Source: an uncultured Blastocatellia bacterium
GTDB taxonomy: Bacteria; Acidobacteriota; Blastocatellia; Chloracidobacteriales; Chloracidobacteriaceae
Direction: 5' to 3'
Assembly (NCBI GenBank): GCA_937934745.1
Contig: CALGZC010000005.1
Location: forward strand, 1 to 64,000
Length of the DNA: 64,000 nt
Of the stretch, positions 1 through 64,000 are shown piece after piece (position 1 is the stretch's first letter; each line of letters opens with the position of its first letter). A program made the translations under genes and the position numbers. A model generated the notes under the pieces. The model saw only the letters and a program-made list of their open reading frames with translations, ran no database searches and had not been told where the DNA came from.

Positions 1-580
1 ACCTGTCCAAGTCAGCGGCAGGCGCGACCGAGCAGCTGGGCAGAAACGTTTGGGTCAAAGCCGGTCTGAACAAGGTCAGCCTCGGTCAAGGCTGGTGCGA
101 GTTGTTGTACCTTTGTTGCCGGTTCTGCACCGCCGAGGCGCAGCAGGCAACAGCGCTATCTGCCTTGGTTTTCTCAGGGAAGTTGAATGCGCCCTCTGCG
201 TCTGTGGCGGTGAATTTCCCGGACACAGGACTGGTTTGCGTATGTGGCCGGGGGCTGTGAGGGAAACGCCGACTTGGTCGGCGGGATCAACATCCTTTCT
301 CGCGGGATGAGGGGATTGCGAGATGACGGGCGGGACACACCCAGATGCCCTGTGCCGTGAGCGATGCAGTTAGGTCGCCGGCAGCAGGAAGCGCGCCGAA
401 GTGCTCAGAGGTGGCTCAATGCTGCGTCTCGTCGCCGTGAGACTCTCCGGGGCCCTCAAAGCCCGAGAGGATGTCAAAGACCGGCTACATCTGCCGTTGC
501 CACACCGCTGGAGTGTATCTGTGCGCTGTCCGAGACCATTGCAAGTGGTACTCAGACTGCGTTCTGCCTACTTCCGGTGA
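1..580. other. No recognisable gene at left edge
   Basis: No family is recognisable on either strand. One frame is open from base 3 to a TGA at 249-251 and could be the tail of a plus-strand gene that starts outside the window, but its translation resembles nothing I know. The rest lies downstream of the multihaem cytochrome gene that ends at 581 on the minus strand, and I see no clear hairpin terminator. Confidence 0.3.
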
Positions 581-4801
<4,221 letters not shown>

Positions 4802-4863
4802 TGGAGTTCCCTTGCGCGCCGGACGCGACCGAGAGGGGGGCGTCGCCGCCAACGCGAGTTGGT

Positions 4864-6777
4864 TCAGAAGGTAAAGATCGCTTTGGCATAGATCGAGAAC
4901 AGGAAGCGCGATTGCGCCCCGCAGTTTAGCCCGGAGCAGTTCGACGTGAAGATGTCCTTGAAGCCGTCCAGCGGGTGCATGACCGAAAACCCGCTCTTGA
5001 TGATCATGTTCTCGCTCAACAGCGGCCGGTAAGCGATGCCCGCGCCGTAGTCAATCCCGACGTTGTTGCGGATTTGGCGCTGGAAGGTCAGCAATTGCAG
5101 GGACTCCGTGTGGTGAAACCGCAGGTAGTTGAGGTTGGCCAGCAACTTCAGCTTAGGCGTCACGTTGGCTTCATAACCGAGGTTGGCGACGATGATGCCC
5201 GGGTTGACGAAGTTAGCCTGCCCCTGCAACTTGCTGCTGCGCAGATTGGGAATCAGGCTTTCCTGCGTGACGAGCGCGACGCCGGCGCGGGTCAGGCGAA
5301 TTTCCTGGCTGTTCCAGAAGCTGTTTTCGCCGCCCGCGAAAAACTGCTTGTCCAGGATCGAGTCGAAGCCGCGCGCGACGCGGTCGGTCGGGTTCGCGTC
5401 GCCGGAGGAGAAAAAGCCTGAAACCTGGAAGCGTTGCCAGTCGCGGTCGTAGGAAAGCTCCAGCGCGGCGAGTTGCGCGTTGATGCGCGTCGAGCGCCCG
5501 GCGATCGGTTGCAGCGAATCGCGCCCCAGGACTTGATAAAACGCATGGCTGACGTTGATGCGCCGAAAATGCCCGTTGCCGGTCCAGCCGATATAGCCGG
5601 CCTTGACGCTGTGCGGGATGACCAGACCAACCTGCGCCGGGCGGACCAGAAAGCGGTTCTGGTCAAACTTAACGCTTGGCTGATCGTCGTTGTAGTGGAC
5701 GCTCAACTGCATCGCGTAGCCCGGCTTGATGAAATCCTGCCGATAAAGGTTGGCAATCCACACGCGCTGGTTGCGCTGGTCGAAGGTGTTGATGCCGCTG
5801 TTGGTGTCTTTCTCCAGCATGTAGAAAAACGCCGCATTGAACTGCCACTTGTTGTCACGGAAGTTGCCGAACAGGCGGGCGCCCAGGTTGAAGTCATCGA
5901 AAATCAGCCCGCGGAAGTCACTGTTAAACGGCTGAATCCCGACCCGCAGCGACGTGGAGTCGAAAAACGGGCTGTGCCCGCCGCGGCTCCCGCGACCGCG
6001 CAGGAAGGGAAAGAGCTTTGGCGTGTCGCCGAGCCGGACTTCGGCAAAGGCTTCCTGGAAGCCGATATGCGTGTCGAACCGGGTTGTGCCCTTGCGCACG
6101 TCGCGGTTGACGATGCCGTTTTCGCGCGCGGCGACGTAGTTCAGGTTGAAGACCGGCGTGAACTTGAGACGCCAGTCCGGCGGCTTGAACGCCGTGTCGC
6201 CGTGGAAGAGTTCGACCGACGCGATGAAGTTCTGCTGGTTGAGAAACTGGCCGCCGCGCCCGAAGAACTCCGCCGCGCCGGGCCGGCGGGCGTTGATGTC
6301 CTGCGGCAGCGGCGTCCGCCGCCCATCCACGAAGGTCAGACTCTCAAGGGTCAGGACCAGAAAGGTGTGCTGACCGATGATTGGGTAGTCGCCCTTGAGC
6401 ACATTGAGCCGGTAGGGATTGAGCAGCCGACCCTGCTCATAGCGGTTCCATTCGGGAAAGCCAATCCGCCAGCGGTCCTCAATCGGCACGCCCACGTCGC
6501 TATCGCGGCGCTCGCTGCGCGGCTTGACGCCGCTCGAGCCTTCGGCGCCCGGCACGATGAGCTCGCGCAGGTCGGGAATGTCGGCGGCCGCACGCGGGAC
6601 ACGCTGTCCTTCCTGCCCGGCGCGTGCGTCCTGCCCGGCCGTCGGCGCAGTGTCCGAAGACGCGGCGCCGGCGGCAACCCTGGGGTCGGCCATGGGATTT
6701 TGTGCTATCACCGGCAAGCCCAGCCAGACAGCCATCCATCCGATGATCAAAGGCAACAAGCGGCAGGTTTCATTCAT
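4864..6777 (-). CDS. Outer-membrane beta-barrel protein next to multihaem cytochrome
   Basis: A 637-residue protein with a signal peptide ([14 protein letters not shown] followed by a hydrophobic stretch ending in VIAQ). The mature part consists of alternating hydrophobic/polar strands rich in Tyr, Phe, Asn and Arg, and the last residue is Phe, as in outer-membrane barrels. The start at 6777 is well placed, with CAGGAG 7 bases upstream. I cannot assign it to a named porin family. Its position immediately before a decahaem cytochrome suggests that the two work together, either as a porin-cytochrome electron conduit or as a carrier for a substrate oxidised or reduced outside the cell. The barrel nature is inferred from composition and terminal residue, and the partnership from gene order. 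Confidence 0.7.
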
Positions 6778-7497
6778 GCCGAAGCTCCTGGTTGGTTTCT
6801 ACGTGAACAGGATGGCATCTAGAGAGTCATCGCGAGAGTGATCGCACCAAACAGCAGGGAGGGTGTTTGCTTGCTTATGTGTGTAAGGAATCATGCTTTT
6901 CCCTAAGCGTCAAAGCTTTTGTTGTGCCGGGGACGCTCAACACCCAGCCCCGGTATTCCCTCTGGAGCACCGTCATCGGCGACACATCGTCATTGTGTCC
7001 GACCCATTTGGTCATTGTGTCCGGGCTATTCGCGCCGGTCTTTCTGCCTGGGTGGGTTTTACCGGACGGTCTCGTTCCCGATGGGCTTTGAACTGCCCAG
7101 GCGCATCCGGCGGTCGGAGGGACTCGGTGACTTGAGGATTTTGGTTGCGAACTTAAGTTGTGACTTGGTGTTGCAGCGCCGCTGCGCCGTGTCACCGGGG
7201 CGCCAAGCCGGGGAGTGAACGAAAACGCTTTCCAACCGGTGCCGGTTGCGTATCGGCAGGACGCCGGAAAAGATGGTGCTGAGCGGTTCGGGCCGGGAAG
7301 TCACGGTTTCACAGCACCGTCGGTTTGCAGGGCGTCGTACTTGTGTGCCGCCCGGCGGGCATCGGCGCGGCGTGCCGGTACACATTCCGGTATGGATTTT
7401 TGAGATTTTTTACCCGCCAGGCGCAACACCCGGCAACTTGACTCGAAAACTTAAGTAGGGTGGTATGCCTTGATGTCTCAGCAACGGAGTGACGCGC
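6778..7497. other. Long intergenic region, no gene recognised
   Basis: About 720 bases between divergent genes. Short open frames on both strands have no recognisable products. It holds two copies of a 13-bp direct repeat (GTCATTGTGTCCG at 6989-7001 and 7011-7023, period 22). It presumably contains promoters for the barrel-cytochrome operon and for the FliK-like gene. I saw no tRNA or other structured RNA. Confidence 0.4.
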
Positions 7498-8286
7498 ATG
7501 ATTACGTCTAATTCATCCCCGGCGACAGTTTCCTCGGCCACTGCCTCGCGCTCGGCATCCAAGCCATCGGCCGTCCGCCAGACTGCAAAGGGGCAAGATT
7601 TTGACGCGATCCTCGATGGGGCCAATGCTCTCCAGGACGCCGATGCAACCGTCCCTGGGGGCGTCTCTGCCGACGAAGTACTGCGGCGCGAAGAACGGGC
7701 CGAGCTGCAGGCTGATCAGCCGATGACGCCATTAGATCCGCACCGTGACGAACGCCAGGAACCATCACCGGCAGCCGAGGAGGCGGCGCGCGCGAACCTG
7801 TATCCGAACCAACAACCCCTGCGTGCTGAAATGGCGTCCGAAGTCACCCCACGCCGCATTCTACACGTTGTGGACATGGAAAAAATTGTCGCCACGGTGC
7901 GCGCGCAGACCTTTTCCGGCAATGAAGCGCAGGCGACCATTCAGCTAAGTCACTCCATACTCAACGGGTTGAGTATCAAGTTGCAAACAGATGCCCGGGG
8001 GCGCGTCTCGGCCGAAATCACCGCCACAACCGAAGCGGCCAAGCGCATTGTGGATGCCCATGCCCGCGAACTCCACGACATGTTGCAGGCGCGCGGTCTC
8101 GATGTGACTGCCTTCTCCACATCCCTATCCCAGGACGGCAGCAGCGCGTTTGCGGGCGGCGATGGTGCTTCAGAGCAGTCGTTGTTCGGGCGGTCTTCTG
8201 GAGCCGAGCGCGCGACTGAAGGTGTGGAAACTGTTGCCGATGTGCCGGTCAGGGGAGAGAGCAACGAGGGCATTTACACGGCCTGA
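7498..8286 (+). CDS. FliK-like hook-length-control domain protein
   Basis: A 262-residue protein. The N-terminal 120 residues are low-complexity, rich in Ser, Ala, Pro and Glu. The region around residues 120-210 (ATIQLSHSILNGLSIKLQTD, then AEITATTEAAKRIVDAHARE, then LHDMLQARGLDV) matches the pattern of the C-terminal flagellar hook-length-control domain, in which FliK-type rulers sense export-apparatus state. No other flagellar or type III secretion gene is nearby, so its partner system is unknown. The ATG at 7498 is chosen for GGAG 8 bases upstream; a GTG at 7489 is in frame. The 3' end overlaps the convergent trpA by 13 bases. Confidence 0.55.
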   Translation: MITSNSSPATVSSATASRSASKPSAVRQTAKGQDFDAILDGANALQDADATVPGGVSADEVLRREERAELQADQPMTPLDPHRDERQEPSPAAEEAARANLYPNQQPLRAEMASEVTPRRILHVVDMEKIVATVRAQTFSGNEAQATIQLSHSILNGLSIKLQTDARGRVSAEITATTEAAKRIVDAHARELHDMLQARGLDVTAFSTSLSQDGSSAFAGGDGASEQSLFGRSSGAERATEGVETVADVPVRGESNEGIYTA

Positions 8287-9089
8287 GCGGCCGGCTCATC
8301 CACTGCCCGCTGCATTGCGGCGCAAAACGATTGGACGGCGGTTGGAAAGTTGTCTCCGGCTTCGCGGATGATTTCAATGATCCGCGAGCCGGTGACAACG
8401 CCATCGGCGCCAAGAGCAATCATCTGCCGCGCTGCCTCTGGGGTGGAGACGCCAAAGCCGACGCAGAGGGGCAGTCGGCTGAGTCTCCGTGTCCGGGCAA
8501 GCGTTGCCCGGAGTTGTTCGTCAAAGTTGGTGTCGCTCCCCGTAATGCCGAGCCGAGACACGACGTAGAGGAACCCTTCTGCCAGTGCCCCGATCTGGCG
8601 CAGCCGGTCCTCGCCCGTCAGCGGAGAGACCATAAAGATCGGCGCGACCTCGGCCGCTTTCGCTGCCTCCGCCACTTCGGCGGCCGTTTCCGGCGGCAGG
8701 TCGGCAATGAGGACGCCATCCGCGCCGGCGGCCTTCACGTCATCGAAAAAGCGCTCCGGGCCGCGTGCCGCGACGATGTTGTGGTAAACCAGCAAACCAA
8801 TGGGCAGGTTGGCGTCCAATGCGCGTATGTCCCGGACAAGTGCCAAGGCATCCCGGACACGAAATCCGGCTGCTAACACCTCATGCGTTGCTTGCTGAAT
8901 CACCGCCCCATCGGCCAGCGGATCGCTGAAGGCAATACCCAGCTCCAGGGCGGCCGCGCCGCCGGCGAGCAGAGCTTCGATGCCTCGCAGGCAGCGGGCG
9001 CGGTCGGGAAACCCCAGGATGGTGAAGGGAATAAACGCTTTGCGGCCGGCTTGGCGGAGCGCAGTGAAGCGTGCTTCGTAGCGATTCAT
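8274..9089 (-). CDS. trpA: Tryptophan synthase alpha chain
   Basis: Converts indole-3-glycerol phosphate to indole and glyceraldehyde 3-phosphate as the alpha subunit of the TrpAB complex. It is about 271 residues, normal length. The segment [17 protein letters not shown] carries the catalytic Glu and Asp regions (canonical [13 protein letters not shown], with Ala here for Pro). Phosphate-binding loops near [10 protein letters not shown] and [10 protein letters not shown] are present. The ATG at 9089 overlaps the stop of queC (ATGA), so the two are probably translationally coupled. No trpB or other trp gene is in the window, so the pathway genes are dispersed in this genome. Confidence 0.95.
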
Positions 9090-9811
9090 CGTCTCGTGTT
9101 CGGATGTAGGGCATAGGGCAGTGGATCGACTGCGCCCGCCTCGGCAAATCCTTTCAAGCGAAGTTGGCAACTGTCGCAGCGTCCACAGGCTACCCCGTCA
9201 GGTGTCGGGTCATAGCAGCTGTGCGTCAGCCCGTAATCCACGCCCAGCGCCAGTCCGCGCTGGATAATCTGTGCTTTGGTCAGCTCAATCAAGGGGGCAT
9301 GAATGGTCAACCGCCGGCCGCCTTCCACGCCGGCGCGAGTGGCCAGGTTCGCCATCGCTTCGTAGGCGCGCAGGTACGCGGGGCGGCAATCCGGGTAGCC
9401 TGAGTAATCATAGACGTTGACGCCGATGAAAATATCCTCGGCCGCGAGTGTTTCGGCCCAGGCCAGGGCAAAGGAAAGGAAAATCGTGTTGCGTGCCGGG
9501 ACGTATGTGACGGGAATACCTTCTGCCAGTGCCTCGGGTGGGCGATCTTTCGGCACGGGTAGGTCGGAGGTGAGTGCCGATCCGCCGATAGCGCGCAGGT
9601 CGAAGGCGACAAGCAGGTGGTCTGCCACCCCCATGGCAGCGGCAACACGTCGGGCAGCATCGAGTTCGCGTCGGTGGCGCTGTCCGTAATCAAACGAGAG
9701 CGCGTAGCAGGAAAATCCTTCGGCGCGGGCAATGGCCAGTGTTGTCGTGGAGTCTAGTCCGCCGCTGAGCAGGACGACGGCCCGGCGCGGAGTAGGAGGC
9801 ATTTGGGTCAT
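9086..9811 (-). CDS. queC: 7-cyano-7-deazaguanine synthase
   Basis: Makes preQ0 from 7-carboxy-7-deazaguanine in queuosine biosynthesis, using ATP and ammonia. The N-terminal PP-loop [17 protein letters not shown] and the motifs [25 protein letters not shown] and [13 protein letters not shown] are family signatures. The C-terminal Cys set (HSCYD, CGRCDSC) binds zinc. The start at 9811 is chosen because GGAGA lies about 8 bases upstream and the PP-loop follows closely; an upstream in-frame start at 9865 would add 18 unsupported residues. It is coupled to trpA through a 4-base overlap. No other queuosine gene is in the window. Confidence 0.95.
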
Positions 9812-9990
9812 CGCAGGTTCTCCACTTCGCCGCTTAAGCGCGCCACAGTGTCGGCAGAAGAGCACAAAGATCGGCCCGGATGGCGGCGACGCAGATCGTT
9901 ACCTGCCCGGTTTGCCTTTGGTTGTCTCTTCCGGGCCGGCCGTGCAACGGTGATTCGGGAGGCAGCGTGCGACGGTGAACAGGGACTGAT

Positions 9991-10422
9991 CTATGCGGTT
10001 TGTTCATCGTCGGGCAAAACGATTTCATCCACATCCCTAAACGCCTCCGGCAGTGCGTGGCGTTTGAGGTCTTCGAGCGACACGACTTCCAGTGCCTTTT
10101 CGTGCGTTGCCTCCAGGATAACCGGCGGTGCGACACCGGCCTCTAATGCTTCCTTCCAGCGCGAAACACAGAGGCACCACTGATCACCCGGTTTGAGTCC
10201 GGGAAAGCGATACCACGGCGCCGGGGTAGATAAATCGTTCCCACGGGATTTGGTGAATGCCAGAAATTCGGCCGTCATTTGAGCGCAGACAACATGGGTT
10301 CCGATGTCATCCGGCCCGGTTTCACATTTACCCGTGCGATAAAAGCCGGTCAGCGGGGAGGTACAGCAAATTTCAAGCGGCCCGCCGAGAACGTTCCGGG
10401 GCACTTTGTTCCTCTGGGACAT
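9991..10422 (-). CDS. DUF2237 family protein
   Basis: A 143-residue soluble protein with the conserved features of DUF2237: GGPLEICCTSPLTGFYRTG, then GTHVVCAQMTAEFLAFTKSR, GNDLSTP, and FPGLKPGDQWCLC followed by RWKEA. The function of this family is not established. The ATG at 10422 is chosen because the conserved region starts 12 residues later and AGAGG lies about 8-10 bases upstream. The longer open frame reaching 10590 overlaps the divergent gene region and adds no conserved sequence. It is divergent from the small gene at 10560. Confidence 0.85.
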   Translation of the reverse strand: MSQRNKVPRNVLGGPLEICCTSPLTGFYRTGKCETGPDDIGTHVVCAQMTAEFLAFTKSRGNDLSTPAPWYRFPGLKPGDQWCLCVSRWKEALEAGVAPPVILEATHEKALEVVSLEDLKRHALPEAFRDVDEIVLPDDEQTA

Positions 10423-10559
10423 GCACGTGACCTCTGACAGCAGATTTGAGATGATGACACGTAGACAAAGATTCTTGGGTGCGGGGCCGGCATTCGTCAA
10501 GCTGGCGTTTCGCCCGATGGCCGCCGACAGAAAGACCGGTTTTTCCGGGGTGGTGTTCA

Positions 10560-10919
10560 ATGTCGAGTCCAATTTTTGAGTACACGGCATCTGTTGCGCC
10601 GATCATGCCTGGTGAAGCTGCCCAGCTTGCCAAGAACTTTGCCTGTCCTGAGCCAAATCAGCAGACATTCATTGGGTTGCCGCCCTCGATCAAAGAAGCG
10701 CATGGTCTGCCATCGGCAACGTGTATCACCGTGACCTTCGAGGTCGACGGCACCAGACGGTGGCTGACAGCCTATGTCGCCGGCGGACGCGGTGGACTGC
10801 TCCGGTTGTCCACCGACCTGATGGATGCCCTCCGCCTGACGCCAAATGGGAGCGCTACCCTGCGCCTGCTGTCACGGGATGGCGCGCGTCCACAAGTTGA
10901 GCTCTGCGTGGCGCGCTGA
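10560..10919 (+). CDS. Hypothetical protein, 119 residues
   Basis: A small soluble protein that I do not recognise. It starts MSSPIFEYTASVAPIMPGEA and ends with a compact alpha/beta-like region (WLTAYVAGGRGGLLRLSTDL, then MDALRLTPNGSATLRLLSRD). The ATG at 10560 is preferred over the upstream start at 10479 because GGGGTGG lies about 7 bases upstream. It is divergent from the DUF2237 gene, sharing 137 bases of promoter region. Length and regular composition support coding; nothing indicates a role. Confidence 0.55.
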   Translation: MSSPIFEYTASVAPIMPGEAAQLAKNFACPEPNQQTFIGLPPSIKEAHGLPSATCITVTFEVDGTRRWLTAYVAGGRGGLLRLSTDLMDALRLTPNGSATLRLLSRDGARPQVELCVAR

Positions 10920-11251
10920 ACGAAACCGTTGAACGGAACCGCCCAACGGAATCGAGGGGAGCGCCGGAAGCCCTGCGCAACGTGCCCACGAGCGTTGACC
11001 GGCGCGCTATCCACAGGGGCTGTCGGGTCCTTTAGACGATGTGAAAGCGTGCGGTGCGCCCCGGCCGCCTTGTCATCGGCCCGCAGACGAAGCTGGGTCG
11101 CGATGGTCAGCGCTGGCAGGGGCATTCGTTCGGCACGGCTCAAACCCAGGCCTGGCGCAGTCCCGCGTTGCCGTCCACGCCGGCCCCTGGACGCCGAATC
11201 GACGCATACCCAGGCTCGGGCACGCACCGAGTCCCTGCTCAGCGTTCAGGC
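10920..11251. other. Intergenic region without recognised gene
   Basis: About 330 bases between convergent genes. Overlapping short frames occur on both strands, as expected at this GC content. I see no strong hairpin, RNA gene or repeat. Confidence 0.4.
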
Positions 11252-11776
11252 TCAGGGCGTAGGAGGCTGATCTAGGCGACCGGGGCGGCGCATCCCACGT
11301 CGGGGTACGTCCTGGGGTGGTTCGGTGCGCAGTTCGTTGAAAACCCGCAGTTGTTCGTCGGTGAGGACTGTGCGGATACGGTATTGCAATCGGGCGCGAA
11401 GCTGGATGAGGTCGGCTTCGGCCGCCGCCAATTCACGCGCCCGTTGCTCAACCAACGCCTCGCTCGTTTCAAGTCCGTAAATGGCGTCGTTGAGTCGGCG
11501 CCGACACACTGCAACCTTGCGGCCGGCAGATTGTATGGCCGGGCTTTCCTGTCGCCGCACTTCCTGCATGCGCCGCACCTGCTCAGGTGTCAATCCCAGG
11601 GCTCGCGCCAACAGGCGTGACGCAGGCAGTCCCCCCGGCTCCGGCCTCTGACCCAGAACAACGGGTGTCTCCTGCGGTGTCGGCAGCGGTGGTGAGTGTT
11701 GCGCCGCTGCCCCCGCGGGCAAGACACCATAGATCAGCAACCCACCGCACAGTCCCCACCGTAACCATCGTGACAT
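11252..11776 (-). CDS. Spy/CpxP-like periplasmic protein (LTxxQ type)
   Basis: An exported, helix-rich protein of about 174 residues. A signal sequence (MSRWLRWGLCGGLLIYGVLP then AGAAAQ) precedes a Pro-rich linker. Next comes LGLTPEQVRRMQEVRRQESP, the LTxxQ-type signature of the Spy/CpxP/heavy-metal-resistance fold. A long charged helix (ALVEQRARELAAAEADLIQL) and the second signature-like VLTDEQLRVFNEL follow. Relatives act as periplasmic chaperones or metal and envelope-stress sensors. It is divergent from the HtrA gene, which fits envelope quality control, but this is an inference. The start at 11776 has GGGA 7 bases upstream; in-frame ATGs at 11797 and 11812 are possible. Confidence 0.65.
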   Translation of the reverse strand: MSRWLRWGLCGGLLIYGVLPAGAAAQHSPPLPTPQETPVVLGQRPEPGGLPASRLLARALGLTPEQVRRMQEVRRQESPAIQSAGRKVAVCRRRLNDAIYGLETSEALVEQRARELAAAEADLIQLRARLQYRIRTVLTDEQLRVFNELRTEPPQDVPRRGMRRPGRLDQPPTP

Positions 11777-11860
11777 CGTTGAGTCCCAATAATCCATAGG
11801 CTGGTGTTTCATCTCTGAGAAAAAGACGTGTCACGGTATAAAAAAGTCGGAAAATCCCGG

Positions 11861-11889
11861 CGGCTACCATCTGCAAGCGGTGTTATAAT
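11861..11889 (+). promoter_or_regulatory. Probable promoter of htrA-like gene
   Basis: A perfect TATAAT at 11884-11889 is preceded by TG one base upstream (extended -10). A weak -35 (CTGCAA, 11861-11866) lies 17 bases away. The HtrA start codon is about 95 bases downstream. Confidence 0.55.
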
Positions 11890-11983
11890 TGGTGGCAAGC
11901 GTTGAAACGTTATCCGCTACACCCCACACTCCGGCTTGGTCGCTTTTCCGGGCCGATTTCCGTGTATTGTTGGCGACGATCTG

Positions 11984-13492
11984 ATGAACACACGTCGAAA
12001 GTTGCTTGGTTTTGCCGTTCAGTCGGTTTTGGCCGTAGCCATTGGCTTTGCGCTGGTGGTGGGCGGTTGGATGGTGTTAGCCCGCACGGCGCGACCGGCT
12101 GCGCCGGATCTCTCCAAGCTAACCCTTGTATCGCACGGTGGCGAAGCGCTGAGCGGCGCCGCCGCCGATCTTTCGACGGCCTTTCGGAAGATCGGCAAAC
12201 TTGTCAAGCCATCGGTGGTCAGTTTGCGGGTCATTGAGACGGTAACCGCCGAGTCGCTTGGCCTGGGACGCAACCATCCGCCTGTTCCCGGTCTGGGGGA
12301 CGGCTTCAAGCAACGTGGCTCCGGCTCCGGCTTCATTATCAGTTCAGACGGCTACATCGTCACCAATGAGCACGTTGTCGGCAAAGCCGATAAAATTCGT
12401 GTGACGTTTGATGACGGGCGTCAAGCAACGGCAAAGCTGGTCGGTGTTGACCCGCCAACCGACCTCGCGGTTATCAAAGTGGATGTCACCGGCTTGACGC
12501 CGGTGACGCTGGGCGATCCGACCGAAATGGAGCAAGGCGATTGGGTGATGGCAATCGGCGCACCATTCGGTCTGGAGCAGACGCTGACGGTCGGGGTTAT
12601 CAGTGCGACAGGACGCAACCTCCCCAGTTCACGCACCAGTCGGTTTGCCCAGTACAACAACTACTTACAGACGGACGCCTCGATCAATCCGGGTAATTCG
12701 GGCGGCCCGCTTGTCAACCTGCGGGGTGAAGTCATTGGTGTCAACACGATGATTCTGTCTGAATCCGGCGGCAGTGAGGGGATCGGCTTTGCCATTCCTG
12801 CGGACCTGGTTGAGCGCATCTGCCGGAAACTCATCTTAGAGGGGCGCGTTCGGCGCGGTTGGCTCGGTGTCAGTTTGCCGGTGCAGCCACTGACCGAGGC
12901 GCAGGCGAAGTTGCTGGGCCTGCCCGGTACGGAAGGCGCCCTGGTGCAAGACACGGTTGGGCCGGAAAGTCCGGCGGCGCGCGCCGGGTTGCGCAACGGT
13001 GATTTTATCGTCCGGTTTGATGGCGCACCCGTTCGCAATGAGCGCGAACTGACAACCAAGGTTGCCGAAACCGAAGTGGGTAAGACGGTCACGGTTGAGT
13101 TTATTCGTGATGGGCAGCGCCAGAGCGTTCAGGTGACGATTGATGAACGTCCGACGGCCGAGTCCGTCAGACAGGCACCGAAAGCGGAAGCTGCCAACGG
13201 TGACAACTTGCTCGGTTTGCACGTCGCCCCACTCCCGGAGAACCTTCTTCCGAAACTGCGTCAGCCGAGTGGGGTGGTGATTACGTCGGTTGTCCCCGGT
13301 AGCCCTGCTGATGAAGCAGGGCTGACGAAAGGGGTGGTGATCCACAGTGTGAATCGGCAGCTGGTGTCATCCCCTGACGACCTAGCGCGGCTTACGCAGA
13401 GCCTTCGCCTTGGTGATACGGTCGTGGTCGGCATTGAGGTCGAGGTGGGAGGGCGTTGGGAGTTTCGCTTTGTGTCAGTCAATATCGAGTGA
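11984..13492 (+). CDS. HtrA/DegP family serine protease with two PDZ domains
   Basis: A periplasmic or membrane-anchored protease/chaperone of 502 residues for misfolded envelope proteins. An N-terminal hydrophobic helix (about residues 7-32) serves as signal or anchor. The trypsin-like domain shows the catalytic triad: His in TNEHVVG, Asp in TDLAVIKV and Ser in NPGNSGGPLVNL. PDZ1 starts near RRGWLGVSLPVQPL and PDZ2 near LLGLHVAPLPENL; both contain the GxPAxxAGL-type turn (ESPAARAGLRNGD, GSPADEAGLTKG). The ATG at 11984 is used because the anchor begins there; the frame stays open upstream to 11936. It is followed after 16 bases by a glycosyltransferase gene and is probably cotranscribed with it. 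Confidence 0.93.
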   Translation: MNTRRKLLGFAVQSVLAVAIGFALVVGGWMVLARTARPAAPDLSKLTLVSHGGEALSGAAADLSTAFRKIGKLVKPSVVSLRVIETVTAESLGLGRNHPPVPGLGDGFKQRGSGSGFIISSDGYIVTNEHVVGKADKIRVTFDDGRQATAKLVGVDPPTDLAVIKVDVTGLTPVTLGDPTEMEQGDWVMAIGAPFGLEQTLTVGVISATGRNLPSSRTSRFAQYNNYLQTDASINPGNSGGPLVNLRGEVIGVNTMILSESGGSEGIGFAIPADLVERICRKLILEGRVRRGWLGVSLPVQPLTEAQAKLLGLPGTEGALVQDTVGPESPAARAGLRNGDFIVRFDGAPVRNERELTTKVAETEVGKTVTVEFIRDGQRQSVQVTIDERPTAESVRQAPKAEAANGDNLLGLHVAPLPENLLPKLRQPSGVVITSVVPGSPADEAGLTKGVVIHSVNRQLVSSPDDLARLTQSLRLGDTVVVGIEVEVGGRWEFRFVSVNIE

Positions 13493-13508
13493 CCGACGCG
13501 GCCGCGCG

Positions 13509-15188
13509 GTGGCGGTTCAATCTCCCGGCGCGTTTGCCGTTGTCCTGGTGTTTGCGGCCGCCTTCGTCGCCCTATGGTATGGTTGGCGGACGTTTTGGTT
13601 TCTCACCGACGACGCCCACATTGCCTTTCGCTACGTCAGCAACTACCGGCTGGGCCACGGCCTGGTGTGGAATCCTGCGCCGTTTCGTCCGGTCGAGGGG
13701 TACACCAGTTTCCTGTGGGTGATGGTGCTGAGCGCCGTCTGGAAGATCACCGGGTACGACCCGCCGACGGCAGCCAACTACCTCACGCTCGGGTGGGCTG
13801 CCCTGACGCTCGTGCTGACGGGAGTTGTTGTCCTGAAGCTTCCTCTCGGTGAGCGGTTGGCGCCATACCGTCTGTATGTGCTGGCGGCCGTCCTGATCGG
13901 GCTTCTCAGCAATCGCACCTTTCTGGCCTGGACGAGCTCGGGGTTAGAGACGGCGATGTTCAATGCGCTTCTACTGGCGTGGATGTGCGCCTGGTGGTGG
14001 CTGCCACGCCACACGGCCTGGCGCACGGCGGGCGTGTCCACACTGGTTGCGCTCGTGTATTTGGCACGCCCCGATGGGTTGTTGTTCGCCCTGGCGTCGG
14101 TGGCCCTCTTTGCCTGCGATGCCTGGTTTCGGGAAGGGAAATGGCGTCTGGCGGACCGGCTCGCCCTGGCCCCGCTGCTGGTGATTCCGGGACATTTGCT
14201 GTGGCGTAAGTCGTTTTACGGTGAATGGCTTCCGAATACGCACTATGCCAAGTCAGACCCGCGCTGGCTCTGGGTTATGAGTGGCGTGCGGTATGCGCTC
14301 TCCTTCACGATCGAGTATGCCCTCTGGTTCTGGTTCGGCTTGGCGCTCGTTGCCGTCTGGACAGTTGTTCGCCGTCGGGAAGTCGCGCTGGCTTGGCTGC
14401 GCCGTACGTCAGCGCATCGGGAGATGGCTTGTGGTGCGGCGATCATCGGCCTGAGCCTCGCAGCCCAGGTTGCCTATTACACGCTGGTCATCGGGGGTGA
14501 TCATTTTGAGTTCCGGGTATATAGCCATCTGCTCCCGCTGATTTTTGTCAGCACCATCTGGATGCTCGGCATCATCGGCGCCCGTCCACGCACTGCTGCC
14601 GTCTTTGGGGTGGTCTTTCTGGGCAGTTCCCTCATCATTCCGTGGACTCACTGGCTGGCTTCGCAGAGACTGACCACCCGTGAGGAAACCAGTTACATGA
14701 AAGTCTCCGTTGCCGACACACTTGCGCGCTATGTCCCCGTCCTGCCCGGTGCCCTGTCGGCATACCTGCGCTGGTATGACAGTTTGCAGTTCTGGCTCAT
14801 TGACCATGCCGTGTGCATGCGGCATCAGGAACACAAGGTATTTTACCTGTTTTTGACGCACGTTCTGCCTTCGCGTAAAGTCGGGGCGACACTGCGTGAT
14901 GACCACTACCCGGTCGTTACCCAAACTTCCGTCGGAGTTTTGGCGTGGGTTCTTCCCTACGTCAACGTCATTGACGAGCACGGGCTGAATGATTACGTCG
15001 TAGCCCACAGCACGCAAAAGACCGGTGACCTAATGGCACACAGCCGCTGCCCACCACCTGGCTATCTGGAGTGCTTTCGCCCCAATGTCGCCATCCGCGA
15101 CGGACAGGCCACCATCCTACCGCGGCCCATCCCACTCACCGCCGCAGACATCCGCCTCTGCGAGGCAAGGTTTAGTCCGATCCGGTAG
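13509..15188 (+). CDS. GT-C type membrane glycosyltransferase (arabinofuranosyltransferase/ZomB-like)
   Basis: A polytopic membrane protein of about 559 residues. Near the N-terminus it has TDDAHIAFRYVSNYRLGHG and WNPAPFRPVEGYTSFLW, typical of GT-C enzymes that use a lipid-linked sugar donor; the first loop carries an Asp pair as the expected catalytic or metal site. Many hydrophobic helices follow, then a soluble C-terminal part ending near residue 559. The acceptor is unknown. The start is uncertain: GTG at 13509 is used here, but the frame is open back to 13410, inside htrA. No clear ribosome-binding site is seen, and translational coupling to htrA is likely. Confidence 0.75.
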   Translation: MAVQSPGAFAVVLVFAAAFVALWYGWRTFWFLTDDAHIAFRYVSNYRLGHGLVWNPAPFRPVEGYTSFLWVMVLSAVWKITGYDPPTAANYLTLGWAALTLVLTGVVVLKLPLGERLAPYRLYVLAAVLIGLLSNRTFLAWTSSGLETAMFNALLLAWMCAWWWLPRHTAWRTAGVSTLVALVYLARPDGLLFALASVALFACDAWFREGKWRLADRLALAPLLVIPGHLLWRKSFYGEWLPNTHYAKSDPRWLWVMSGVRYALSFTIEYALWFWFGLALVAVWTVVRRREVALAWLRRTSAHREMACGAAIIGLSLAAQVAYYTLVIGGDHFEFRVYSHLLPLIFVSTIWMLGIIGARPRTAAVFGVVFLGSSLIIPWTHWLASQRLTTREETSYMKVSVADTLARYVPVLPGALSAYLRWYDSLQFWLIDHAVCMRHQEHKVFYLFLTHVLPSRKVGATLRDDHYPVVTQTSVGVLAWVLPYVNVIDEHGLNDYVVAHSTQKTGDLMAHSRCPPPGYLECFRPNVAIRDGQATILPRPIPLTAADIRLCEARFSPIR

Positions 15189-15263
15189 GTACGCGCCGCA
15201 ACTGGTACTGGTTTGCCGGCTGGTGCGCAAACCGGACCGTCCGCGTCAGCTTACGCAACGTGC

Positions 15264-15665
15264 TTACTCAAAGCCGGCCGCCTTCTTGGCAGCGGCAGAG
15301 ATAACGAACTTAAGCCGTTTGCGGGCTTTGATTTTGATTTTTTCCCCGGTGCGCGGATTACGCCCCTCGCGCGCTTTGTACTCCCGGACAACCAACTTGC
15401 CGATGCCTGGAATGGTAAAGCCAACTTTAGCCTGCGCGGCCGCCAATGCGGCTTGTTCCTCAAAAAAGGCCCGCACCGTTGTTTTAGGAAGTGCGAACTT
15501 GTTGGCAAAGTGATTGATAATATCGGTTTTCGTCATTGCCTTAGCCGTCCCTTTTTTGGCGGGCGCTTTCTTTGCGGGAGCGGTGGGCTTTGCCGAAGCG
15601 GTTGCCTTGGATGCCGCAGCCTCTTTGCCTTTGGTTGTGGTGGGTTTTGCCGTTTTGGCCGCCAT
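15264..15665 (-). CDS. HU-family DNA-binding protein with histone-H1-like N-terminal tail
   Basis: A 133-residue nucleoid protein. Residues 1-43 form a low-complexity tail of Lys, Ala, Thr and Pro (for example KPTAPAKKAPAKKGTAKA). The HU fold follows from MTKTDIINHFANKF, with GFTIPGIGKLVVREYKAREG and RNPRTGEKIKI forming the DNA-binding arm region; in HU the arm intercalates at the RNPxTG Pro. The start at 15665 is well supported by AGGAGGA 9 bases upstream. Most HU proteins are about 90 residues with no tail; tailed versions are known, for example in Deinococcus. A SET-domain methyltransferase is encoded at 36488-37030, so lysine methylation of the tail is conceivable, but this is speculation. 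Confidence 0.92.
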   Translation of the reverse strand: MAAKTAKPTTTKGKEAAASKATASAKPTAPAKKAPAKKGTAKAMTKTDIINHFANKFALPKTTVRAFFEEQAALAAAQAKVGFTIPGIGKLVVREYKAREGRNPRTGEKIKIKARKRLKFVISAAAKKAAGFE

Positions 15666-15876
15666 GAGCGTGGGTCCTCCTGAGCGCAAATGCGCGAAGA
15701 ATGGAGTGTTTCCTTGGAATACAACAAGTTTTGGCGGGAACGTAGCCGGAAGTCCGCATGAAATCAAGCTATTTTTAGCGGTCTACGCGATGGATAGTGG
15801 CTTATTCAGAGTTGTCCGCCAGGCATAGTGCCCCATTCATTGTAGCTACCAAGAACCAAACCACAATATCAAGCGG

Positions 15877-15904
15877 GTGACAACTAAACAGAAGCGTGTA
15901 CAAT
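15877..15904 (+). promoter_or_regulatory. Probable sigma-70-type promoter of nadE
   Basis: The -35 box GTGACA (15877-15882, 5 of 6 matches) and the -10 box TACAAT (15899-15904, 5 of 6) are 16 bases apart. The nadE start codon lies about 37 bases downstream of the -10 box. Confidence 0.6.
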
Positions 15905-15941
15905 TCCGACTTTTTCAGGCCGTACAAACCAGAGGACGCCA

Positions 15942-17585
15942 ATGAAAATCGCGCTCGCCCAGATCAATACGACCGTCGGCGCCTTCGTCGCCAACGCTGC
16001 CAAAGTCCGCCAGTACGCCATCCGTGCTGCATCCCAGGGAGCAAAATTGGTTGTCTTCCCCGAACTGACCTTGACCGGGTATCCTCCCCTTGATTTGCTC
16101 GACCGTCCTGCTTTTGTCGCCCGAAACTTGTCTGCCCTGGATGATCTAGTGTGCTTTTCGGCAACGATTGACGCGGCACTGTTGGTCGGCTTCGTCGCAG
16201 AAAATCCCGACGATTTCGGTAAACCGCTCTATAACGCTGTCGCCTTACTTGAAGGGGGCGAGCTGCGGGCCATTCGCTACAAGACGCTTCTGCCGACATA
16301 TGATGTGTTTGACGAGGCGCGGCACTTTGAGCCGGCCGAGCAGCGGGAAATCATCCTTTGGCGCGGCCGCCGACTTGGCGTGTGCATCTGTGAAGATGCC
16401 TGGAACAGTCGTGAGTTTTGGGACACCCATCTGTATGACCTCGATCCGGTACGTGAGTTGGCCGAGCAAGGGGCCGAGGTCATCATCAACGTCTCGGCCT
16501 CGCCTTTCCACCGGGGCAAGTGTGCGCTCCGGCAGGCGATGTTGGCGCACCATGCCGAAACGCTTGGGCTGCCCGTGATTCTGGTTAATCAGGTCGGCGG
16601 CAACGACAACTTGGTGTTTGACGGTCGCAGCTTGGTGCTGAATGCCCGGGGTGAGCTGGTGCTGGAGGCTCAGGCTTTTGAGGAAGACCTCCGCTTTGTA
16701 GATCTGGCCGACCTGCCGCCGCCCATAACGCCCCGAAGCGTGGACGACATCGGTGATGTCCATGACGCGCTTGTGCTCGGCGTCAGGGACTACCTGGCCA
16801 AGTGCGGCTTCCGCCAGGCTGTCATCGGTCTGAGTGGGGGAATTGATTCCGCCGTGACGGCGGCGATTGCCGTCCGTGCGCTCGGACGCGAAAACGTCAC
16901 CGGGATTGCTATGCCATCGAAATACTCCTCACAGCACAGTGTGGAAGACGCTGCCGAGTTGGCGCGCAATCTCGGCATTGCCTTTCATGTCATTCCGATT
17001 GAGCCGTCCGTCGCCGCCATGACGCAGATGCTGACGCCGGCCTTCGGCTTCGCGCCCCACGGCGTCACGGAAGAAAACATCCAGGCGCGGTTGCGCGGCG
17101 TCACGCTTATGGCCTTCTCGAACCAGCAGGGGGCGATGGTACTCACGACCGGCAATAAGTCGGAACTGGCGGTTGGGTACTGCACGCTGTACGGCGACAT
17201 GTGCGGCGGACTAGCCGTCATTTCCGATGTGCCCAAAACGGATGTCTATCGGCTGGCGGACTACATCAATCGGGACAAGATCATTATTCCACTGCACACC
17301 ATCACAAAGCCCCCTTCGGCGGAATTGCGCCCAAACCAGACAGACCAGGATTCGCTGCCCCCCTACGATCTGCTCGACGCCATTCTGGAACGTTACATCG
17401 AGCGCTACCAGAGCGTTCAGGAGATTGTCGCGGAGGGCTTCGACCGGTCTGTGGTCGAGCAGGTCGTCCGGCTGGTCAACCGCAACGAGTACAAGCGCCA
17501 GCAGGCCGCACCGGGCATCAAGGTGACACCAAAGGCTTTTGGACGTGGACGGCGCGTGCCCATTGCCGCCGTGCTCGAGGATTGA
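15942..17585 (+). CDS. nadE: Glutamine-dependent NAD+ synthetase
   Basis: Catalyses the last step of NAD synthesis, amidation of deamido-NAD with ATP, taking ammonia from glutamine. It has 547 residues in two domains. The N-terminal nitrilase-like glutaminase carries the Glu-Lys-Cys triad: Glu in VVFPELTLTGYPP, Lys in RYKTLLPTYDVFDEARHF and Cys in GVCICEDAW. The C-terminal synthetase has the PP-loop VIGLSGGIDSAVTAAIA, with ATP and NaAD contacts in MPSKYSSQHS, LTTGNKSELAVGY and YGDMCGG. The C-terminus RNEYKRQQAAPGIKVTPKAF is typical. AGAGGA lies just upstream of the ATG. Confidence 0.97.
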   Translation: MKIALAQINTTVGAFVANAAKVRQYAIRAASQGAKLVVFPELTLTGYPPLDLLDRPAFVARNLSALDDLVCFSATIDAALLVGFVAENPDDFGKPLYNAVALLEGGELRAIRYKTLLPTYDVFDEARHFEPAEQREIILWRGRRLGVCICEDAWNSREFWDTHLYDLDPVRELAEQGAEVIINVSASPFHRGKCALRQAMLAHHAETLGLPVILVNQVGGNDNLVFDGRSLVLNARGELVLEAQAFEEDLRFVDLADLPPPITPRSVDDIGDVHDALVLGVRDYLAKCGFRQAVIGLSGGIDSAVTAAIAVRALGRENVTGIAMPSKYSSQHSVEDAAELARNLGIAFHVIPIEPSVAAMTQMLTPAFGFAPHGVTEENIQARLRGVTLMAFSNQQGAMVLTTGNKSELAVGYCTLYGDMCGGLAVISDVPKTDVYRLADYINRDKIIIPLHTITKPPSAELRPNQTDQDSLPPYDLLDAILERYIERYQSVQEIVAEGFDRSVVEQVVRLVNRNEYKRQQAAPGIKVTPKAFGRGRRVPIAAVLED

Positions 17586-17600
17586 CCGTCGCGCCCGAGG

Positions 17601-17618
17601 CGGCCGCCTTAGCGGCCG
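17601..17618. terminator. Short GC-rich hairpin between convergent genes
   Basis: CGGCCGC and GCGGCCG form a perfect 7-bp stem around the loop CTTA, between the stops of nadE and the kelch-repeat gene. The hairpin is symmetric and could act on both strands. It lacks a clean U-tract, so it may slow transcription rather than act as a standard intrinsic terminator. Confidence 0.4.
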
Positions 17619-20600
17619 TTAAAGCAAGCCGTCCCAGTTGCCGACCAGTGGCAGATCGCCGTCTGAGCCGTACACGAGCAGAAAATCGGCCGTCCCGGGC
17701 AAGTTCGTGTTCCGCAAGAAGAACGTTTGCACGCGATAGACGCCGACCGTGTCCGCGCCGTCGCCGTCGAAGTCGCCGACCACCACCTTGTCGTCAGGAT
17801 TGCCGAAATCAAACGCCAGATCAGCGTCCCCGCCGCTGTTGGCGTTGCGCAGCAGGAACGTATTGCCGCGAACGACGCCGATGGTCGTGATCCCGTCGCC
17901 GTCCCAGTCGCCGGCCAGCGGCCGGTCGCCCTCATCGCCGTAGGGAACAACAATATCCGGGTTGCCGGGCGCATTGCTGTTGCGGAGGAAGAACCTCCGT
18001 TCGGAGGGGCGGTAGACGCCGATGGTGGTCGTCCCATTGCCATCCCAGTCGCCGACCAGGGGAATATCATCAACCGCGCCGTAGGCTACGGCGACATCGG
18101 CCACCCCGCTGCTGTTGCTGTTGCGGAGAAAGAAGACCCCCTGACGAAACACGCCGACGGTCGTCACGCCGTCCCCGTCCCAGTCGCCGGCAAGTGGAAG
18201 GTCGTCCGCGTCGCCAAATGCAAAGGCCAAGTCGGCATCCCCGGACGTATTTGAGTTGCGCAGAAAGAATTCCCCCCGGCGAAAGATGCCTACCGTATCA
18301 CCTTGTTCGCCGCGTGCGCCGTATGCACCGAGCACTTTGGACAGACCGCCGCCGCCGCGTCCGCCCCAGACGATCATTTGGCGCCGCGGCGCATCCCAAA
18401 TGGCTGTGTGCCCGGCCGTCAAGTCCGGCGCGCCCTCGGTTTCCACCGGACGCCAGAAGTTGAACGTTGGATTATAGCGCCCACCAGTTGCTCCGGCGTC
18501 ACCCCAGACGATCATCTCGCGGCCTGTCCAAACGGCCGTGTGCCCGGAGCGCGCCGCCGGCGCGCCGTTGGCTGCTGTTGCGGCCCAGGTGTCGGTCGTC
18601 GGGTTGTAGAGCGCACCGGAGTTGAAGGCGCGGGCAGCAGTCGTTGCGCCGCCCCAGACAATCATCCGGTCGCCGGTCCACACGGCCGTGTGGTCAAAGC
18701 GGGCGTCTGGCGCGCCGTCCGTCCCGCCGGAGGTCGTCGGGTCAACGCGTGTCGCCGTCCAGCGATTGGTTGCCGGGTTATAACGGCCGCCCGAGCGCAG
18801 TTCGGAAAAGCGGTTGTCCGCAAACGTGACCCCGCCCCAGATAATCATCTCCGTCCCTGTCCACACGGCCGTGTGGCGCGCACGCGGCCCGGGACGCCCG
18901 TCGGCTGCCGTGGTCGTCCAGGCGTCCGCCACCGGATTGTAACGGCCGCCGTTGTCAAAGTAGGTGGTGGTGTTGTCCACCGGATTGGTGAAGCGCCCAC
19001 CCCAGACGATCATCTCGCTACCGGTCCAGACGGCCGTGTGTTCTTCGCGGGCGGCGGGCGCATTGGTCAGCGTGGTTGGCGTCCACGTGTTGGTGACCGG
19101 GTCGTAGCGGCCGCCGGCGTTTGTTTGTCCGCCCCAGACGATCATTTCACTGCCCGTCCACAGGGCCGTATGCCCGACCGGAGGAAGGTTGTTCGCCGCG
19201 CCGGGCGCATTCTGGGTCGCGGTCGGCGTCCACTGCGCCGTCGCCAAGTTGTACCGCCCGCCGGTCAGCGTCCGCAATCCGGCCGACACGCCGCCCCAGA
19301 TGATCATTTCCGCGCCGGTATTGATCGCCGTGTGCGACTCGCGGCCAATTGGAACCGGCGTGGTCGCCGTTGGGAGCCAGGCATCGGCAAGCGGATCGTA
19401 GCGCCCGCCGGTCGCGTCGCCCCCCTGGCCGCCCCAGACGATCATGTATTTTGTCGCGTTTTGGTTGGGTTCGGCATAGGCGTCGGTCCACACCGCCGTA
19501 TGGTTGTCGCGTCCGCTCGGCGCGCCGACGGTCGTGACCGGCGTCCAGGCGTTTGTCGCGGGGTTGTAGCGTCCGCCGTCGTTGAAGCGCGTGCCCAGCG
19601 CCGAGCCGCCCCAGATGATCATTTCCGCGCCGGTCCAGACCGCCGTCTGGTCAACGCGCGGGGACGGCGCGCCGGCCGTTGCAATCGCCGTCCAGTTGTT
19701 GGCGCTGGGGTTGTACCGGGCGCCCGCCGCGGTCGGCGCCGACGCGCCCGCCACGCTTCCCCAGACGATGAGTTCCGCGCCGGTCCATACGGCGCTGGGG
19801 GTGAATAAACCCGGCGCATTGGTTGTACTGGTTGCCGTCCAGGTATTGTTGCCGGGCGTATAAATCCCGCCGCTGTTGAGCCGGCCGCCATCGGCGTTGA
19901 CGCCGCCGAAAACGATCATGGCGCTGCCGGTTGAGACGGCGACATGATCGGTCCGGGCAAGCGGGGCGCCGGTTGTCGCCGTCGCGCTCCAGGTGTTCGT
20001 TTCCGGGTTATAAACACCACCGGTGTTAGTCGGAAGCGGAATGTTGCCCCCGGCGAAATTAAGGTTGCCGCCCCAGATGACCATGCGCCCGGCCTGCGCC
20101 AGCCAGACGGCGACATGGCTGAAGCGGGCTGCCGGGGCGCCGTCGTTGGCGGTTGCAGAGCTTGGGTCGGTCCGCGTTGCGGCCCATTTGTCCTCAACCG
20201 GGTCGTAGAGCGCGCCGGAGTTGACCGGCGCGCCGCTCACCCCGCCCCAAATGATCATGCGCGTTCCGGTCCAGACGGCCGTGTGGTTGACGCGCGGGGC
20301 CGGCGCGCCATCTGTCGCTCCGGCCGCGCTCGGCGCCACGCGCGTCGGCGTCCAGGTGTCGGTGATCGGGTTGTACCGCCCACCGGTATTGAGCGGGCTG
20401 CCGCCGCTGAAGGTGCCGCGAAAGCCGCCCCAAATGATCATTTCGACGCCTGTCCAGACGGCCGTATGGCGAAAGCGCGGCGCGGGGACCGCGTCCGCCG
20501 GGTCCTGCGCCCAGCGGTTGTCGTTCCCGGCAACAGCCTTGGGGACCGCCTGCTCAGCCGTGATGGCCGGAAACGTTCCGGAAACCGAGCGAATGACCGG

Positions 20601-21533
20601 GCTGTAACCGGCTCTAGCACGCGCCCACCACGTGTCGAAGTCCATCTTGCGCCATTCGGCTGTGCCGATGCGCAGGTACCCGTCTTCAACCGCCTGGAGC
20701 TGTTGGATGAAAAACCGCTCGTCATCCTCACACAGCGGTGTTGTTGCGCCGGGCGTGAGCTTGCCGCCAAAGCGTGCCGCCAAGTGGGTCAGCTCGTTCT
20801 GCCAATCGGCTCCGCCAACCGGCAGGCAGTTCAAACACGGTACTTGGGGACGTGCCTGGCCGGTGTCCCGAACGACCTCAAAGGTGCTGTAGGTCGCGCC
20901 GAAGCTCGGCATGTGCTCCAGTGCCGCGCCGGCTGCGAGTGCGCGCCGCGCCTGAGCTTCGGTGGCGGCATGAAACCGCCGGTCACGGGCGTAATCGGCA
21001 TAGAGGCGCTGCTTGACCAGCGCCGGGCGGGCGAGACACTCGGCAATGGCAATGGGATCATTGTCGAGCACGGCAAAGAGTTCCTGCAAAACTTCCGGCT
21101 GTTTGGATTGGCGCGCCATGCGGGCCACTTCGGCGTGCAGTTCGGCCGCGGTCGGGGCATGCCGCCACAGCAGGTCAAGCGCATGTTGCTGGCGCAACTC
21201 GTCCTCGACGAGGGCGCGCGCGCGGGCGAGCGGGAAGATGCTCTCGAAGCTTGGCTTGGGCGTTGCCGCTTCCCAGCGCCGCCGCTTCCAGTAAACCTTC
21301 TCAATCGCATGCCGATAGCGCGCGCGCTCGTCCAGCGCGAGCGTCCGCCACCGCGTCGCGCCGCAGACGGAAACACCCGGCATCCCCCTCAGCTTCGGCC
21401 TCGGGTTGCCCGGCGCAGGCGGTGACGCTGACAAGCCGCTGGCCTTGACCGTGGCCGCAGTTGGGATCGACCAGGGTGACACAGGGCACACCCCCGCAAC
21501 CAAGCAAAGACAAACAAGCAGACGAAACAACAT
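17619..21533 (-). CDS. Secreted kelch-repeat and FG-GAP-like repeat protein
   Basis: A large exported protein of about 1,304 residues. It starts with a hydrophobic signal (MLFRLLVCLCLVAGVCPVSP) and a roughly 330-residue helical N-terminal region that I do not recognise. About 14 kelch-like repeats follow, each centred on HTAVWTGxEMIIWGG with a GGRYNP element, enough for two beta-propellers. The C-terminal 250 residues hold five repeats of about 48 residues (TVGVFRQGVFFLRNSNSSG ... DIPLVGDWDGNG), whose DxDGDG loops resemble the Ca-binding FG-GAP/VCBS type. The ATG at 21533 begins the signal; upstream TTG codons are possible. It is divergent from the radical SAM peptide operon, with 311 bases between them. 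A shared function is possible but unproven. Confidence 0.82.
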   Translation of the reverse strand: MLFRLLVCLCLVAGVCPVSPWSIPTAATVKASGLSASPPAPGNPRPKLRGMPGVSVCGATRWRTLALDERARYRHAIEKVYWKRRRWEAATPKPSFESIFPLARARALVEDELRQQHALDLLWRHAPTAAELHAEVARMARQSKQPEVLQELFAVLDNDPIAIAECLARPALVKQRLYADYARDRRFHAATEAQARRALAAGAALEHMPSFGATYSTFEVVRDTGQARPQVPCLNCLPVGGADWQNELTHLAARFGGKLTPGATTPLCEDDERFFIQQLQAVEDGYLRIGTAEWRKMDFDTWWARARAGYSPVIRSVSGTFPAITAEQAVPKAVAGNDNRWAQDPADAVPAPRFRHTAVWTGVEMIIWGGFRGTFSGGSPLNTGGRYNPITDTWTPTRVAPSAAGATDGAPAPRVNHTAVWTGTRMIIWGGVSGAPVNSGALYDPVEDKWAATRTDPSSATANDGAPAARFSHVAVWLAQAGRMVIWGGNLNFAGGNIPLPTNTGGVYNPETNTWSATATTGAPLARTDHVAVSTGSAMIVFGGVNADGGRLNSGGIYTPGNNTWTATSTTNAPGLFTPSAVWTGAELIVWGSVAGASAPTAAGARYNPSANNWTAIATAGAPSPRVDQTAVWTGAEMIIWGGSALGTRFNDGGRYNPATNAWTPVTTVGAPSGRDNHTAVWTDAYAEPNQNATKYMIVWGGQGGDATGGRYDPLADAWLPTATTPVPIGRESHTAINTGAEMIIWGGVSAGLRTLTGGRYNLATAQWTPTATQNAPGAANNLPPVGHTALWTGSEMIVWGGQTNAGGRYDPVTNTWTPTTLTNAPAAREEHTAVWTGSEMIVWGGRFTNPVDNTTTYFDNGGRYNPVADAWTTTAADGRPGPRARHTAVWTGTEMIIWGGVTFADNRFSELRSGGRYNPATNRWTATRVDPTTSGGTDGAPDARFDHTAVWTGDRMIVWGGATTAARAFNSGALYNPTTDTWAATAANGAPAARSGHTAVWTGREMIVWGDAGATGGRYNPTFNFWRPVETEGAPDLTAGHTAIWDAPRRQMIVWGGRGGGGLSKVLGAYGARGEQGDTVGIFRRGEFFLRNSNTSGDADLAFAFGDADDLPLAGDWDGDGVTTVGVFRQGVFFLRNSNSSGVADVAVAYGAVDDIPLVGDWDGNGTTTIGVYRPSERRFFLRNSNAPGNPDIVVPYGDEGDRPLAGDWDGDGITTIGVVRGNTFLLRNANSGGDADLAFDFGNPDDKVVVGDFDGDGADTVGVYRVQTFFLRNTNLPGTADFLLVYGSDGDLPLVGNWDGLL

Positions 21534-21844
21534 CAGTGCGCAATCACAGGTCCTAAGATGGGCACGCTCCCCTCCCGCAGGATTTTGGAGTTCAGCGTGC
21601 AAAACAAGGGCTCATTCTTACCAAGCGCTGGCGGAAAGCCAAGCAGAAAGCTACTGCTTCGGCATCGGCTACTGCGAAAGCCAAAAAGTGGTAGTATCAG
21701 GCGCAAGGCTGTGTTGTTGGCTATCAATTATCGCGTATCGCGCTGAAAAACGCATAAATTTGCAATACCTTTACTATACTGAACCCCATCATTCGTGACA
21801 CTCCCACTACCTCACATCAAGCTTTGACAGGATTCCATCACGCT

Positions 21845-22159
21845 ATGAGCAACCGGATTGAAAAACAACCTTGCGTTCTCCGCTGCATTGCCGGCGAAAC
21901 TCTCCTCATCCCCCTCCGTGGAAAAGCGGCCGACCTTGACGCAATCTATGTCCTCAATGAGACGGCCGCCCGCCTTTGGGAGGGACTTGACCGGTACAGC
22001 GATCTGTCCTCCCTGACCGCTTACTTGGCAGAGACCTTTGACGGCGTCACGGCGGCGGCAGCCGTTCAAGATGTTGCCGATTTTCTCGATGCGTTGGCCG
22101 AAGCCGGTTTGATCCGCGCGACCTGTGCCGCAAGTCAGCCCGTCTGTCAGTTGACCTGA
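21845..22159 (+). CDS. PqqD-family peptide recognition protein (RRE)
   Basis: A 104-residue winged-helix protein of the PqqD type, which binds the leader of a precursor peptide and presents it to a radical SAM enzyme. Family features are GETLLIPLRGKAADLDAIYV, then LNETAARLWEGLDRYSDLS, then LAETFDGVTAAAAVQDVADF and LDALAEAGLIR. The ATG at 21845 is preferred, with AGGA about 9 bases upstream; a TTG at 21824 is in frame. It is the first gene of a six-gene unit and ends 11 bases before the radical SAM gene. No pqqA, B, C or E is present, so a role in PQQ synthesis is unlikely. Confidence 0.88.
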   Translation: MSNRIEKQPCVLRCIAGETLLIPLRGKAADLDAIYVLNETAARLWEGLDRYSDLSSLTAYLAETFDGVTAAAAVQDVADFLDALAEAGLIRATCAASQPVCQLT

Positions 22160-22170
22160 GGGCTGCCGGT

Positions 22171-23442
22171 ATGAGGGCAAGCGTCTCGTATGCGCATTTC
22201 AGCCGGCAGTTGCACCGCCGACTGCTGGAAGATCGGATTCCACTCGAAGCCACCTTCGAGGTCAGTCGGCGCTGCCCACTCGCGTGTCGGCACTGCTACA
22301 ACAACCTGCCAGTGGGCGACCGAGCGGCGCGGCAGCGGGAGCTGACGCTCGATGAGTACCGGCGGATTTTCGACGAAATTGCCGAGGCCGGCACGCTCTG
22401 GCTCCTCTTGACCGGGGGCGAAGTCCTAGCGCGACCTGACTTCCTGGAGATTTACACGGAAGCCAAGACGCGCGGCTTTCTCATCACGATCTTTACCAAC
22501 GGCACGCTCCTGACGCCGCGCATTGCGGACTACCTGGCGGAGTGGCGTCCGTTTGCTGTTGAAATCACGCTCTACGGTCATACCCGCGAGACCTACGAGC
22601 GTCTCACGCGCGCGCCCGGCTCGTATGACCGCTGTCATCGCGGCATCGCGTTGCTTCTGGAACGCAGCCTGCCGCTCAAGCTTAAGACGGTGGGCACGAC
22701 TATCACCAAGGATGAAATCTTCGCCATGCGCGACTGGGCCGAGGCTCTGGGCGTGCCGTTCAAGTTCGACAGCATGCTCAATCCGCGCATTGATTGTTCT
22801 CAATCGCCGCTGGAGGTGCGCTTGACGCCGGAGGAAGTCGTTGAGCTGGACCTCCGCGATCCGCGCCGCTTGCCGGCCTGGCGCGACCTGAGCCAGCGCT
22901 ATCAAACCGCCGCGATGGCGCCCTATGTGACGAACACGGTCTATGACTGCGGCGGCGGCATTGGATCGTTTGCCGTCAACCCCTACGGCGAGATGTCGAT
23001 CTGCGTCCTGTCACAGACGGAGACCTATGACCTGCGGCAGGGAAGCTTCCGCGAGGGCTGGGAGCATTTCCTGCGCCAAGCGCGCCTGCAACTGCGAACG
23101 CGCCCGGTCAAGTGCCAAACGTGTGAGATTCGGCCGATGTGCGGCAGTTGCGCCGCCGTCAACGAGCTGGAAACGGGCGACAAGGAGACGCCGATTGACT
23201 TTGCTTGTCGCGTCAATCACCTGCGCGCCTATCTGCTCGAGATTCCGCTTACGCCCAACCCCCTGTGCGAGTACCGCCCAGGCAGCGAGCGGTATGCGGA
23301 ACTACAGGCGTCGGTCGCGGCTCTGCGGCAGCGCGCCGCCGAGCTTGGCGTCGCCTTGCCCGTGCCGTCGCGCCGCAGCTTGCCGGTCATCCCTTTCCAG
23401 CACGACGGAAATTCTGTCAAGGAGGGCCATTCAAATGAGTGA
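22171..23442 (+). CDS. Radical SAM/SPASM peptide-modifying enzyme
   Basis: A 423-residue enzyme likely to modify the peptide encoded immediately downstream. The radical SAM cluster motif is CPLACRHC (Cys35, 39, 42). The SAM-binding segment LLLTGGEVLARPDF and IFTNGTLLTPRIAD follow. The C-terminal SPASM domain supplies seven Cys (about 260, 278, 315, 318, 324, 327, 346), including CQTCEIRPMCGSC, enough for auxiliary iron-sulfur clusters. Relatives form thioether, C-C or other crosslinks in ribosomal peptides; the chemistry here cannot be read from sequence. GAGGG lies about 8 bases before the ATG. The 3' end overlaps the precursor gene by 8 bases. Confidence 0.93.
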   Translation: MRASVSYAHFSRQLHRRLLEDRIPLEATFEVSRRCPLACRHCYNNLPVGDRAARQRELTLDEYRRIFDEIAEAGTLWLLLTGGEVLARPDFLEIYTEAKTRGFLITIFTNGTLLTPRIADYLAEWRPFAVEITLYGHTRETYERLTRAPGSYDRCHRGIALLLERSLPLKLKTVGTTITKDEIFAMRDWAEALGVPFKFDSMLNPRIDCSQSPLEVRLTPEEVVELDLRDPRRLPAWRDLSQRYQTAAMAPYVTNTVYDCGGGIGSFAVNPYGEMSICVLSQTETYDLRQGSFREGWEHFLRQARLQLRTRPVKCQTCEIRPMCGSCAAVNELETGDKETPIDFACRVNHLRAYLLEIPLTPNPLCEYRPGSERYAELQASVAALRQRAAELGVALPVPSRRSLPVIPFQHDGNSVKEGHSNE

Positions 23443-23629
23443 CCAGCGCGAACAACCTCAATCCCAGAGGGCGGAACAGAACGCGCGCCGCCCTTACGTC
23501 AAGCCTTCGATCACGCGCGTCGAGCTGCGGGCGGAAGAGGCCGTCCTCGGCGCTTGCAAGACGGCGTCAACCGCCGGACCGGCGGCGCCGCAGTGCGCAT
23601 CGCTCGGCTGTAGCTCGATTGCTTCCTAA
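23435..23629 (+). CDS. Candidate RiPP precursor peptide (64 residues, three Cys)
   Basis: A short gene with a strong ribosome-binding site (AAGGAGGG, 6-7 bases before the ATG), starting inside the last codons of the radical SAM gene. The N-terminal half is hydrophilic and leader-like. It is followed by RRPYVKPSITRVELRAEEAV, which has the look of a conserved recognition segment, and LGACKTASTAGPAAPQ. The Cys residues are at 41, 54 and 59, in a C-terminal core of Ala, Ser, Gly and Thr ending CSSIAS. The position between PqqD/rSAM and kinase/protease genes, the size and the Cys placement support a modified-peptide substrate. Which residues are modified and where the leader is cut are not known. 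Confidence 0.82.
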   Translation: MSDQREQPQSQRAEQNARRPYVKPSITRVELRAEEAVLGACKTASTAGPAAPQCASLGCSSIAS

Positions 23630-23641
23630 GGCGAGCCTGCT

Positions 23642-24529
23642 ATGACAGAAGAAGCCTTTTCCATCGGCGGGCTTGTCCTGGTCGCCCGGCGGGAGGCTGA
23701 AGATAGCCCGCCGGCCATGGCCGACTCGCTGGCGGCGTTTGCCGTGCCGGCCGGGCGCGCCGCTCCGACCGCGACGGTGAGCGTGACCTGGCAGGACGAC
23801 CGCCAATCGCCGGCGGACCGCGCCGAGCCTGTCTTTGCCTCGGGCGGCATGTGGACGCTCTACCGCGCGGCCGACGGGGGCTATCTCTATGACGTTGTCT
23901 CGCCGGTTTTTGGGGAGCGTCCATACCGTACAGCGTGGTTTGACGCCGAGTACCAGACCGGCTGGATCGCGTGCCGGTCAGACGCAACCACGCGCCGCGC
24001 GCTGCGCGCTGCGCTGGAATACCCGTTGGACGAATTGTGGGTAACCAATCTCCTGGCGCGCGGACGCGGCGTTGAGCTGCACGCCTGCGCCGTCGTGGAT
24101 GTGGACGGGCGCGGCTTTCTGTTTGTCGGCCAGTCGGGCGACGGCAAGACGACCACTGCGCGGTTGTGGTCGGCGGCCGGCGCAACGGCGCTCAGCGATG
24201 ACCGCGTGATCGTCCGCAAGCTGGACGGTCGCTGGATGATGTTTGGGACGCCCTGGCATGGCGAAGCCGAATTCGCCCGTCCTGATGCGGCACCGATAAC
24301 GCGCGCGTTCATTTTGCGGCATGGGGACGGCGAGCGCGTTGCCGCGCTCAAGCCGGCCCAGGCCGCAGCGTTGTTGCTCGCCCGCGCGTTTCCGCCATTT
24401 TACGACGCCGCGGCGCTCGGCTTTACGGCCGATTGCCTGGGGCGCCTGGTCGGCGAGCTGCCGTGTGAAACGCTGACATTCACGCCCACGCCGGCTGCGG
24501 TGGCGTATGTGCGGGAGCTGTCGTTATGA
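23642..24529 (+). CDS. HPr-kinase-like P-loop protein
   Basis: A 295-residue protein related to the C-terminal domain of HPr kinase/phosphorylase. The Walker A motif is FVGQSGDGKTTTA (about residues 161-173), followed by ALSDDRVIVRKLDG and the family-typical FGTPWHGEAEFA. The N-terminal half (1-140) is not recognised and lacks the canonical HPr-binding arrangement. HPr-kinase-like proteins occur in peptide natural-product clusters, and some lasso-peptide loci use one to phosphorylate the peptide. Phosphorylation of a Ser or Thr in the adjacent precursor is therefore plausible but inferred. It starts 12 bases after the precursor stop, with AAGG upstream, and overlaps the next gene by 4 bases. 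Confidence 0.85.
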   Translation: MTEEAFSIGGLVLVARREAEDSPPAMADSLAAFAVPAGRAAPTATVSVTWQDDRQSPADRAEPVFASGGMWTLYRAADGGYLYDVVSPVFGERPYRTAWFDAEYQTGWIACRSDATTRRALRAALEYPLDELWVTNLLARGRGVELHACAVVDVDGRGFLFVGQSGDGKTTTARLWSAAGATALSDDRVIVRKLDGRWMMFGTPWHGEAEFARPDAAPITRAFILRHGDGERVAALKPAQAAALLLARAFPPFYDAAALGFTADCLGRLVGELPCETLTFTPTPAAVAYVRELSL

Positions 24530-24954
24530 CCGCGCTGAGTCTCACAAGGCTTGCGGCCGACCTGCTTCGCCAGGGCTATGCGGTGCAGTTTCGAGCGCCA
24601 GGGCGCAGTATGGCGCCGACCCTTGCGGACGGCGTGCGGTTGCTGGTCGAGCCGCTGGCGGCCGACGCGCCGGTTCAGGTCGGCGACATTGTGCTGGCAC
24701 GCCTCGGCGACCGCCTGCTCGCCCACCGCGTGGTTGCTATCGAAGGCAGCGGCGCGACGGCGCGGCTCGTCCTGCGCGGGGATGCCCAGCGGGATGTCAC
24801 GGATGTCGTCCGGCGCACAGCCATCCTAGGAAAAGCGCGCCTGCCCGATGCGCCGACGCGCAGCGCTCCCTTGTTACGGATTAGGTATCGAGCTGCTCAG
24901 AGAACGCCTCTCTATCTGAAAACAATACACAAGCTTATTGCGAGGCTAGTATGA
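24526..24954 (+). CDS. S24/S26-type peptidase, Ser/His dyad
   Basis: A 142-residue protein with the signal-peptidase-like elements FRAPGRSMAPTLADG (Ser28 of the SM motif) and QVGDIVLARLGDRLLAHRVV. The usual bacterial catalytic Lys is replaced by His67, as in SEC11/SipW-type enzymes. No clear transmembrane helix is visible at either end, unlike most signal peptidases, so it may act in the cytoplasm or bind a membrane partner. Within this operon it is a candidate leader protease for the modified peptide. Its start overlaps the kinase stop (ATGA) and its stop overlaps the next start (ATGA), indicating tight coupling. Confidence 0.8.
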   Translation: MTALSLTRLAADLLRQGYAVQFRAPGRSMAPTLADGVRLLVEPLAADAPVQVGDIVLARLGDRLLAHRVVAIEGSGATARLVLRGDAQRDVTDVVRRTAILGKARLPDAPTRSAPLLRIRYRAAQRTPLYLKTIHKLIARLV

Positions 24955-27900
24955 AACTCCAAAAAAAACAGCGCTTTTCACGATCATTGACGCCTGCGGT
25001 CGCGCGCTGGTGCCTGACGGCGTGCGCGGTTGGCATCCTGTTAGTCGTTGGACGCTTTCCATCCGGGCGATTCGAAGCGCGCGCGGCCCGCACGCCAATG
25101 CCGGCGCAGACCATCACTGTGCGAGACAGCAACGCTCTGCTAGGCAACGGCGATTTTGTCGGTTGTTCCACCTCGCCGGGACTGAACACATACTACGCCA
25201 TCTTCATTGAGGTGCCGTCTGGAACCGCGCGTCTCACCATTGACCTGTTTGACGCCGACTATGGCTCGACAACCGGTTCCAGCGGCAATCTCTACGACAA
25301 TCCTGTCACTCCCGCCACCAGCACCCAATTCTCGCTCTTTGATCCGGCCGGGAGCTCGATTCCTCTCAATACGTTGCTGACGGGCACGGGTCTCAACTTC
25401 AACCAGGGGAATCAATCCGCCGTCGGCACGAACGGTCCTGACACGCGGGCAGCCAATGGTGACTGGAAAAATTTCTTCACCCGCGCAGACCCTGACGCCG
25501 GCCACTGGGAACTGCGCATTGTGCAACCTGGCGGCGGCTCTTCCGGCGTCAATCACTTCGGCATCGCGGCGCACACCCTCGATCCGGGGTCAAACCGGGA
25601 TCAGAACTTGGGCGGGCCGACCTCCGGGCGCGGGCTGAATATGTACTTTGACCCCGGTATCCACATCGGCCCGCAGACGCCGGGACGCACCCCGCCGATT
25701 ACCTGGAATTACTACCCATACATCACCAGCGGCTGCAATTGCCGGGCGAACGAGTTTGATTGGGATGCGCCAAGCGGAACCGGCTCGATCAACTTCACAA
25801 GCCGCACGGGCAGCTACACCTTCAGCACGACAACCGTTTCGGGAAACGCGAGCTGGGTGAGCAACAACGTCAACAACTGGACGACTAACGTCAGCGCCGT
25901 TGACTACGGCATTTGGCAGAACACGCTGACGATTAGCGCCGCTGGGAATAATCACATCACCTATTACATCGGCAGTTACGCCGCGGTTGTTCCAAACTCA
26001 AACGGCACGAACATTCTTGCCTCCGAATGGCGGCAGGGGGACAAGTTTCGCGTGTATTTCCCCGGCGATGCCGGCGCCTCCACGGCGCCGCTCAAGCCGT
26101 ACATGACGCAGCGCCTGTTTCATATTAACGGCCCGAATCCGCCTTGCGTCGACGATACGACGTTTTATCGCGTGCGGGTGGATATCGTGAACCCGACCGA
26201 TGAGCCGATTGTGCTTGACGGAACGACGATTGGCTCGCGGACGCGGCGCGTGCAGGCCAATATCCCCAACGTGCCCGGCGTTTCTTACGCGAATGAGTCA
26301 ATTTACGGGGGCGCGCAGGTCACGCAGGGCACCTTTACGCAGCCGGCCGACGGGGCGACATCCGGCAGCATTTTCTGGACGCCGGGAACGATTAGCGCCA
26401 ACAGCGGGGCGTCGCTGTTCTATGTAATCCGCGTGGCGCCGACGCTTTCCTCGCCCTGCGTCATGGATGTGACCGGCGCGCCGGGCGGCGCGGTGGAAGG
26501 CACAACCGCGGTGTGGCTTGACGAAACCGGGAACACGACGCAGGAGCGCGCAACCTACACGTTTGGACCGCTCTGCGCGCTGCGCGTGGATCGCTCCGGG
26601 GCTTGCACGGGTTGTTTAGGGAGCGCGCCGCCGACGCCGACGAAAGTGGATGTGACCGACTTGACAGCCCTGCGTTACGCGACGGGCGTGACGCTGGTGC
26701 AGTGGGCGACCGGCTACGAAGCCGATCACCTTGGCTTCCATGTGTGGCGCGAGACAGGCGGCAAGCGGGAACGGATTACGCCGGAGCTGATTGCCGGAAG
26801 CGCGTTGTTGACGCGCGACGCCCTCACGGCCGGGCAGCATTACGTCTGGCGCGACGATACGTTGCGGCTGACGCGCGCGCCGGTCAACTACTGGCTGGAA
26901 GCCTACGATGTGAACGGTGCGCGGGAGTGGTACGGGCCGGTTACGCTCCGTGAAACGCGGACCCCGTTTCCGCTGCACCTGCGGACCTCGCCGCTTCTGG
27001 GACAGGGCGCGCCGGCCGCGCCCGGACGCCAGATGGACGTTGCGCCGGACGCGCTCGAGGCGAGGGCAAGGGGCGTTGAGCGCGCCAAGGTCGAGCCAAA
27101 GCGCGCGCCGAGCGGCGATATGGCGACCCAGCAGTGGTTAGCCGCCCGCCCGGCGGTCAAGCTCTTCGTCGGGCAAACCGGATGGCAGCGCATCGCCTGG
27201 GCCGCCCTCTGGGCAGCGGGGCTGTCGCGAATGGCCGATCCGGCAAACTTGCAGCTTTATCTCGAAGGCCGTGAGATGCCGCTGCGCGTCACGGCGGAAG
27301 GCCTCGAATTCTATGGCGTTGCGGCAGACACGCTGGACAGCGGGGAAGCCGTATATTGGCTCATCGAAGGCGACCGTCCCGGACGCCGCGTCGGCTTGGG
27401 GGCGTCCTTCCCGCTGCTGCGTCCCACGGCGCAGAGTTTCCCGGCAGTGACAACGCGCGCTGATAAGAGCGTTTATTTCGCGGCGCTTCTCAACGGCGAC
27501 GAAGATAACTTCTTCGGCAGCGTCGTGGCGACGACGCCTGTGGCGCAAAGCCTCGCCATTCCTGATCCTGACCCGACAAGCTGGCACCCGGCCGAAGTGA
27601 TGGTGGAGCTTCAGGGCGTGTCGCCGGGCGAGCATGCCGTTTCGGTGCAGTGGAATGGTCAGCCGCTTGGGGTGATCGCCTATACCGGACGGACGGTCGG
27701 GCGCGGCGTCTGGAACGTACCGGCCGACCAGGTGCTGGACGGGACGAATACGGTCACGCTTCACGCGCCGACGGCCGGGGATGTCAGCCTGGTCAAGGCG
27801 GTGACGGTGGCTTACACGCGGCGCTTGCGGGCGGTTGCCAACCGGTTGACGGTCAACGTGCCCCGCGACGGCGCGGGGCTTGGGCGACATGTGCTCGCAA

Positions 27901-29129
27901 TTGAAGGGTTTACGGCCCCGGCGCGCGCTTTTGATGTCACCGACGCCGCCGCCCCGGTGGAGCTACCCGTGCGGATGACGGGCGATGTCGCCACGATTGC
28001 CGCCGCGCCGGGGCGCCGGGTCATCGTCACGGCTCCGGCGGCGATGCTGACGCCGCGCGCGGAAGCCAACCGGCCATCACACTGGTATCGGGCCGACAAT
28101 GCGGCAGACGTTGTGATCGTCACGCACGAAGCCTTTCTTCCGGCGGCGGAGCGGCTGGCGCAGGCGCGGCGCGCCGAAGGCCTGGCCGTGGCCATCGTGG
28201 ACATTGCCGACGTGTATGACGAATGGAGCTACGGGGTGAAATCGGCGGCGGCGCTGCGCGACTTCCTGCGTCACGCCGGAACGGCGTGGGCGCGGCCGGC
28301 GCGGTATGCCCTGCTCGTCGGCAACGCGACCTTCGATCCGCGCGACTACCTGGGCTTTGGCGGCAACTTCATCCCGACGAAGCTCATCGGCGTCGGCGCG
28401 CTGGAAACGGCGGTGGACGACTGGCTGGGCGATATGGACGCCACGGGCCTGGCGCGGTTGATGGTCGGGCGCTTGCCGGTCAAGACGCCGGCCGAAGCCG
28501 AAATCGTCGTGTCGAAGATTCTGGCGTATGAGCAGGCCGGCGACGCCGACTGGAAGCGGCGGGCCTTGGTCGTCGCCGACAACCCGGATGAAGGCGGCGA
28601 TTTTGACGCCGCGGCAAGTGACGTGCTGGCGCGCTTGCCACACCCGGAGCGCGCAACGCCGATTCGGCTCAGCGCCTTAGGTCCCGGCGGGGCGCGGGCC
28701 GCGCTGCTTGCCGGCATGAACGCCGGCGCGGGACTGGTCAACTACATCGGCCACGGCTCGGTGCAGAACTGGGCGGCGGAGAATATCCTGACGAGCGGCG
28801 ATGCTGCTCTGCTGACCAATCACGGGCAGGCCGGGCTGGTGGCGAGCATGACCTGCCTGACGGGTTTCCACCATGACCTGTACGCGACGGCGCTGGGCAA
28901 GGCATTGGTCTTGGCGCCGGGCGGGGCCGTCGCCGTGTGGTCATCCTCGGCGCTCACGCCGAGCGATGGTCAGCGGTGGTCGAACCTGGCGCTGCTGGAA
29001 GCTATGTCTGGCCCAAACCGGGCTTCGCGGCTGGGCGACGCGATTCGGCGGGCGAAAGTCGCGACCGGCGACTTGGGCATACGGCAGTCGTGGACGTTGC
29101 TGGGCGACCCAACAATGCGCCTGCCGTAG
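24951..29129 (+). CDS. Secreted peptidase family C25 (gingipain-like) protein
   Basis: A 1,392-residue exported protein. The N-terminus is basic then hydrophobic (signal, about residues 1-45). The first 600 residues are a beta-rich exported region, and a fibronectin-like part follows near residues 565-670. The C-terminal third is a caspase-like C25 domain. The substrate-recognition segment VVIVTHEAFLPAAERLAQAR starts the fold; the catalytic His is in NYIGHGSVQNW (His1268) and the Cys in ASMTCLTGF (Cys1302). C25 includes gingipains and the type IX sorting protease PorU. It is translationally coupled to the S26 peptidase, so it probably matures or exports the operon product, or is itself a delivered effector. 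No type IX secretion gene is visible nearby. Confidence 0.85.
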   Translation: MKLQKKQRFSRSLTPAVARWCLTACAVGILLVVGRFPSGRFEARAARTPMPAQTITVRDSNALLGNGDFVGCSTSPGLNTYYAIFIEVPSGTARLTIDLFDADYGSTTGSSGNLYDNPVTPATSTQFSLFDPAGSSIPLNTLLTGTGLNFNQGNQSAVGTNGPDTRAANGDWKNFFTRADPDAGHWELRIVQPGGGSSGVNHFGIAAHTLDPGSNRDQNLGGPTSGRGLNMYFDPGIHIGPQTPGRTPPITWNYYPYITSGCNCRANEFDWDAPSGTGSINFTSRTGSYTFSTTTVSGNASWVSNNVNNWTTNVSAVDYGIWQNTLTISAAGNNHITYYIGSYAAVVPNSNGTNILASEWRQGDKFRVYFPGDAGASTAPLKPYMTQRLFHINGPNPPCVDDTTFYRVRVDIVNPTDEPIVLDGTTIGSRTRRVQANIPNVPGVSYANESIYGGAQVTQGTFTQPADGATSGSIFWTPGTISANSGASLFYVIRVAPTLSSPCVMDVTGAPGGAVEGTTAVWLDETGNTTQERATYTFGPLCALRVDRSGACTGCLGSAPPTPTKVDVTDLTALRYATGVTLVQWATGYEADHLGFHVWRETGGKRERITPELIAGSALLTRDALTAGQHYVWRDDTLRLTRAPVNYWLEAYDVNGAREWYGPVTLRETRTPFPLHLRTSPLLGQGAPAAPGRQMDVAPDALEARARGVERAKVEPKRAPSGDMATQQWLAARPAVKLFVGQTGWQRIAWAALWAAGLSRMADPANLQLYLEGREMPLRVTAEGLEFYGVAADTLDSGEAVYWLIEGDRPGRRVGLGASFPLLRPTAQSFPAVTTRADKSVYFAALLNGDEDNFFGSVVATTPVAQSLAIPDPDPTSWHPAEVMVELQGVSPGEHAVSVQWNGQPLGVIAYTGRTVGRGVWNVPADQVLDGTNTVTLHAPTAGDVSLVKAVTVAYTRRLRAVANRLTVNVPRDGAGLGRHVLAIEGFTAPARAFDVTDAAAPVELPVRMTGDVATIAAAPGRRVIVTAPAAMLTPRAEANRPSHWYRADNAADVVIVTHEAFLPAAERLAQARRAEGLAVAIVDIADVYDEWSYGVKSAAALRDFLRHAGTAWARPARYALLVGNATFDPRDYLGFGGNFIPTKLIGVGALETAVDDWLGDMDATGLARLMVGRLPVKTPAEAEIVVSKILAYEQAGDADWKRRALVVADNPDEGGDFDAAASDVLARLPHPERATPIRLSALGPGGARAALLAGMNAGAGLVNYIGHGSVQNWAAENILTSGDAALLTNHGQAGLVASMTCLTGFHHDLYATALGKALVLAPGGAVAVWSSSALTPSDGQRWSNLALLEAMSGPNRASRLGDAIRRAKVATGDLGIRQSWTLLGDPTMRLP

Positions 29130-29190
29130 TGCCTGTCGATCCCGAGGTGGCAAACCGGCATTGCCCGGACAGCCGCCTTTGTGAAGAATA

Positions 29191-29220
29191 ACACCGTGCG
29201 GCAACGCACGGTGTCTGTTT
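29191..29220 (+). terminator. Intrinsic terminator after the peptide operon
   Basis: ACACCGTGCG and CGCACGGTGT make a perfect 10-bp stem with a GCAA loop, followed by CTGTTT. It lies 60 bases after the stop of the C25 gene and marks the end of the six-gene unit. Confidence 0.75.
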
Positions 29221-29256
29221 GATTTCGCCTCTGGGCCTGCTCGTGGAGAAACCACT

Positions 29257-29652
29257 ATGTCCCTTCCTATGCCTTGGATTTCGATTGGCAACGGTGTTGC
29301 GCTGATCGTACTGAGCCTTGTCGGGTATGCCCTCAAAGACCCGGCCAACAGCGGCACAACGGCGTTTATCCCGGCCGCCTTCGGGCTGCTGTTGGTCGTC
29401 TTTGGCGCACTGGCACTGAGGGACAACCTGCGCAAACACGCCATGCACGCCGCATCGGCGGTTGCGCTGCTGGGCGTAGTGGGCGGACTTGTCCCCATCA
29501 TCATGAGCCTTGCCAAAGGGAATTTTGGGGCGCGCCCGCTGGCATTGGCGGTGCAAATCGGCCTGATCGTGCTGTGCGGCGAAATGCTGGCGCTGTGCGT
29601 GAACTCATTTATTCAGGCGCGGCGGCGGCGCGAGCAGGAAGCTGCCGGCTAG
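29257..29652 (+). CDS. Small membrane protein, about four helices
   Basis: A 131-residue hydrophobic protein. It shows about four membrane segments (WISIGNGVALIVLSLVGYAL; AFIPAAFGLLLVVFGALAL; HAASAVALLGVVGGLVPIIM; LALAVQIGLIVLCGEMLALC) and a basic C-terminal tail ending RRRREQEAAG. GGAG lies about 8 bases before the ATG. It resembles conserved small membrane proteins of unknown function. It starts after the strong terminator at 29191 and is therefore separate from the peptide operon. Confidence 0.75.
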   Translation: MSLPMPWISIGNGVALIVLSLVGYALKDPANSGTTAFIPAAFGLLLVVFGALALRDNLRKHAMHAASAVALLGVVGGLVPIIMSLAKGNFGARPLALAVQIGLIVLCGEMLALCVNSFIQARRRREQEAAG

Positions 29653-29658
29653 CGCGAT

Positions 29659-30456
29659 ATGGCGACTTGCCTGATGCATTCCGTCGACGCCTGTCGTCTG
29701 GCTTTTCTGTCCGGGCTGCGTTCGGAAACGACGCGCCGCGTCTATCGCGCCGCGCTTGACCAATTCGAAGGCTGGTTGCGGCAGCAGGGGAAGCACTGGC
29801 TGGAGGCCACGCCCAACGACCTCGGCGCCTTTCGCGCGGCGCTGCTGGCGCGGGTGGCGCCGCCAACGGCAGGCGTGCGGCTGGTGGCGCTGCGCCGGTT
29901 TTATGCCCAGCTTATTGCGTGCGAGTTGATGGCCGACAATCCGGCCCGGGCTATAGCAGGACCGTCCACCAGCGGAAGAAAACAGCCGGTTGCCGCTGAC
30001 GCGCAACTGATCGGACGGCTTGTGACCTTACCGGATACGCGCACGTTGGTCGGCGCGCGCGATGCGCTGGTTTTGCGTCTGCTTGCAGAAGCAGGATTGC
30101 GCGTTTCGGAAGTGTGCGGCCTGCGTCAGTGCCATGTTGTCCGGCAGCCGGAAGCGGTTGAGACCGGACTCGGCTTGATGGTCGGCGAGGGGACGCGCCG
30201 GGCGCGAACGGTCGCCCTGTCGCCAACGGTCAAGGCGGCGCTAGATGCCTACTTGCGACTTGACTTGCCGCTGCGCCGGCTGGCGAAGGGCGTTGGGCCC
30301 AATGCGGCGCTCATTCAGCGGACGGCTGCCAATCGTCCGCTTGGGGGGCTGCCGCTGACGCCCCGCTATGTGTTCAAACTCGTTCAGCGGTACGGGGCCC
30401 TACTCGACCACCCTGAACTCAATCCACAAATGGCGCGCCGCGCCGCCGGCTTCTGA
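29659..30456 (+). CDS. Tyrosine recombinase-like protein lacking catalytic C-terminus
   Basis: A 265-residue XerC/XerD-like protein. The N-terminal SAM-like DNA-binding domain is visible (LSGLRSETTRRVYRAALDQF, then GWLRQQGKHW). The catalytic domain starts with ARDALVLRLLAEAGLRVSEV, which holds the first catalytic Arg. The protein then stops at LNPQMARRAAGF, where active family members have HxLRH. The second Arg, the second His and the nucleophilic Tyr, normally in the last 60 residues, are absent. It is probably inactive as a recombinase, either a decayed gene or a DNA-binding remnant. The next gene begins only 15 bases later, so the missing part is not present downstream. Confidence 0.7.
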   Translation: MATCLMHSVDACRLAFLSGLRSETTRRVYRAALDQFEGWLRQQGKHWLEATPNDLGAFRAALLARVAPPTAGVRLVALRRFYAQLIACELMADNPARAIAGPSTSGRKQPVAADAQLIGRLVTLPDTRTLVGARDALVLRLLAEAGLRVSEVCGLRQCHVVRQPEAVETGLGLMVGEGTRRARTVALSPTVKAALDAYLRLDLPLRRLAKGVGPNAALIQRTAANRPLGGLPLTPRYVFKLVQRYGALLDHPELNPQMARRAAGF

Positions 30457-30471
30457 GCCGCTGACTTCCGA

Positions 30472-31449
30472 ATGACTATGCCGAGTCAATCTTTGTCTTC
30501 CGCCGCCGATGACCGCTTGCGCCGTTTCGCATGGGGCGTCGTCGGCTGGAACGTCCTGGTCATTGTTTGGGGGGCATACGTGCGGGCTTCCAAGTCTGGC
30601 GATGGCTGCGGCAGTCACTGGCCGCTGTGCAATGGCGAGGTCGTGCCGCCGGCCGGACAGTTCGCCACCTTTGTCGAGTTTATGCACCGGGCGACAAGCG
30701 GCATCGCGCTTTTGGGCGTTATTGGGCTGGCGGTCTGGTCGTTTCGCCGGTTCGCGCGCGGGCACATCGCGCGCCAGGCGGCGGTCTGGTCGCTGATTTT
30801 CATCCTCATCGAGGCGCTCATCGGCGCGCTGCTCGTCAAGTTGGAGCTGGTCGCCGAAAACCGCTCGGTCGCGCGGGCCGTTTACATGTCGGTGCATCTG
30901 GTCAATACGTTCTTGCTCCTCGGCGCACTGACGTTGACCGCCTACTGGATCGGCGGCTTTCGTCCGCCGCGCCTGGTCGGACAGGGCGCCAAGCTAGGCT
31001 TGTTGGCGGCGGCGCTCATTTCGGCGCTGGTCGTCGGCGTGACCGGGGCAATTGCCGCCCTGGGCGATACGCTCTTTCCGGCAAGCTCGCTGGCTGAGGG
31101 CTTCCGCGAAGAGTTTTCAATGCTGTCGCACTTTACCGTGCGGTTGCGGTGGCTGCATCCGGTAGCAGCGGTGGCTTCGAGCGCCATCATCGTGGCCGTT
31201 GCGGCTAAACTGCAAACTTCACCGGCGACGGCACGTACTGCCCAGATCGTCATGGTCATTGTTGGGGTGCAGTTTGTTCTGGGCATCGTGAACGTTTGGC
31301 TGTTGGCGCCGATCTGGATGCAACTCGTCCACTTGTTTTTTGCCGACGCGTTGTGGGTAGCGCTCGTGTTGCTGGCCGCGACGGCGCTGGCCGACCCAGC
31401 ACCCGAGCCAGCATCACTTCCGACCAAACCGACCTATGTAACCGTATGA
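30472..31449 (+). CDS. ctaA: Heme A synthase (COX15/CtaA family)
   Basis: Converts heme O to heme A for aa3-type terminal oxidases. It has 325 residues and about eight membrane helices. Typical segments are VWGAYVRASKSGDGCGSHWP followed by LCNGEVVPP, the haem-ligand-containing EFMHRATSGIALLGV, a His in MSVHLVNTFLLLGAL, and second-half repeats with His in LSHFTVRLRWLHPVAA and LVHLFFADALW. The Cys pair (GDGCGSHWPLC) is present as in the type with paired extracellular Cys. It overlaps the VOC gene by 4 bases. No ctaB or oxidase gene is in the window. Confidence 0.92.
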   Translation: MTMPSQSLSSAADDRLRRFAWGVVGWNVLVIVWGAYVRASKSGDGCGSHWPLCNGEVVPPAGQFATFVEFMHRATSGIALLGVIGLAVWSFRRFARGHIARQAAVWSLIFILIEALIGALLVKLELVAENRSVARAVYMSVHLVNTFLLLGALTLTAYWIGGFRPPRLVGQGAKLGLLAAALISALVVGVTGAIAALGDTLFPASSLAEGFREEFSMLSHFTVRLRWLHPVAAVASSAIIVAVAAKLQTSPATARTAQIVMVIVGVQFVLGIVNVWLLAPIWMQLVHLFFADALWVALVLLAATALADPAPEPASLPTKPTYVTV

Positions 31450-31859
31450 ATCCTTTTCACCTTGCTTTCCCGGTTGTAGATTTGGCCGCGACGCGACGGT
31501 TTTATGTGGATGTACTCGGCTGCCGCGTCGGGCGCGAGAGTGATGACTGGATTGATTTTGACTTCTGGGGCCACCAGATCACGGCGCACCGCGTCGCCGG
31601 CCCCATCGCTGTCGCCGGGCGCAACTCGGTGGATGGCAAGTCTATCTCTGTGCCGCACTTTGGCGTCGTGCTGACGTGGGAGGACTTCCAGGCGCTGGCC
31701 GAACGCCTGACCCAGGCGCACATCACCTTTGTTGTGCCGCCCTACATCCGCTTCGCCGGACAGACCGGCGAGCAGGCGACCATGTTTTTCCAAGACCCGG
31801 CAGGTAACCATCTGGAGTTCAAAGCCTTCCGTCATTCGTCCGAGTTGTTTGCACGCTAG
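31446..31859 (+). CDS. VOC/glyoxalase-like protein
   Basis: A 137-residue single-domain protein of the vicinal-oxygen-chelate fold. It starts MNPFHLAFPVVDLAATRRFY with a metal-ligand-type His, and has VLGCRVGRESDDWIDFDFWG and a second half with VPHFGVVLTWEDFQALAERL and FFQDPAGNHLEFKAF, whose Glu would complete the metal site. The pattern matches dioxygenase/glyoxalase-like proteins of unassigned substrate. The ATG overlaps the ctaA stop (ATGA), so translation is coupled. Confidence 0.85.
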   Translation: MNPFHLAFPVVDLAATRRFYVDVLGCRVGRESDDWIDFDFWGHQITAHRVAGPIAVAGRNSVDGKSISVPHFGVVLTWEDFQALAERLTQAHITFVVPPYIRFAGQTGEQATMFFQDPAGNHLEFKAFRHSSELFAR

Positions 31860-31974
31860 CCGGTGGCCTTGGCCGTCATTCCGTGAGGAAACTTTTGCCG
31901 CGTTTTGCGCGTACTGCGCTGAAACCGCTTGTGCTTGACTCGACTTCACTCCCTTGCAAAGGAGCTTTTTGCGC

Positions 31975-32742
31975 ATGCTGTCCCGTTTGTTCCGACCGGC
32001 CCTTGCGCCGGTGGCACTCGTTGTTCTGTTGTCATTTGTCGGTCTCCGGGTGGCCGGCAAGCCGATTTCTGAAGACAAGCCTACGCTTGAAGCGGTCGTC
32101 GCCCAGATTGTCAAGGCCCAGGGCGGCGACAAGCTCAAGAGCATCCAATCCATCAAGTCTACCGGAAAGCTTATCGTCGGCGGTGGGCAGGCGGAAGGCA
32201 CGCTGATCAGCGTGCTGGCGCGCCCGAACAAGGTGCGGCAGCAGATTGATTTTGGCGGCGCCATGCTTGTGCAGGCGTATGACGGCGTGACGGCTTGGCA
32301 AATTAACCCGTTTACCGGGTCAAATGCGCCCGAAAAAATAACCGGCGAAGAGGCCGACAGCCTCATTGATTCGGCAGACCTGGACGGGCCTTTCATTGAT
32401 TCAGAGGAAAAAGGCTACAAGCTGGCGCTGACCGAAGATGAAGAGCTGGACGGGACGCCCGTTCATGTCGTCAAGGTGACGAATAAGCGCGGCAAAGTTG
32501 AAACCTACTATGTGGATGCTACGACCGGCCTCATCCTCAAAGTGCGAGGCAAGGAAAGGATTGGGGGCAATGAAGTCGAGGTCGAAACGCTGCTTTCTAA
32601 CTACAAGGATGTCAACGGGATCATGACGGCTCATGGCGTTGACCGCATAATCGGCGGGCAGCCGTTTATTCAGGTCATTTTGGACCGCGTCGAACACAAT
32701 GCAGCGGTGGAAGACGCGCTGTTTGCGATGCCGGAAAAATAG
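31975..32742 (+). CDS. LolA-like periplasmic protein
   Basis: A 255-residue exported protein. The signal sequence is LSRLFRPALAPVALVVLLSF. The mature part (LEAVVAQIVKAQGGDKLKSI, KSTGKLIVGG, then a series of beta strands and YYVDATTGLILKVRGKERIG) resembles the LolA/LolB outer-membrane lipoprotein-sorting fold used by several DUF families. It is not a clear LolA orthologue. The ATG at 31975 has AAGGAG about 10 bases upstream. A hairpin without a U-tract follows in the gap before the next gene (stem ACGCGGG at 32762-32768 with CCCGCGT at 32792-32798). Confidence 0.65.
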   Translation: MLSRLFRPALAPVALVVLLSFVGLRVAGKPISEDKPTLEAVVAQIVKAQGGDKLKSIQSIKSTGKLIVGGGQAEGTLISVLARPNKVRQQIDFGGAMLVQAYDGVTAWQINPFTGSNAPEKITGEEADSLIDSADLDGPFIDSEEKGYKLALTEDEELDGTPVHVVKVTNKRGKVETYYVDATTGLILKVRGKERIGGNEVEVETLLSNYKDVNGIMTAHGVDRIIGGQPFIQVILDRVEHNAAVEDALFAMPEK

Positions 32743-32839
32743 CCCAAATCGCCCAGAGAAAACGCGGGTCAATCGGGATAACCTGACTCGGCCCGCGTCG
32801 CCGGTCGGCTGCGCCTGCCCGGCTTGCCTTTCCTGAGTC

Positions 32840-35982
<3,143 letters not shown>

Positions 35983-35986
<4 letters not shown>

Positions 35987-36507
35987 GCCAGGAATAACAG
36001 CTCAGCCTTCCACTTGTCCTGTGCCTTCAGAATCAACTCAACGACCTCTCGGACGGCACCGCGTCCACCGGTGCGGGTTGTTACGTAGTGGGCAACCTGC
36101 TTGACCTCTGGGACGGCATTAGCCACGGCTATTGCCAACCCGACCTGAGTCATAACCGGAACGTCCGGCAGGTCATCGCCGATGAAAGCGACGGCTTCGG
36201 GAGAAAAACCCTGGATTGCCATCAGCTCGGCGAGATGGCGCGCTTTGTCTCCGGCACCCTGACACAGAAACTCGATGCCAGTTTCACGGGCGCGCTGCTC
36301 CAGCGCCGTCGAATACCGTCCTGTGATGACGCCTGTGCGGAGGCCGGCCCGTCTGGCCAGCTTGAGACCGTGACCGTCCTGTGCGTGGAAGGCCTTCAGC
36401 TCCGTCCCGTCCGGCAACAAGTAGATCTGCCCTTCAGTCAGTACACCGTCGCAGTCCATCAGGAGAACTTCGATGCGGCATGCACGGTCAGGGACGGTAT
36501 CGGCCAT
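35983..36507 (-). CDS. kdsC: KdsC-like HAD phosphatase
   Basis: A 174-residue HAD-superfamily enzyme of the KDO-8-phosphate phosphatase type, which makes KDO for lipopolysaccharide. The motifs are LLMDCDGVLTEGQIYLLPDG (motif I, Asp nucleophile), GLRTGVITGRYSTALEQRA (motif II), a Lys in GAGDKARHLAEL and VAFIGDDLPDVPVM (motif III/IV), and the family-typical AVREVVELIL near the C-terminus. A related substrate is possible because close homologues exist. The ATG at 36507 has AAGGAA about 8 bases upstream. It overlaps the end of the SET-domain gene by 20 bases. Confidence 0.85.
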
Positions 36508-37030
36508 GAAAACGTTCCTTCGGAGGCGTAAAAACCGGTGGAGGTGGTGCTGTAGCCGCACTGGGACGCAGGCCACCAACCAGCGTCCCACGGCAGCTGG
36601 CGGCTCCGCAGTAACAGGGGTAGTCGCGGCGCCAGATTTCCGGGTCTCCTGCAGCCACCTGGAGATGGTAATCCATGGTCAACTCGGTGCCCGGCTCAAT
36701 ATCGGTCAGCGCCTCAATGAAGATGCGCCCGGCGGCATCCTGAACGCTTTCGCAGTTTGGTTCGCAGCCATGGTTGATATAGCGCGCCAGGTTGCCAAAG
36801 CGCCCGCCGTCCAGCACGGTATGCTCGTCGATGATGAAAAGAAACGTGTGGGTCGTCCGCTCCAGCTTGCGTGCGTAGCGTCGGTCGGCTTCGGCGCGGC
36901 TGATACGCTCACCCTTGTATTCAAGGATGCGTGTCCCTGCTTTGATCAGTGTTGTTGCAAACACGCCCCACCCGTGAATGGGTGAACGCCGTACTTCACA
37001 CAAGGGATGCCGCTGCATAAGGGGCTGCAT
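36488..37030 (-). CDS. SET-domain protein (lysine methyltransferase-like)
   Basis: A 180-residue protein with a complete, compact SET domain. The start GWGVFATTLIKAGTRILEYK provides SAM-binding residues, NLARYINHGCEPNCES is the pseudo-knot NHxCxPN signature, and DIEPGTELTMDYHLQ holds the catalytic Tyr region. A post-SET Cys set (YPCYCGAASCRGTL) can bind zinc. SET domains are mainly eukaryotic lysine methyltransferases, with scattered bacterial members; chlamydial NUE methylates histone-like proteins. A substrate in this organism could be the tailed HU protein, but no data here show it. In-frame starts at 37018 and 37030 are both possible. It is flanked by V4R-like and kdsC genes on the same strand. 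Confidence 0.85.
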   Translation of the reverse strand: MQPLMQRHPLCEVRRSPIHGWGVFATTLIKAGTRILEYKGERISRAEADRRYARKLERTTHTFLFIIDEHTVLDGGRFGNLARYINHGCEPNCESVQDAAGRIFIEALTDIEPGTELTMDYHLQVAAGDPEIWRRDYPCYCGAASCRGTLVGGLRPSAATAPPPPVFTPPKERFHGRYRP

Positions 37031-37083
37031 ACGAGACGCTCAACGGGGCAAAGGGCCCTGCCGCGCGAGCAAACGGGTCCTTG

Positions 37084-37758
37084 TCAAGCCATGGGGATGG
37101 TCGAGCCACCGCTTGACTGCCAACAAATTCGAAACCGACACTCGGCGCTGCCTTCGCGTCGGCAACTCGTCACGGTCACGTCAGGGTTGACACCGCCACA
37201 TAGTTCAACGGCGCGCTGAAAATATCCAATACCGGACTGACAATACTGTGACGGCGGCGGTAGGTCGTAGGCCAAACAAACCGTGCCGGCACGTGTCGGC
37301 CCTGTCGTCTGTTCGGGTTCATAGCGAGCACTGCCGAACGTCTGGAAGGTTGGGGAGACCACAGCCGAAAGCCGCAAGAACCCGTCCACATCCCGTTGAA
37401 CAAGGCTTTCATACGTCCCACCGATGTTGAGTTCCGCCGAGAACGCCCCCAGTGCTTCCAGGATGTTAGGGGTGGTTGCGCCCAACGCCGCAACAATCGC
37501 TGCATCGAGTCGGATGAGAAGACCAAGCTCGTACCACTCACCGACGAAGACCGTTTTGGTCAGTGTAGCGCGGTCAGCCTCATCGAGGTCCTGTAAAATG
37601 CGCTTCAACGTTGCAATCCCGTGTTTCATTTGCAGATACAGCAGGCGTGACTTGATCAGGCTGCCCTGTACCTTCCAGTGGCGGACGGTCGCCAACTGTA
37701 CAGCGCGTTCTTCAGGCGTGATAGGGTGGAAGCAAATGGGGCGTGAGTGGCGATCCAT
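37084..37758 (-). CDS. V4R/DUF2378-like ligand-binding-fold protein
   Basis: A 224-residue soluble protein. The C-terminal part (GIGYFQRAVELCGGVNPDVT, then SCRREGSAECRFRICW) has the shape of the V4R and haem-NO-binding-associated fold, in which a final Cys-rich strand with GxxxCxF closes a small-molecule pocket. The N-terminal helices (LATVRHWKVQGSLIKSRLLY) fit that fold too. Similar proteins are abundant in Myxococcales (DUF2378 group) with unknown role. The ligand is unknown. It sits between dnaB and the SET-domain gene on the same strand. Confidence 0.55.
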   Translation of the reverse strand: MDRHSRPICFHPITPEERAVQLATVRHWKVQGSLIKSRLLYLQMKHGIATLKRILQDLDEADRATLTKTVFVGEWYELGLLIRLDAAIVAALGATTPNILEALGAFSAELNIGGTYESLVQRDVDGFLRLSAVVSPTFQTFGSARYEPEQTTGPTRAGTVCLAYDLPPPSQYCQSGIGYFQRAVELCGGVNPDVTVTSCRREGSAECRFRICWQSSGGSTIPMA

Positions 37759-37845
37759 AGAGTGTCCTTTCCGAACCCGGCTTTTGAGAACACCACCAAA
37801 CCGGTCGGCAGCCTGATCGGCCGTCAGTCCGGCAGCAAGCGGTTT

Positions 37846-39207
37846 TCATAGAGCTTCTTCCCACAGGTTGTCAAAGCGCGTGCAGGACTTAATAAAGGTC
37901 AGATACACCGTACCGGTCGGGCCATTCCGTTGTTTGGCAACGATCAGCTCTGCCCGCCCGGCGTTGTCTTCGGTTGGATTGTACATCTCTTCCCGGAAGA
38001 TGAAGGCAACCACATCGGCATCCTGTTCAATACTGCCGCTTTCGCGCAGGTCGGACAGCAGTGGACGGTGGTCGGCGCGGGTTTCCGAAGCGCGGCTAAG
38101 CTGTGAGAGCGCAATAAGCGGGACGTGTAGCTCCTTGGCAAGGCCCTTCAGGTCGCGTGAGATCTGCGAAACTTCCGTTTGCCGGTTTTCGGCGCGCCCG
38201 CGCCCGCGAACGAGTTGCAAGTAGTCCACAATCAGTAGGTCAAGCCCGTGCTGGGACTTGAGACGGCGGGCCTTGGCGCGCATTTCGGCGACGGAAATCC
38301 CGGGCGTGTCGTCAATGAAAATCCGCGCCGGTGTCAGGACTGCCAGCGCGTCGGCCAACCGTTTCCACTCCTCGCGGCTCAAATAGCCGCTGCGCATCCG
38401 CTGCGAGTCCACACGAGCTTCTGCGCACAGCAAGCGCATCACGAGGGACTCTTTCGACATTTCCAGTGAAAAAATCCCGACGCATTTACCTTCCGCCACG
38501 GCCGCATGTTGGGCAATGTTGAGACAAAACGCCGTTTTACCGGCCGAGGGCCGTGCGGCGACAATGATCAGGTCGGAAGCCTGTAATCCGTTGGTCAGCC
38601 GGTCGAAATCTGTAAAACCCGTGGCCAGCCCGATCAGGCGGTGACTGCTCTCGTACGCGGCTTCTACCTGATGGAGTTGGCTACGGGCGACCTCGGCCAC
38701 AGGGACAAAACCGCCCCGAATTCTTGCCTCGCCGACTTCAAAAATATCCCGTTCTAAGTCGTCCAGGATGGCAGAAGCCGCTTTGTCTCCACGCCGACAG
38801 GCTTCAATGCCTTCCTGACAAACTTCAAGTGCGCGCCGCAGTAAGGCTTTGTCTTTGACCGTTTGCGCGTAGGCTTCGAGGTTGGACGGCAGGGCATAAG
38901 CGTCAAGCAGCGCCGAAATGCCGGGAATTCCACCGACGCTGTCGAGCTGGTTGCGTTGGCGGAGGACCGTTGCCAGCGTCGTCGGATCGATTGGGCGCCC
39001 CTGTTCCGATAGCTCGCGCATGACGTCAAAGATCTGCCTGTGGCTCGGCCGAAAAAAGTCCTCCGGCTTGAGCAACTCCAGGGCCGTGGGGCATACGTCG
39101 TTGTCGAGCAAAATCGAGGCCAGAACACTGCGCTCGGCGTCCAGATCGTGCGGCAGCGGATAGTCCGACGGAGATGAACGCTCACTCTTGCTTGTGCGTA
39201 CGGACAT
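37846..39207 (-). CDS. dnaB: Replicative DNA helicase
   Basis: The hexameric helicase that unwinds DNA at the replication fork. It has 453 residues, normal length. The N-terminal domain (PHDLDAERSVLASILLDNDV) precedes the RecA-like motor: Walker A in IIVAARPSAGKTAFCLNIAQ, Walker B in HGLDLLIVDYLQLVRG, and sensor and Arg-finger regions in LSQLSRASETR, SDLRESGSIEQDADVVAFIF and AELIVAKQRNGPTGTVYLTF. No intein interrupts it. The start at 39207 (MSVRTSK) is preferred over a GTG at 39237, though neither has a strong ribosome site. Confidence 0.97.
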   Translation of the reverse strand: MSVRTSKSERSSPSDYPLPHDLDAERSVLASILLDNDVCPTALELLKPEDFFRPSHRQIFDVMRELSEQGRPIDPTTLATVLRQRNQLDSVGGIPGISALLDAYALPSNLEAYAQTVKDKALLRRALEVCQEGIEACRRGDKAASAILDDLERDIFEVGEARIRGGFVPVAEVARSQLHQVEAAYESSHRLIGLATGFTDFDRLTNGLQASDLIIVAARPSAGKTAFCLNIAQHAAVAEGKCVGIFSLEMSKESLVMRLLCAEARVDSQRMRSGYLSREEWKRLADALAVLTPARIFIDDTPGISVAEMRAKARRLKSQHGLDLLIVDYLQLVRGRGRAENRQTEVSQISRDLKGLAKELHVPLIALSQLSRASETRADHRPLLSDLRESGSIEQDADVVAFIFREEMYNPTEDNAGRAELIVAKQRNGPTGTVYLTFIKSCTRFDNLWEEAL

Positions 39208-39386
39208 GTGGTGAAAGAGGGCGGCCGCCAGATGCACCGCCGAACGGCATTGCTAAGCAGAACTGCGCGACGCAGAATTTCACCCTGGCTGAATAAGATA
39301 CAACTGAAACCCGGCAAATGTGCCTGCCGCAGAACGGGCAACCTTGTTCGTTGGGCGCTGAAACGCGAATGGAGCGGTGAGACCCC

Positions 39387-39722
39387 TCACTGCGGGTAGG
39401 CTGGCGGATGAAACTCCTCTGGAAACAGCGGCGTGACGTTCACGCTCCAGTAGGTATCGGAGCGATCGAGACTTCCGACCGCCACAATGACCAGATGGTT
39501 CATGCCGACCACCAGCGTTCCAACCGAACCGATGATCAAAAAACCCTGCTGCTCGAGAGCTTCACGCGCCGCGAGAGTTTTCTTGTCGAGGAAGGGCAGG
39601 GCGAACCCATCCTGAACAGCCTGCTTCCAGCGCGAGAGTAGGGCGAAAGCATAGGGTTCAAGCCCGGCTACGGCAAGGGCTTCGGCCTTGGGGAAGGTCT
39701 CCCCCCAGTATTGCATGTTCAT
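39387..39722 (-). CDS. Hypothetical protein, 111 residues
   Basis: A small protein with an N-terminal helical part (MNMQYWGETFPKAEALAVAG, then PYAFALLSRWKQAVQDGF) and a beta-rich C-terminal half (FLIIGSVGTLVVGMNHLVIV). I do not recognise a family. GAGG precedes the ATG at 39722 by about 10 bases. A GC-rich hairpin (CGCCGCC TAC GGCGGCG, 39741-39757) sits just upstream and may separate it from the amidohydrolase gene or influence its translation. Confidence 0.55.
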   Translation of the reverse strand: MNMQYWGETFPKAEALAVAGLEPYAFALLSRWKQAVQDGFALPFLDKKTLAAREALEQQGFLIIGSVGTLVVGMNHLVIVAVGSLDRSDTYWSVNVTPLFPEEFHPPAYPQ

Positions 39723-39827
39723 GGCCGTTTACCTCACAGCCGCCGCCTACGGCGGCGCATCAATGGGCTTACGTTCGGAGGGTGAGCCGGTTTGGCTCCA
39801 AACCCAACGTGCCATGGCTGAACGCAG

Positions 39828-41081
39828 CTAGGTCTCTAAAAAGTCGAATACCAACGCCGTCATAGCCCGCACGCCAACGCCAATGCATGTCTCGTCCACG
39901 ACAAACTGGGGTGTATGAATGTCGCCGTCAAGGCCGGCGGCGCGATTGGAGACGCCAAGTGAGTAGAACATCGCCGGTATCTCACGCGCAAAGTAGGCAA
40001 AGTCTTCTGCCCCCATTCGTGGCGCATGCTCTACAACTTGCTTGCGCCCGACCACCCGCCGAAGGGTTGGCAGCATCCGCTCGACGAGTGCGCTGTCATT
40101 GACCAGTGGTGGAACGAGGCGTTCGTACCGGATGTCACAGGTGGCGCCACTGCCTGCGACGGCATTTGAAACGAGCCGGTGAATGAGGGCTTCGGTCTCC
40201 GACCGCACCTTTTCATCAAAGGCGCGCACCGTGCCCTGTAGAACGACTTCATCGGCGACGATATTGTACCGGCGTCCGCCCTGCACGGTTCCCACCGTTA
40301 ACACCATCGGCTGTTGGGCATCTATCATGCGACTGCGGATGGTCTGAAGTAGCATGACCACGGTCGAGGCCACCACAATCGCGTCTACGCCCCGGTGCGG
40401 GTAAGCCCCATGGGCCATCTTACCCTGGATCGTAATCGTAAAGCGGTCACAGCTTGACATCATGACGCCCGGATTGTAGCCGAGTTGCCCGGCCTCAAGC
40501 GGTGGATAGCAATGTAGCGCAAAGATGGCTTCCGGGCGCGGCGCGTCCAGCGCCCCTTCGGCAATCATTTGTTTCGCGCCCCCTTCTTCGCCCGGTGGAG
40601 GGCCTTCTTCGGCCGGTTGGAACAACAATTTGACCGTGCCGGCAAGGTGTTGGCGCAGGCGGTATAACACTTCCGCCGTACCGAGCGCGACCGTCATGTG
40701 AACGTCGTGTCCGCACGCATGCATCACGCCCGGTGTTGTGGAGGCAAAGGGGAGGCCCGGTGGTTCGTCAATCGGCAGTGCATCCATGTCGGCTCGAATA
40801 CCGACGACCCGGCCGGGACGTGCGCCGTGGATCGTGGCCACAATGCCGTGGTGCGCGACGTTGGTGCGGATGTCTGGGATGCCGAGTTCCTGTAAGCGGT
40901 AGAGAATGCAGCGTGCCGTCCGAACCTCACGGTTTGACAACTCCGGGTGTTGATGCAGCTCGCGGCGGATGGCAAGCAGACGCGGCTCAATCTGGGTGAC
41001 CAGTGCATCTATGAACCGGTCGCGCGCCCAGGATGAGTCAAAACGGCGCTGTGCTGATGTACGAGTTTCTGCATCTGGCAT
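39828..41081 (-). CDS. M20-family amidohydrolase/carboxypeptidase
   Basis: A 417-residue metallo-amidohydrolase of the N-acyl-amino-acid/hippurate/IAA-amino-acid hydrolase group. The metal-binding motifs are in order: VVGIRADMDALPIDE, HACGHDVHMTVALGTAEVL, LLFQPAEEGPPPGEEGG, and the late His in IHTPQFVVDE. The dimerisation/lid domain lies in the middle (FTITIQGKMAHGAYPHRGVD). The natural substrate is not readable from sequence. There is no signal peptide, so it is cytoplasmic. Confidence 0.92.
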   Translation of the reverse strand: MPDAETRTSAQRRFDSSWARDRFIDALVTQIEPRLLAIRRELHQHPELSNREVRTARCILYRLQELGIPDIRTNVAHHGIVATIHGARPGRVVGIRADMDALPIDEPPGLPFASTTPGVMHACGHDVHMTVALGTAEVLYRLRQHLAGTVKLLFQPAEEGPPPGEEGGAKQMIAEGALDAPRPEAIFALHCYPPLEAGQLGYNPGVMMSSCDRFTITIQGKMAHGAYPHRGVDAIVVASTVVMLLQTIRSRMIDAQQPMVLTVGTVQGGRRYNIVADEVVLQGTVRAFDEKVRSETEALIHRLVSNAVAGSGATCDIRYERLVPPLVNDSALVERMLPTLRRVVGRKQVVEHAPRMGAEDFAYFAREIPAMFYSLGVSNRAAGLDGDIHTPQFVVDETCIGVGVRAMTALVFDFLET

Positions 41082-41797
41082 GGGGCTTCAATCAAGGTTC
41101 CTCAACGAGATGCGCCGCCGGCAACCTGGCCGTCAGCAATTCTAGAATGGTAATCTTGCCGCTGGCGATTGCAAATTAGGCTTTGCCGACGCAACGTGCC
41201 TAACAGACCGGCTTCGCTCGGAAGCTACGCTGCAGCCGGGAATCGGTATTCAAAACTACTTGTGTTCAAAACTACTTACCACAGAACAAGTGACAAACGC
41301 CCCGGTCGTCTGTGGTTTGGCCTACGACAAACGCAACGGCTGCGAGCTGACAAGGATGTTGCTGCAACCCAGGCGTTTTGGACGCTCGGCGCCATAGCCA
41401 GAGTTTGGTATTGCTCAACACGGCGCAGTGGGCATCGGTCCGACGCTCCTGGCGACATTCCGGCCGAGTAAACCGGCAGAGGGGATTCTTCTGCACAATG
41501 GGCCTGCCGAGGAAGGCCGTGTCGGTGCGCCGGAACGCTTTGCCAAAGCAGGACGCCGAGCGAATTGCCGGGCAACTCCGGGCGCGTTATGGGTCGGCTT
41601 TGGCGATGATGGGCGGAAGACGAAGCGGCGCCGGGGCTGCCAACCGACCGAGTCCAGCAACCAACTTCTCGAAGACATCATCAGCTAGAGGAGACTGTGG
41701 CCCACGGTAACTTGCCGGTAGGATTGGCTCGCTGGGGAACGCCAATAACCGGGAAGTAATTCTGTGCCGGAAGTCGGTGAGGATGGTAGGAAACGTT
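41082..41797. other. Intergenic region with a short tandem repeat
   Basis: About 715 bases between divergent genes without a recognisable product. It carries two copies of a 13-bp repeat (TTCAAAACTACTT at 41249-41261 and 41265-41277, period 16). Open frames in this region have no convincing ribosome site or family resemblance. I saw no tRNA or terminator. Confidence 0.4.
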
Positions 41798-42736
41798 ATG
41801 CTGCGTTGGTGCGTTGTCATTCTGTCAGCTCTGCCTGTATGTCTTCAGCCGCTCTGCAGTGGGCAACCGGCGCGGGCACAAAAAGCCGCCCTGCCGGCGG
41901 CGAGTGCAAGCGTTGATGTCGCAGCCCTGCGCCGCGAGCTGCTTGTGCTGATCAATGAACAACGGGCGCGCGTCGGTGCCCCGCCGGTTGCCCTGGATGA
42001 CCTTGCCAACCGGGTTGCCGAGGCGCATGCGCTCGATATGGCACAGTACAACTACATCAGCCACTGGAACCGCGACGGCTGGCCGCCATACCTGCGGTAC
42101 GGGCAGCGTGGGGGCACAGACTATGTTGCTGAAAACGTTTCCATGCTATCGGGGCTGTCCCCACGCGCAACCTTTGCTGAAGTCAAGGCGGCGGCGCTGC
42201 GCCTACATCAGATGATGCATGATGAGACACCGCCGAATGACGGCCACCGGCGGACAATCCTCAACCCGGAGCATACGCATGTCGGCTTGGGCGTGGCCGT
42301 CGTCGGCAGGGAGTTCCGCATGGCGCAGGAATTTCTGAGCCGCTACGTGCACTTTGACCCGCTCCCGACGAAGGCGCGCCCGACGGAGCGGCTGACCGTC
42401 GCCGGACAGCTCCTCAACCCGGATGAGGTCAGCTTTTATGGCGCGTCGGTTTACCACGAGCCGCTGCCACAGTCCATGACGCTGGACCAGCTTCGCCAGC
42501 CGCGCGCCTACGCCCTGCCTGAAAAGTCGCGTCTGCTCAAGCCCCGGCTCGCGGATGGCTCGCAATACCTGGATGGCACTGCCGGCGAAATCGAAGTCGG
42601 CGACCGCGGCCGCTTCAAGTTCGAGCTGACTTTTCCAAAGCACGCGCCGGGCGTTTACACGACCGTGATCTTCGTCCGGCGCGGGACGGCGGGCAATCCC
42701 TTCCCAGGCGCCGGTTTCTCTGTGTGGGTTGAATAG
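41798..42736 (+). CDS. Secreted CAP-domain (SCP/PR-1-like) protein
   Basis: A 312-residue exported protein with signal peptide MLRWCVVILSALPVCLQPLC. The CAP domain spans roughly residues 45-190, with LLVLINEQRARVGAPPVALD, AEAHALDMAQYNYISHWNRD, DYVAENVSML, and the second His/Glu group in HQMMHDETPPNDGHRRTIL followed by HTHVGLGVAV. The C-terminal 120 residues form a beta-rich domain without a name. CAP proteins bind lipids or peptides or act as proteases in some cases; the role here is unknown. The ATG at 41798 has AGGAAA about 7 bases upstream; a GTG at 41777 is in frame. Confidence 0.85.
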   Translation: MLRWCVVILSALPVCLQPLCSGQPARAQKAALPAASASVDVAALRRELLVLINEQRARVGAPPVALDDLANRVAEAHALDMAQYNYISHWNRDGWPPYLRYGQRGGTDYVAENVSMLSGLSPRATFAEVKAAALRLHQMMHDETPPNDGHRRTILNPEHTHVGLGVAVVGREFRMAQEFLSRYVHFDPLPTKARPTERLTVAGQLLNPDEVSFYGASVYHEPLPQSMTLDQLRQPRAYALPEKSRLLKPRLADGSQYLDGTAGEIEVGDRGRFKFELTFPKHAPGVYTTVIFVRRGTAGNPFPGAGFSVWVE

Positions 42737-42767
42737 ACGGCGAGCGTGCGGTCGGAGCGCAAAAAAC

Positions 42768-42796
42768 AAGTTTTCGGATGTCATCCCTGAAAACTT
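42768..42796 (+). terminator. Hairpin after the CAP-domain gene
   Basis: AAGTTTTC (42768-42775) pairs with GAAAACTT (42789-42796). Inside it, GGAT pairs with ATCC around GTC, with a 2-base bulge. It lies about 30 bases after the stop and is AT-rich against the local GC background. The flanking A-run and T-rich arm suit a terminator. Confidence 0.5.
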
Positions 42797-43043
42797 TACA
42801 TGCTCGTTTACGGGCGCAGCCCGCGCCCCGTCGTCTGGTGGCGCGCCCCGTCCGCCGGTGACGGTGCGCGCTGCTTTCCGCTTACTCGTTTATTCCCAAG
42901 GTTTTTACAACGCTTTTCGTCGTGCGCCCGGCCCGAAAGCCGTCCCTGACGGCCATGACGTTCTGTCCTTAGAGATATATGGCACGAGAGTTGCGTCTAT
43001 GTGGACGCACAAAAGCCGGCAACCTAAATCAAAAACAAGCCGA

Positions 43044-43065
43044 GCTGTATAACTGCTGTATAACT
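43044..43065 (+). repeat. Perfect 11-bp tandem duplication upstream of Oar-like receptor
   Basis: GCTGTATAACT occurs twice back to back, 34-55 bases before the receptor start. Each copy contains TATAAC, a good -10-like hexamer, so this could be a doubled promoter element or an operator. Confidence 0.5.
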
Positions 43066-43098
43066 GAAAAAGATGGACTGAGCAGAGAGGAAATTTGT

Positions 43099-46000
43099 AT
43101 GAAAAAATGGATTGTTCGGTTGATTGGCGTGCTCGCCGTGGCGCTTGGACTGGTTCTTCATACGACGACCGGCTATGCCCAACTGGATACCGGAACGATT
43201 GCCGGAACAGTGTCGGACGAGTCCAAGGCTGTAGTTGGCAACGCTGTGGTCACAGTCCGCAACCTGCGCACTGGGCTGACCCGGACGACGCAAACCGACG
43301 GCGAGGGGCGCTTTCGGTTCAGCAGCTTGCCGATTGGCAGCTATGAGCTGATCGTCGAGGCGACCGGGCAAGCCAAGTATGTCCAGCAGGGGATCGAGCT
43401 GCTGGTCAACCAAGTCGCCGTGGTGGATGTGGGCCTGAAGGTCGCCGCGACGCAGGAGATCGTCACCGTGACCGGCGACGCCTCGATTCTGAACACCGCG
43501 AATGCCGAGGTCAGCACGCGCTTTGAATCCAAACGGCTGATGAACCTGCCGTTTGCGGCGAATGGGAATGTCTATAACATCCTGTTGTCCGTGCCGGGCG
43601 TCAGTCAGCTTGGCTCGGGGCAGACCGGCTTTGCCAACGGCATTAGCTTCTCCTCCAATGGGGGGCGCGTTCGCTCGAACAACTTCATGGTGGACGGGCA
43701 GGACCTCAACGACCCCAGCGTGGCGGGCGTTCAGCAGCCGCTCAACAACCCGGACCTCATCCAGGAAGTGCGCATCATCACCAGCCAGTTCGCGCCGGAG
43801 TTCGGGCGCAACAGCGGCTCGGTGGTGAATATGGTCACGAAGAGCGGCTCAAACGAGTTCCACGGCTCGCTATTTTGGTTCAACAACAACAACGCCCTGA
43901 ATGCGCGCAGCAACCTTGACAAGCGCGCCGGGCGGACGGAAGCGCCGTTCCGGGTCGAGAACCGCATTGGCGGCTCGCTGGGCGGCCCGATCTGGCGCAA
44001 CAAGACCTTTTTCTTCGGCACGCTCCAGCGCTGGACCGATCGCGCATTGGGGTCGGGCTTCACGCTCAACGGCGCGCCGACCGAAGCCGGGCGGCAGGCG
44101 CTGCAAGCCGCCGCCGGCAACCGTCCGCAAGTGGCGGCGCTGCTGCGCTTTCTGCCGGCCGCGCAGGCTCCCATCGGCCGCAGCGCCACTTTTTCCATCG
44201 GTGGTCAGAGTTTTACCGTGCCGCTGGGATCGCTCACGGGCTCGGCCTCCCAGAAATTCGACAACTGGCAGTGGTCAACGCGCATTGACCATCAATTCGA
44301 CGAGCGCAACCGCATCTCCGGCAGCTTTCTCTTCAACGACCAACTATCATCGGGTAGCGGGCAGGTCACGCCGCCAGGGCTGACCACGCGCGTCAAGGGC
44401 CGCCAGCAGGCATTCAACCTCACCTGGACGCACGTTTTCTCGCCCCGGTGGGTGAATGAGTTCCGCGCGGCTTACAACCGGTTCAACTCGATTACGAATG
44501 CCGACGACCCGACTTCGCAGGAAATCCCTTCAATTGAGATCAGCGAGCTTGGCCTGTTGGGCTTCAACTCGGCGGTGAGCCGCACGGCGATTGGCTTGGC
44601 CGTGAATCTGCCGCAGTCGCGTCTGAACAACACCTACCAGTTCCAGGACGTGATGACCTACACCCTGGGGAATCACACGTTCAAGTTCGGCGCGGACATC
44701 ACCAACCGCGACATTCGAAGCTTTTTCCTCCCGACGCTCCGTGGCCGGCTTCACTACACTACATTACAAGCGTTTGTGGACGACTCGGCGACCCTGGCGG
44801 CACAGATCAACCTCCCGTTGCGCGGCGGTCAGGCCATCCAGTACTACGATTTCACCGACGTGTTCTTGTTCTGGCAGGATGAATGGCGCATTCGTCCGAA
44901 CTTCACGATTACCTATGGGCTGCGCTACGAAACGCCGGGCAACGCCATGGAGAACCTCTATCGGCTCAACGACCGCATCATCGCCGCCAACGGTAATGAT
45001 CCGCGCTTCCGACTGGAGGAGCGCCCGGGCCGGGACAGGAACAACTTCCAGCCGCGTTTCGGTTTCAACTGGAACCTACGCACTGACGGCAGCGGCATTT
45101 GGGGCGCAGTGACCGGTGGCGACAAGCTCGTGGTGCGTGGCGGTTATGCGCGAACGTTCGATGCGTCATTCCTCAACATTGCGCTCAACGTGGCGACGGC
45201 ATCGCCGTTTGTGGCGTTGGTGAGCCTGCCGACGACGAACTCATTCGCGGCGCTGCGGACGGTGCAGCCCTTTACCGGCAACCCGCGTCTGCTGGCCGCC
45301 ACGACGGTCGCCCCGGATTTTCGCTCGCCCTATGCCGATCAGTACAGTCTGGAAGTGCAGCGCGAGCTCACGCGCGACGTTGTGCTGCGCGTCGGCTATG
45401 TCGGCACGAAGGGGACAGCGCTTTTCCAAACCATTGACGCCAACCCTAATCGGCCACGGACCACGCCGCCGACGGCGACCGATCCCAACGTCCGGGTGGA
45501 CCCGACCCGCGGCGTTGTGCGGTTGCGCGCCAACGCGGCATCCTCAATTTACCACTCGCTCCAGATGAGCTTGGACAAGCGCTTGAGTCAAAACTTCAGC
45601 GCCGGCGTCCACTACACCTGGAGCAAGTTCATTGACGAAGCCTCGGAAATCTTCAACCCCTCGACGGGCGAAGTCGCCATTCCGCAGGATTCGTTCAACC
45701 GCCGCGCCGACCGCGCCGTATCGAGCTATGACCGGACGCACCGGCTGACGGGCAACTTCGTGTACGAGCTGCCGTTTTTCCGCGCCCAGGCGGGCGCGCT
45801 CGGACGCCTGTTGGGCGGCTGGCAGACCTCCGGCTTCATCACCTTCCAGAGCGGGGCGCCGTTCACGGTCTTCAACGGCTCCGATCCGTTGCAGAGTCTG
45901 TCCGGCATCAACGGGCTGGTAGGCGATCCGATCCGTCCCAATCTCAACACGAGAATGAATCTGCGTGGAATGACCGTTGCCCAGATTCTCCGGGCAGGCG

Positions 46001-46284
46001 GTGCGAGTCTCTTCGCGCCCTTGCGTCCGGGACAGCGCGTCGGTGATGCCGGGCGGAACATCCTGCGCGCCGACGGCATCGGCAACATTGACCTCAGCAT
46101 TGCCAAGAACACGCGCATTGTTGAAGGTCACAACATTCAACTGCGCGTGGACTTTTTCAACATGACAAACACGCGCAACTTCGGCGTTCCGATCGCCGTT
46201 CGCACATCAGCCGCTTTTCTCAACCAGTGGGGAACCGACGGCGGCAACCGGCGCATTGTGTTCGCCCTGCGGTATTCTTTCTGA
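43099..46284 (+). CDS. Oar-like TonB-dependent receptor
   Basis: A 1,061-residue outer-membrane receptor. The signal peptide (MKKWIVRLIGVLAVALGLVL) is followed by a carboxypeptidase-regulatory-like domain (GTIAGTVSDESKAVVGNAVV, TQTDGEGRFRFSSLPIGSYE), a plug domain with GGRVRSNNFMVDGQDLNDPS and FAPEFGRNSGSVVNMVTKSG, and a long beta-barrel ending in Phe (RIVFALRYSF). Oar-type receptors are expanded in Acidobacteria and may import or export large substrates; the ligand is unknown. The ATG at 43099 has AGAGGAAA about 8 bases upstream. A strong terminator follows the stop. Confidence 0.93.
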   Translation: MKKWIVRLIGVLAVALGLVLHTTTGYAQLDTGTIAGTVSDESKAVVGNAVVTVRNLRTGLTRTTQTDGEGRFRFSSLPIGSYELIVEATGQAKYVQQGIELLVNQVAVVDVGLKVAATQEIVTVTGDASILNTANAEVSTRFESKRLMNLPFAANGNVYNILLSVPGVSQLGSGQTGFANGISFSSNGGRVRSNNFMVDGQDLNDPSVAGVQQPLNNPDLIQEVRIITSQFAPEFGRNSGSVVNMVTKSGSNEFHGSLFWFNNNNALNARSNLDKRAGRTEAPFRVENRIGGSLGGPIWRNKTFFFGTLQRWTDRALGSGFTLNGAPTEAGRQALQAAAGNRPQVAALLRFLPAAQAPIGRSATFSIGGQSFTVPLGSLTGSASQKFDNWQWSTRIDHQFDERNRISGSFLFNDQLSSGSGQVTPPGLTTRVKGRQQAFNLTWTHVFSPRWVNEFRAAYNRFNSITNADDPTSQEIPSIEISELGLLGFNSAVSRTAIGLAVNLPQSRLNNTYQFQDVMTYTLGNHTFKFGADITNRDIRSFFLPTLRGRLHYTTLQAFVDDSATLAAQINLPLRGGQAIQYYDFTDVFLFWQDEWRIRPNFTITYGLRYETPGNAMENLYRLNDRIIAANGNDPRFRLEERPGRDRNNFQPRFGFNWNLRTDGSGIWGAVTGGDKLVVRGGYARTFDASFLNIALNVATASPFVALVSLPTTNSFAALRTVQPFTGNPRLLAATTVAPDFRSPYADQYSLEVQRELTRDVVLRVGYVGTKGTALFQTIDANPNRPRTTPPTATDPNVRVDPTRGVVRLRANAASSIYHSLQMSLDKRLSQNFSAGVHYTWSKFIDEASEIFNPSTGEVAIPQDSFNRRADRAVSSYDRTHRLTGNFVYELPFFRAQAGALGRLLGGWQTSGFITFQSGAPFTVFNGSDPLQSLSGINGLVGDPIRPNLNTRMNLRGMTVAQILRAGGASLFAPLRPGQRVGDAGRNILRADGIGNIDLSIAKNTRIVEGHNIQLRVDFFNMTNTRNFGVPIAVRTSAAFLNQWGTDGGNRRIVFALRYSF

Positions 46285-46310
46285 AACATCTGCTGGCTGT
46301 GGTTTGGAAT

Positions 46311-46342
46311 GCCCCATACAACTCCCTTGTGTTGTATGGGGC
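46311..46342 (+). terminator. Strong intrinsic terminator after Oar-like receptor
   Basis: GCCCCATACAAC pairs perfectly with GTTGTATGGGGC (12 bp) around TCCCTTGT. The downstream stretch is T-rich (CATTGTTTTCC). It begins 27 bases after the receptor stop. Confidence 0.85.
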
Positions 46343-46489
46343 GCTTGCCATTGTTTTCCTTCAACTGAAACCGCCTCTCTCGGTGGCGTGGTGGCTGATT
46401 CTAGATTCAGGCTGGGACAGTCGAGACGCCGGCCGAAGTGCAGTGCTTGCGCCAGAGCCGCCACAAGCCGTGTACAGTGAGCAACAACG

Positions 46490-46690
46490 GCTCGCAGTCA
46501 AGAGCTGTACTGAGGTTGTCGGGTTTGCTCTCCGGTCCTCGCGCGCCTGTGCTGACCGGATTGGCGAAGTTCGTCTGGTTGAAGGCGTTGAAGAACTCGG
46601 TGCGGAACTCCGCCCGCTGCCGCTCGCTAATCGGGAGTAGCTTCACGAGGGAAAAGACCCGTGTTGACTTGCGCGGTCAGGGCGTAGCAC
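46490..46690 (-). pseudogene. Remnant of an Oar-like receptor C-terminus
   Basis: The minus strand encodes ISERQRAEFRTEFFNAFNQT and NFANPVSTGARGPES, which matches the end of the receptor at 49532-52957 (IGERQRAEFRTEFFNAFNQT). Bases 46551-46627 are identical to 49646-49722 (77 bp), and weaker similarity continues to about 46680. The rest of the receptor gene is missing and the frame runs off into unrelated sequence, so this is a decayed or recombined fragment. Confidence 0.8.
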
Positions 46691-46695
46691 GAAGA

Positions 46696-48180
46696 CTATT
46701 CATCAATATACTCATAGACCAGATACTCCGCCGTTTCCCGCGCGAGCGGAAAATTGTATTGCTTGATGCGCGGAATAATGTAGTCCCCTTCGTGAAACTT
46801 GTGACAAACGATGTAGAAGCGGTTGTGCCGCGTGACAAATGCCTCCTTATCCTCAAAAGGCGGCGTGCGAGGATTTTGCAGGAGCGCGCGCAGGCCGCGC
46901 TTCGGGTCGGCAGGCTGGCGGTAAGTCATAAACTCATACAGGTAAGTTACTTGCGGCAGCTCTTTCGCAAAGTAATGCTTGAGAACAAAGTAGTCCAAGG
47001 CGTTGACCACAATCTTCTGCTCCGGGTTGGGCAGCTTTGCCACGGCTTCCAGAACGCTTGGGGGAGACATCCGCCAAGGTTGTAAAACCGCCCAAAGCGT
47101 TGACGCGACCAGGATTGCCCCGACGCCAAGCGCGAGTTGGCGGGCGGCCGGCATCTTCACCGACTGAACCGCGCGCGCCAGCAAAATAGCCAGCCCGCCT
47201 GCCGCCGGCAGCAAGTACCGCGGGGTAAACATCGTCTTGCCGCTCGCTTTCATCAGCGTCATCCATCCGACCGGCAGCATCAGAGCGAGGATGATCCCAA
47301 GCAGAAGCCAGTCGCGCTCAGGGCGCTCATCAGGACTGGCATCGTCGCGCTTAGAGCGGGGAGCCAGGAAGCGGAACAGCGTCACCCAAGCCAGCAGCGC
47401 CAGACAGGTCGGCGTTCCGAGCATCCACCGGTAAAAGTCAGGCAGCTCGAGCCAGCTCAGGGACTGTTTCCAGTATGGAATCTGGGCTTGCTCTCTCAGG
47501 AGAGGCCAGTTGTACAAGAGTACGCCCGCCGGCAGGGCGAGCGCCGCGCCCGCGCCCCACCGGGGCTGTCTCGTCCGCCAGGCGCGGAAGAGTTCCGCCA
47601 ACCACAGGCAAGCGATGGGAATGATGGCGAAGTAATGCAGCGCCACGCCAAGCGCCAGCGCGCCGCCCAGTCCAAGCCCGGCTTGCCGCTGCTGCTCTGG
47701 GGTGGCGGCCAGGTCATACAGGCGGTAGCAGACTAAGCTGACGCCAAAGCAGCCAAGCATCAGACCGTAGGGACGGGCCTCGGTCGCGTAGTAGAACGCG
47801 CCGGTGACGAAGGGGGTCGCCAGCGCCGTAACGCCAGCTGCCAAGCTGCCGCCGATGAGGCGTCCGAGGATGTACAGCGACGCGCAGAACGCCCAGTAGC
47901 CGACCATCGCCGGCAGTCGAAAGGCCCACTCGCTTTCGCCAAAAGCCCACACTGAGAGACGCGTGAGCGCGTGAAACAGCGGCGGGTTTTGGTCGCCGCC
48001 GTGGCGGAGGACGTCCATCAGCCCGGCCCAGTCGGGCATGGTGACGGTGTAGTAGGTAAAGAACTCATCGAGCCAGAACGGCCGCGTGACGGCTTCGCGC
48101 GCTACGCGCAGGACGTAAAGCAGCGTGAAGGCGCTCAGAACGGCCGCGTCTAAGCGCCCAAACGACGACGTCGCTTTCAT
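46696..48180 (-). CDS. GT-C membrane glycosyltransferase (PMT/ArnT-like)
   Basis: A 494-residue polytopic protein of the dolichyl-phosphate-mannose-type glycosyltransferase superfamily. The first loop has RPFWLDEFFTYYTVTMPDW with the DE pair expected at the catalytic site, then GDQNPPLFHALTRLSVWAFG. Many hydrophobic helices follow, and the last 120 residues are soluble. It probably transfers a sugar from a lipid-phosphate donor to a lipid or protein on the outer face of the inner membrane. It lies on the same strand as the next GT gene, so the two may cooperate. Confidence 0.8.
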   Translation of the reverse strand: MKATSSFGRLDAAVLSAFTLLYVLRVAREAVTRPFWLDEFFTYYTVTMPDWAGLMDVLRHGGDQNPPLFHALTRLSVWAFGESEWAFRLPAMVGYWAFCASLYILGRLIGGSLAAGVTALATPFVTGAFYYATEARPYGLMLGCFGVSLVCYRLYDLAATPEQQRQAGLGLGGALALGVALHYFAIIPIACLWLAELFRAWRTRQPRWGAGAALALPAGVLLYNWPLLREQAQIPYWKQSLSWLELPDFYRWMLGTPTCLALLAWVTLFRFLAPRSKRDDASPDERPERDWLLLGIILALMLPVGWMTLMKASGKTMFTPRYLLPAAGGLAILLARAVQSVKMPAARQLALGVGAILVASTLWAVLQPWRMSPPSVLEAVAKLPNPEQKIVVNALDYFVLKHYFAKELPQVTYLYEFMTYRQPADPKRGLRALLQNPRTPPFEDKEAFVTRHNRFYIVCHKFHEGDYIIPRIKQYNFPLARETAEYLVYEYIDE

Positions 48181-48272
48181 AGGCAGAAATCGCCATGGCA
48201 GGGCTGCTGTTTTAAGTTATACGGGGTCTGCATCCGCCAAAGCCGCGCCGCGCGCTATGGCGCGGCGTTTAG

Positions 48273-49442
48273 CTAAGGCTTTGGCTTGAGCGTTGACGCG
48301 AGCATAATCGCCAAGCCCGCGACGGTAAAGAGCGACCAGGCTTCAACCCCAGCGCGCAACGCCTCCGGAACGGCCTGAAAGCTCGACCACGCGCAGAGCG
48401 CCAACGCGATGACGCCGGCGGTCGCCGGCTTGCGGCGCCCCTGGACGCTCAGCGCCACGGCGACCGGCAGCGCGAGCAGCGCGAAGTGAGCGACCCAGGT
48501 CAGCTTAGCCCCAAGCGCGCCCCAAGCGCCGGCAACCGCTGCCGCCGGGCGCGCTGCCGCGCCTTGCGCGCGCCGGGCGAGGTGGCCGACGCCCCAGAGC
48601 GCGAGCGCGCCCGGCAACGCCATCAGCGAATAAGGCAGCTTGTCCGAGCCGCCAAGCTGCTGATTGACGCGCAGCAGCGCGCCGTACAGCGACTGGTTGC
48701 TCGCCACGGCGAAATCAAAGCGCCAGCCCTGGACGATGATCTCCTGATACCAACTGTGCATGATAACCTGCCGGTCCGCGCCGAGCAGAGCGAAGGACAA
48801 CCCATTGAAAAACAGCAGCCACGCGCCGTGCCAAGCAAGCAGTCGCCAGGCGCGGCGTCCGATAAAGTAGGGCGCAAGCAGGGCCGGCGACAGCTTGACG
48901 CTCGTCGCCAGCGCGAGCGCCAGCCCGCCCAGGGCGCTGTGCCGCCGCTCGGCATCCGCCAGCAAGGCAAACGTGACGGCAGCGGCAATCCAGAGATTGA
49001 CTTGCCCCAGCAAAAAGTTGCCGACCAGGATTGGGCCCAGCGCGAGCCACCAGAGCCAAGAGCTGCCTTGCCCCGCTTCCTGGCAAGGCGGAGCGGACAA
49101 GACCGGCTTGACCAAGCGCCAGAGCCAAAGCGCAGCGAGGACATTGCCGCCTGCCCAGACCCACGCCGCGACCGGTAGCGGCAGCAAGGCGAGGGGCGTC
49201 AGAAGCTGGGCGAACAGCGGCGGGTAGAGGTAGGGCGTCGCCGTCCGAATCGGGATGGCGTACGGATTGCCCGTGAGCCAGACTTGCCGGGCGGCGGCGT
49301 AGAAGACCGTGAAATCGTTACCATACGCTTCCGGCGTGACGCCGCTGCGCGCTGCGCTGACGCCGCACAGGGCAAGGACGCCGCCCCACAGACAGACTCG
49401 GGGGATGATGGGCGACCAAGGCAAGGCGGAGGCAAGCGGCAA
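48273..49442 (-). CDS. GT87-like membrane glycosyltransferase (DUF2029)
   Basis: A 389-residue membrane protein with the hallmarks of glycosyltransferase family 87: NDFTVFYAAARQVWLTGNPY and PYLYPPLFAQLLTPLALLPL after the first helix, then GNFLLGQVNLWIAAAVTFAL and ALATSVKLSPALLAPYF. Mycobacterial relatives use polyprenyl-phosphate sugars (mannose, arabinose). The start is uncertain: the upstream-most in-frame start is a TTG at 49442, no ribosome site is visible and no ATG is near, so GTG/TTG initiation is likely. It precedes the PMT-like gene on the same strand. Confidence 0.75.
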   Translation of the reverse strand: MPLASALPWSPIIPRVCLWGGVLALCGVSAARSGVTPEAYGNDFTVFYAAARQVWLTGNPYAIPIRTATPYLYPPLFAQLLTPLALLPLPVAAWVWAGGNVLAALWLWRLVKPVLSAPPCQEAGQGSSWLWWLALGPILVGNFLLGQVNLWIAAAVTFALLADAERRHSALGGLALALATSVKLSPALLAPYFIGRRAWRLLAWHGAWLLFFNGLSFALLGADRQVIMHSWYQEIIVQGWRFDFAVASNQSLYGALLRVNQQLGGSDKLPYSLMALPGALALWGVGHLARRAQGAAARPAAAVAGAWGALGAKLTWVAHFALLALPVAVALSVQGRRKPATAGVIALALCAWSSFQAVPEALRAGVEAWSLFTVAGLAIMLASTLKPKP

Positions 49443-49472
49443 GGTTGGACCGCGCAGCCGGCTTGCGCGCCG

Positions 49473-49509
49473 AAAAAGGGAACGAACGACCCGTGGTCGC
49501 TGTCCCCTT
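49473..49509 (-). terminator. Probable terminator of the Oar-like receptor gene
   Basis: Read on the minus strand, a GGGGAC...CGACC arm pairs imperfectly with GGTCG...GTTCCC around a 3-base loop and is followed by TTTTT. It lies about 25 bases after the receptor stop. Confidence 0.5.
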
Positions 49510-49531
49510 CCATCAGCCCAACCGGCAGGCG

Positions 49532-52500
49532 CTAGAAGCTATACTTGAACGCGAACTGAATCAGCCGCGGTCCGGTCGAGGTCGAGAGAATCCGCCCAAA
49601 GTTCGGATTCAACGGCGGCCCGCCCGGGACGAGCGGCGCGCCCGCGCTGACCGGATTGGCGAAGTTCGTCTGGTTGAAGGCGTTGAAGAACTCGGTGCGG
49701 AACTCCGCCCGCTGCCGCTCGCCAATCGGGAAGAACTTCACGATGGAAATGTCCGTGTTGGCTTGCGCTGGCCCGCGCAGGATGTTCCGTCCCGTGTTGC
49801 CGAAGTTGCCGACGCCGGTGGCGACGACAAAGGCGCCCGTGTTGAAGTAGCTGTCGAGTCGGTCACGAACATTCCCACTGCGGGCGGCGCTGCCCCGGAA
49901 GCCGGGGACGAAATCCGCTCGCGAAGCGTCAAACAGCCCGCGCCCTGAAACCACGTTGAACGGCAGCCCTGACTGGACGATGCTCACCGCCGCAATCTGC
50001 CAGTCGTTGAGAAACAGCTTGGCTGCCAGATTGTCGCCCTGATAGAGCTTCGGTAGGTCATAGACGAAGCTCGCCACCACGCGGTGCCGCCGGTCGAAAT
50101 CCGCCGTGCCGCGCGTTCCGGCAAAGGTCGCCTGATCGCCCACGTCGGCCGACACATCGCTTGTTCCGCCGGAGGTGAGCTGCCCGGAGTAATTGTCAAT
50201 CGTGTGTGCCCAGGTATAGGCGAACAACCCCTGCAAGCCCTTGGCCAGTCGGCGCGTGACGCTGATTTGCAGCGAGTTATAGCTCGAATTCGCCGTTGTC
50301 TCCTGCGCGTGGACGCCGAAGCCGATGGTTGGAATCGTCGAAAGCAGCGGGCTGAGCGTGAATGTCCCGACGGCGTTCGGCGAGGTCGTCTGGTTCAAGT
50401 TGCGGAAGCGCGTCAGCTTGCGACCCACCGAGCCGACGTAGGCAATCTCTAACTGTGTGTCGCGGATGAACTCCCACTGCGCGCCGAACGAGTACTGCTG
50501 GACGTAGGGCGTTCGCAGGTTGCGGCTGACGTAAATGCCCTGCACCGGAATGACGATGGTTGGCTGGTTGGTCGGCCCGACCGGCAGCGACGGGTTGAAC
50601 AGGTCGTTTGGCACGACAAACGGAAAGCCGACCGGGTACTGCTGGGGAATCGGCACAAAGGGATTGGCGAGCGGCCGCGAAAACTGCGCCAGCGCCAGCG
50701 TGTAGTAGGGATAGGTCAGCGCCTGGTTGTTGACCACGCGCGAGTTCGGCCGGTCGTAGTAAATCCCGTAGCCGCCCCGCAGGACGAACCGGTTGCTCTC
50801 CAGCGGGCGCCAGGCAAACCCGATGCGCGGCGCGAAGTTGTTGCGGTCGGGCGGGACAAGGCCGCGCTCCACCTTCGGAACGTTCGGCACGCCGGGACTG
50901 GCGTTCCCCGCCTGTAAAAAGCCGTTGCCCGGCGCGTTGGCGCGGAAGCGCTCCGGATCGAACGTGACAAACCGCCCTTCGGTGTCGAAGAACGGCCCGA
51001 AGTAGTCGTACCGGACGCCGAGGTTGAGCGTCAGGCGCGGATGAATCTTCCAGTCGTCTTGGAAGAAGAACGCGAAGTCATGCGCGCGCACCTGCCGCTT
51101 GGCTCCGCCCGGGCCGATGATGGAGAAGGTGGGGTTGAAGCCCGGAAAGGCGTCCGCGACGAGAAACTCCGTGAAGGCGTCGCGGCGTCCCGGCGCAAAC
51201 AGCGGCGCGAGTTGCGCGAGGTTGGCGAGCGCACCCGTGAAGGTGATCGAGCCGCGCGCGAACACGTCGAAATCCACCCGCACGCGGTTGTAGCGGTATT
51301 CACCGCCGAACTTCATCGTGTGGTTGCCGATCACGTAGGTCACGGTGTCGCCGGCCGTCAGCGTGTCGGCCTGGTTGTCGCTCGCCGAAAAACCTGACGG
51401 CCCGACTGTGAAGAAGTTGTTCAACCCAATGGCCGGCAGGCCCGCGAAGCGCGTGCGATTCGGCGAGTTGATCCCGAACTGCCCGGCTGTAAACGGCTCG
51501 GTCGGCACGGCCTTGGCCGGAATGATGTTGAATCCAAAGCGCGCCTCGTTGATGAGGCCGCTTGCAAACACATGCGTGTCGGTGACCGAGAGGAAGCGGT
51601 TGTTCGCTTCGGTCCGCACCGGATAACCCGGTGTTTGTAGGACATTGCCCAATCCGAACTGGTTGAACAATCCCTGGTCAGTTCGGTTGTTCGCAAAGAA
51701 GAATTTGACTGCCAGCCGGTTGGCACTGCCGAGCTGAGCGTCCACATTGGCGTTGAACTGTTCCTCGCGGAATTTGGAAAGCGTCGGCAGGATGCGCGCA
51801 ATCTGCCCGTTGCCCGAGGGAATCAGGAACGAGCCGTCGGGGTAGCGCGCCTGGAGGAGCCGCCGCGCCACCGGGTTGACGAAGCCGAGCTGGCCAAACG
51901 CCGCCAAGCCCGGCGCGCGCGCGCGCGACAGCGCCGCCAGCGCCGCGTCCGACCGGTCATCGGTCAAATCCGGCGGCGTCCCGACAACGGACAAGCTATT
52001 GGTCAGCGAGGTGCCGTTGGTTTCGCGCGTTCCCTGATACGAGCCGAAAAACCACAGCCGATCCTTGATGATCGGGCCGCCCAGCGTACCACCGTACTGG
52101 TAGCGCTCGTTGGTCGGACGCGCAATCCCCTGCCGCTTGAGGAAGAAGTTGTTGGCATTGAGCGAGGTGTCGCGCAGGAAGAAATAGGCGTTGCCGTGAA
52201 ACTCGTTCGTGCCGGATTTGGTCACCGCCGTGACGATGCCGCCGGCATTGCGTCCGGCCGAGGCGTCATACTGGCTTGTGAGCACGATGAATTCCTGGAG
52301 CGCGTCCGTCGCCGGCACGGCCAGGTTCGGCGTCGAGCCGGTGCCGATGGAGTTGGCGTCAATCCCGTTGATGAGGACCGAGTTGCTCGTCGTCCGCTGG
52401 CCGTTGACGTTGATGGCCGTGTCGCCGCGCCCGACTTCCGAAGTGTTGGTGATGTTGGCCGAAGTGCCCGCGCTAAGCGTCAAAAGCTGCTGAAAGTTGC

Positions 52501-52957
52501 GCGTCGGCAACGGCAGTTGGCGGATGCTCCGCTCCTCAATCACGCGCCCCTGGCTGGAGGCATCGGCGCGAATCAGCGCGCCTTCGGCCGAGACGATGAC
52601 AACCTCGCCGCCGCCGTCGCCGACTTGGAGGCTTAAATCCACCGTGGTGTTTTCGGTAATCCGCACGGGCACTTCTTCCAGCACCGTCTTGCGGAAGTTC
52701 GTCGCGGTGGCTTCGATTTTATAGACGCCTGGCGGGAGTAACGGGACAACATAGGCGCCGTTATCGCCGGTCGTGACCGCGCGCGTCGTTCCAGTGCCTT
52801 TTTGGGTGACGGTTACGGTGGCTCCGGGGATAACGGCACCCGAGGGGTCGGTCACAGTGCCGCTGATCTGTCCGGTCGAAACCTGCCCCCAGATTGGCAG
52901 GCTCGCCGCGCAGCCCAGCAGCAGCGCCAGACACAGGCGCAACAGATGGCAGTGCAT
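49532..52957 (-). CDS. Oar-like TonB-dependent receptor
   Basis: A 1,141-residue outer-membrane receptor. The signal peptide (MHCHLLRLCLALLLGCAASL) is followed by a carboxypeptidase-regulatory-like domain (GQISGTVTDPSGAVIPGATV). The plug has VLINGIDANSIGTGSTPNLA and ASAGRNAGGIVTAVTKSGTN, and the long barrel ends LIQFAFKYSF with terminal Phe. The ATG at 52957 has AAGGAG about 9 bases upstream. The gene lies 58 bases downstream of the acyl-CoA synthetase operon on the same strand and may be its last member, or may have its own promoter in the gap. Part of its 3' end is duplicated at 46551-46627. Confidence 0.93.
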   Translation of the reverse strand: MHCHLLRLCLALLLGCAASLPIWGQVSTGQISGTVTDPSGAVIPGATVTVTQKGTGTTRAVTTGDNGAYVVPLLPPGVYKIEATATNFRKTVLEEVPVRITENTTVDLSLQVGDGGGEVVIVSAEGALIRADASSQGRVIEERSIRQLPLPTRNFQQLLTLSAGTSANITNTSEVGRGDTAINVNGQRTTSNSVLINGIDANSIGTGSTPNLAVPATDALQEFIVLTSQYDASAGRNAGGIVTAVTKSGTNEFHGNAYFFLRDTSLNANNFFLKRQGIARPTNERYQYGGTLGGPIIKDRLWFFGSYQGTRETNGTSLTNSLSVVGTPPDLTDDRSDAALAALSRARAPGLAAFGQLGFVNPVARRLLQARYPDGSFLIPSGNGQIARILPTLSKFREEQFNANVDAQLGSANRLAVKFFFANNRTDQGLFNQFGLGNVLQTPGYPVRTEANNRFLSVTDTHVFASGLINEARFGFNIIPAKAVPTEPFTAGQFGINSPNRTRFAGLPAIGLNNFFTVGPSGFSASDNQADTLTAGDTVTYVIGNHTMKFGGEYRYNRVRVDFDVFARGSITFTGALANLAQLAPLFAPGRRDAFTEFLVADAFPGFNPTFSIIGPGGAKRQVRAHDFAFFFQDDWKIHPRLTLNLGVRYDYFGPFFDTEGRFVTFDPERFRANAPGNGFLQAGNASPGVPNVPKVERGLVPPDRNNFAPRIGFAWRPLESNRFVLRGGYGIYYDRPNSRVVNNQALTYPYYTLALAQFSRPLANPFVPIPQQYPVGFPFVVPNDLFNPSLPVGPTNQPTIVIPVQGIYVSRNLRTPYVQQYSFGAQWEFIRDTQLEIAYVGSVGRKLTRFRNLNQTTSPNAVGTFTLSPLLSTIPTIGFGVHAQETTANSSYNSLQISVTRRLAKGLQGLFAYTWAHTIDNYSGQLTSGGTSDVSADVGDQATFAGTRGTADFDRRHRVVASFVYDLPKLYQGDNLAAKLFLNDWQIAAVSIVQSGLPFNVVSGRGLFDASRADFVPGFRGSAARSGNVRDRLDSYFNTGAFVVATGVGNFGNTGRNILRGPAQANTDISIVKFFPIGERQRAEFRTEFFNAFNQTNFANPVSAGAPLVPGGPPLNPNFGRILSTSTGPRLIQFAFKYSF

Positions 52958-53015
52958 AGGTGTGAACTCCTTGACTCCTGAGTATGCGAGCAATGTGGTG
53001 AAGTCGGTCTGCGCG

Positions 53016-54578
53016 TCATGCGGTTGGCTTGTCCGAGCTATGCGCGAGCAGCATCGCGCGTAGGTCGCGCTTGAGAATCTTTCCGGCGGCGCTCATCGGC
53101 AGCGCATCAACAAAGTGGACCGACTTCGGTGTTTTGTAGCCCGCCAACCGCTCGCGCAAAAATGCGATGAGTTCGGCTTCGGTCACCGTCGCGCCCGGCT
53201 TCAAGACGACGCAGGCCGCGCCAACCTCACCCCATTTCGGATCGGGAACACCCACGACGGCGCACATCGCCACCGCCGGATGCGCGTACAGCGCCTGCTC
53301 GATTTCGGCCGGATAGACGTTTTCGCCGCCCGAAATGAACATGTCTTTCTTGCGATCCACAATGAAGAAGAACCCCTCAGGGTCATAGCGCGCCACATCG
53401 CCCGTGTGAAACCAGCCGTCAGCATCGCGACTTGCAGCTGTTGCCACCTCATCGCCAAAGTAGCCCGAAGACCCTGCCGGGCCGCGCAGGACAAGCTCGC
53501 CTGCGGTATTGTGTGGCAGCAGCCGGCCGGTGTCGTCCATCACTGCCGCCTCGATGAAAAAGTTCGGGCGGCCAATCGAGCCGGCCTTGCGCTCGGCGTC
53601 GTCCGGCGCGAGCGCGAAGACGCCCGGGCCAAACTCCGTCATGCCGAACCCCTGCTTGAAGCACACACCCTTTTCGGCGCGGTAGGTTTCAATGAGCGCC
53701 AACGGCAGCGGCGCGCCGCCGCTTGTGCAAAAGCGCAGCGACGACATATCCGCGGCCGCCCAGTTCGGCGCTGCCGTCATCATCTGGTACATCGTCGGTA
53801 CTCCGGCAAAGACCGTGATCCGTTCGCGGGCGATCAGATCAAGCGTCTGCACCGCATCAAACTGGCGCATCAGCACCGTCATCCCACCAAGCAGCACAAG
53901 CGGCACGGTGTAGACAAACAGGCCGCCTGTATGAAACAGCGGGAGAACATTGAGGTAGCGGTCGCCATGGCGCAGGTCATGAATGACCGTGTTGAGCGTG
54001 TTCCAGGCAATTTGCCGGTGGGAAATCGCTGCGGCTTTGGGTGTGCCGGTCGTGCCGCCGGTGAAAATGAGTGCGGCAATGTCTTCCGGTTGCACGGGCG
54101 TCGGCGCGAAATCGGGCGCGGGGGCGGCGAGCCATTCGGCGAACGCGACGCTATCCGCAACCGGCGCGCCGTCGAGATGAACGAGTTTGACGGCGTTCAA
54201 GTCGCCCGTTGCGTGCATATCCGCGACGGCGGCGGCAAAGTCGCTCCCAAAAAGCAGGGCGCGCGGCGTGAGCCGGTTGAGAATGGCCAGCGTCTCGCGC
54301 CAGTGCAGTCGCCAGTTGAGCGGCATGTGCAGCGCACCGAGTTTGGCGCAGGCGAAGAAACAGTCGAGGTGCTCGATACCGTCGCGCGCCAGCAGTGCAA
54401 CACGGTCGCCCGCGCTGACGCCTAAGCGCCGCAGCGCGGCCGCGACGCGCACCGCCCGCCGGTCGGCTTCGCCAAAGGTCAGTCGGAGCGGCTCGGCCTT
54501 GCCGGCGTCAACAAAGCCCGGCGCGTCCGGTGAATAGACGGCGCGGCGTCCGAGATAGTCGCCCAACCCGATCAGCAT
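53016..54578 (-). CDS. Acyl-CoA synthetase (AMP-forming)
   Basis: A 520-residue ANL-superfamily enzyme that activates a carboxylic acid as acyl-AMP and then the CoA thioester. The motifs are AALIFTGGTTGTPKAAAISH (P-loop), QGFGMTEFGPGVF, DGWFHTGDVARYDPEGFFFI, VDRKKDMFISGGENVYPAEI and the C-terminal Lys in AAGKILKRDLRAM. The acyl specificity is not readable. The ATG at 54578 has GGAGGTGG about 8 bases upstream and lies 1 base after the KAS III-like gene, so coupling is likely. It is a paralogue of the enzyme at 56394-57956. Confidence 0.9.
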   Translation of the reverse strand: MLIGLGDYLGRRAVYSPDAPGFVDAGKAEPLRLTFGEADRRAVRVAAALRRLGVSAGDRVALLARDGIEHLDCFFACAKLGALHMPLNWRLHWRETLAILNRLTPRALLFGSDFAAAVADMHATGDLNAVKLVHLDGAPVADSVAFAEWLAAPAPDFAPTPVQPEDIAALIFTGGTTGTPKAAAISHRQIAWNTLNTVIHDLRHGDRYLNVLPLFHTGGLFVYTVPLVLLGGMTVLMRQFDAVQTLDLIARERITVFAGVPTMYQMMTAAPNWAAADMSSLRFCTSGGAPLPLALIETYRAEKGVCFKQGFGMTEFGPGVFALAPDDAERKAGSIGRPNFFIEAAVMDDTGRLLPHNTAGELVLRGPAGSSGYFGDEVATAASRDADGWFHTGDVARYDPEGFFFIVDRKKDMFISGGENVYPAEIEQALYAHPAVAMCAVVGVPDPKWGEVGAACVVLKPGATVTEAELIAFLRERLAGYKTPKSVHFVDALPMSAAGKILKRDLRAMLLAHSSDKPTA

Positions 54579-54579
54579 G

Positions 54580-55575
54580 CTAGACCCACCTCCACGCGGA
54601 AGCCGCCAGCGCGATCCCCCCGCCGCTGGCGCAGAAGACAATGATCTGGCCTGGCTCGAGACCGCGCCGCGTCATGGCCAGATCGTCGAGCGCCATTGGG
54701 AGGCAGGCCGAGCCGGTGTAGCCCCACTTGTCCATCACCCAGTGAGTTTTCGTGATGGGTTGACCAAGTCGTTCCATCACCACTTCAATCGTTCGCAGGT
54801 TGATTTGCGTGAACAGGAACCAATCTACATCGTCGAGGGCAAGTTTCGCCTTGGACAACGTGGCCTCGATGAGCGCCGGCCAGTATGCGGCGTTGAACTC
54901 GCGGGGGAACTTGCGGACAAACTGCACCTTGGGCGGTCCGAAGACGGCGAGCGTTTCGGGCGTGCAGGGCCGGAACGCGCCGCCGGTGTAAATCCCCATC
55001 GCGTCATGAAATTCGCCGACCGCCTGGAGCTTGCCGGCCAGAAAGCCAGGGCGGTCGCCGGCGGCCAGGATGACCGCGCCCGCGCCGTCGGCAAAGAGCG
55101 TCGCCGTGTATTTGTCCTGCGGGTCGAGAAACCGGCTCATCCCATAGCTGCCGACCACGAGTACATGCCGGTAGTCGGCGTCAGCAGCCATCATCAGCGC
55201 CGCTTGGTTGAGCGCCGTCACCCAGCCGGCGCACGCAGCGTTGAGATCGAACGTCCCGGCGCGGCGCGCGCCCAGCTTGGCCTGGACGACCGAAGCCGTC
55301 GCCGGCGAGAGATAATCCGGCGTGTCGGTGGCGACGATGATCAAGTCGAGGTCGGCCGCGTCCAGTCCGGCACGCTCCAGCGCCTGCCGGGCCGCCGCCA
55401 CGGCCATATCCGACGTTGTTTCACCGGCGGCTAGGTAGTGCCGCTCGCGGATGCCGACGTTCGCCTGCAGCCACTCGTCAATCGGCTCACCAAAGCGCGC
55501 GTCAAAGACGGCGTTCGGCACGACCTGCGCGGGCGCGTAGCTGCCGGTGGCCAGAATATAAGCGCAGCGCGTCAT
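54580..55575 (-). CDS. KAS III-like thiolase-fold enzyme with altered triad
   Basis: A 331-residue protein of the 3-oxoacyl-ACP synthase III (FabH) family. The nucleophile Cys115 is present in FDLNAACAGWVTALNQAALM, and GDGAGAV-like FADGAGAVIL is conserved. The other two triad positions are changed: the HQAN motif is TQIN (Thr256 in VDWFLFTQINLRTIE) and the GNTSA motif is GYTGSA (Tyr286 in DKWGYTGSACLPMALDDLAM). Without His and Asn, decarboxylative condensation is unlikely; acyl transfer or another thioester reaction is more plausible. A nearby His278 (KTHWV) could compensate. It lies in an operon with two acyl-CoA synthetases and a hydrolase. Confidence 0.85.
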   Translation of the reverse strand: MTRCAYILATGSYAPAQVVPNAVFDARFGEPIDEWLQANVGIRERHYLAAGETTSDMAVAAARQALERAGLDAADLDLIIVATDTPDYLSPATASVVQAKLGARRAGTFDLNAACAGWVTALNQAALMMAADADYRHVLVVGSYGMSRFLDPQDKYTATLFADGAGAVILAAGDRPGFLAGKLQAVGEFHDAMGIYTGGAFRPCTPETLAVFGPPKVQFVRKFPREFNAAYWPALIEATLSKAKLALDDVDWFLFTQINLRTIEVVMERLGQPITKTHWVMDKWGYTGSACLPMALDDLAMTRRGLEPGQIIVFCASGGGIALAASAWRWV

Positions 55576-55589
55576 AGAGGCGTTCTCCT

Positions 55590-56390
55590 TCAGGCCGCGA
55601 AAAACGCGGCGAGCGCCGCGGCCGTCTCGGCCGGTTTCTCGACGGGGAATAAGTGGCCGGCGTCGGCAATGGTGACCGTTTCGGCCTGCGGCAGCTTGGC
55701 CTTGAGCAGCGCGACGTTGCCCGGCGGCACGACCTGGTCCAGCTCGCCGGCGAGAATCAGCGTTGGGCAGGCGATGGAGCTAATGCGGTCGGCAGCGTTG
55801 TGCGTCGCGCCGGCCATCATCTGGCTCTGAAAGGCCTCCGGCGGGACAGGCGTTGTCAGCCGGTAGGCGATGAGGCGCTCCAGCATGGGTGACTTGGCGG
55901 CCGTAAACGAAGGCGCGACGGCCGTTTCCAGGCCGCGCCGGATGAGTTCCATCGGGTCCATTGTCCGGTCGAGCATCAGCACGGCCAGCGCGGCCGGTGT
56001 CGGCGGCACTGCCTCCGGCCCGCCGAAGCTGGTGCCGGCCAGTACAAGCTTCGTGACCCGCTCCGGGTGGGCCAGGGTGAGTTCCTGAGCGATGAAGCCG
56101 CCCAGGGAATGCCCGACGACAATAGCGCGCTCGATGCCCAGCGCATCTAAGACGCCGACCAGATCGGCTGCCATCTGGGCCGTCGTGTAAGGTCCGGGGG
56201 GCTTGTCGCTGCGCCCTGCGCCGCGATTGGCCGGGGTAATCAAACGGTAGCGGTTGCGCAGCAACGGCACGACCGTTTCCGTCCAGAACCACTCGTCATA
56301 GCCTAGGCCGGCGATGAGCAAAACCGGCGGCAGGTCACTACCGGTGTCTTCGACGTAGAGGTTGATGCCATTGGTTGTGACGTATGGCAT
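55590..56390 (-). CDS. Alpha/beta hydrolase
   Basis: A 266-residue alpha/beta-fold hydrolase. The nucleophile Ser is in RAIVVGHSLGGFIAQELTLA (GHSLGG), the acid is likely Asp in LILAGELDQVVPPGN and the His is in IADAGHLFPVEKPAE. The N-terminal strand pattern (NGINLYVEDTG, PPVLLIAGLGYDEWFW) supplies the oxyanion region. The substrate is unknown: esters, lactones or thioesters are possible. It lies 14 bases upstream of the KAS III-like gene and 3 bases downstream of the second acyl-CoA synthetase gene. Confidence 0.88.
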   Translation of the reverse strand: MPYVTTNGINLYVEDTGSDLPPVLLIAGLGYDEWFWTETVVPLLRNRYRLITPANRGAGRSDKPPGPYTTAQMAADLVGVLDALGIERAIVVGHSLGGFIAQELTLAHPERVTKLVLAGTSFGGPEAVPPTPAALAVLMLDRTMDPMELIRRGLETAVAPSFTAAKSPMLERLIAYRLTTPVPPEAFQSQMMAGATHNAADRISSIACPTLILAGELDQVVPPGNVALLKAKLPQAETVTIADAGHLFPVEKPAETAAALAAFFAA

Positions 56391-56393
56391 GCG

Positions 56394-57956
56394 TTACGCC
56401 CTTTCTTCAGTGATGTGGCGGCGGAGCGCCAGTTTGTCAACCTTGTGCGCGCCGGTGCGGGGCAGCGTCGCGAGGCGCACAAAACGTTTCGGCACCTTGT
56501 AGCCTGCCAGCCGCGCTCGGCAGAATGCCGTCAGCTCATCGTCGCCGGTTTCCGTCGCCAGAACGAGAAACGCCGCGCCGACTTCGCCCCACTTGGGATC
56601 GGGGATGCCGATCACCGCCGCCTCGATCACAGATGGATGCTCGTGCAGGACACTTTCGACTTCGGCCGGATAGACGTTTTCGCCGCCCGAAATGAACATG
56701 TCCTTGAGACGGCCGACAATCCGGAAACAGCCGTCGGCATCGCGCGTCGCCAGGTCGCCGGTGTGCAGCCAGCCGTCGGCGTCCACCGCCGCGGCGGTCG
56801 CGGGCGGGTTGTTCCAGTAGCCAGAAAATAGGTGCGGCCCGCGCAGACACAGCTCGCCGACTTCGTCAGGTCCGGCATCCGTGCCATCCGAGCGCAGGAT
56901 CCGCGCTTCGACCGACCAGAGCGGATAGCCCACTGCACCGGGCTTGTGCCGAACCTGCTCGGCGGGAAGCCAGAAGTTGTTCGGACCGGCTTCGGTCAGC
57001 CCATAGCCGGTTTTGAACGCGACGCCCCGCGCCCAAAAAGCCTCAAAGACACTCATCGGGCAGGGCGCGCCGCCGCTGATAACAAAACGTAAACGGCTCA
57101 AATCGGCGGTTGCCCAGCGCGGATGGCGCTGAAGTTCAATGAACATCGTCGGGACGCCGAACAGAATGGTGACGCCGTGACGCTCGATGGCGTCAAAGGT
57201 CTGGTCAGGCGCGAAACCGCCCGTGACGATGCTGGCGCCGCCGATGGCGACCAGCGGTGCCGTCAACACATTGAGGCCGCCGGTGTGAAAAAGCGGCGCG
57301 TCAAGGAGCGTCACATCATCGGGACGCAGCCCCCAGGACAGCACGGTGTTGACGGCGTTGGCAAACACAGCGCGGTGGGAGAGGATGGCGCCCTTGGGCG
57401 TTCCCGTCGAGCCGCCGGTGTAGCAGAGCACCCAGGGCGCTTCAGCGGTGATGGGTGGCGGCGGCAGGGCTTCGTCGGAGAGGGCCGCACGCTCGGAAAA
57501 TGCCGGCCCAGCGCCGGCGGGGGCGTCAAAGGCGACGCATTGCAGGGGGCGCGACTGGTCGGCAGCAAGTTCGGCCGCCAAGGCCGCGTGCGGAGCGTCG
57601 TAGAGCAGGGCGGTCGGCGCAGCGTCGGCAATGATTGCCGATAGCTCGCGTCGGCTCAGTCGCCAGTTGAGGTTTTGAAGGACGCCGCCGATGGCGCCGA
57701 GCGCAAACCATACGTCAAGGTACTCCATCCGATTGCGCGCCAGGACGGCCACGCGGTCGCCCGGCGTGACGCCCAGCCGGTCGCGCAGGAAGCGCGCCGT
57801 CTGGTTGACGCGCCGAAACCAAGCCCCATAGGTCATCAGTGAGTCTGTCTGCGCGGCGTCAATGAGTGCCGTTTTATCCGGGGACAGGCGCGCGCGCGCC
57901 GCCAGCCAGTTTGACGGAAACCAGCTTGACGAGAGCAAAAGGGTTGGGGGCGTCAT
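56394..57956 (-). CDS. Acyl-CoA synthetase (AMP-forming)
   Basis: A 520-residue ANL-superfamily enzyme. The motifs are WVLCYTGGSTGTPKGAILSH (P-loop), KTGYGLTEAGPNNFWLPAEQ, DGWLHTGDLATRDADGCFRI, GRLKDMFISGGENVYPAEVE and C-terminal TGAHKVDKLALRRH with the catalytic Lys region. It resembles long-chain or cyclohexanecarboxylate-type CoA ligases; the substrate is not assignable. The start overlaps the phaR stop (ATGA), placing it second in the phaR-led operon. It is a diverged paralogue of the enzyme at 53016. Confidence 0.9.
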   Translation of the reverse strand: MTPPTLLLSSSWFPSNWLAARARLSPDKTALIDAAQTDSLMTYGAWFRRVNQTARFLRDRLGVTPGDRVAVLARNRMEYLDVWFALGAIGGVLQNLNWRLSRRELSAIIADAAPTALLYDAPHAALAAELAADQSRPLQCVAFDAPAGAGPAFSERAALSDEALPPPPITAEAPWVLCYTGGSTGTPKGAILSHRAVFANAVNTVLSWGLRPDDVTLLDAPLFHTGGLNVLTAPLVAIGGASIVTGGFAPDQTFDAIERHGVTILFGVPTMFIELQRHPRWATADLSRLRFVISGGAPCPMSVFEAFWARGVAFKTGYGLTEAGPNNFWLPAEQVRHKPGAVGYPLWSVEARILRSDGTDAGPDEVGELCLRGPHLFSGYWNNPPATAAAVDADGWLHTGDLATRDADGCFRIVGRLKDMFISGGENVYPAEVESVLHEHPSVIEAAVIGIPDPKWGEVGAAFLVLATETGDDELTAFCRARLAGYKVPKRFVRLATLPRTGAHKVDKLALRRHITEERA

Positions 57957-58483
57957 GACGGCTTGGATGGGGACTTGGAACGGCGTTTCGGGGCAGTTTT
58001 GCGAGCTGTTCGGCGCGCCGTGGTGCGTTTCGGGTCGCCGTCCTCGGCTGCTTCATCTGCGGTCAGAGGCTGCGGTGGCTTGGGCAGGGCTGTCAAAGCC
58101 GCGCCTAGATCAAGCCACTCGCGGAAGCGTCGGTCAAACTCGCGGCGCGTCCTAAGATAGGCTTCCAGTGTCGCCGTGAGATAGTTCTGGAAAAAGTCCT
58201 GAAGGGTTTCGCCCTGCAAGCGAATAAGCTGCAGTAGAAACGAGACCGGCAGCAGGTTTTGCCGGAACTTTTCCTCTTCAAGGATAATGTTGACCAGCAC
58301 CATTTTGGTCATGTCCTCGCCGGTGCGGGAGTCCACAACGCGGATGTCGCGCCCCTGCCGGATGATGTCAATCACATCCTGATTGGTCAGGTAGCCGCCG
58401 GATTCCGTGTCGTAGAGCCGCCGGTTGCCGTACCGTTTGATGATGAGCGCGTCATGCGTGGGCGTGCTTCGCGTCATGGCCAT
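57953..58483 (-). CDS. phaR: Polyhydroxyalkanoate synthesis repressor
   Basis: A 176-residue DNA-binding regulator that in proteobacteria represses phasin genes and binds PHA granules. The N-terminal PhaR domain (IIKRYGNRRLYDTESGGYLT, DVIDIIRQGRDIRVVDSRTG, EDMTKMVLVNIILEEEK) is complete, followed by the PHB-accumulation regulatory region (LLPVSFLLQLIRLQGETLQD, then FFQNYLTATLEAYL). The last 25 residues are very basic (KRTTARRTARKTAPKRRSKS), unlike the shorter acidic tails often seen. It is first in a minus-strand operon with acyl-CoA enzymes and divergent from the phasin gene. Palindromes in the shared intergenic region are candidate operators. Confidence 0.93.
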   Translation of the reverse strand: MAMTRSTPTHDALIIKRYGNRRLYDTESGGYLTNQDVIDIIRQGRDIRVVDSRTGEDMTKMVLVNIILEEEKFRQNLLPVSFLLQLIRLQGETLQDFFQNYLTATLEAYLRTRREFDRRFREWLDLGAALTALPKPPQPLTADEAAEDGDPKRTTARRTARKTAPKRRSKSPSKPS

Positions 58484-58554
58484 GTTTACGCAATTAGCTT
58501 AAAGTTCGTCAATAGCTTTTTCTCAAAGTATTGACCTTATAGACTTTAGTTTAA

Positions 58555-58570
58555 TTTTGCACTCGCAAAA
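58555..58570. promoter_or_regulatory. Candidate PhaR operator palindrome
   Basis: TTTTGC-ACTC-GCAAAA is a perfect 6-4-6 inverted repeat between phaR and the phasin gene, 72 bases from the phaR start. PhaR proteins bind TGC/GCA-rich palindromes, so an autoregulatory site is plausible. A second, weaker element (TTTTG, 8 bases, CAAAA at 58650-58667) overlaps the region just upstream of the phasin -35 box. Confidence 0.5.
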
Positions 58571-58672
58571 CTGCGTCATTCTGGGTGAATTTTTCTCTTC
58601 GCGACAAAAGCCGGCCCTAGGACTCTGTAAAAAGGGAGTTTAAGTGGCATTTTGTGCAAATGCAAAAAAACC

Positions 58673-58702
58673 TTGACACATTGCGTTAGAGCGGACTAGT
58701 GT
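58673..58702 (+). promoter_or_regulatory. Probable phasin promoter
   Basis: A perfect -35 box TTGACA (58673-58678) is followed 18 bases later by the weak -10 TAGTGT (58697-58702). Transcription would start near 58708, which excludes the upstream GTG at 58704 and supports the phasin ATG at 58755. Confidence 0.55.
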
Positions 58703-58754
58703 TGTGAACAGCCAACCGGCTCTGAATTTCTTCAACGAGGAGTACCCTAAAACC

Positions 58755-59129
58755 ATGGCGCAGCCAAAGCCAACCGACAAAGTCAACGGAGCTGCCGCGC
58801 GGCAGCCGACCCTGATGGACCCGCTGACCAAGGCGATGCAGTCTGCGACGGACGCCATGCTGGACGCTGCGGCAGCAACCCGCAGCGTTGCCTTTACGAG
58901 CCTGCGCGCGAGCCTGGCCGTCCAGGAAGAAGCCCTCAAATCGGCGATGACCATGATTGCCGGGGCCGACCGAACGACATCCGTGGCCAGCGACGCGGTG
59001 CGCGAAGTCATGGCTGCTGGCACCGATGCCGTTCGTGCCACATTCGAGCAGTGGAACGCGCTGGTCGGTGAAAGTCTGCGCAAGCAGATGGACCTGCTGG
59101 CGTTTCCAATCCAGCAGCTCGTCAAGTAG
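58755..59129 (+). CDS. Phasin-family protein
   Basis: A 124-residue, Ala-rich helical protein of the phasin type that coats polyhydroxyalkanoate granules. A long amphipathic region is visible (MDPLTKAMQSATDAMLDAAA, then FTSLRASLAVQEEALKSAMT) and the C-terminus is EQWNALVGESLRKQMDLLAF, which resembles the phasin consensus. No signal peptide is present. GAGGAG lies about 12 bases before the ATG. It is followed by the granule-protein gene and the PHA-synthase-like gene and is probably controlled by PhaR. Confidence 0.8.
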   Translation: MAQPKPTDKVNGAAARQPTLMDPLTKAMQSATDAMLDAAAATRSVAFTSLRASLAVQEEALKSAMTMIAGADRTTSVASDAVREVMAAGTDAVRATFEQWNALVGESLRKQMDLLAFPIQQLVK

Positions 59130-59222
59130 AATCTATTGCATCTATTGCAGCGCCCGTCAGCCTGCTGCCGAGCGCTGCCCTTGACCTTGCTCTCCGATTC
59201 TGTTTCTCCGAGGCTTGATCTC

Positions 59223-59717
59223 ATGGCCAAGGCCAGCAGCGGCCCCAAAGCATCTCAGTCCGCCAAATCATTTCCGCAAGTCCTGTATGACAGGCTGACG
59301 CGAACTTCGGCTGCGCAGTGGGACGCCATGCTGCGCCATCCGTGGTTTTTACGTCCGATATCACTGTATATCAACGGCGTGCTGACGGTGATCGAGCGGA
59401 CACGTGCGCTGACGGGATTGGGGTGGCGGATGCTGAACCTCCCGACACGCGAGGAAATTGCGGCGCTTGACCACAAGTTGACAGCACTCCATGAGCGTCT
59501 GGACGAGCTAACAGCTCAGTTAGCCGCGCCTGGTACGGCGAAGCATACGGTGCGGGCGACGCCGCGGCCGTCCTCCGGCGCAAAAGCCGCCGTCAACCGG
59601 AGGACGGTCGCAGCCGTGGAACGCAAGCGCACTGCACGCAAGGCGACGCCGAAGGCTGTAGCCGAGGCCGAACCGACTTCAAAGGCTGAAACTCCAGCTT
59701 CCACACCGGCGTCATGA
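59223..59717 (+). CDS. Granule-associated protein with Ala/Lys/Pro-rich tail
   Basis: A 164-residue protein. The N-terminal half (HPWFLRPISLYINGVLTVIE, RTRALTGLGWRMLNLPTREE, then IAALDHKLTALHERLDELTA) looks like a phasin or PHA-synthase-associated (PhaE/PhaM-like) helical domain ending in a coiled-coil. The last 70 residues are rich in Ala, Lys, Arg, Thr and Pro (RRTVAAVERKRTARKATPKA), like the histone-H1-like tail of PhaF, which tethers granules to DNA. Function is inferred from position and composition. The ATG at 59223 has GAGG upstream. The stop overlaps the next start by 4 bases. Confidence 0.65.
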   Translation: MAKASSGPKASQSAKSFPQVLYDRLTRTSAAQWDAMLRHPWFLRPISLYINGVLTVIERTRALTGLGWRMLNLPTREEIAALDHKLTALHERLDELTAQLAAPGTAKHTVRATPRPSSGAKAAVNRRTVAAVERKRTARKATPKAVAEAEPTSKAETPASTPAS

Positions 59718-60940
59718 CAGCCGAAGCGCCGCGCTTGAGTGCGTTTATTGAACATTGGCAGTGGGTGCTAGACGACCGGCTGTTACGCATTGCCCAGTGG
59801 CCGGCGCTGGCACACGTGGCCGGCTGGACACTTGACCGCTGGTTCGACTGGGCGGTGCTAACCGGCGCGGCGGCGGCCTGGCATCCATTGGCGCTCGCTC
59901 AGGAAGCACAGCAGGCGACGCTGCTGGCGGCAGCGCGCGCCGCTGCGCCGCCAACGGCGACAACGCCCTGTGCGGTGGCGCCGCTGGCGGCCCATACGTG
60001 GCTGCGCCGTTACACGCCGGCGGGTGGAGGTGTCTCTGCCCGGCGGCGGCTGCCGGTACTCGTTGTCAACTCACTCATCAATCGCCACTACATATTTGAC
60101 CTGCACGCCGGACGGAGCTTCATTGGCTACCTAACATCCTCCGGTCAGGAGGTCTTTGCACTGGACTGGGGAGTGCCGGATGCGGCGGCGCGGCACTGGG
60201 GGTTGGATGATGCTGTAGGCGTTATTGCGCGCGCCGTGGCAACCGTGTGTGCCGAGACCGGGGTGCCTGCCGTGCATTTGCTTGGGTATTCGATGGGTGG
60301 TGTTCTGGCGACAACCTACGCCGCACTCGATCCGCAGCGGACGGCCAGCCTCATCCTGCTGGGAACACCGGCAGACTTCGCACGCGATCTACCACTGCGC
60401 GCCTGGCTGACGGCGCCGACATTCCATCCGCAACGACTGGCCGACGTGTTTGGGAACCTGCCCGGCTGGCTGGTGAGCGCGTCATTTCGCGGGGTCAAGC
60501 CGGTAACCTACGCGACCAAGCCGTGGCTGATCTGGCTGGACGCCGCCGAGCGCGACACGCACCTGGCGGTTGAAGTCTGGTTGGCAGACGCCGTGGCGTT
60601 GCCCGGACGCTTTTACGCCGACTTCGTGACAGCGTACTACCGAGAAAATGCTCTATGGGCAGGGACGCTCCAGATTGGAGGGCAACGGGTGGGAGTTGGC
60701 GACGTTCGCTGTCCGGTGCTCAACGTGATCGGCGCGTTGGATCAGGTTGTCCACCCAACCAGCGCTACCGCTTTAGCGGAGCGGCTGCCGGCAGAGCAAT
60801 ATACGGCCTACCGGGCGTCGCTTGGCCATTTGGCGTTGGTGGTCGGGCGGGGCGCGACGGCGACGGTTTGGCCAGCCGTCCAGTCCTGGCTGGCCGGTGA
60901 GAACAGTCCGCCGCACGGTGCCTCCTGCCGCGAAGCGTGA
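59714..60940 (+). CDS. phaC: PHA-synthase-like protein with Ser nucleophile
   Basis: A 408-residue alpha/beta-fold protein close to class III-type PhaC in length and pattern. It has LPVLVVNSLINRHYIFDLHA, RSFIGYLTSSGQEVFALDWG and the catalytic Asp in NVIGALDQVVHPTSA and His in ASLGHLALVVG. The lipase box, normally GxCxGG in synthases, reads GYSMGG: Ser193, encoded by TCG. In characterised PHA synthases the Cys carries the growing chain, so this protein may be a divergent synthase or a hydrolase/depolymerase. It is coupled to the preceding granule-protein gene (ATGA). Another synthase may exist elsewhere in the genome. Confidence 0.75.
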   Translation: MTAEAPRLSAFIEHWQWVLDDRLLRIAQWPALAHVAGWTLDRWFDWAVLTGAAAAWHPLALAQEAQQATLLAAARAAAPPTATTPCAVAPLAAHTWLRRYTPAGGGVSARRRLPVLVVNSLINRHYIFDLHAGRSFIGYLTSSGQEVFALDWGVPDAAARHWGLDDAVGVIARAVATVCAETGVPAVHLLGYSMGGVLATTYAALDPQRTASLILLGTPADFARDLPLRAWLTAPTFHPQRLADVFGNLPGWLVSASFRGVKPVTYATKPWLIWLDAAERDTHLAVEVWLADAVALPGRFYADFVTAYYRENALWAGTLQIGGQRVGVGDVRCPVLNVIGALDQVVHPTSATALAERLPAEQYTAYRASLGHLALVVGRGATATVWPAVQSWLAGENSPPHGASCREA

Positions 60941-61053
60941 TGCGGCGTTATCTTGGCTCTCCAGACGCTGGTCTTCACCGGGGCGACAGACTGCAGGCGC
61001 GTAGGGCCGATGCGTGGGCTGGGCAGACGAAACGCATTCACAGGGGACGTGAA

Positions 61054-61070
61054 GTGTGTTAGTAACACAC
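61054..61070. repeat. Perfect short inverted repeat
   Basis: GTGTGTT-AGT-AACACAC forms a 7-bp perfect palindrome with a 3-base centre, about 60 bases before the next gene. It has no T-run, so it looks more like an operator or protein-binding site than a terminator. Confidence 0.4.
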
Positions 61071-61128
61071 GTAGTCGCGCCCGAAAGCCACCTGAATGTT
61101 GCTCAGAGCCTGCCGTCAACATGCGCCT

Positions 61129-62598
61129 ATGTCTGAACAAAAAACTTCTTCATCGTCTTCCAAGCCGCCGGTTCAGATCGCGTCAGCTCCTATGTCTGCC
61201 CCTGACCCGCTTGGCAGTGCGGGTGAACAGTTTACCGGGCGGAGGGTGGTTGGGCGCATCAACTACACACCTCTAACGTATAACGTCAACGCCGATCCGA
61301 CCCTCACTGGCGGCTACCTGGGCAGCACCAAGCCCTGGTGGCAAAAAGTGTCACGGCGGGGGTGGATCATCGGCGGAGTTACCGCCGGTGTGGCAACCAT
61401 CGGAGGTGTGGTTGGGCTGGTCGCCCTACTCGGCGAGAAGGAAATTGACACCGATTCGCTTGAGTTGCAGAAAAAAAGCGGTTGGAACATCGGTTCTGAA
61501 GAGCGCCAGCTTGAGTTTAGCGCCTCCCGAACCTGGATTGACTCACGTAACAGCGACGCATGGAAACAATACCTTGATCCAGAGGTAATGCTGAGGGCCT
61601 TTGAGCCACGCGGCCCGTGGCAACCTTACTTTGTCCCGACACTCATTCAATCCCTACAGGCCGAATCGCTGCGGTCACAACTGACACCGATTACGGCTCC
61701 GAGTATGGAGGCCAGCTACGGGCGCGGACAGGCGCTGGCGGAAGATATTTTGGCCAATGCCGCCAACCCGCAGGAGACTGCAATTTTCGTTGACCTCATC
61801 GGCCGCGACAGTATTGCCTACGGCGCGGGACTCGCGTCGCGCTGCCGTCTCGTCGCCACTTTTGACAACTACCCCCACCCGCTTGGCGTTGTGCCCTCGC
61901 ATGAAACTTTGGCGGCGATGCTGTATTACGCCGATGAAATTGCGGACCGACAGGCTCGGTTACCCGAAGACGCTCCGCCGGCGTTTTTGCTCGATGCCTA
62001 CCGCCTCAACGAGTACAAGGACGCCGAGGATAGGTTCGACAACCGCTATCTTGCCAAAGTGCCGCCGGCGGACCGACTGCGCGCGGCCGGCATCAAGAAC
62101 ATCATTTATGTGACGCCGGACAGCTCGCGCAAGGAAGAGATGGATGACCTCAACGAAGATTTTGTAGCTTACAAAGATGCCGGCCTGCAGGTCGCCATCC
62201 TACCGGCCAGTGAGTTTGTTCCCGATCCAAACCAAACGACGGTAACCGATGGTCGCCCACGCTATTACTACGGCGGCCATCCCCTGGGCAGTGTGTGGTT
62301 TTTCTATGCCTACCCCTACTACGTTCCGTCACCGGTTTATGTCAGTCGGACGCCTTACTACCGGACGGTGACCCCGGCGACAAATCCGATGGCCGGACGT
62401 GTCCCGCGCTACGTGCCGACGACACGCCAAACCATGTTTTCTAGCGCACGGGTGGGCGGTGGTGTCCGGGGCGTCGGACGGAGCAAACCAAGTGGCTTTG
62501 GACGCAGTACGGTGCGGGTTGGGTCCGGTGGGCGTGTCACCGTCACCCGTCCCGGACGCTCCGGTTCGTTCGGGCGTGGCGGTTTCGGCTTTGGATAA
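61129..62598 (+). CDS. Hypothetical membrane-anchored protein with Gly/Arg-rich tail
   Basis: A 489-residue protein that I do not recognise. Low-complexity Ser/Pro sequence precedes one hydrophobic segment (GWIIGGVTAGVATIGGVVGL, about residues 80-105). A soluble domain follows with SYGRGQALAEDILANAANPQ, IFVDLIGRDSIAYGAGLASR and YADEIADRQARLPEDAPPAF. Near the C-terminus are Tyr/Pro-rich stretches (FFYAYPYYVPSPVYVSRTPY) and a Gly/Arg/Ser-rich tail (GRVTVTRPGRSGSFGRGGFG). The ATG at 61129 is preferred over the upstream start at 61096. The topology suggests an N-in membrane protein with a large exported domain; function unknown. Confidence 0.65.
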   Translation: MSEQKTSSSSSKPPVQIASAPMSAPDPLGSAGEQFTGRRVVGRINYTPLTYNVNADPTLTGGYLGSTKPWWQKVSRRGWIIGGVTAGVATIGGVVGLVALLGEKEIDTDSLELQKKSGWNIGSEERQLEFSASRTWIDSRNSDAWKQYLDPEVMLRAFEPRGPWQPYFVPTLIQSLQAESLRSQLTPITAPSMEASYGRGQALAEDILANAANPQETAIFVDLIGRDSIAYGAGLASRCRLVATFDNYPHPLGVVPSHETLAAMLYYADEIADRQARLPEDAPPAFLLDAYRLNEYKDAEDRFDNRYLAKVPPADRLRAAGIKNIIYVTPDSSRKEEMDDLNEDFVAYKDAGLQVAILPASEFVPDPNQTTVTDGRPRYYYGGHPLGSVWFFYAYPYYVPSPVYVSRTPYYRTVTPATNPMAGRVPRYVPTTRQTMFSSARVGGGVRGVGRSKPSGFGRSTVRVGSGGRVTVTRPGRSGSFGRGGFGFG

Positions 62599-62627
62599 CA
62601 AAGCCCTGGCCCCGGCAGCCATCAATC

Positions 62628-63125
62628 ATGCTAAGAGCAGACGAACTTTTCTTTCAAATGAACAGTAAATACGGTCTGTGTACCGATGCCGCCGGCGCCC
62701 CCGGGATGGCAGCGCCACAGCTCAGTGAGCTGGTGGCCGTGCTGAGCGACACAGAGACCGATGTATCCGATTGTTTGTGCGCAATTGGGCGGATTTGGGG
62801 ACAACGGGTGGTTGAGCATTTTGCCCACCTCCTGGCTTTGCGAACCGGTTTGCTGACCACACTGGCGCAGTCACCGGCGGAGCCATTTCTTGAGCTGTGC
62901 CGTGATTACCTTGGTGAGCACGGCTTTGGGAGCTGCACCTTTGTCGAAGGGCCGCCAACTCTGACCGTTCGGGTACACAATACGCCCCCCGGTGCCGACG
63001 CCTTGCTGTCCGGCTTTTTTGAAGCCCTCGTTGCCGGTGTGATGGCTGCTCCGGTGACCTGCCAAATGACCTCCCACTCGGCAGGGCAGGTCGTTTTGCG
63101 CCTGTTCCAAAGCCCACAATCATAA
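62628..63125 (+). CDS. Hypothetical protein, possible V4R-like fold
   Basis: A 165-residue soluble protein. The C-terminal part (HGFGSCTFVEGPPTLTVRVH, LLSGFFEALVAGVMAAPVTC, then a final strand AGQVVLRLFQ) has the strand-helix-strand pattern of V4R/haem-NO-binding-associated domains, here without the usual final Cys pair. The assignment is weak. It may be a distant relative of the protein at 37084-37758. Starts at 62628 or 62658 are both possible; no strong ribosome site is seen. Confidence 0.5.
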   Translation: MLRADELFFQMNSKYGLCTDAAGAPGMAAPQLSELVAVLSDTETDVSDCLCAIGRIWGQRVVEHFAHLLALRTGLLTTLAQSPAEPFLELCRDYLGEHGFGSCTFVEGPPTLTVRVHNTPPGADALLSGFFEALVAGVMAAPVTCQMTSHSAGQVVLRLFQSPQS

Positions 63126-63189
63126 AGCCGAAGCCAGGTACTTGAGCCAAGTAGTTGACCGGTGAGCAAGCGTGCACTATATACCCTGT

Positions 63190-63750
63190 ATGACGCGTGC
63201 TGCCCGTGGCTCGATCACAGGTTCCTTATGCATCATCGCTAGCCTGGTGGTTTGGCCGCTGTCCTGTGTGCTGACCTGTCTGGTGGGTGGGTGCTGTCTG
63301 CCGCCTGTCCCGGGGAGCATGGCTTCTGCTTCAGAAGTGTCTGCGGGCGTCACAGCGTCGGCAGCGGCCGGCTGGCCGACAACGACGAGGAAGCGTCGCA
63401 CAGAGGCAACTCACCGCTGTTGCGACACCAGAAGCGCCACCGTCTGCCGACCGGAGACAACTGACGCGCCGAGGCAGGTCGTGACAGACGGGCAGGGTGT
63501 TGTCAAGTCGCACCGAGGTTGGGTGTGTGCGACGCTGTGGGATGAAACCGGGTGTCTTTGTCATCCTACGAAGCCAAGTCGCTTTACTGCGTCACCCTGC
63601 CTTGTCTGTGAAGCACCGTTGCCGACCGAGACGGCCGAGCCAGTGGCGTTGAAGTTGGTTGCGCCGCCCCGTGTACTGCCACGGGCGATCAAGCCGTACG
63701 TCCCTTCACACGCCAAAACCTACCTGAAGTGCTGTGTCTTTCGGATTTAG
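63190..63750 (+). CDS. Possible Cys-rich exported protein
   Basis: An open frame of 186 codons beginning MTRAARGSITGSLCIIASLV, with a hydrophobic segment like a signal or lipoprotein region (LCIIASLVVWPLSCVLTCLV). The rest is Cys-, Thr- and Pro-rich without a recognisable domain. There is no clear ribosome site. It could be a fortuitous open frame; an in-frame GTG lies at 63172. Confidence 0.3.
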   Translation: MTRAARGSITGSLCIIASLVVWPLSCVLTCLVGGCCLPPVPGSMASASEVSAGVTASAAAGWPTTTRKRRTEATHRCCDTRSATVCRPETTDAPRQVVTDGQGVVKSHRGWVCATLWDETGCLCHPTKPSRFTASPCLVCEAPLPTETAEPVALKLVAPPRVLPRAIKPYVPSHAKTYLKCCVFRI

Positions 63751-63852
63751 TACCCGTGTGTGTTGTCTGCGCAACGTTACCGGCAGCGCCCTGACAGGAC
63801 GCTGTCACACACATACAACACATACATTGCTGACTTCAGGAGACACACACCT

Positions 63853-64000
63853 ATGGTCAAAGTCATTGTTCCTGCGCTGTTTGTTGTCGTCACGCTGTTC
63901 GGCGGCGTGTTTGTCGAAGCTAAAACACCGCAGTCCGGGAAGAAGAAGACGCCGGCGGTCTGCTGCACGACCAAGGAGAAACCTCGTTCGGCGGCTTGCT
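63853..64000 (+). CDS. Secreted protein, partial at window edge
   Basis: The frame starts with AGGAGA 9 bases upstream and encodes a signal peptide (MVKVIVPALFVVVTLFGGVF then VEA). A short basic stretch (KTPQSGKKKTPAVCC) with paired Cys follows before the window ends. The family cannot be judged from 49 residues. Confidence 0.6.
   Translation, partial: MVKVIVPALFVVVTLFGGVFVEAKTPQSGKKKTPAVCCTTKEKPRSAAC

Follow-up and report, generated by a model that had tools for sequence, protein, structure and literature searches.

A putative RiPP precursor in a conserved cassette of RRE, radical SAM, HprK-like kinase and S26-type peptidase genes

Described systems and the present locus

The closest described systems to the cassette reported here are the linear polyphosphorylated peptides (LPP) known from Bacillota (Popov et al. 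2026, PMC13381572) and the paeninodin lasso peptides. The leader motif bound by discrete RREs can be written YxxPx[IVL], and the LPP leader peptidase LppS is an SpI-like enzyme with catalytic residues S29, H68 and D93 that needs its RRE (PMC13381572). PadeK phosphorylates a C-terminal Ser, which is the conserved site of lasso precursors accompanied by such a kinase (PMC9266682), and the lasso precursor kinase motif reads H148-G163-G166-G168-K169-S170-D186-D187 in BsfK (PMC10368454).

We analyzed a 64,000-nt stretch of an uncultured Blastocatellia bacterium (the window; contig CALGZC010000005.1, positions 1 to 64,000). Its cassette combines, as LPP loci do, a discrete RRE, an HprK-like kinase and an SpI-like leader peptidase, the latter two recognized by fold. 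Also common to both are the YxxPx[V] leader motif, the lack of a recognized lasso cyclase, a leader protease of archaeal signal-peptidase-like type with Ser, His and Asp in corresponding places, and linkage to surface polysaccharide genes, at Bacillota loci and in one clade here. Unlike LPP, the cassette has a constant radical SAM (rSAM)/SPASM enzyme, a three-Cys core and an added C25 protease, and occurs in other phyla. Its conserved acceptor is proposed to be the C-terminal Ser, where LPP have Ser3. The LPP leader, YxxPxVLxHQxIxFETxxS, is replaced by YxxPx[IVL] and then LRPEEAVLGxCK, with the FETxxS end missing, and of the LPP core set the genes for an NTP transferase and an MsbA-like transporter are both absent from the PqqD-to-C25 interval of the window. 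With the paeninodin type (PadeK, ThcoK; also Bsf) the cassette shares a discrete RRE, a [YW]xxP leader, a conserved C-terminal Ser and an HprK-like kinase with an identical active-site motif; it differs in having S26 in place of B2, an added rSAM enzyme, a three-Cys core with no Asp/Glu acceptor and, among the recurrent gene families, no recognized B2 protease or macrolactam cyclase.

Three further systems share parts. SynChlorMet (TIGR04248-TIGR04251), for which no paper was found in the open-access literature searched, also brings PqqD-like, rSAM/SPASM and HprK-like genes together, but membership was rejected on the NCBIfam cut-offs of ScmC, ScmD, ScmE and ScmF (rSAM 65-78 bits vs 400, HprK 26 vs 125, PqqD 15 vs 100). 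One locus, L127:4285-7845 in genome G405, does have a SynChlorMet-like arrangement (HprK, rSAM, PqqD, second rSAM, precursor), its two rSAM genes recalling ScmE/ScmF; its precursor is related and ends RTISSS. Ranthipeptides and sactipeptides (PapB, SkfB, AlbA, StsB) likewise use a SPASM rSAM enzyme on a Cys-containing RiPP core, but they differ from the present cassette with its kinase and, in the window, a core with no Asp/Glu partner for PapB-type links; the PapB, StsB and AlbA models scored far below cut-off (57.7 of 340, 72.6 of 625 and 51.6 of 850 bits). The protease has the catalytic C25 domain of PorU and gingipains, with its His and Cys, yet its 221.5 bits fall short of the PorU cut-off (420), and it is linked to a RiPP cassette.

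We file the cassette as a variant of the phosphorylated RRE-dependent RiPPs and place it outside the LPP, lasso peptide, SynChlorMet, ranthipeptide and sactipeptide families. The string EEAVLGACK had no mention in the open-access literature searched. That literature, seen mostly as titles and abstracts, held no description of the combination (C25, PqqD, HprK, rSAM, Acidobacteria); as far as such records go, the separate parts are described and the combination is not.

The precursor gene and its family

The precursor gene (23435..23629, + strand; ATG start, TAA stop) encodes 64 aa. An earlier note had singled it out as a precursor candidate with a strong ribosome site, embedded among modification enzymes, overlapping the rSAM stop and carrying Cys41, Cys54 and Cys59, and each of these points was borne out: the ribosome-binding site AAGGAGGG (23419..23426, +) lies 8 nt ahead of the ATG, the 5' end overlaps the rSAM gene (22171-23442) by 8 nt, the three Cys are at those residues, and the flanks match PqqD, radical SAM, HprK-C-like, S26/S24 and C25 by Pfam. 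A longer, 228-aa reading of the same frame (22943-23629) was rejected as the gene start; for the greater part it runs across the conserved rSAM gene, which is read in a different frame, and homology sets in near 23435.

The ORF is not a chance one, since homologues occur in relatives (E 1e-10 to 5e-25) and at 79 named loci in other species, and it evolves as a protein does. Across 29 codons in six congeners, variable sites fall 7/5/27 on codon positions 1/2/3, so that third positions hold 27 of the 39; dN is 0.05-0.15 vs dS of 1.3-2.1 for congener pairs with computable dS. Such a pattern points to a translated gene under purifying selection. No Pfam or NCBIfam model covers the precursor, and a search of viral contigs with it gave no match.

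The precursor is present in 11 of 58 relatives, a count that includes a probable chance match in G039 (L011, weak and with the motif absent), and, at the level of the phylum, in 39 of 396 genomes. Most of the 79 loci come from Acidobacteriota, and some carry the labels Myxococcales, Armatimonadetes, Sumerlaeia or Proteobacteria; homologues span Acidobacteriota, Myxococcota, Armatimonadota and Sumerlaeota. The scan that yielded these loci required the pattern LR[AP]EEAVLG, so the set is not random and the search itself partly dictated how conserved this stretch looks, whereas it had no such effect on the Cys and the C-terminal Ser.

Conserved features of the family are YxxPx[IVL], L-R-P-E-E-A-V-L-G-x-C-K, three Cys, and Ser or Thr at the C-terminus. 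The layout of leader plus core that had been suggested gains support from the first of these, as the motif that discrete RREs bind. In the window it reads YVKPSI (residues 21-26; 23495..23512, +) and is the predicted RRE-binding site; YxxP is found in 102 of 103 distinct precursors. The conserved leader end, ELRAEEAVLG (residues 30-39; 23522..23551, +), is followed by the putative core ACKTASTAGPAAPQCASLGCSSIAS (23552..23626, +), with the three Cys and the C-terminal Ser64 (codon 23624-23626). Exactly three Cys are present in 95 of the 102 CK-bearing cores, most commonly spaced C-x12-C-x5-C, and the third is sixth from the C-terminal end in 92%; conservation of motif and Cys spacing, proposed beforehand as a check, is thus found. 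Lys42 is invariant in the alignments and would be core residue 3 if the cut follows G39. The last residue is Ser (98) or Thr (4) in all 102 complete precursors, and in all 54 representatives at <60% identity, vs a Ser plus Thr content of only 23.5% in the remaining core; a single precursor with a terminal Lys (L036) is truncated by the end of its contig and hence not counted as complete.

The enzymes and their neighborhood

The same check had asked for homologues near other rSAM genes, and these are the rule. Among the 79 loci, rSAM is found in 76, HprK in 74, PqqD in 72, S26 in 67 and C25 in 32, as counted with profiles derived from the proteins of the window, the C25 count being limited by the 8-kb flank. 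The order on one strand is nearly constant: PqqD-rSAM-precursor-HprK-S26. LPP and lasso clusters include an exporter gene, whereas this cassette has none. Upstream of it in the window, on the opposite strand (17619-21602, -), is a gene for a 1327-aa protein with many W-T-G-x-E-M-I-x-W-G-G repeats.

The discrete RRE (21824..22159, +; PqqD family PF05402, E 2.5e-13) starts at TTG 21824 or ATG 21845. The rSAM/SPASM enzyme (22171..23442, +; PF04055, E 2e-20) has its cluster site at CPLACRHC (C35, C39, C42) and eight auxiliary-cluster Cys of SPASM type (C260, C278, C315, C318, C324, C327, C346, C366); all eleven are at least 95% conserved over 76 loci. Its nearest solved relatives are PqqE and SkfB. 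Three conserved Cys in the core and a SPASM enzyme would fit the thioether sites that the note had raised as potential features of the core.

The HprK-like peptide kinase (23642..24529, +; H147, GQSGDGKTT, SDD 185-187, GTPWHG) scores 19.4 bits against PF07475 (HprK-C-like), under the cut-off of 33.3; its assignment comes from fold and a PDB profile match to HprK (E 1.1e-4). Its AlphaFold model (pLDDT 93.7) matches the PEPCK/HprK fold in Foldseek at E about 1e-5, although the TM-scores, normalized by query length, are low (0.24-0.46). The conserved residues H147, G163, G166, G168, K169, D186 and D187 match the lasso precursor kinase motif. The note had spoken of a phospho site, and our analysis sharpens this to the C-terminal Ser64 as the best candidate acceptor; another Ser or Thr of the Ser/Thr-rich core could serve, because BsfK and LppK also hit Ser3.

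Neither of the two peptidases had figured in the note, the S26-type as leader protease or C25 as part of the cassette. The S26B-like protein (24526..24954, +) barely exceeds the Pfam S26/S24 cut-off (24-26 bits) and has no obvious transmembrane helix. Its model matches the SpsB signal peptidase and LexA-type proteases in Foldseek, and S28, H67 and D86, invariant in the alignment, have the order and roughly the spacing of S29, H68 and D93 in LppS. With Ser/His and not Ser/Lys, it presumably belongs with the archaeal-type enzymes. We propose it as the leader peptidase and expect a cut between A36 and A40; the exact bond would be at A36 by the LPP spacing from Tyr, or at G39 by the small-residue rule of signal peptidases.

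The S26 gene overlaps by ATGA the gene of a secreted multidomain C25 cysteine protease of 1392 aa (24951..29129, +; PF01364, E 2.1e-72; His in YIGHG, Cys in SMTCLTG), the only C25 gene of its genome, and in relatives C25 is fused to or adjoins S26. The two share one open frame in 19 loci, and the frame extends >500 codons beyond the S26 domain in 37 of 67. These extended frames usually cross a hydrophobic stretch that resembles a signal peptide and often ends near AxAQ, and they may make either one polypeptide or a separate product from an internal start. In all six cassette-bearing Chloracidobacterium genomes the sole C25 gene adjoins the precursor (in G005 across both ends of contig 2, assuming a circular contig). 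C25 is also adjacent in G032, G040, G072, G129, G216 (twice), G287, G305, G316, G323, G361 and G374. At the Armatimonadota locus L054, C25 comes directly after the precursor, with the orthologous rSAM gene on another contig, and Sumerlaeota G420 carries two precursors with a C25 close to each. C25 genes also occur outside the cassette, with up to 17 matches in the Blastocatellia genome G014, where neither the precursor nor the cassette kinase was found.

Clade f25 keeps the five-gene core, with C25 not adjacent. Around its cassette (L123:5590-15910, L122) are NTP_transf_5, a T2SSE/HD protein, an S26-Wza fusion and a Wzc-like protein. Pfam was run on the flanks of L123, where the fusion partner of S26 is a Wza-like export protein (SLBB/Poly_export) adjoining the Wzc-like protein, and where alone the NTP_transf_5 gene was seen, upstream of the cassette. 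Such Wza/Wzc and C25 neighborhoods, taken as gene content, link the cassette to the cell envelope. A Myxococcales genome (G421) has a second precursor (L068:7709-11196), and after it come two ORFs (486 and 460 aa); neither matched Pfam, and there is no C25 at that locus.

A proposed pathway and its alternatives

The gene at 23435-23629 is a short one with a conserved leader and RRE motif, lying beside an RRE and a modifying enzyme, as RiPP precursors do. We think it probable that it is a RiPP precursor on which RRE, rSAM enzyme, kinase and S26 peptidase act in turn, giving a peptide that may work with C25. The observed basis for this is the coding status, the conservation, the fixed cassette, the conserved catalytic residues, and the kinase and peptidase folds. 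Motif and family suggest that the PqqD-type RRE would bind the YxxPx[IVL] leader. The rSAM/SPASM enzyme would then modify the Cys core; our default guess for its product, and the most plausible one, is a cross-link that involves at least one of the three Cys. The HprK-like kinase is predicted to phosphorylate the C-terminal Ser/Thr, a step that PadeK and ThcoK carry out on lasso precursors; this prediction draws on its fold, on the conservation of its active site and on the invariance of the acceptor. Once modified, the peptide would be cut near AVLG by the S26B-like peptidase, helped by the RRE, in the manner of LppS. In the weakest step, suggested by genetic linkage, the mature phosphopeptide may act outside the cytoplasm or at the envelope with the secreted C25. 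Against the pathway as a whole speak the missing exporter gene, the kinase score under its Pfam cut-off, the marginal Pfam score of the S26 protein, the Ser3 preference known for BsfK and LppK, and the clade in which C25 is not next to the cassette.

In one alternative the peptide is no secreted natural product but a dedicated cofactor, inhibitor or propeptide of C25 whose interaction the rSAM and kinase steps tune. The precursor stands beside C25 even without the enzymes next to it, at the Armatimonadota locus and for both Sumerlaeota precursors, and the six Chloracidobacterium genomes point the same way; we nevertheless hold this unlikely, as clade f25 retains the five-gene core with no adjacent C25 and with S26 fused to the Wza-like protein, and the second G421 precursor has no C25 neighbor. 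The peptide might instead be the source of a redox cofactor, modified by rSAM and RRE and degraded by peptidases to a small molecule, as PqqA is to PQQ and MftA to mycofactocin. PqqE and the mycofactocin maturase are among the relatives of the rSAM enzyme, and several peptidases lie within the cassette, but the enzyme reaches 66 and 88 bits where the cut-offs are 381 and 265, no dehydrogenase accompanies it, and the core lacks the Glu/Tyr of PQQ or the Val-Tyr of mycofactocin; the whole core moreover keeps its Cys spacing and C-terminal Ser, needless for a small cofactor, which makes this origin quite improbable.

We give hardly any credence to a lasso peptide with a YxxP leader and C-terminal phosphorylation. 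The YxxPx[IVL] leader, discrete RRE, HprK-like kinase and C-terminal Ser are indeed those of paeninodin-type clusters (PMC9266682, PMC10368454), yet the window core has no Asp/Glu acceptor (core position 7-9), 86 of 102 cores are entirely free of D and E, and no B2 protease or lasso cyclase was recognized among gene families present in at least 4 of the 79 loci, so far as these families were classified.

Within the pathway of successive rSAM, kinase and S26 action, a bolder version can be entertained tentatively, though we rate it as rather doubtful: that these peptides form a RiPP class defined by radical-SAM modification together with C-terminal phosphorylation, whose partner is either the secreted C25 or the Wza/Wzc export system to which S26 is fused. 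The peptide would then be no free antibiotic; its role with C25 might be that of an anchor, a transpeptidation substrate or a regulator. In the other clade the partner would be Wza/Wzc polysaccharide export, with the S26 leader peptidase physically fused to an envelope protein.

If the proposed pathway is true, it would join rSAM modification and HprK-type phosphorylation, which were not found together in the literature searched (mostly titles and abstracts), in little-studied phyla. Precursor, enzymes and predicted sites are all defined, making the chemistry testable. The role of phosphorylated RiPPs was called unknown in the LPP paper (PMC13381572), and a leader peptidase joined to a secreted C25 or to a capsule-export protein would offer a handle on it.
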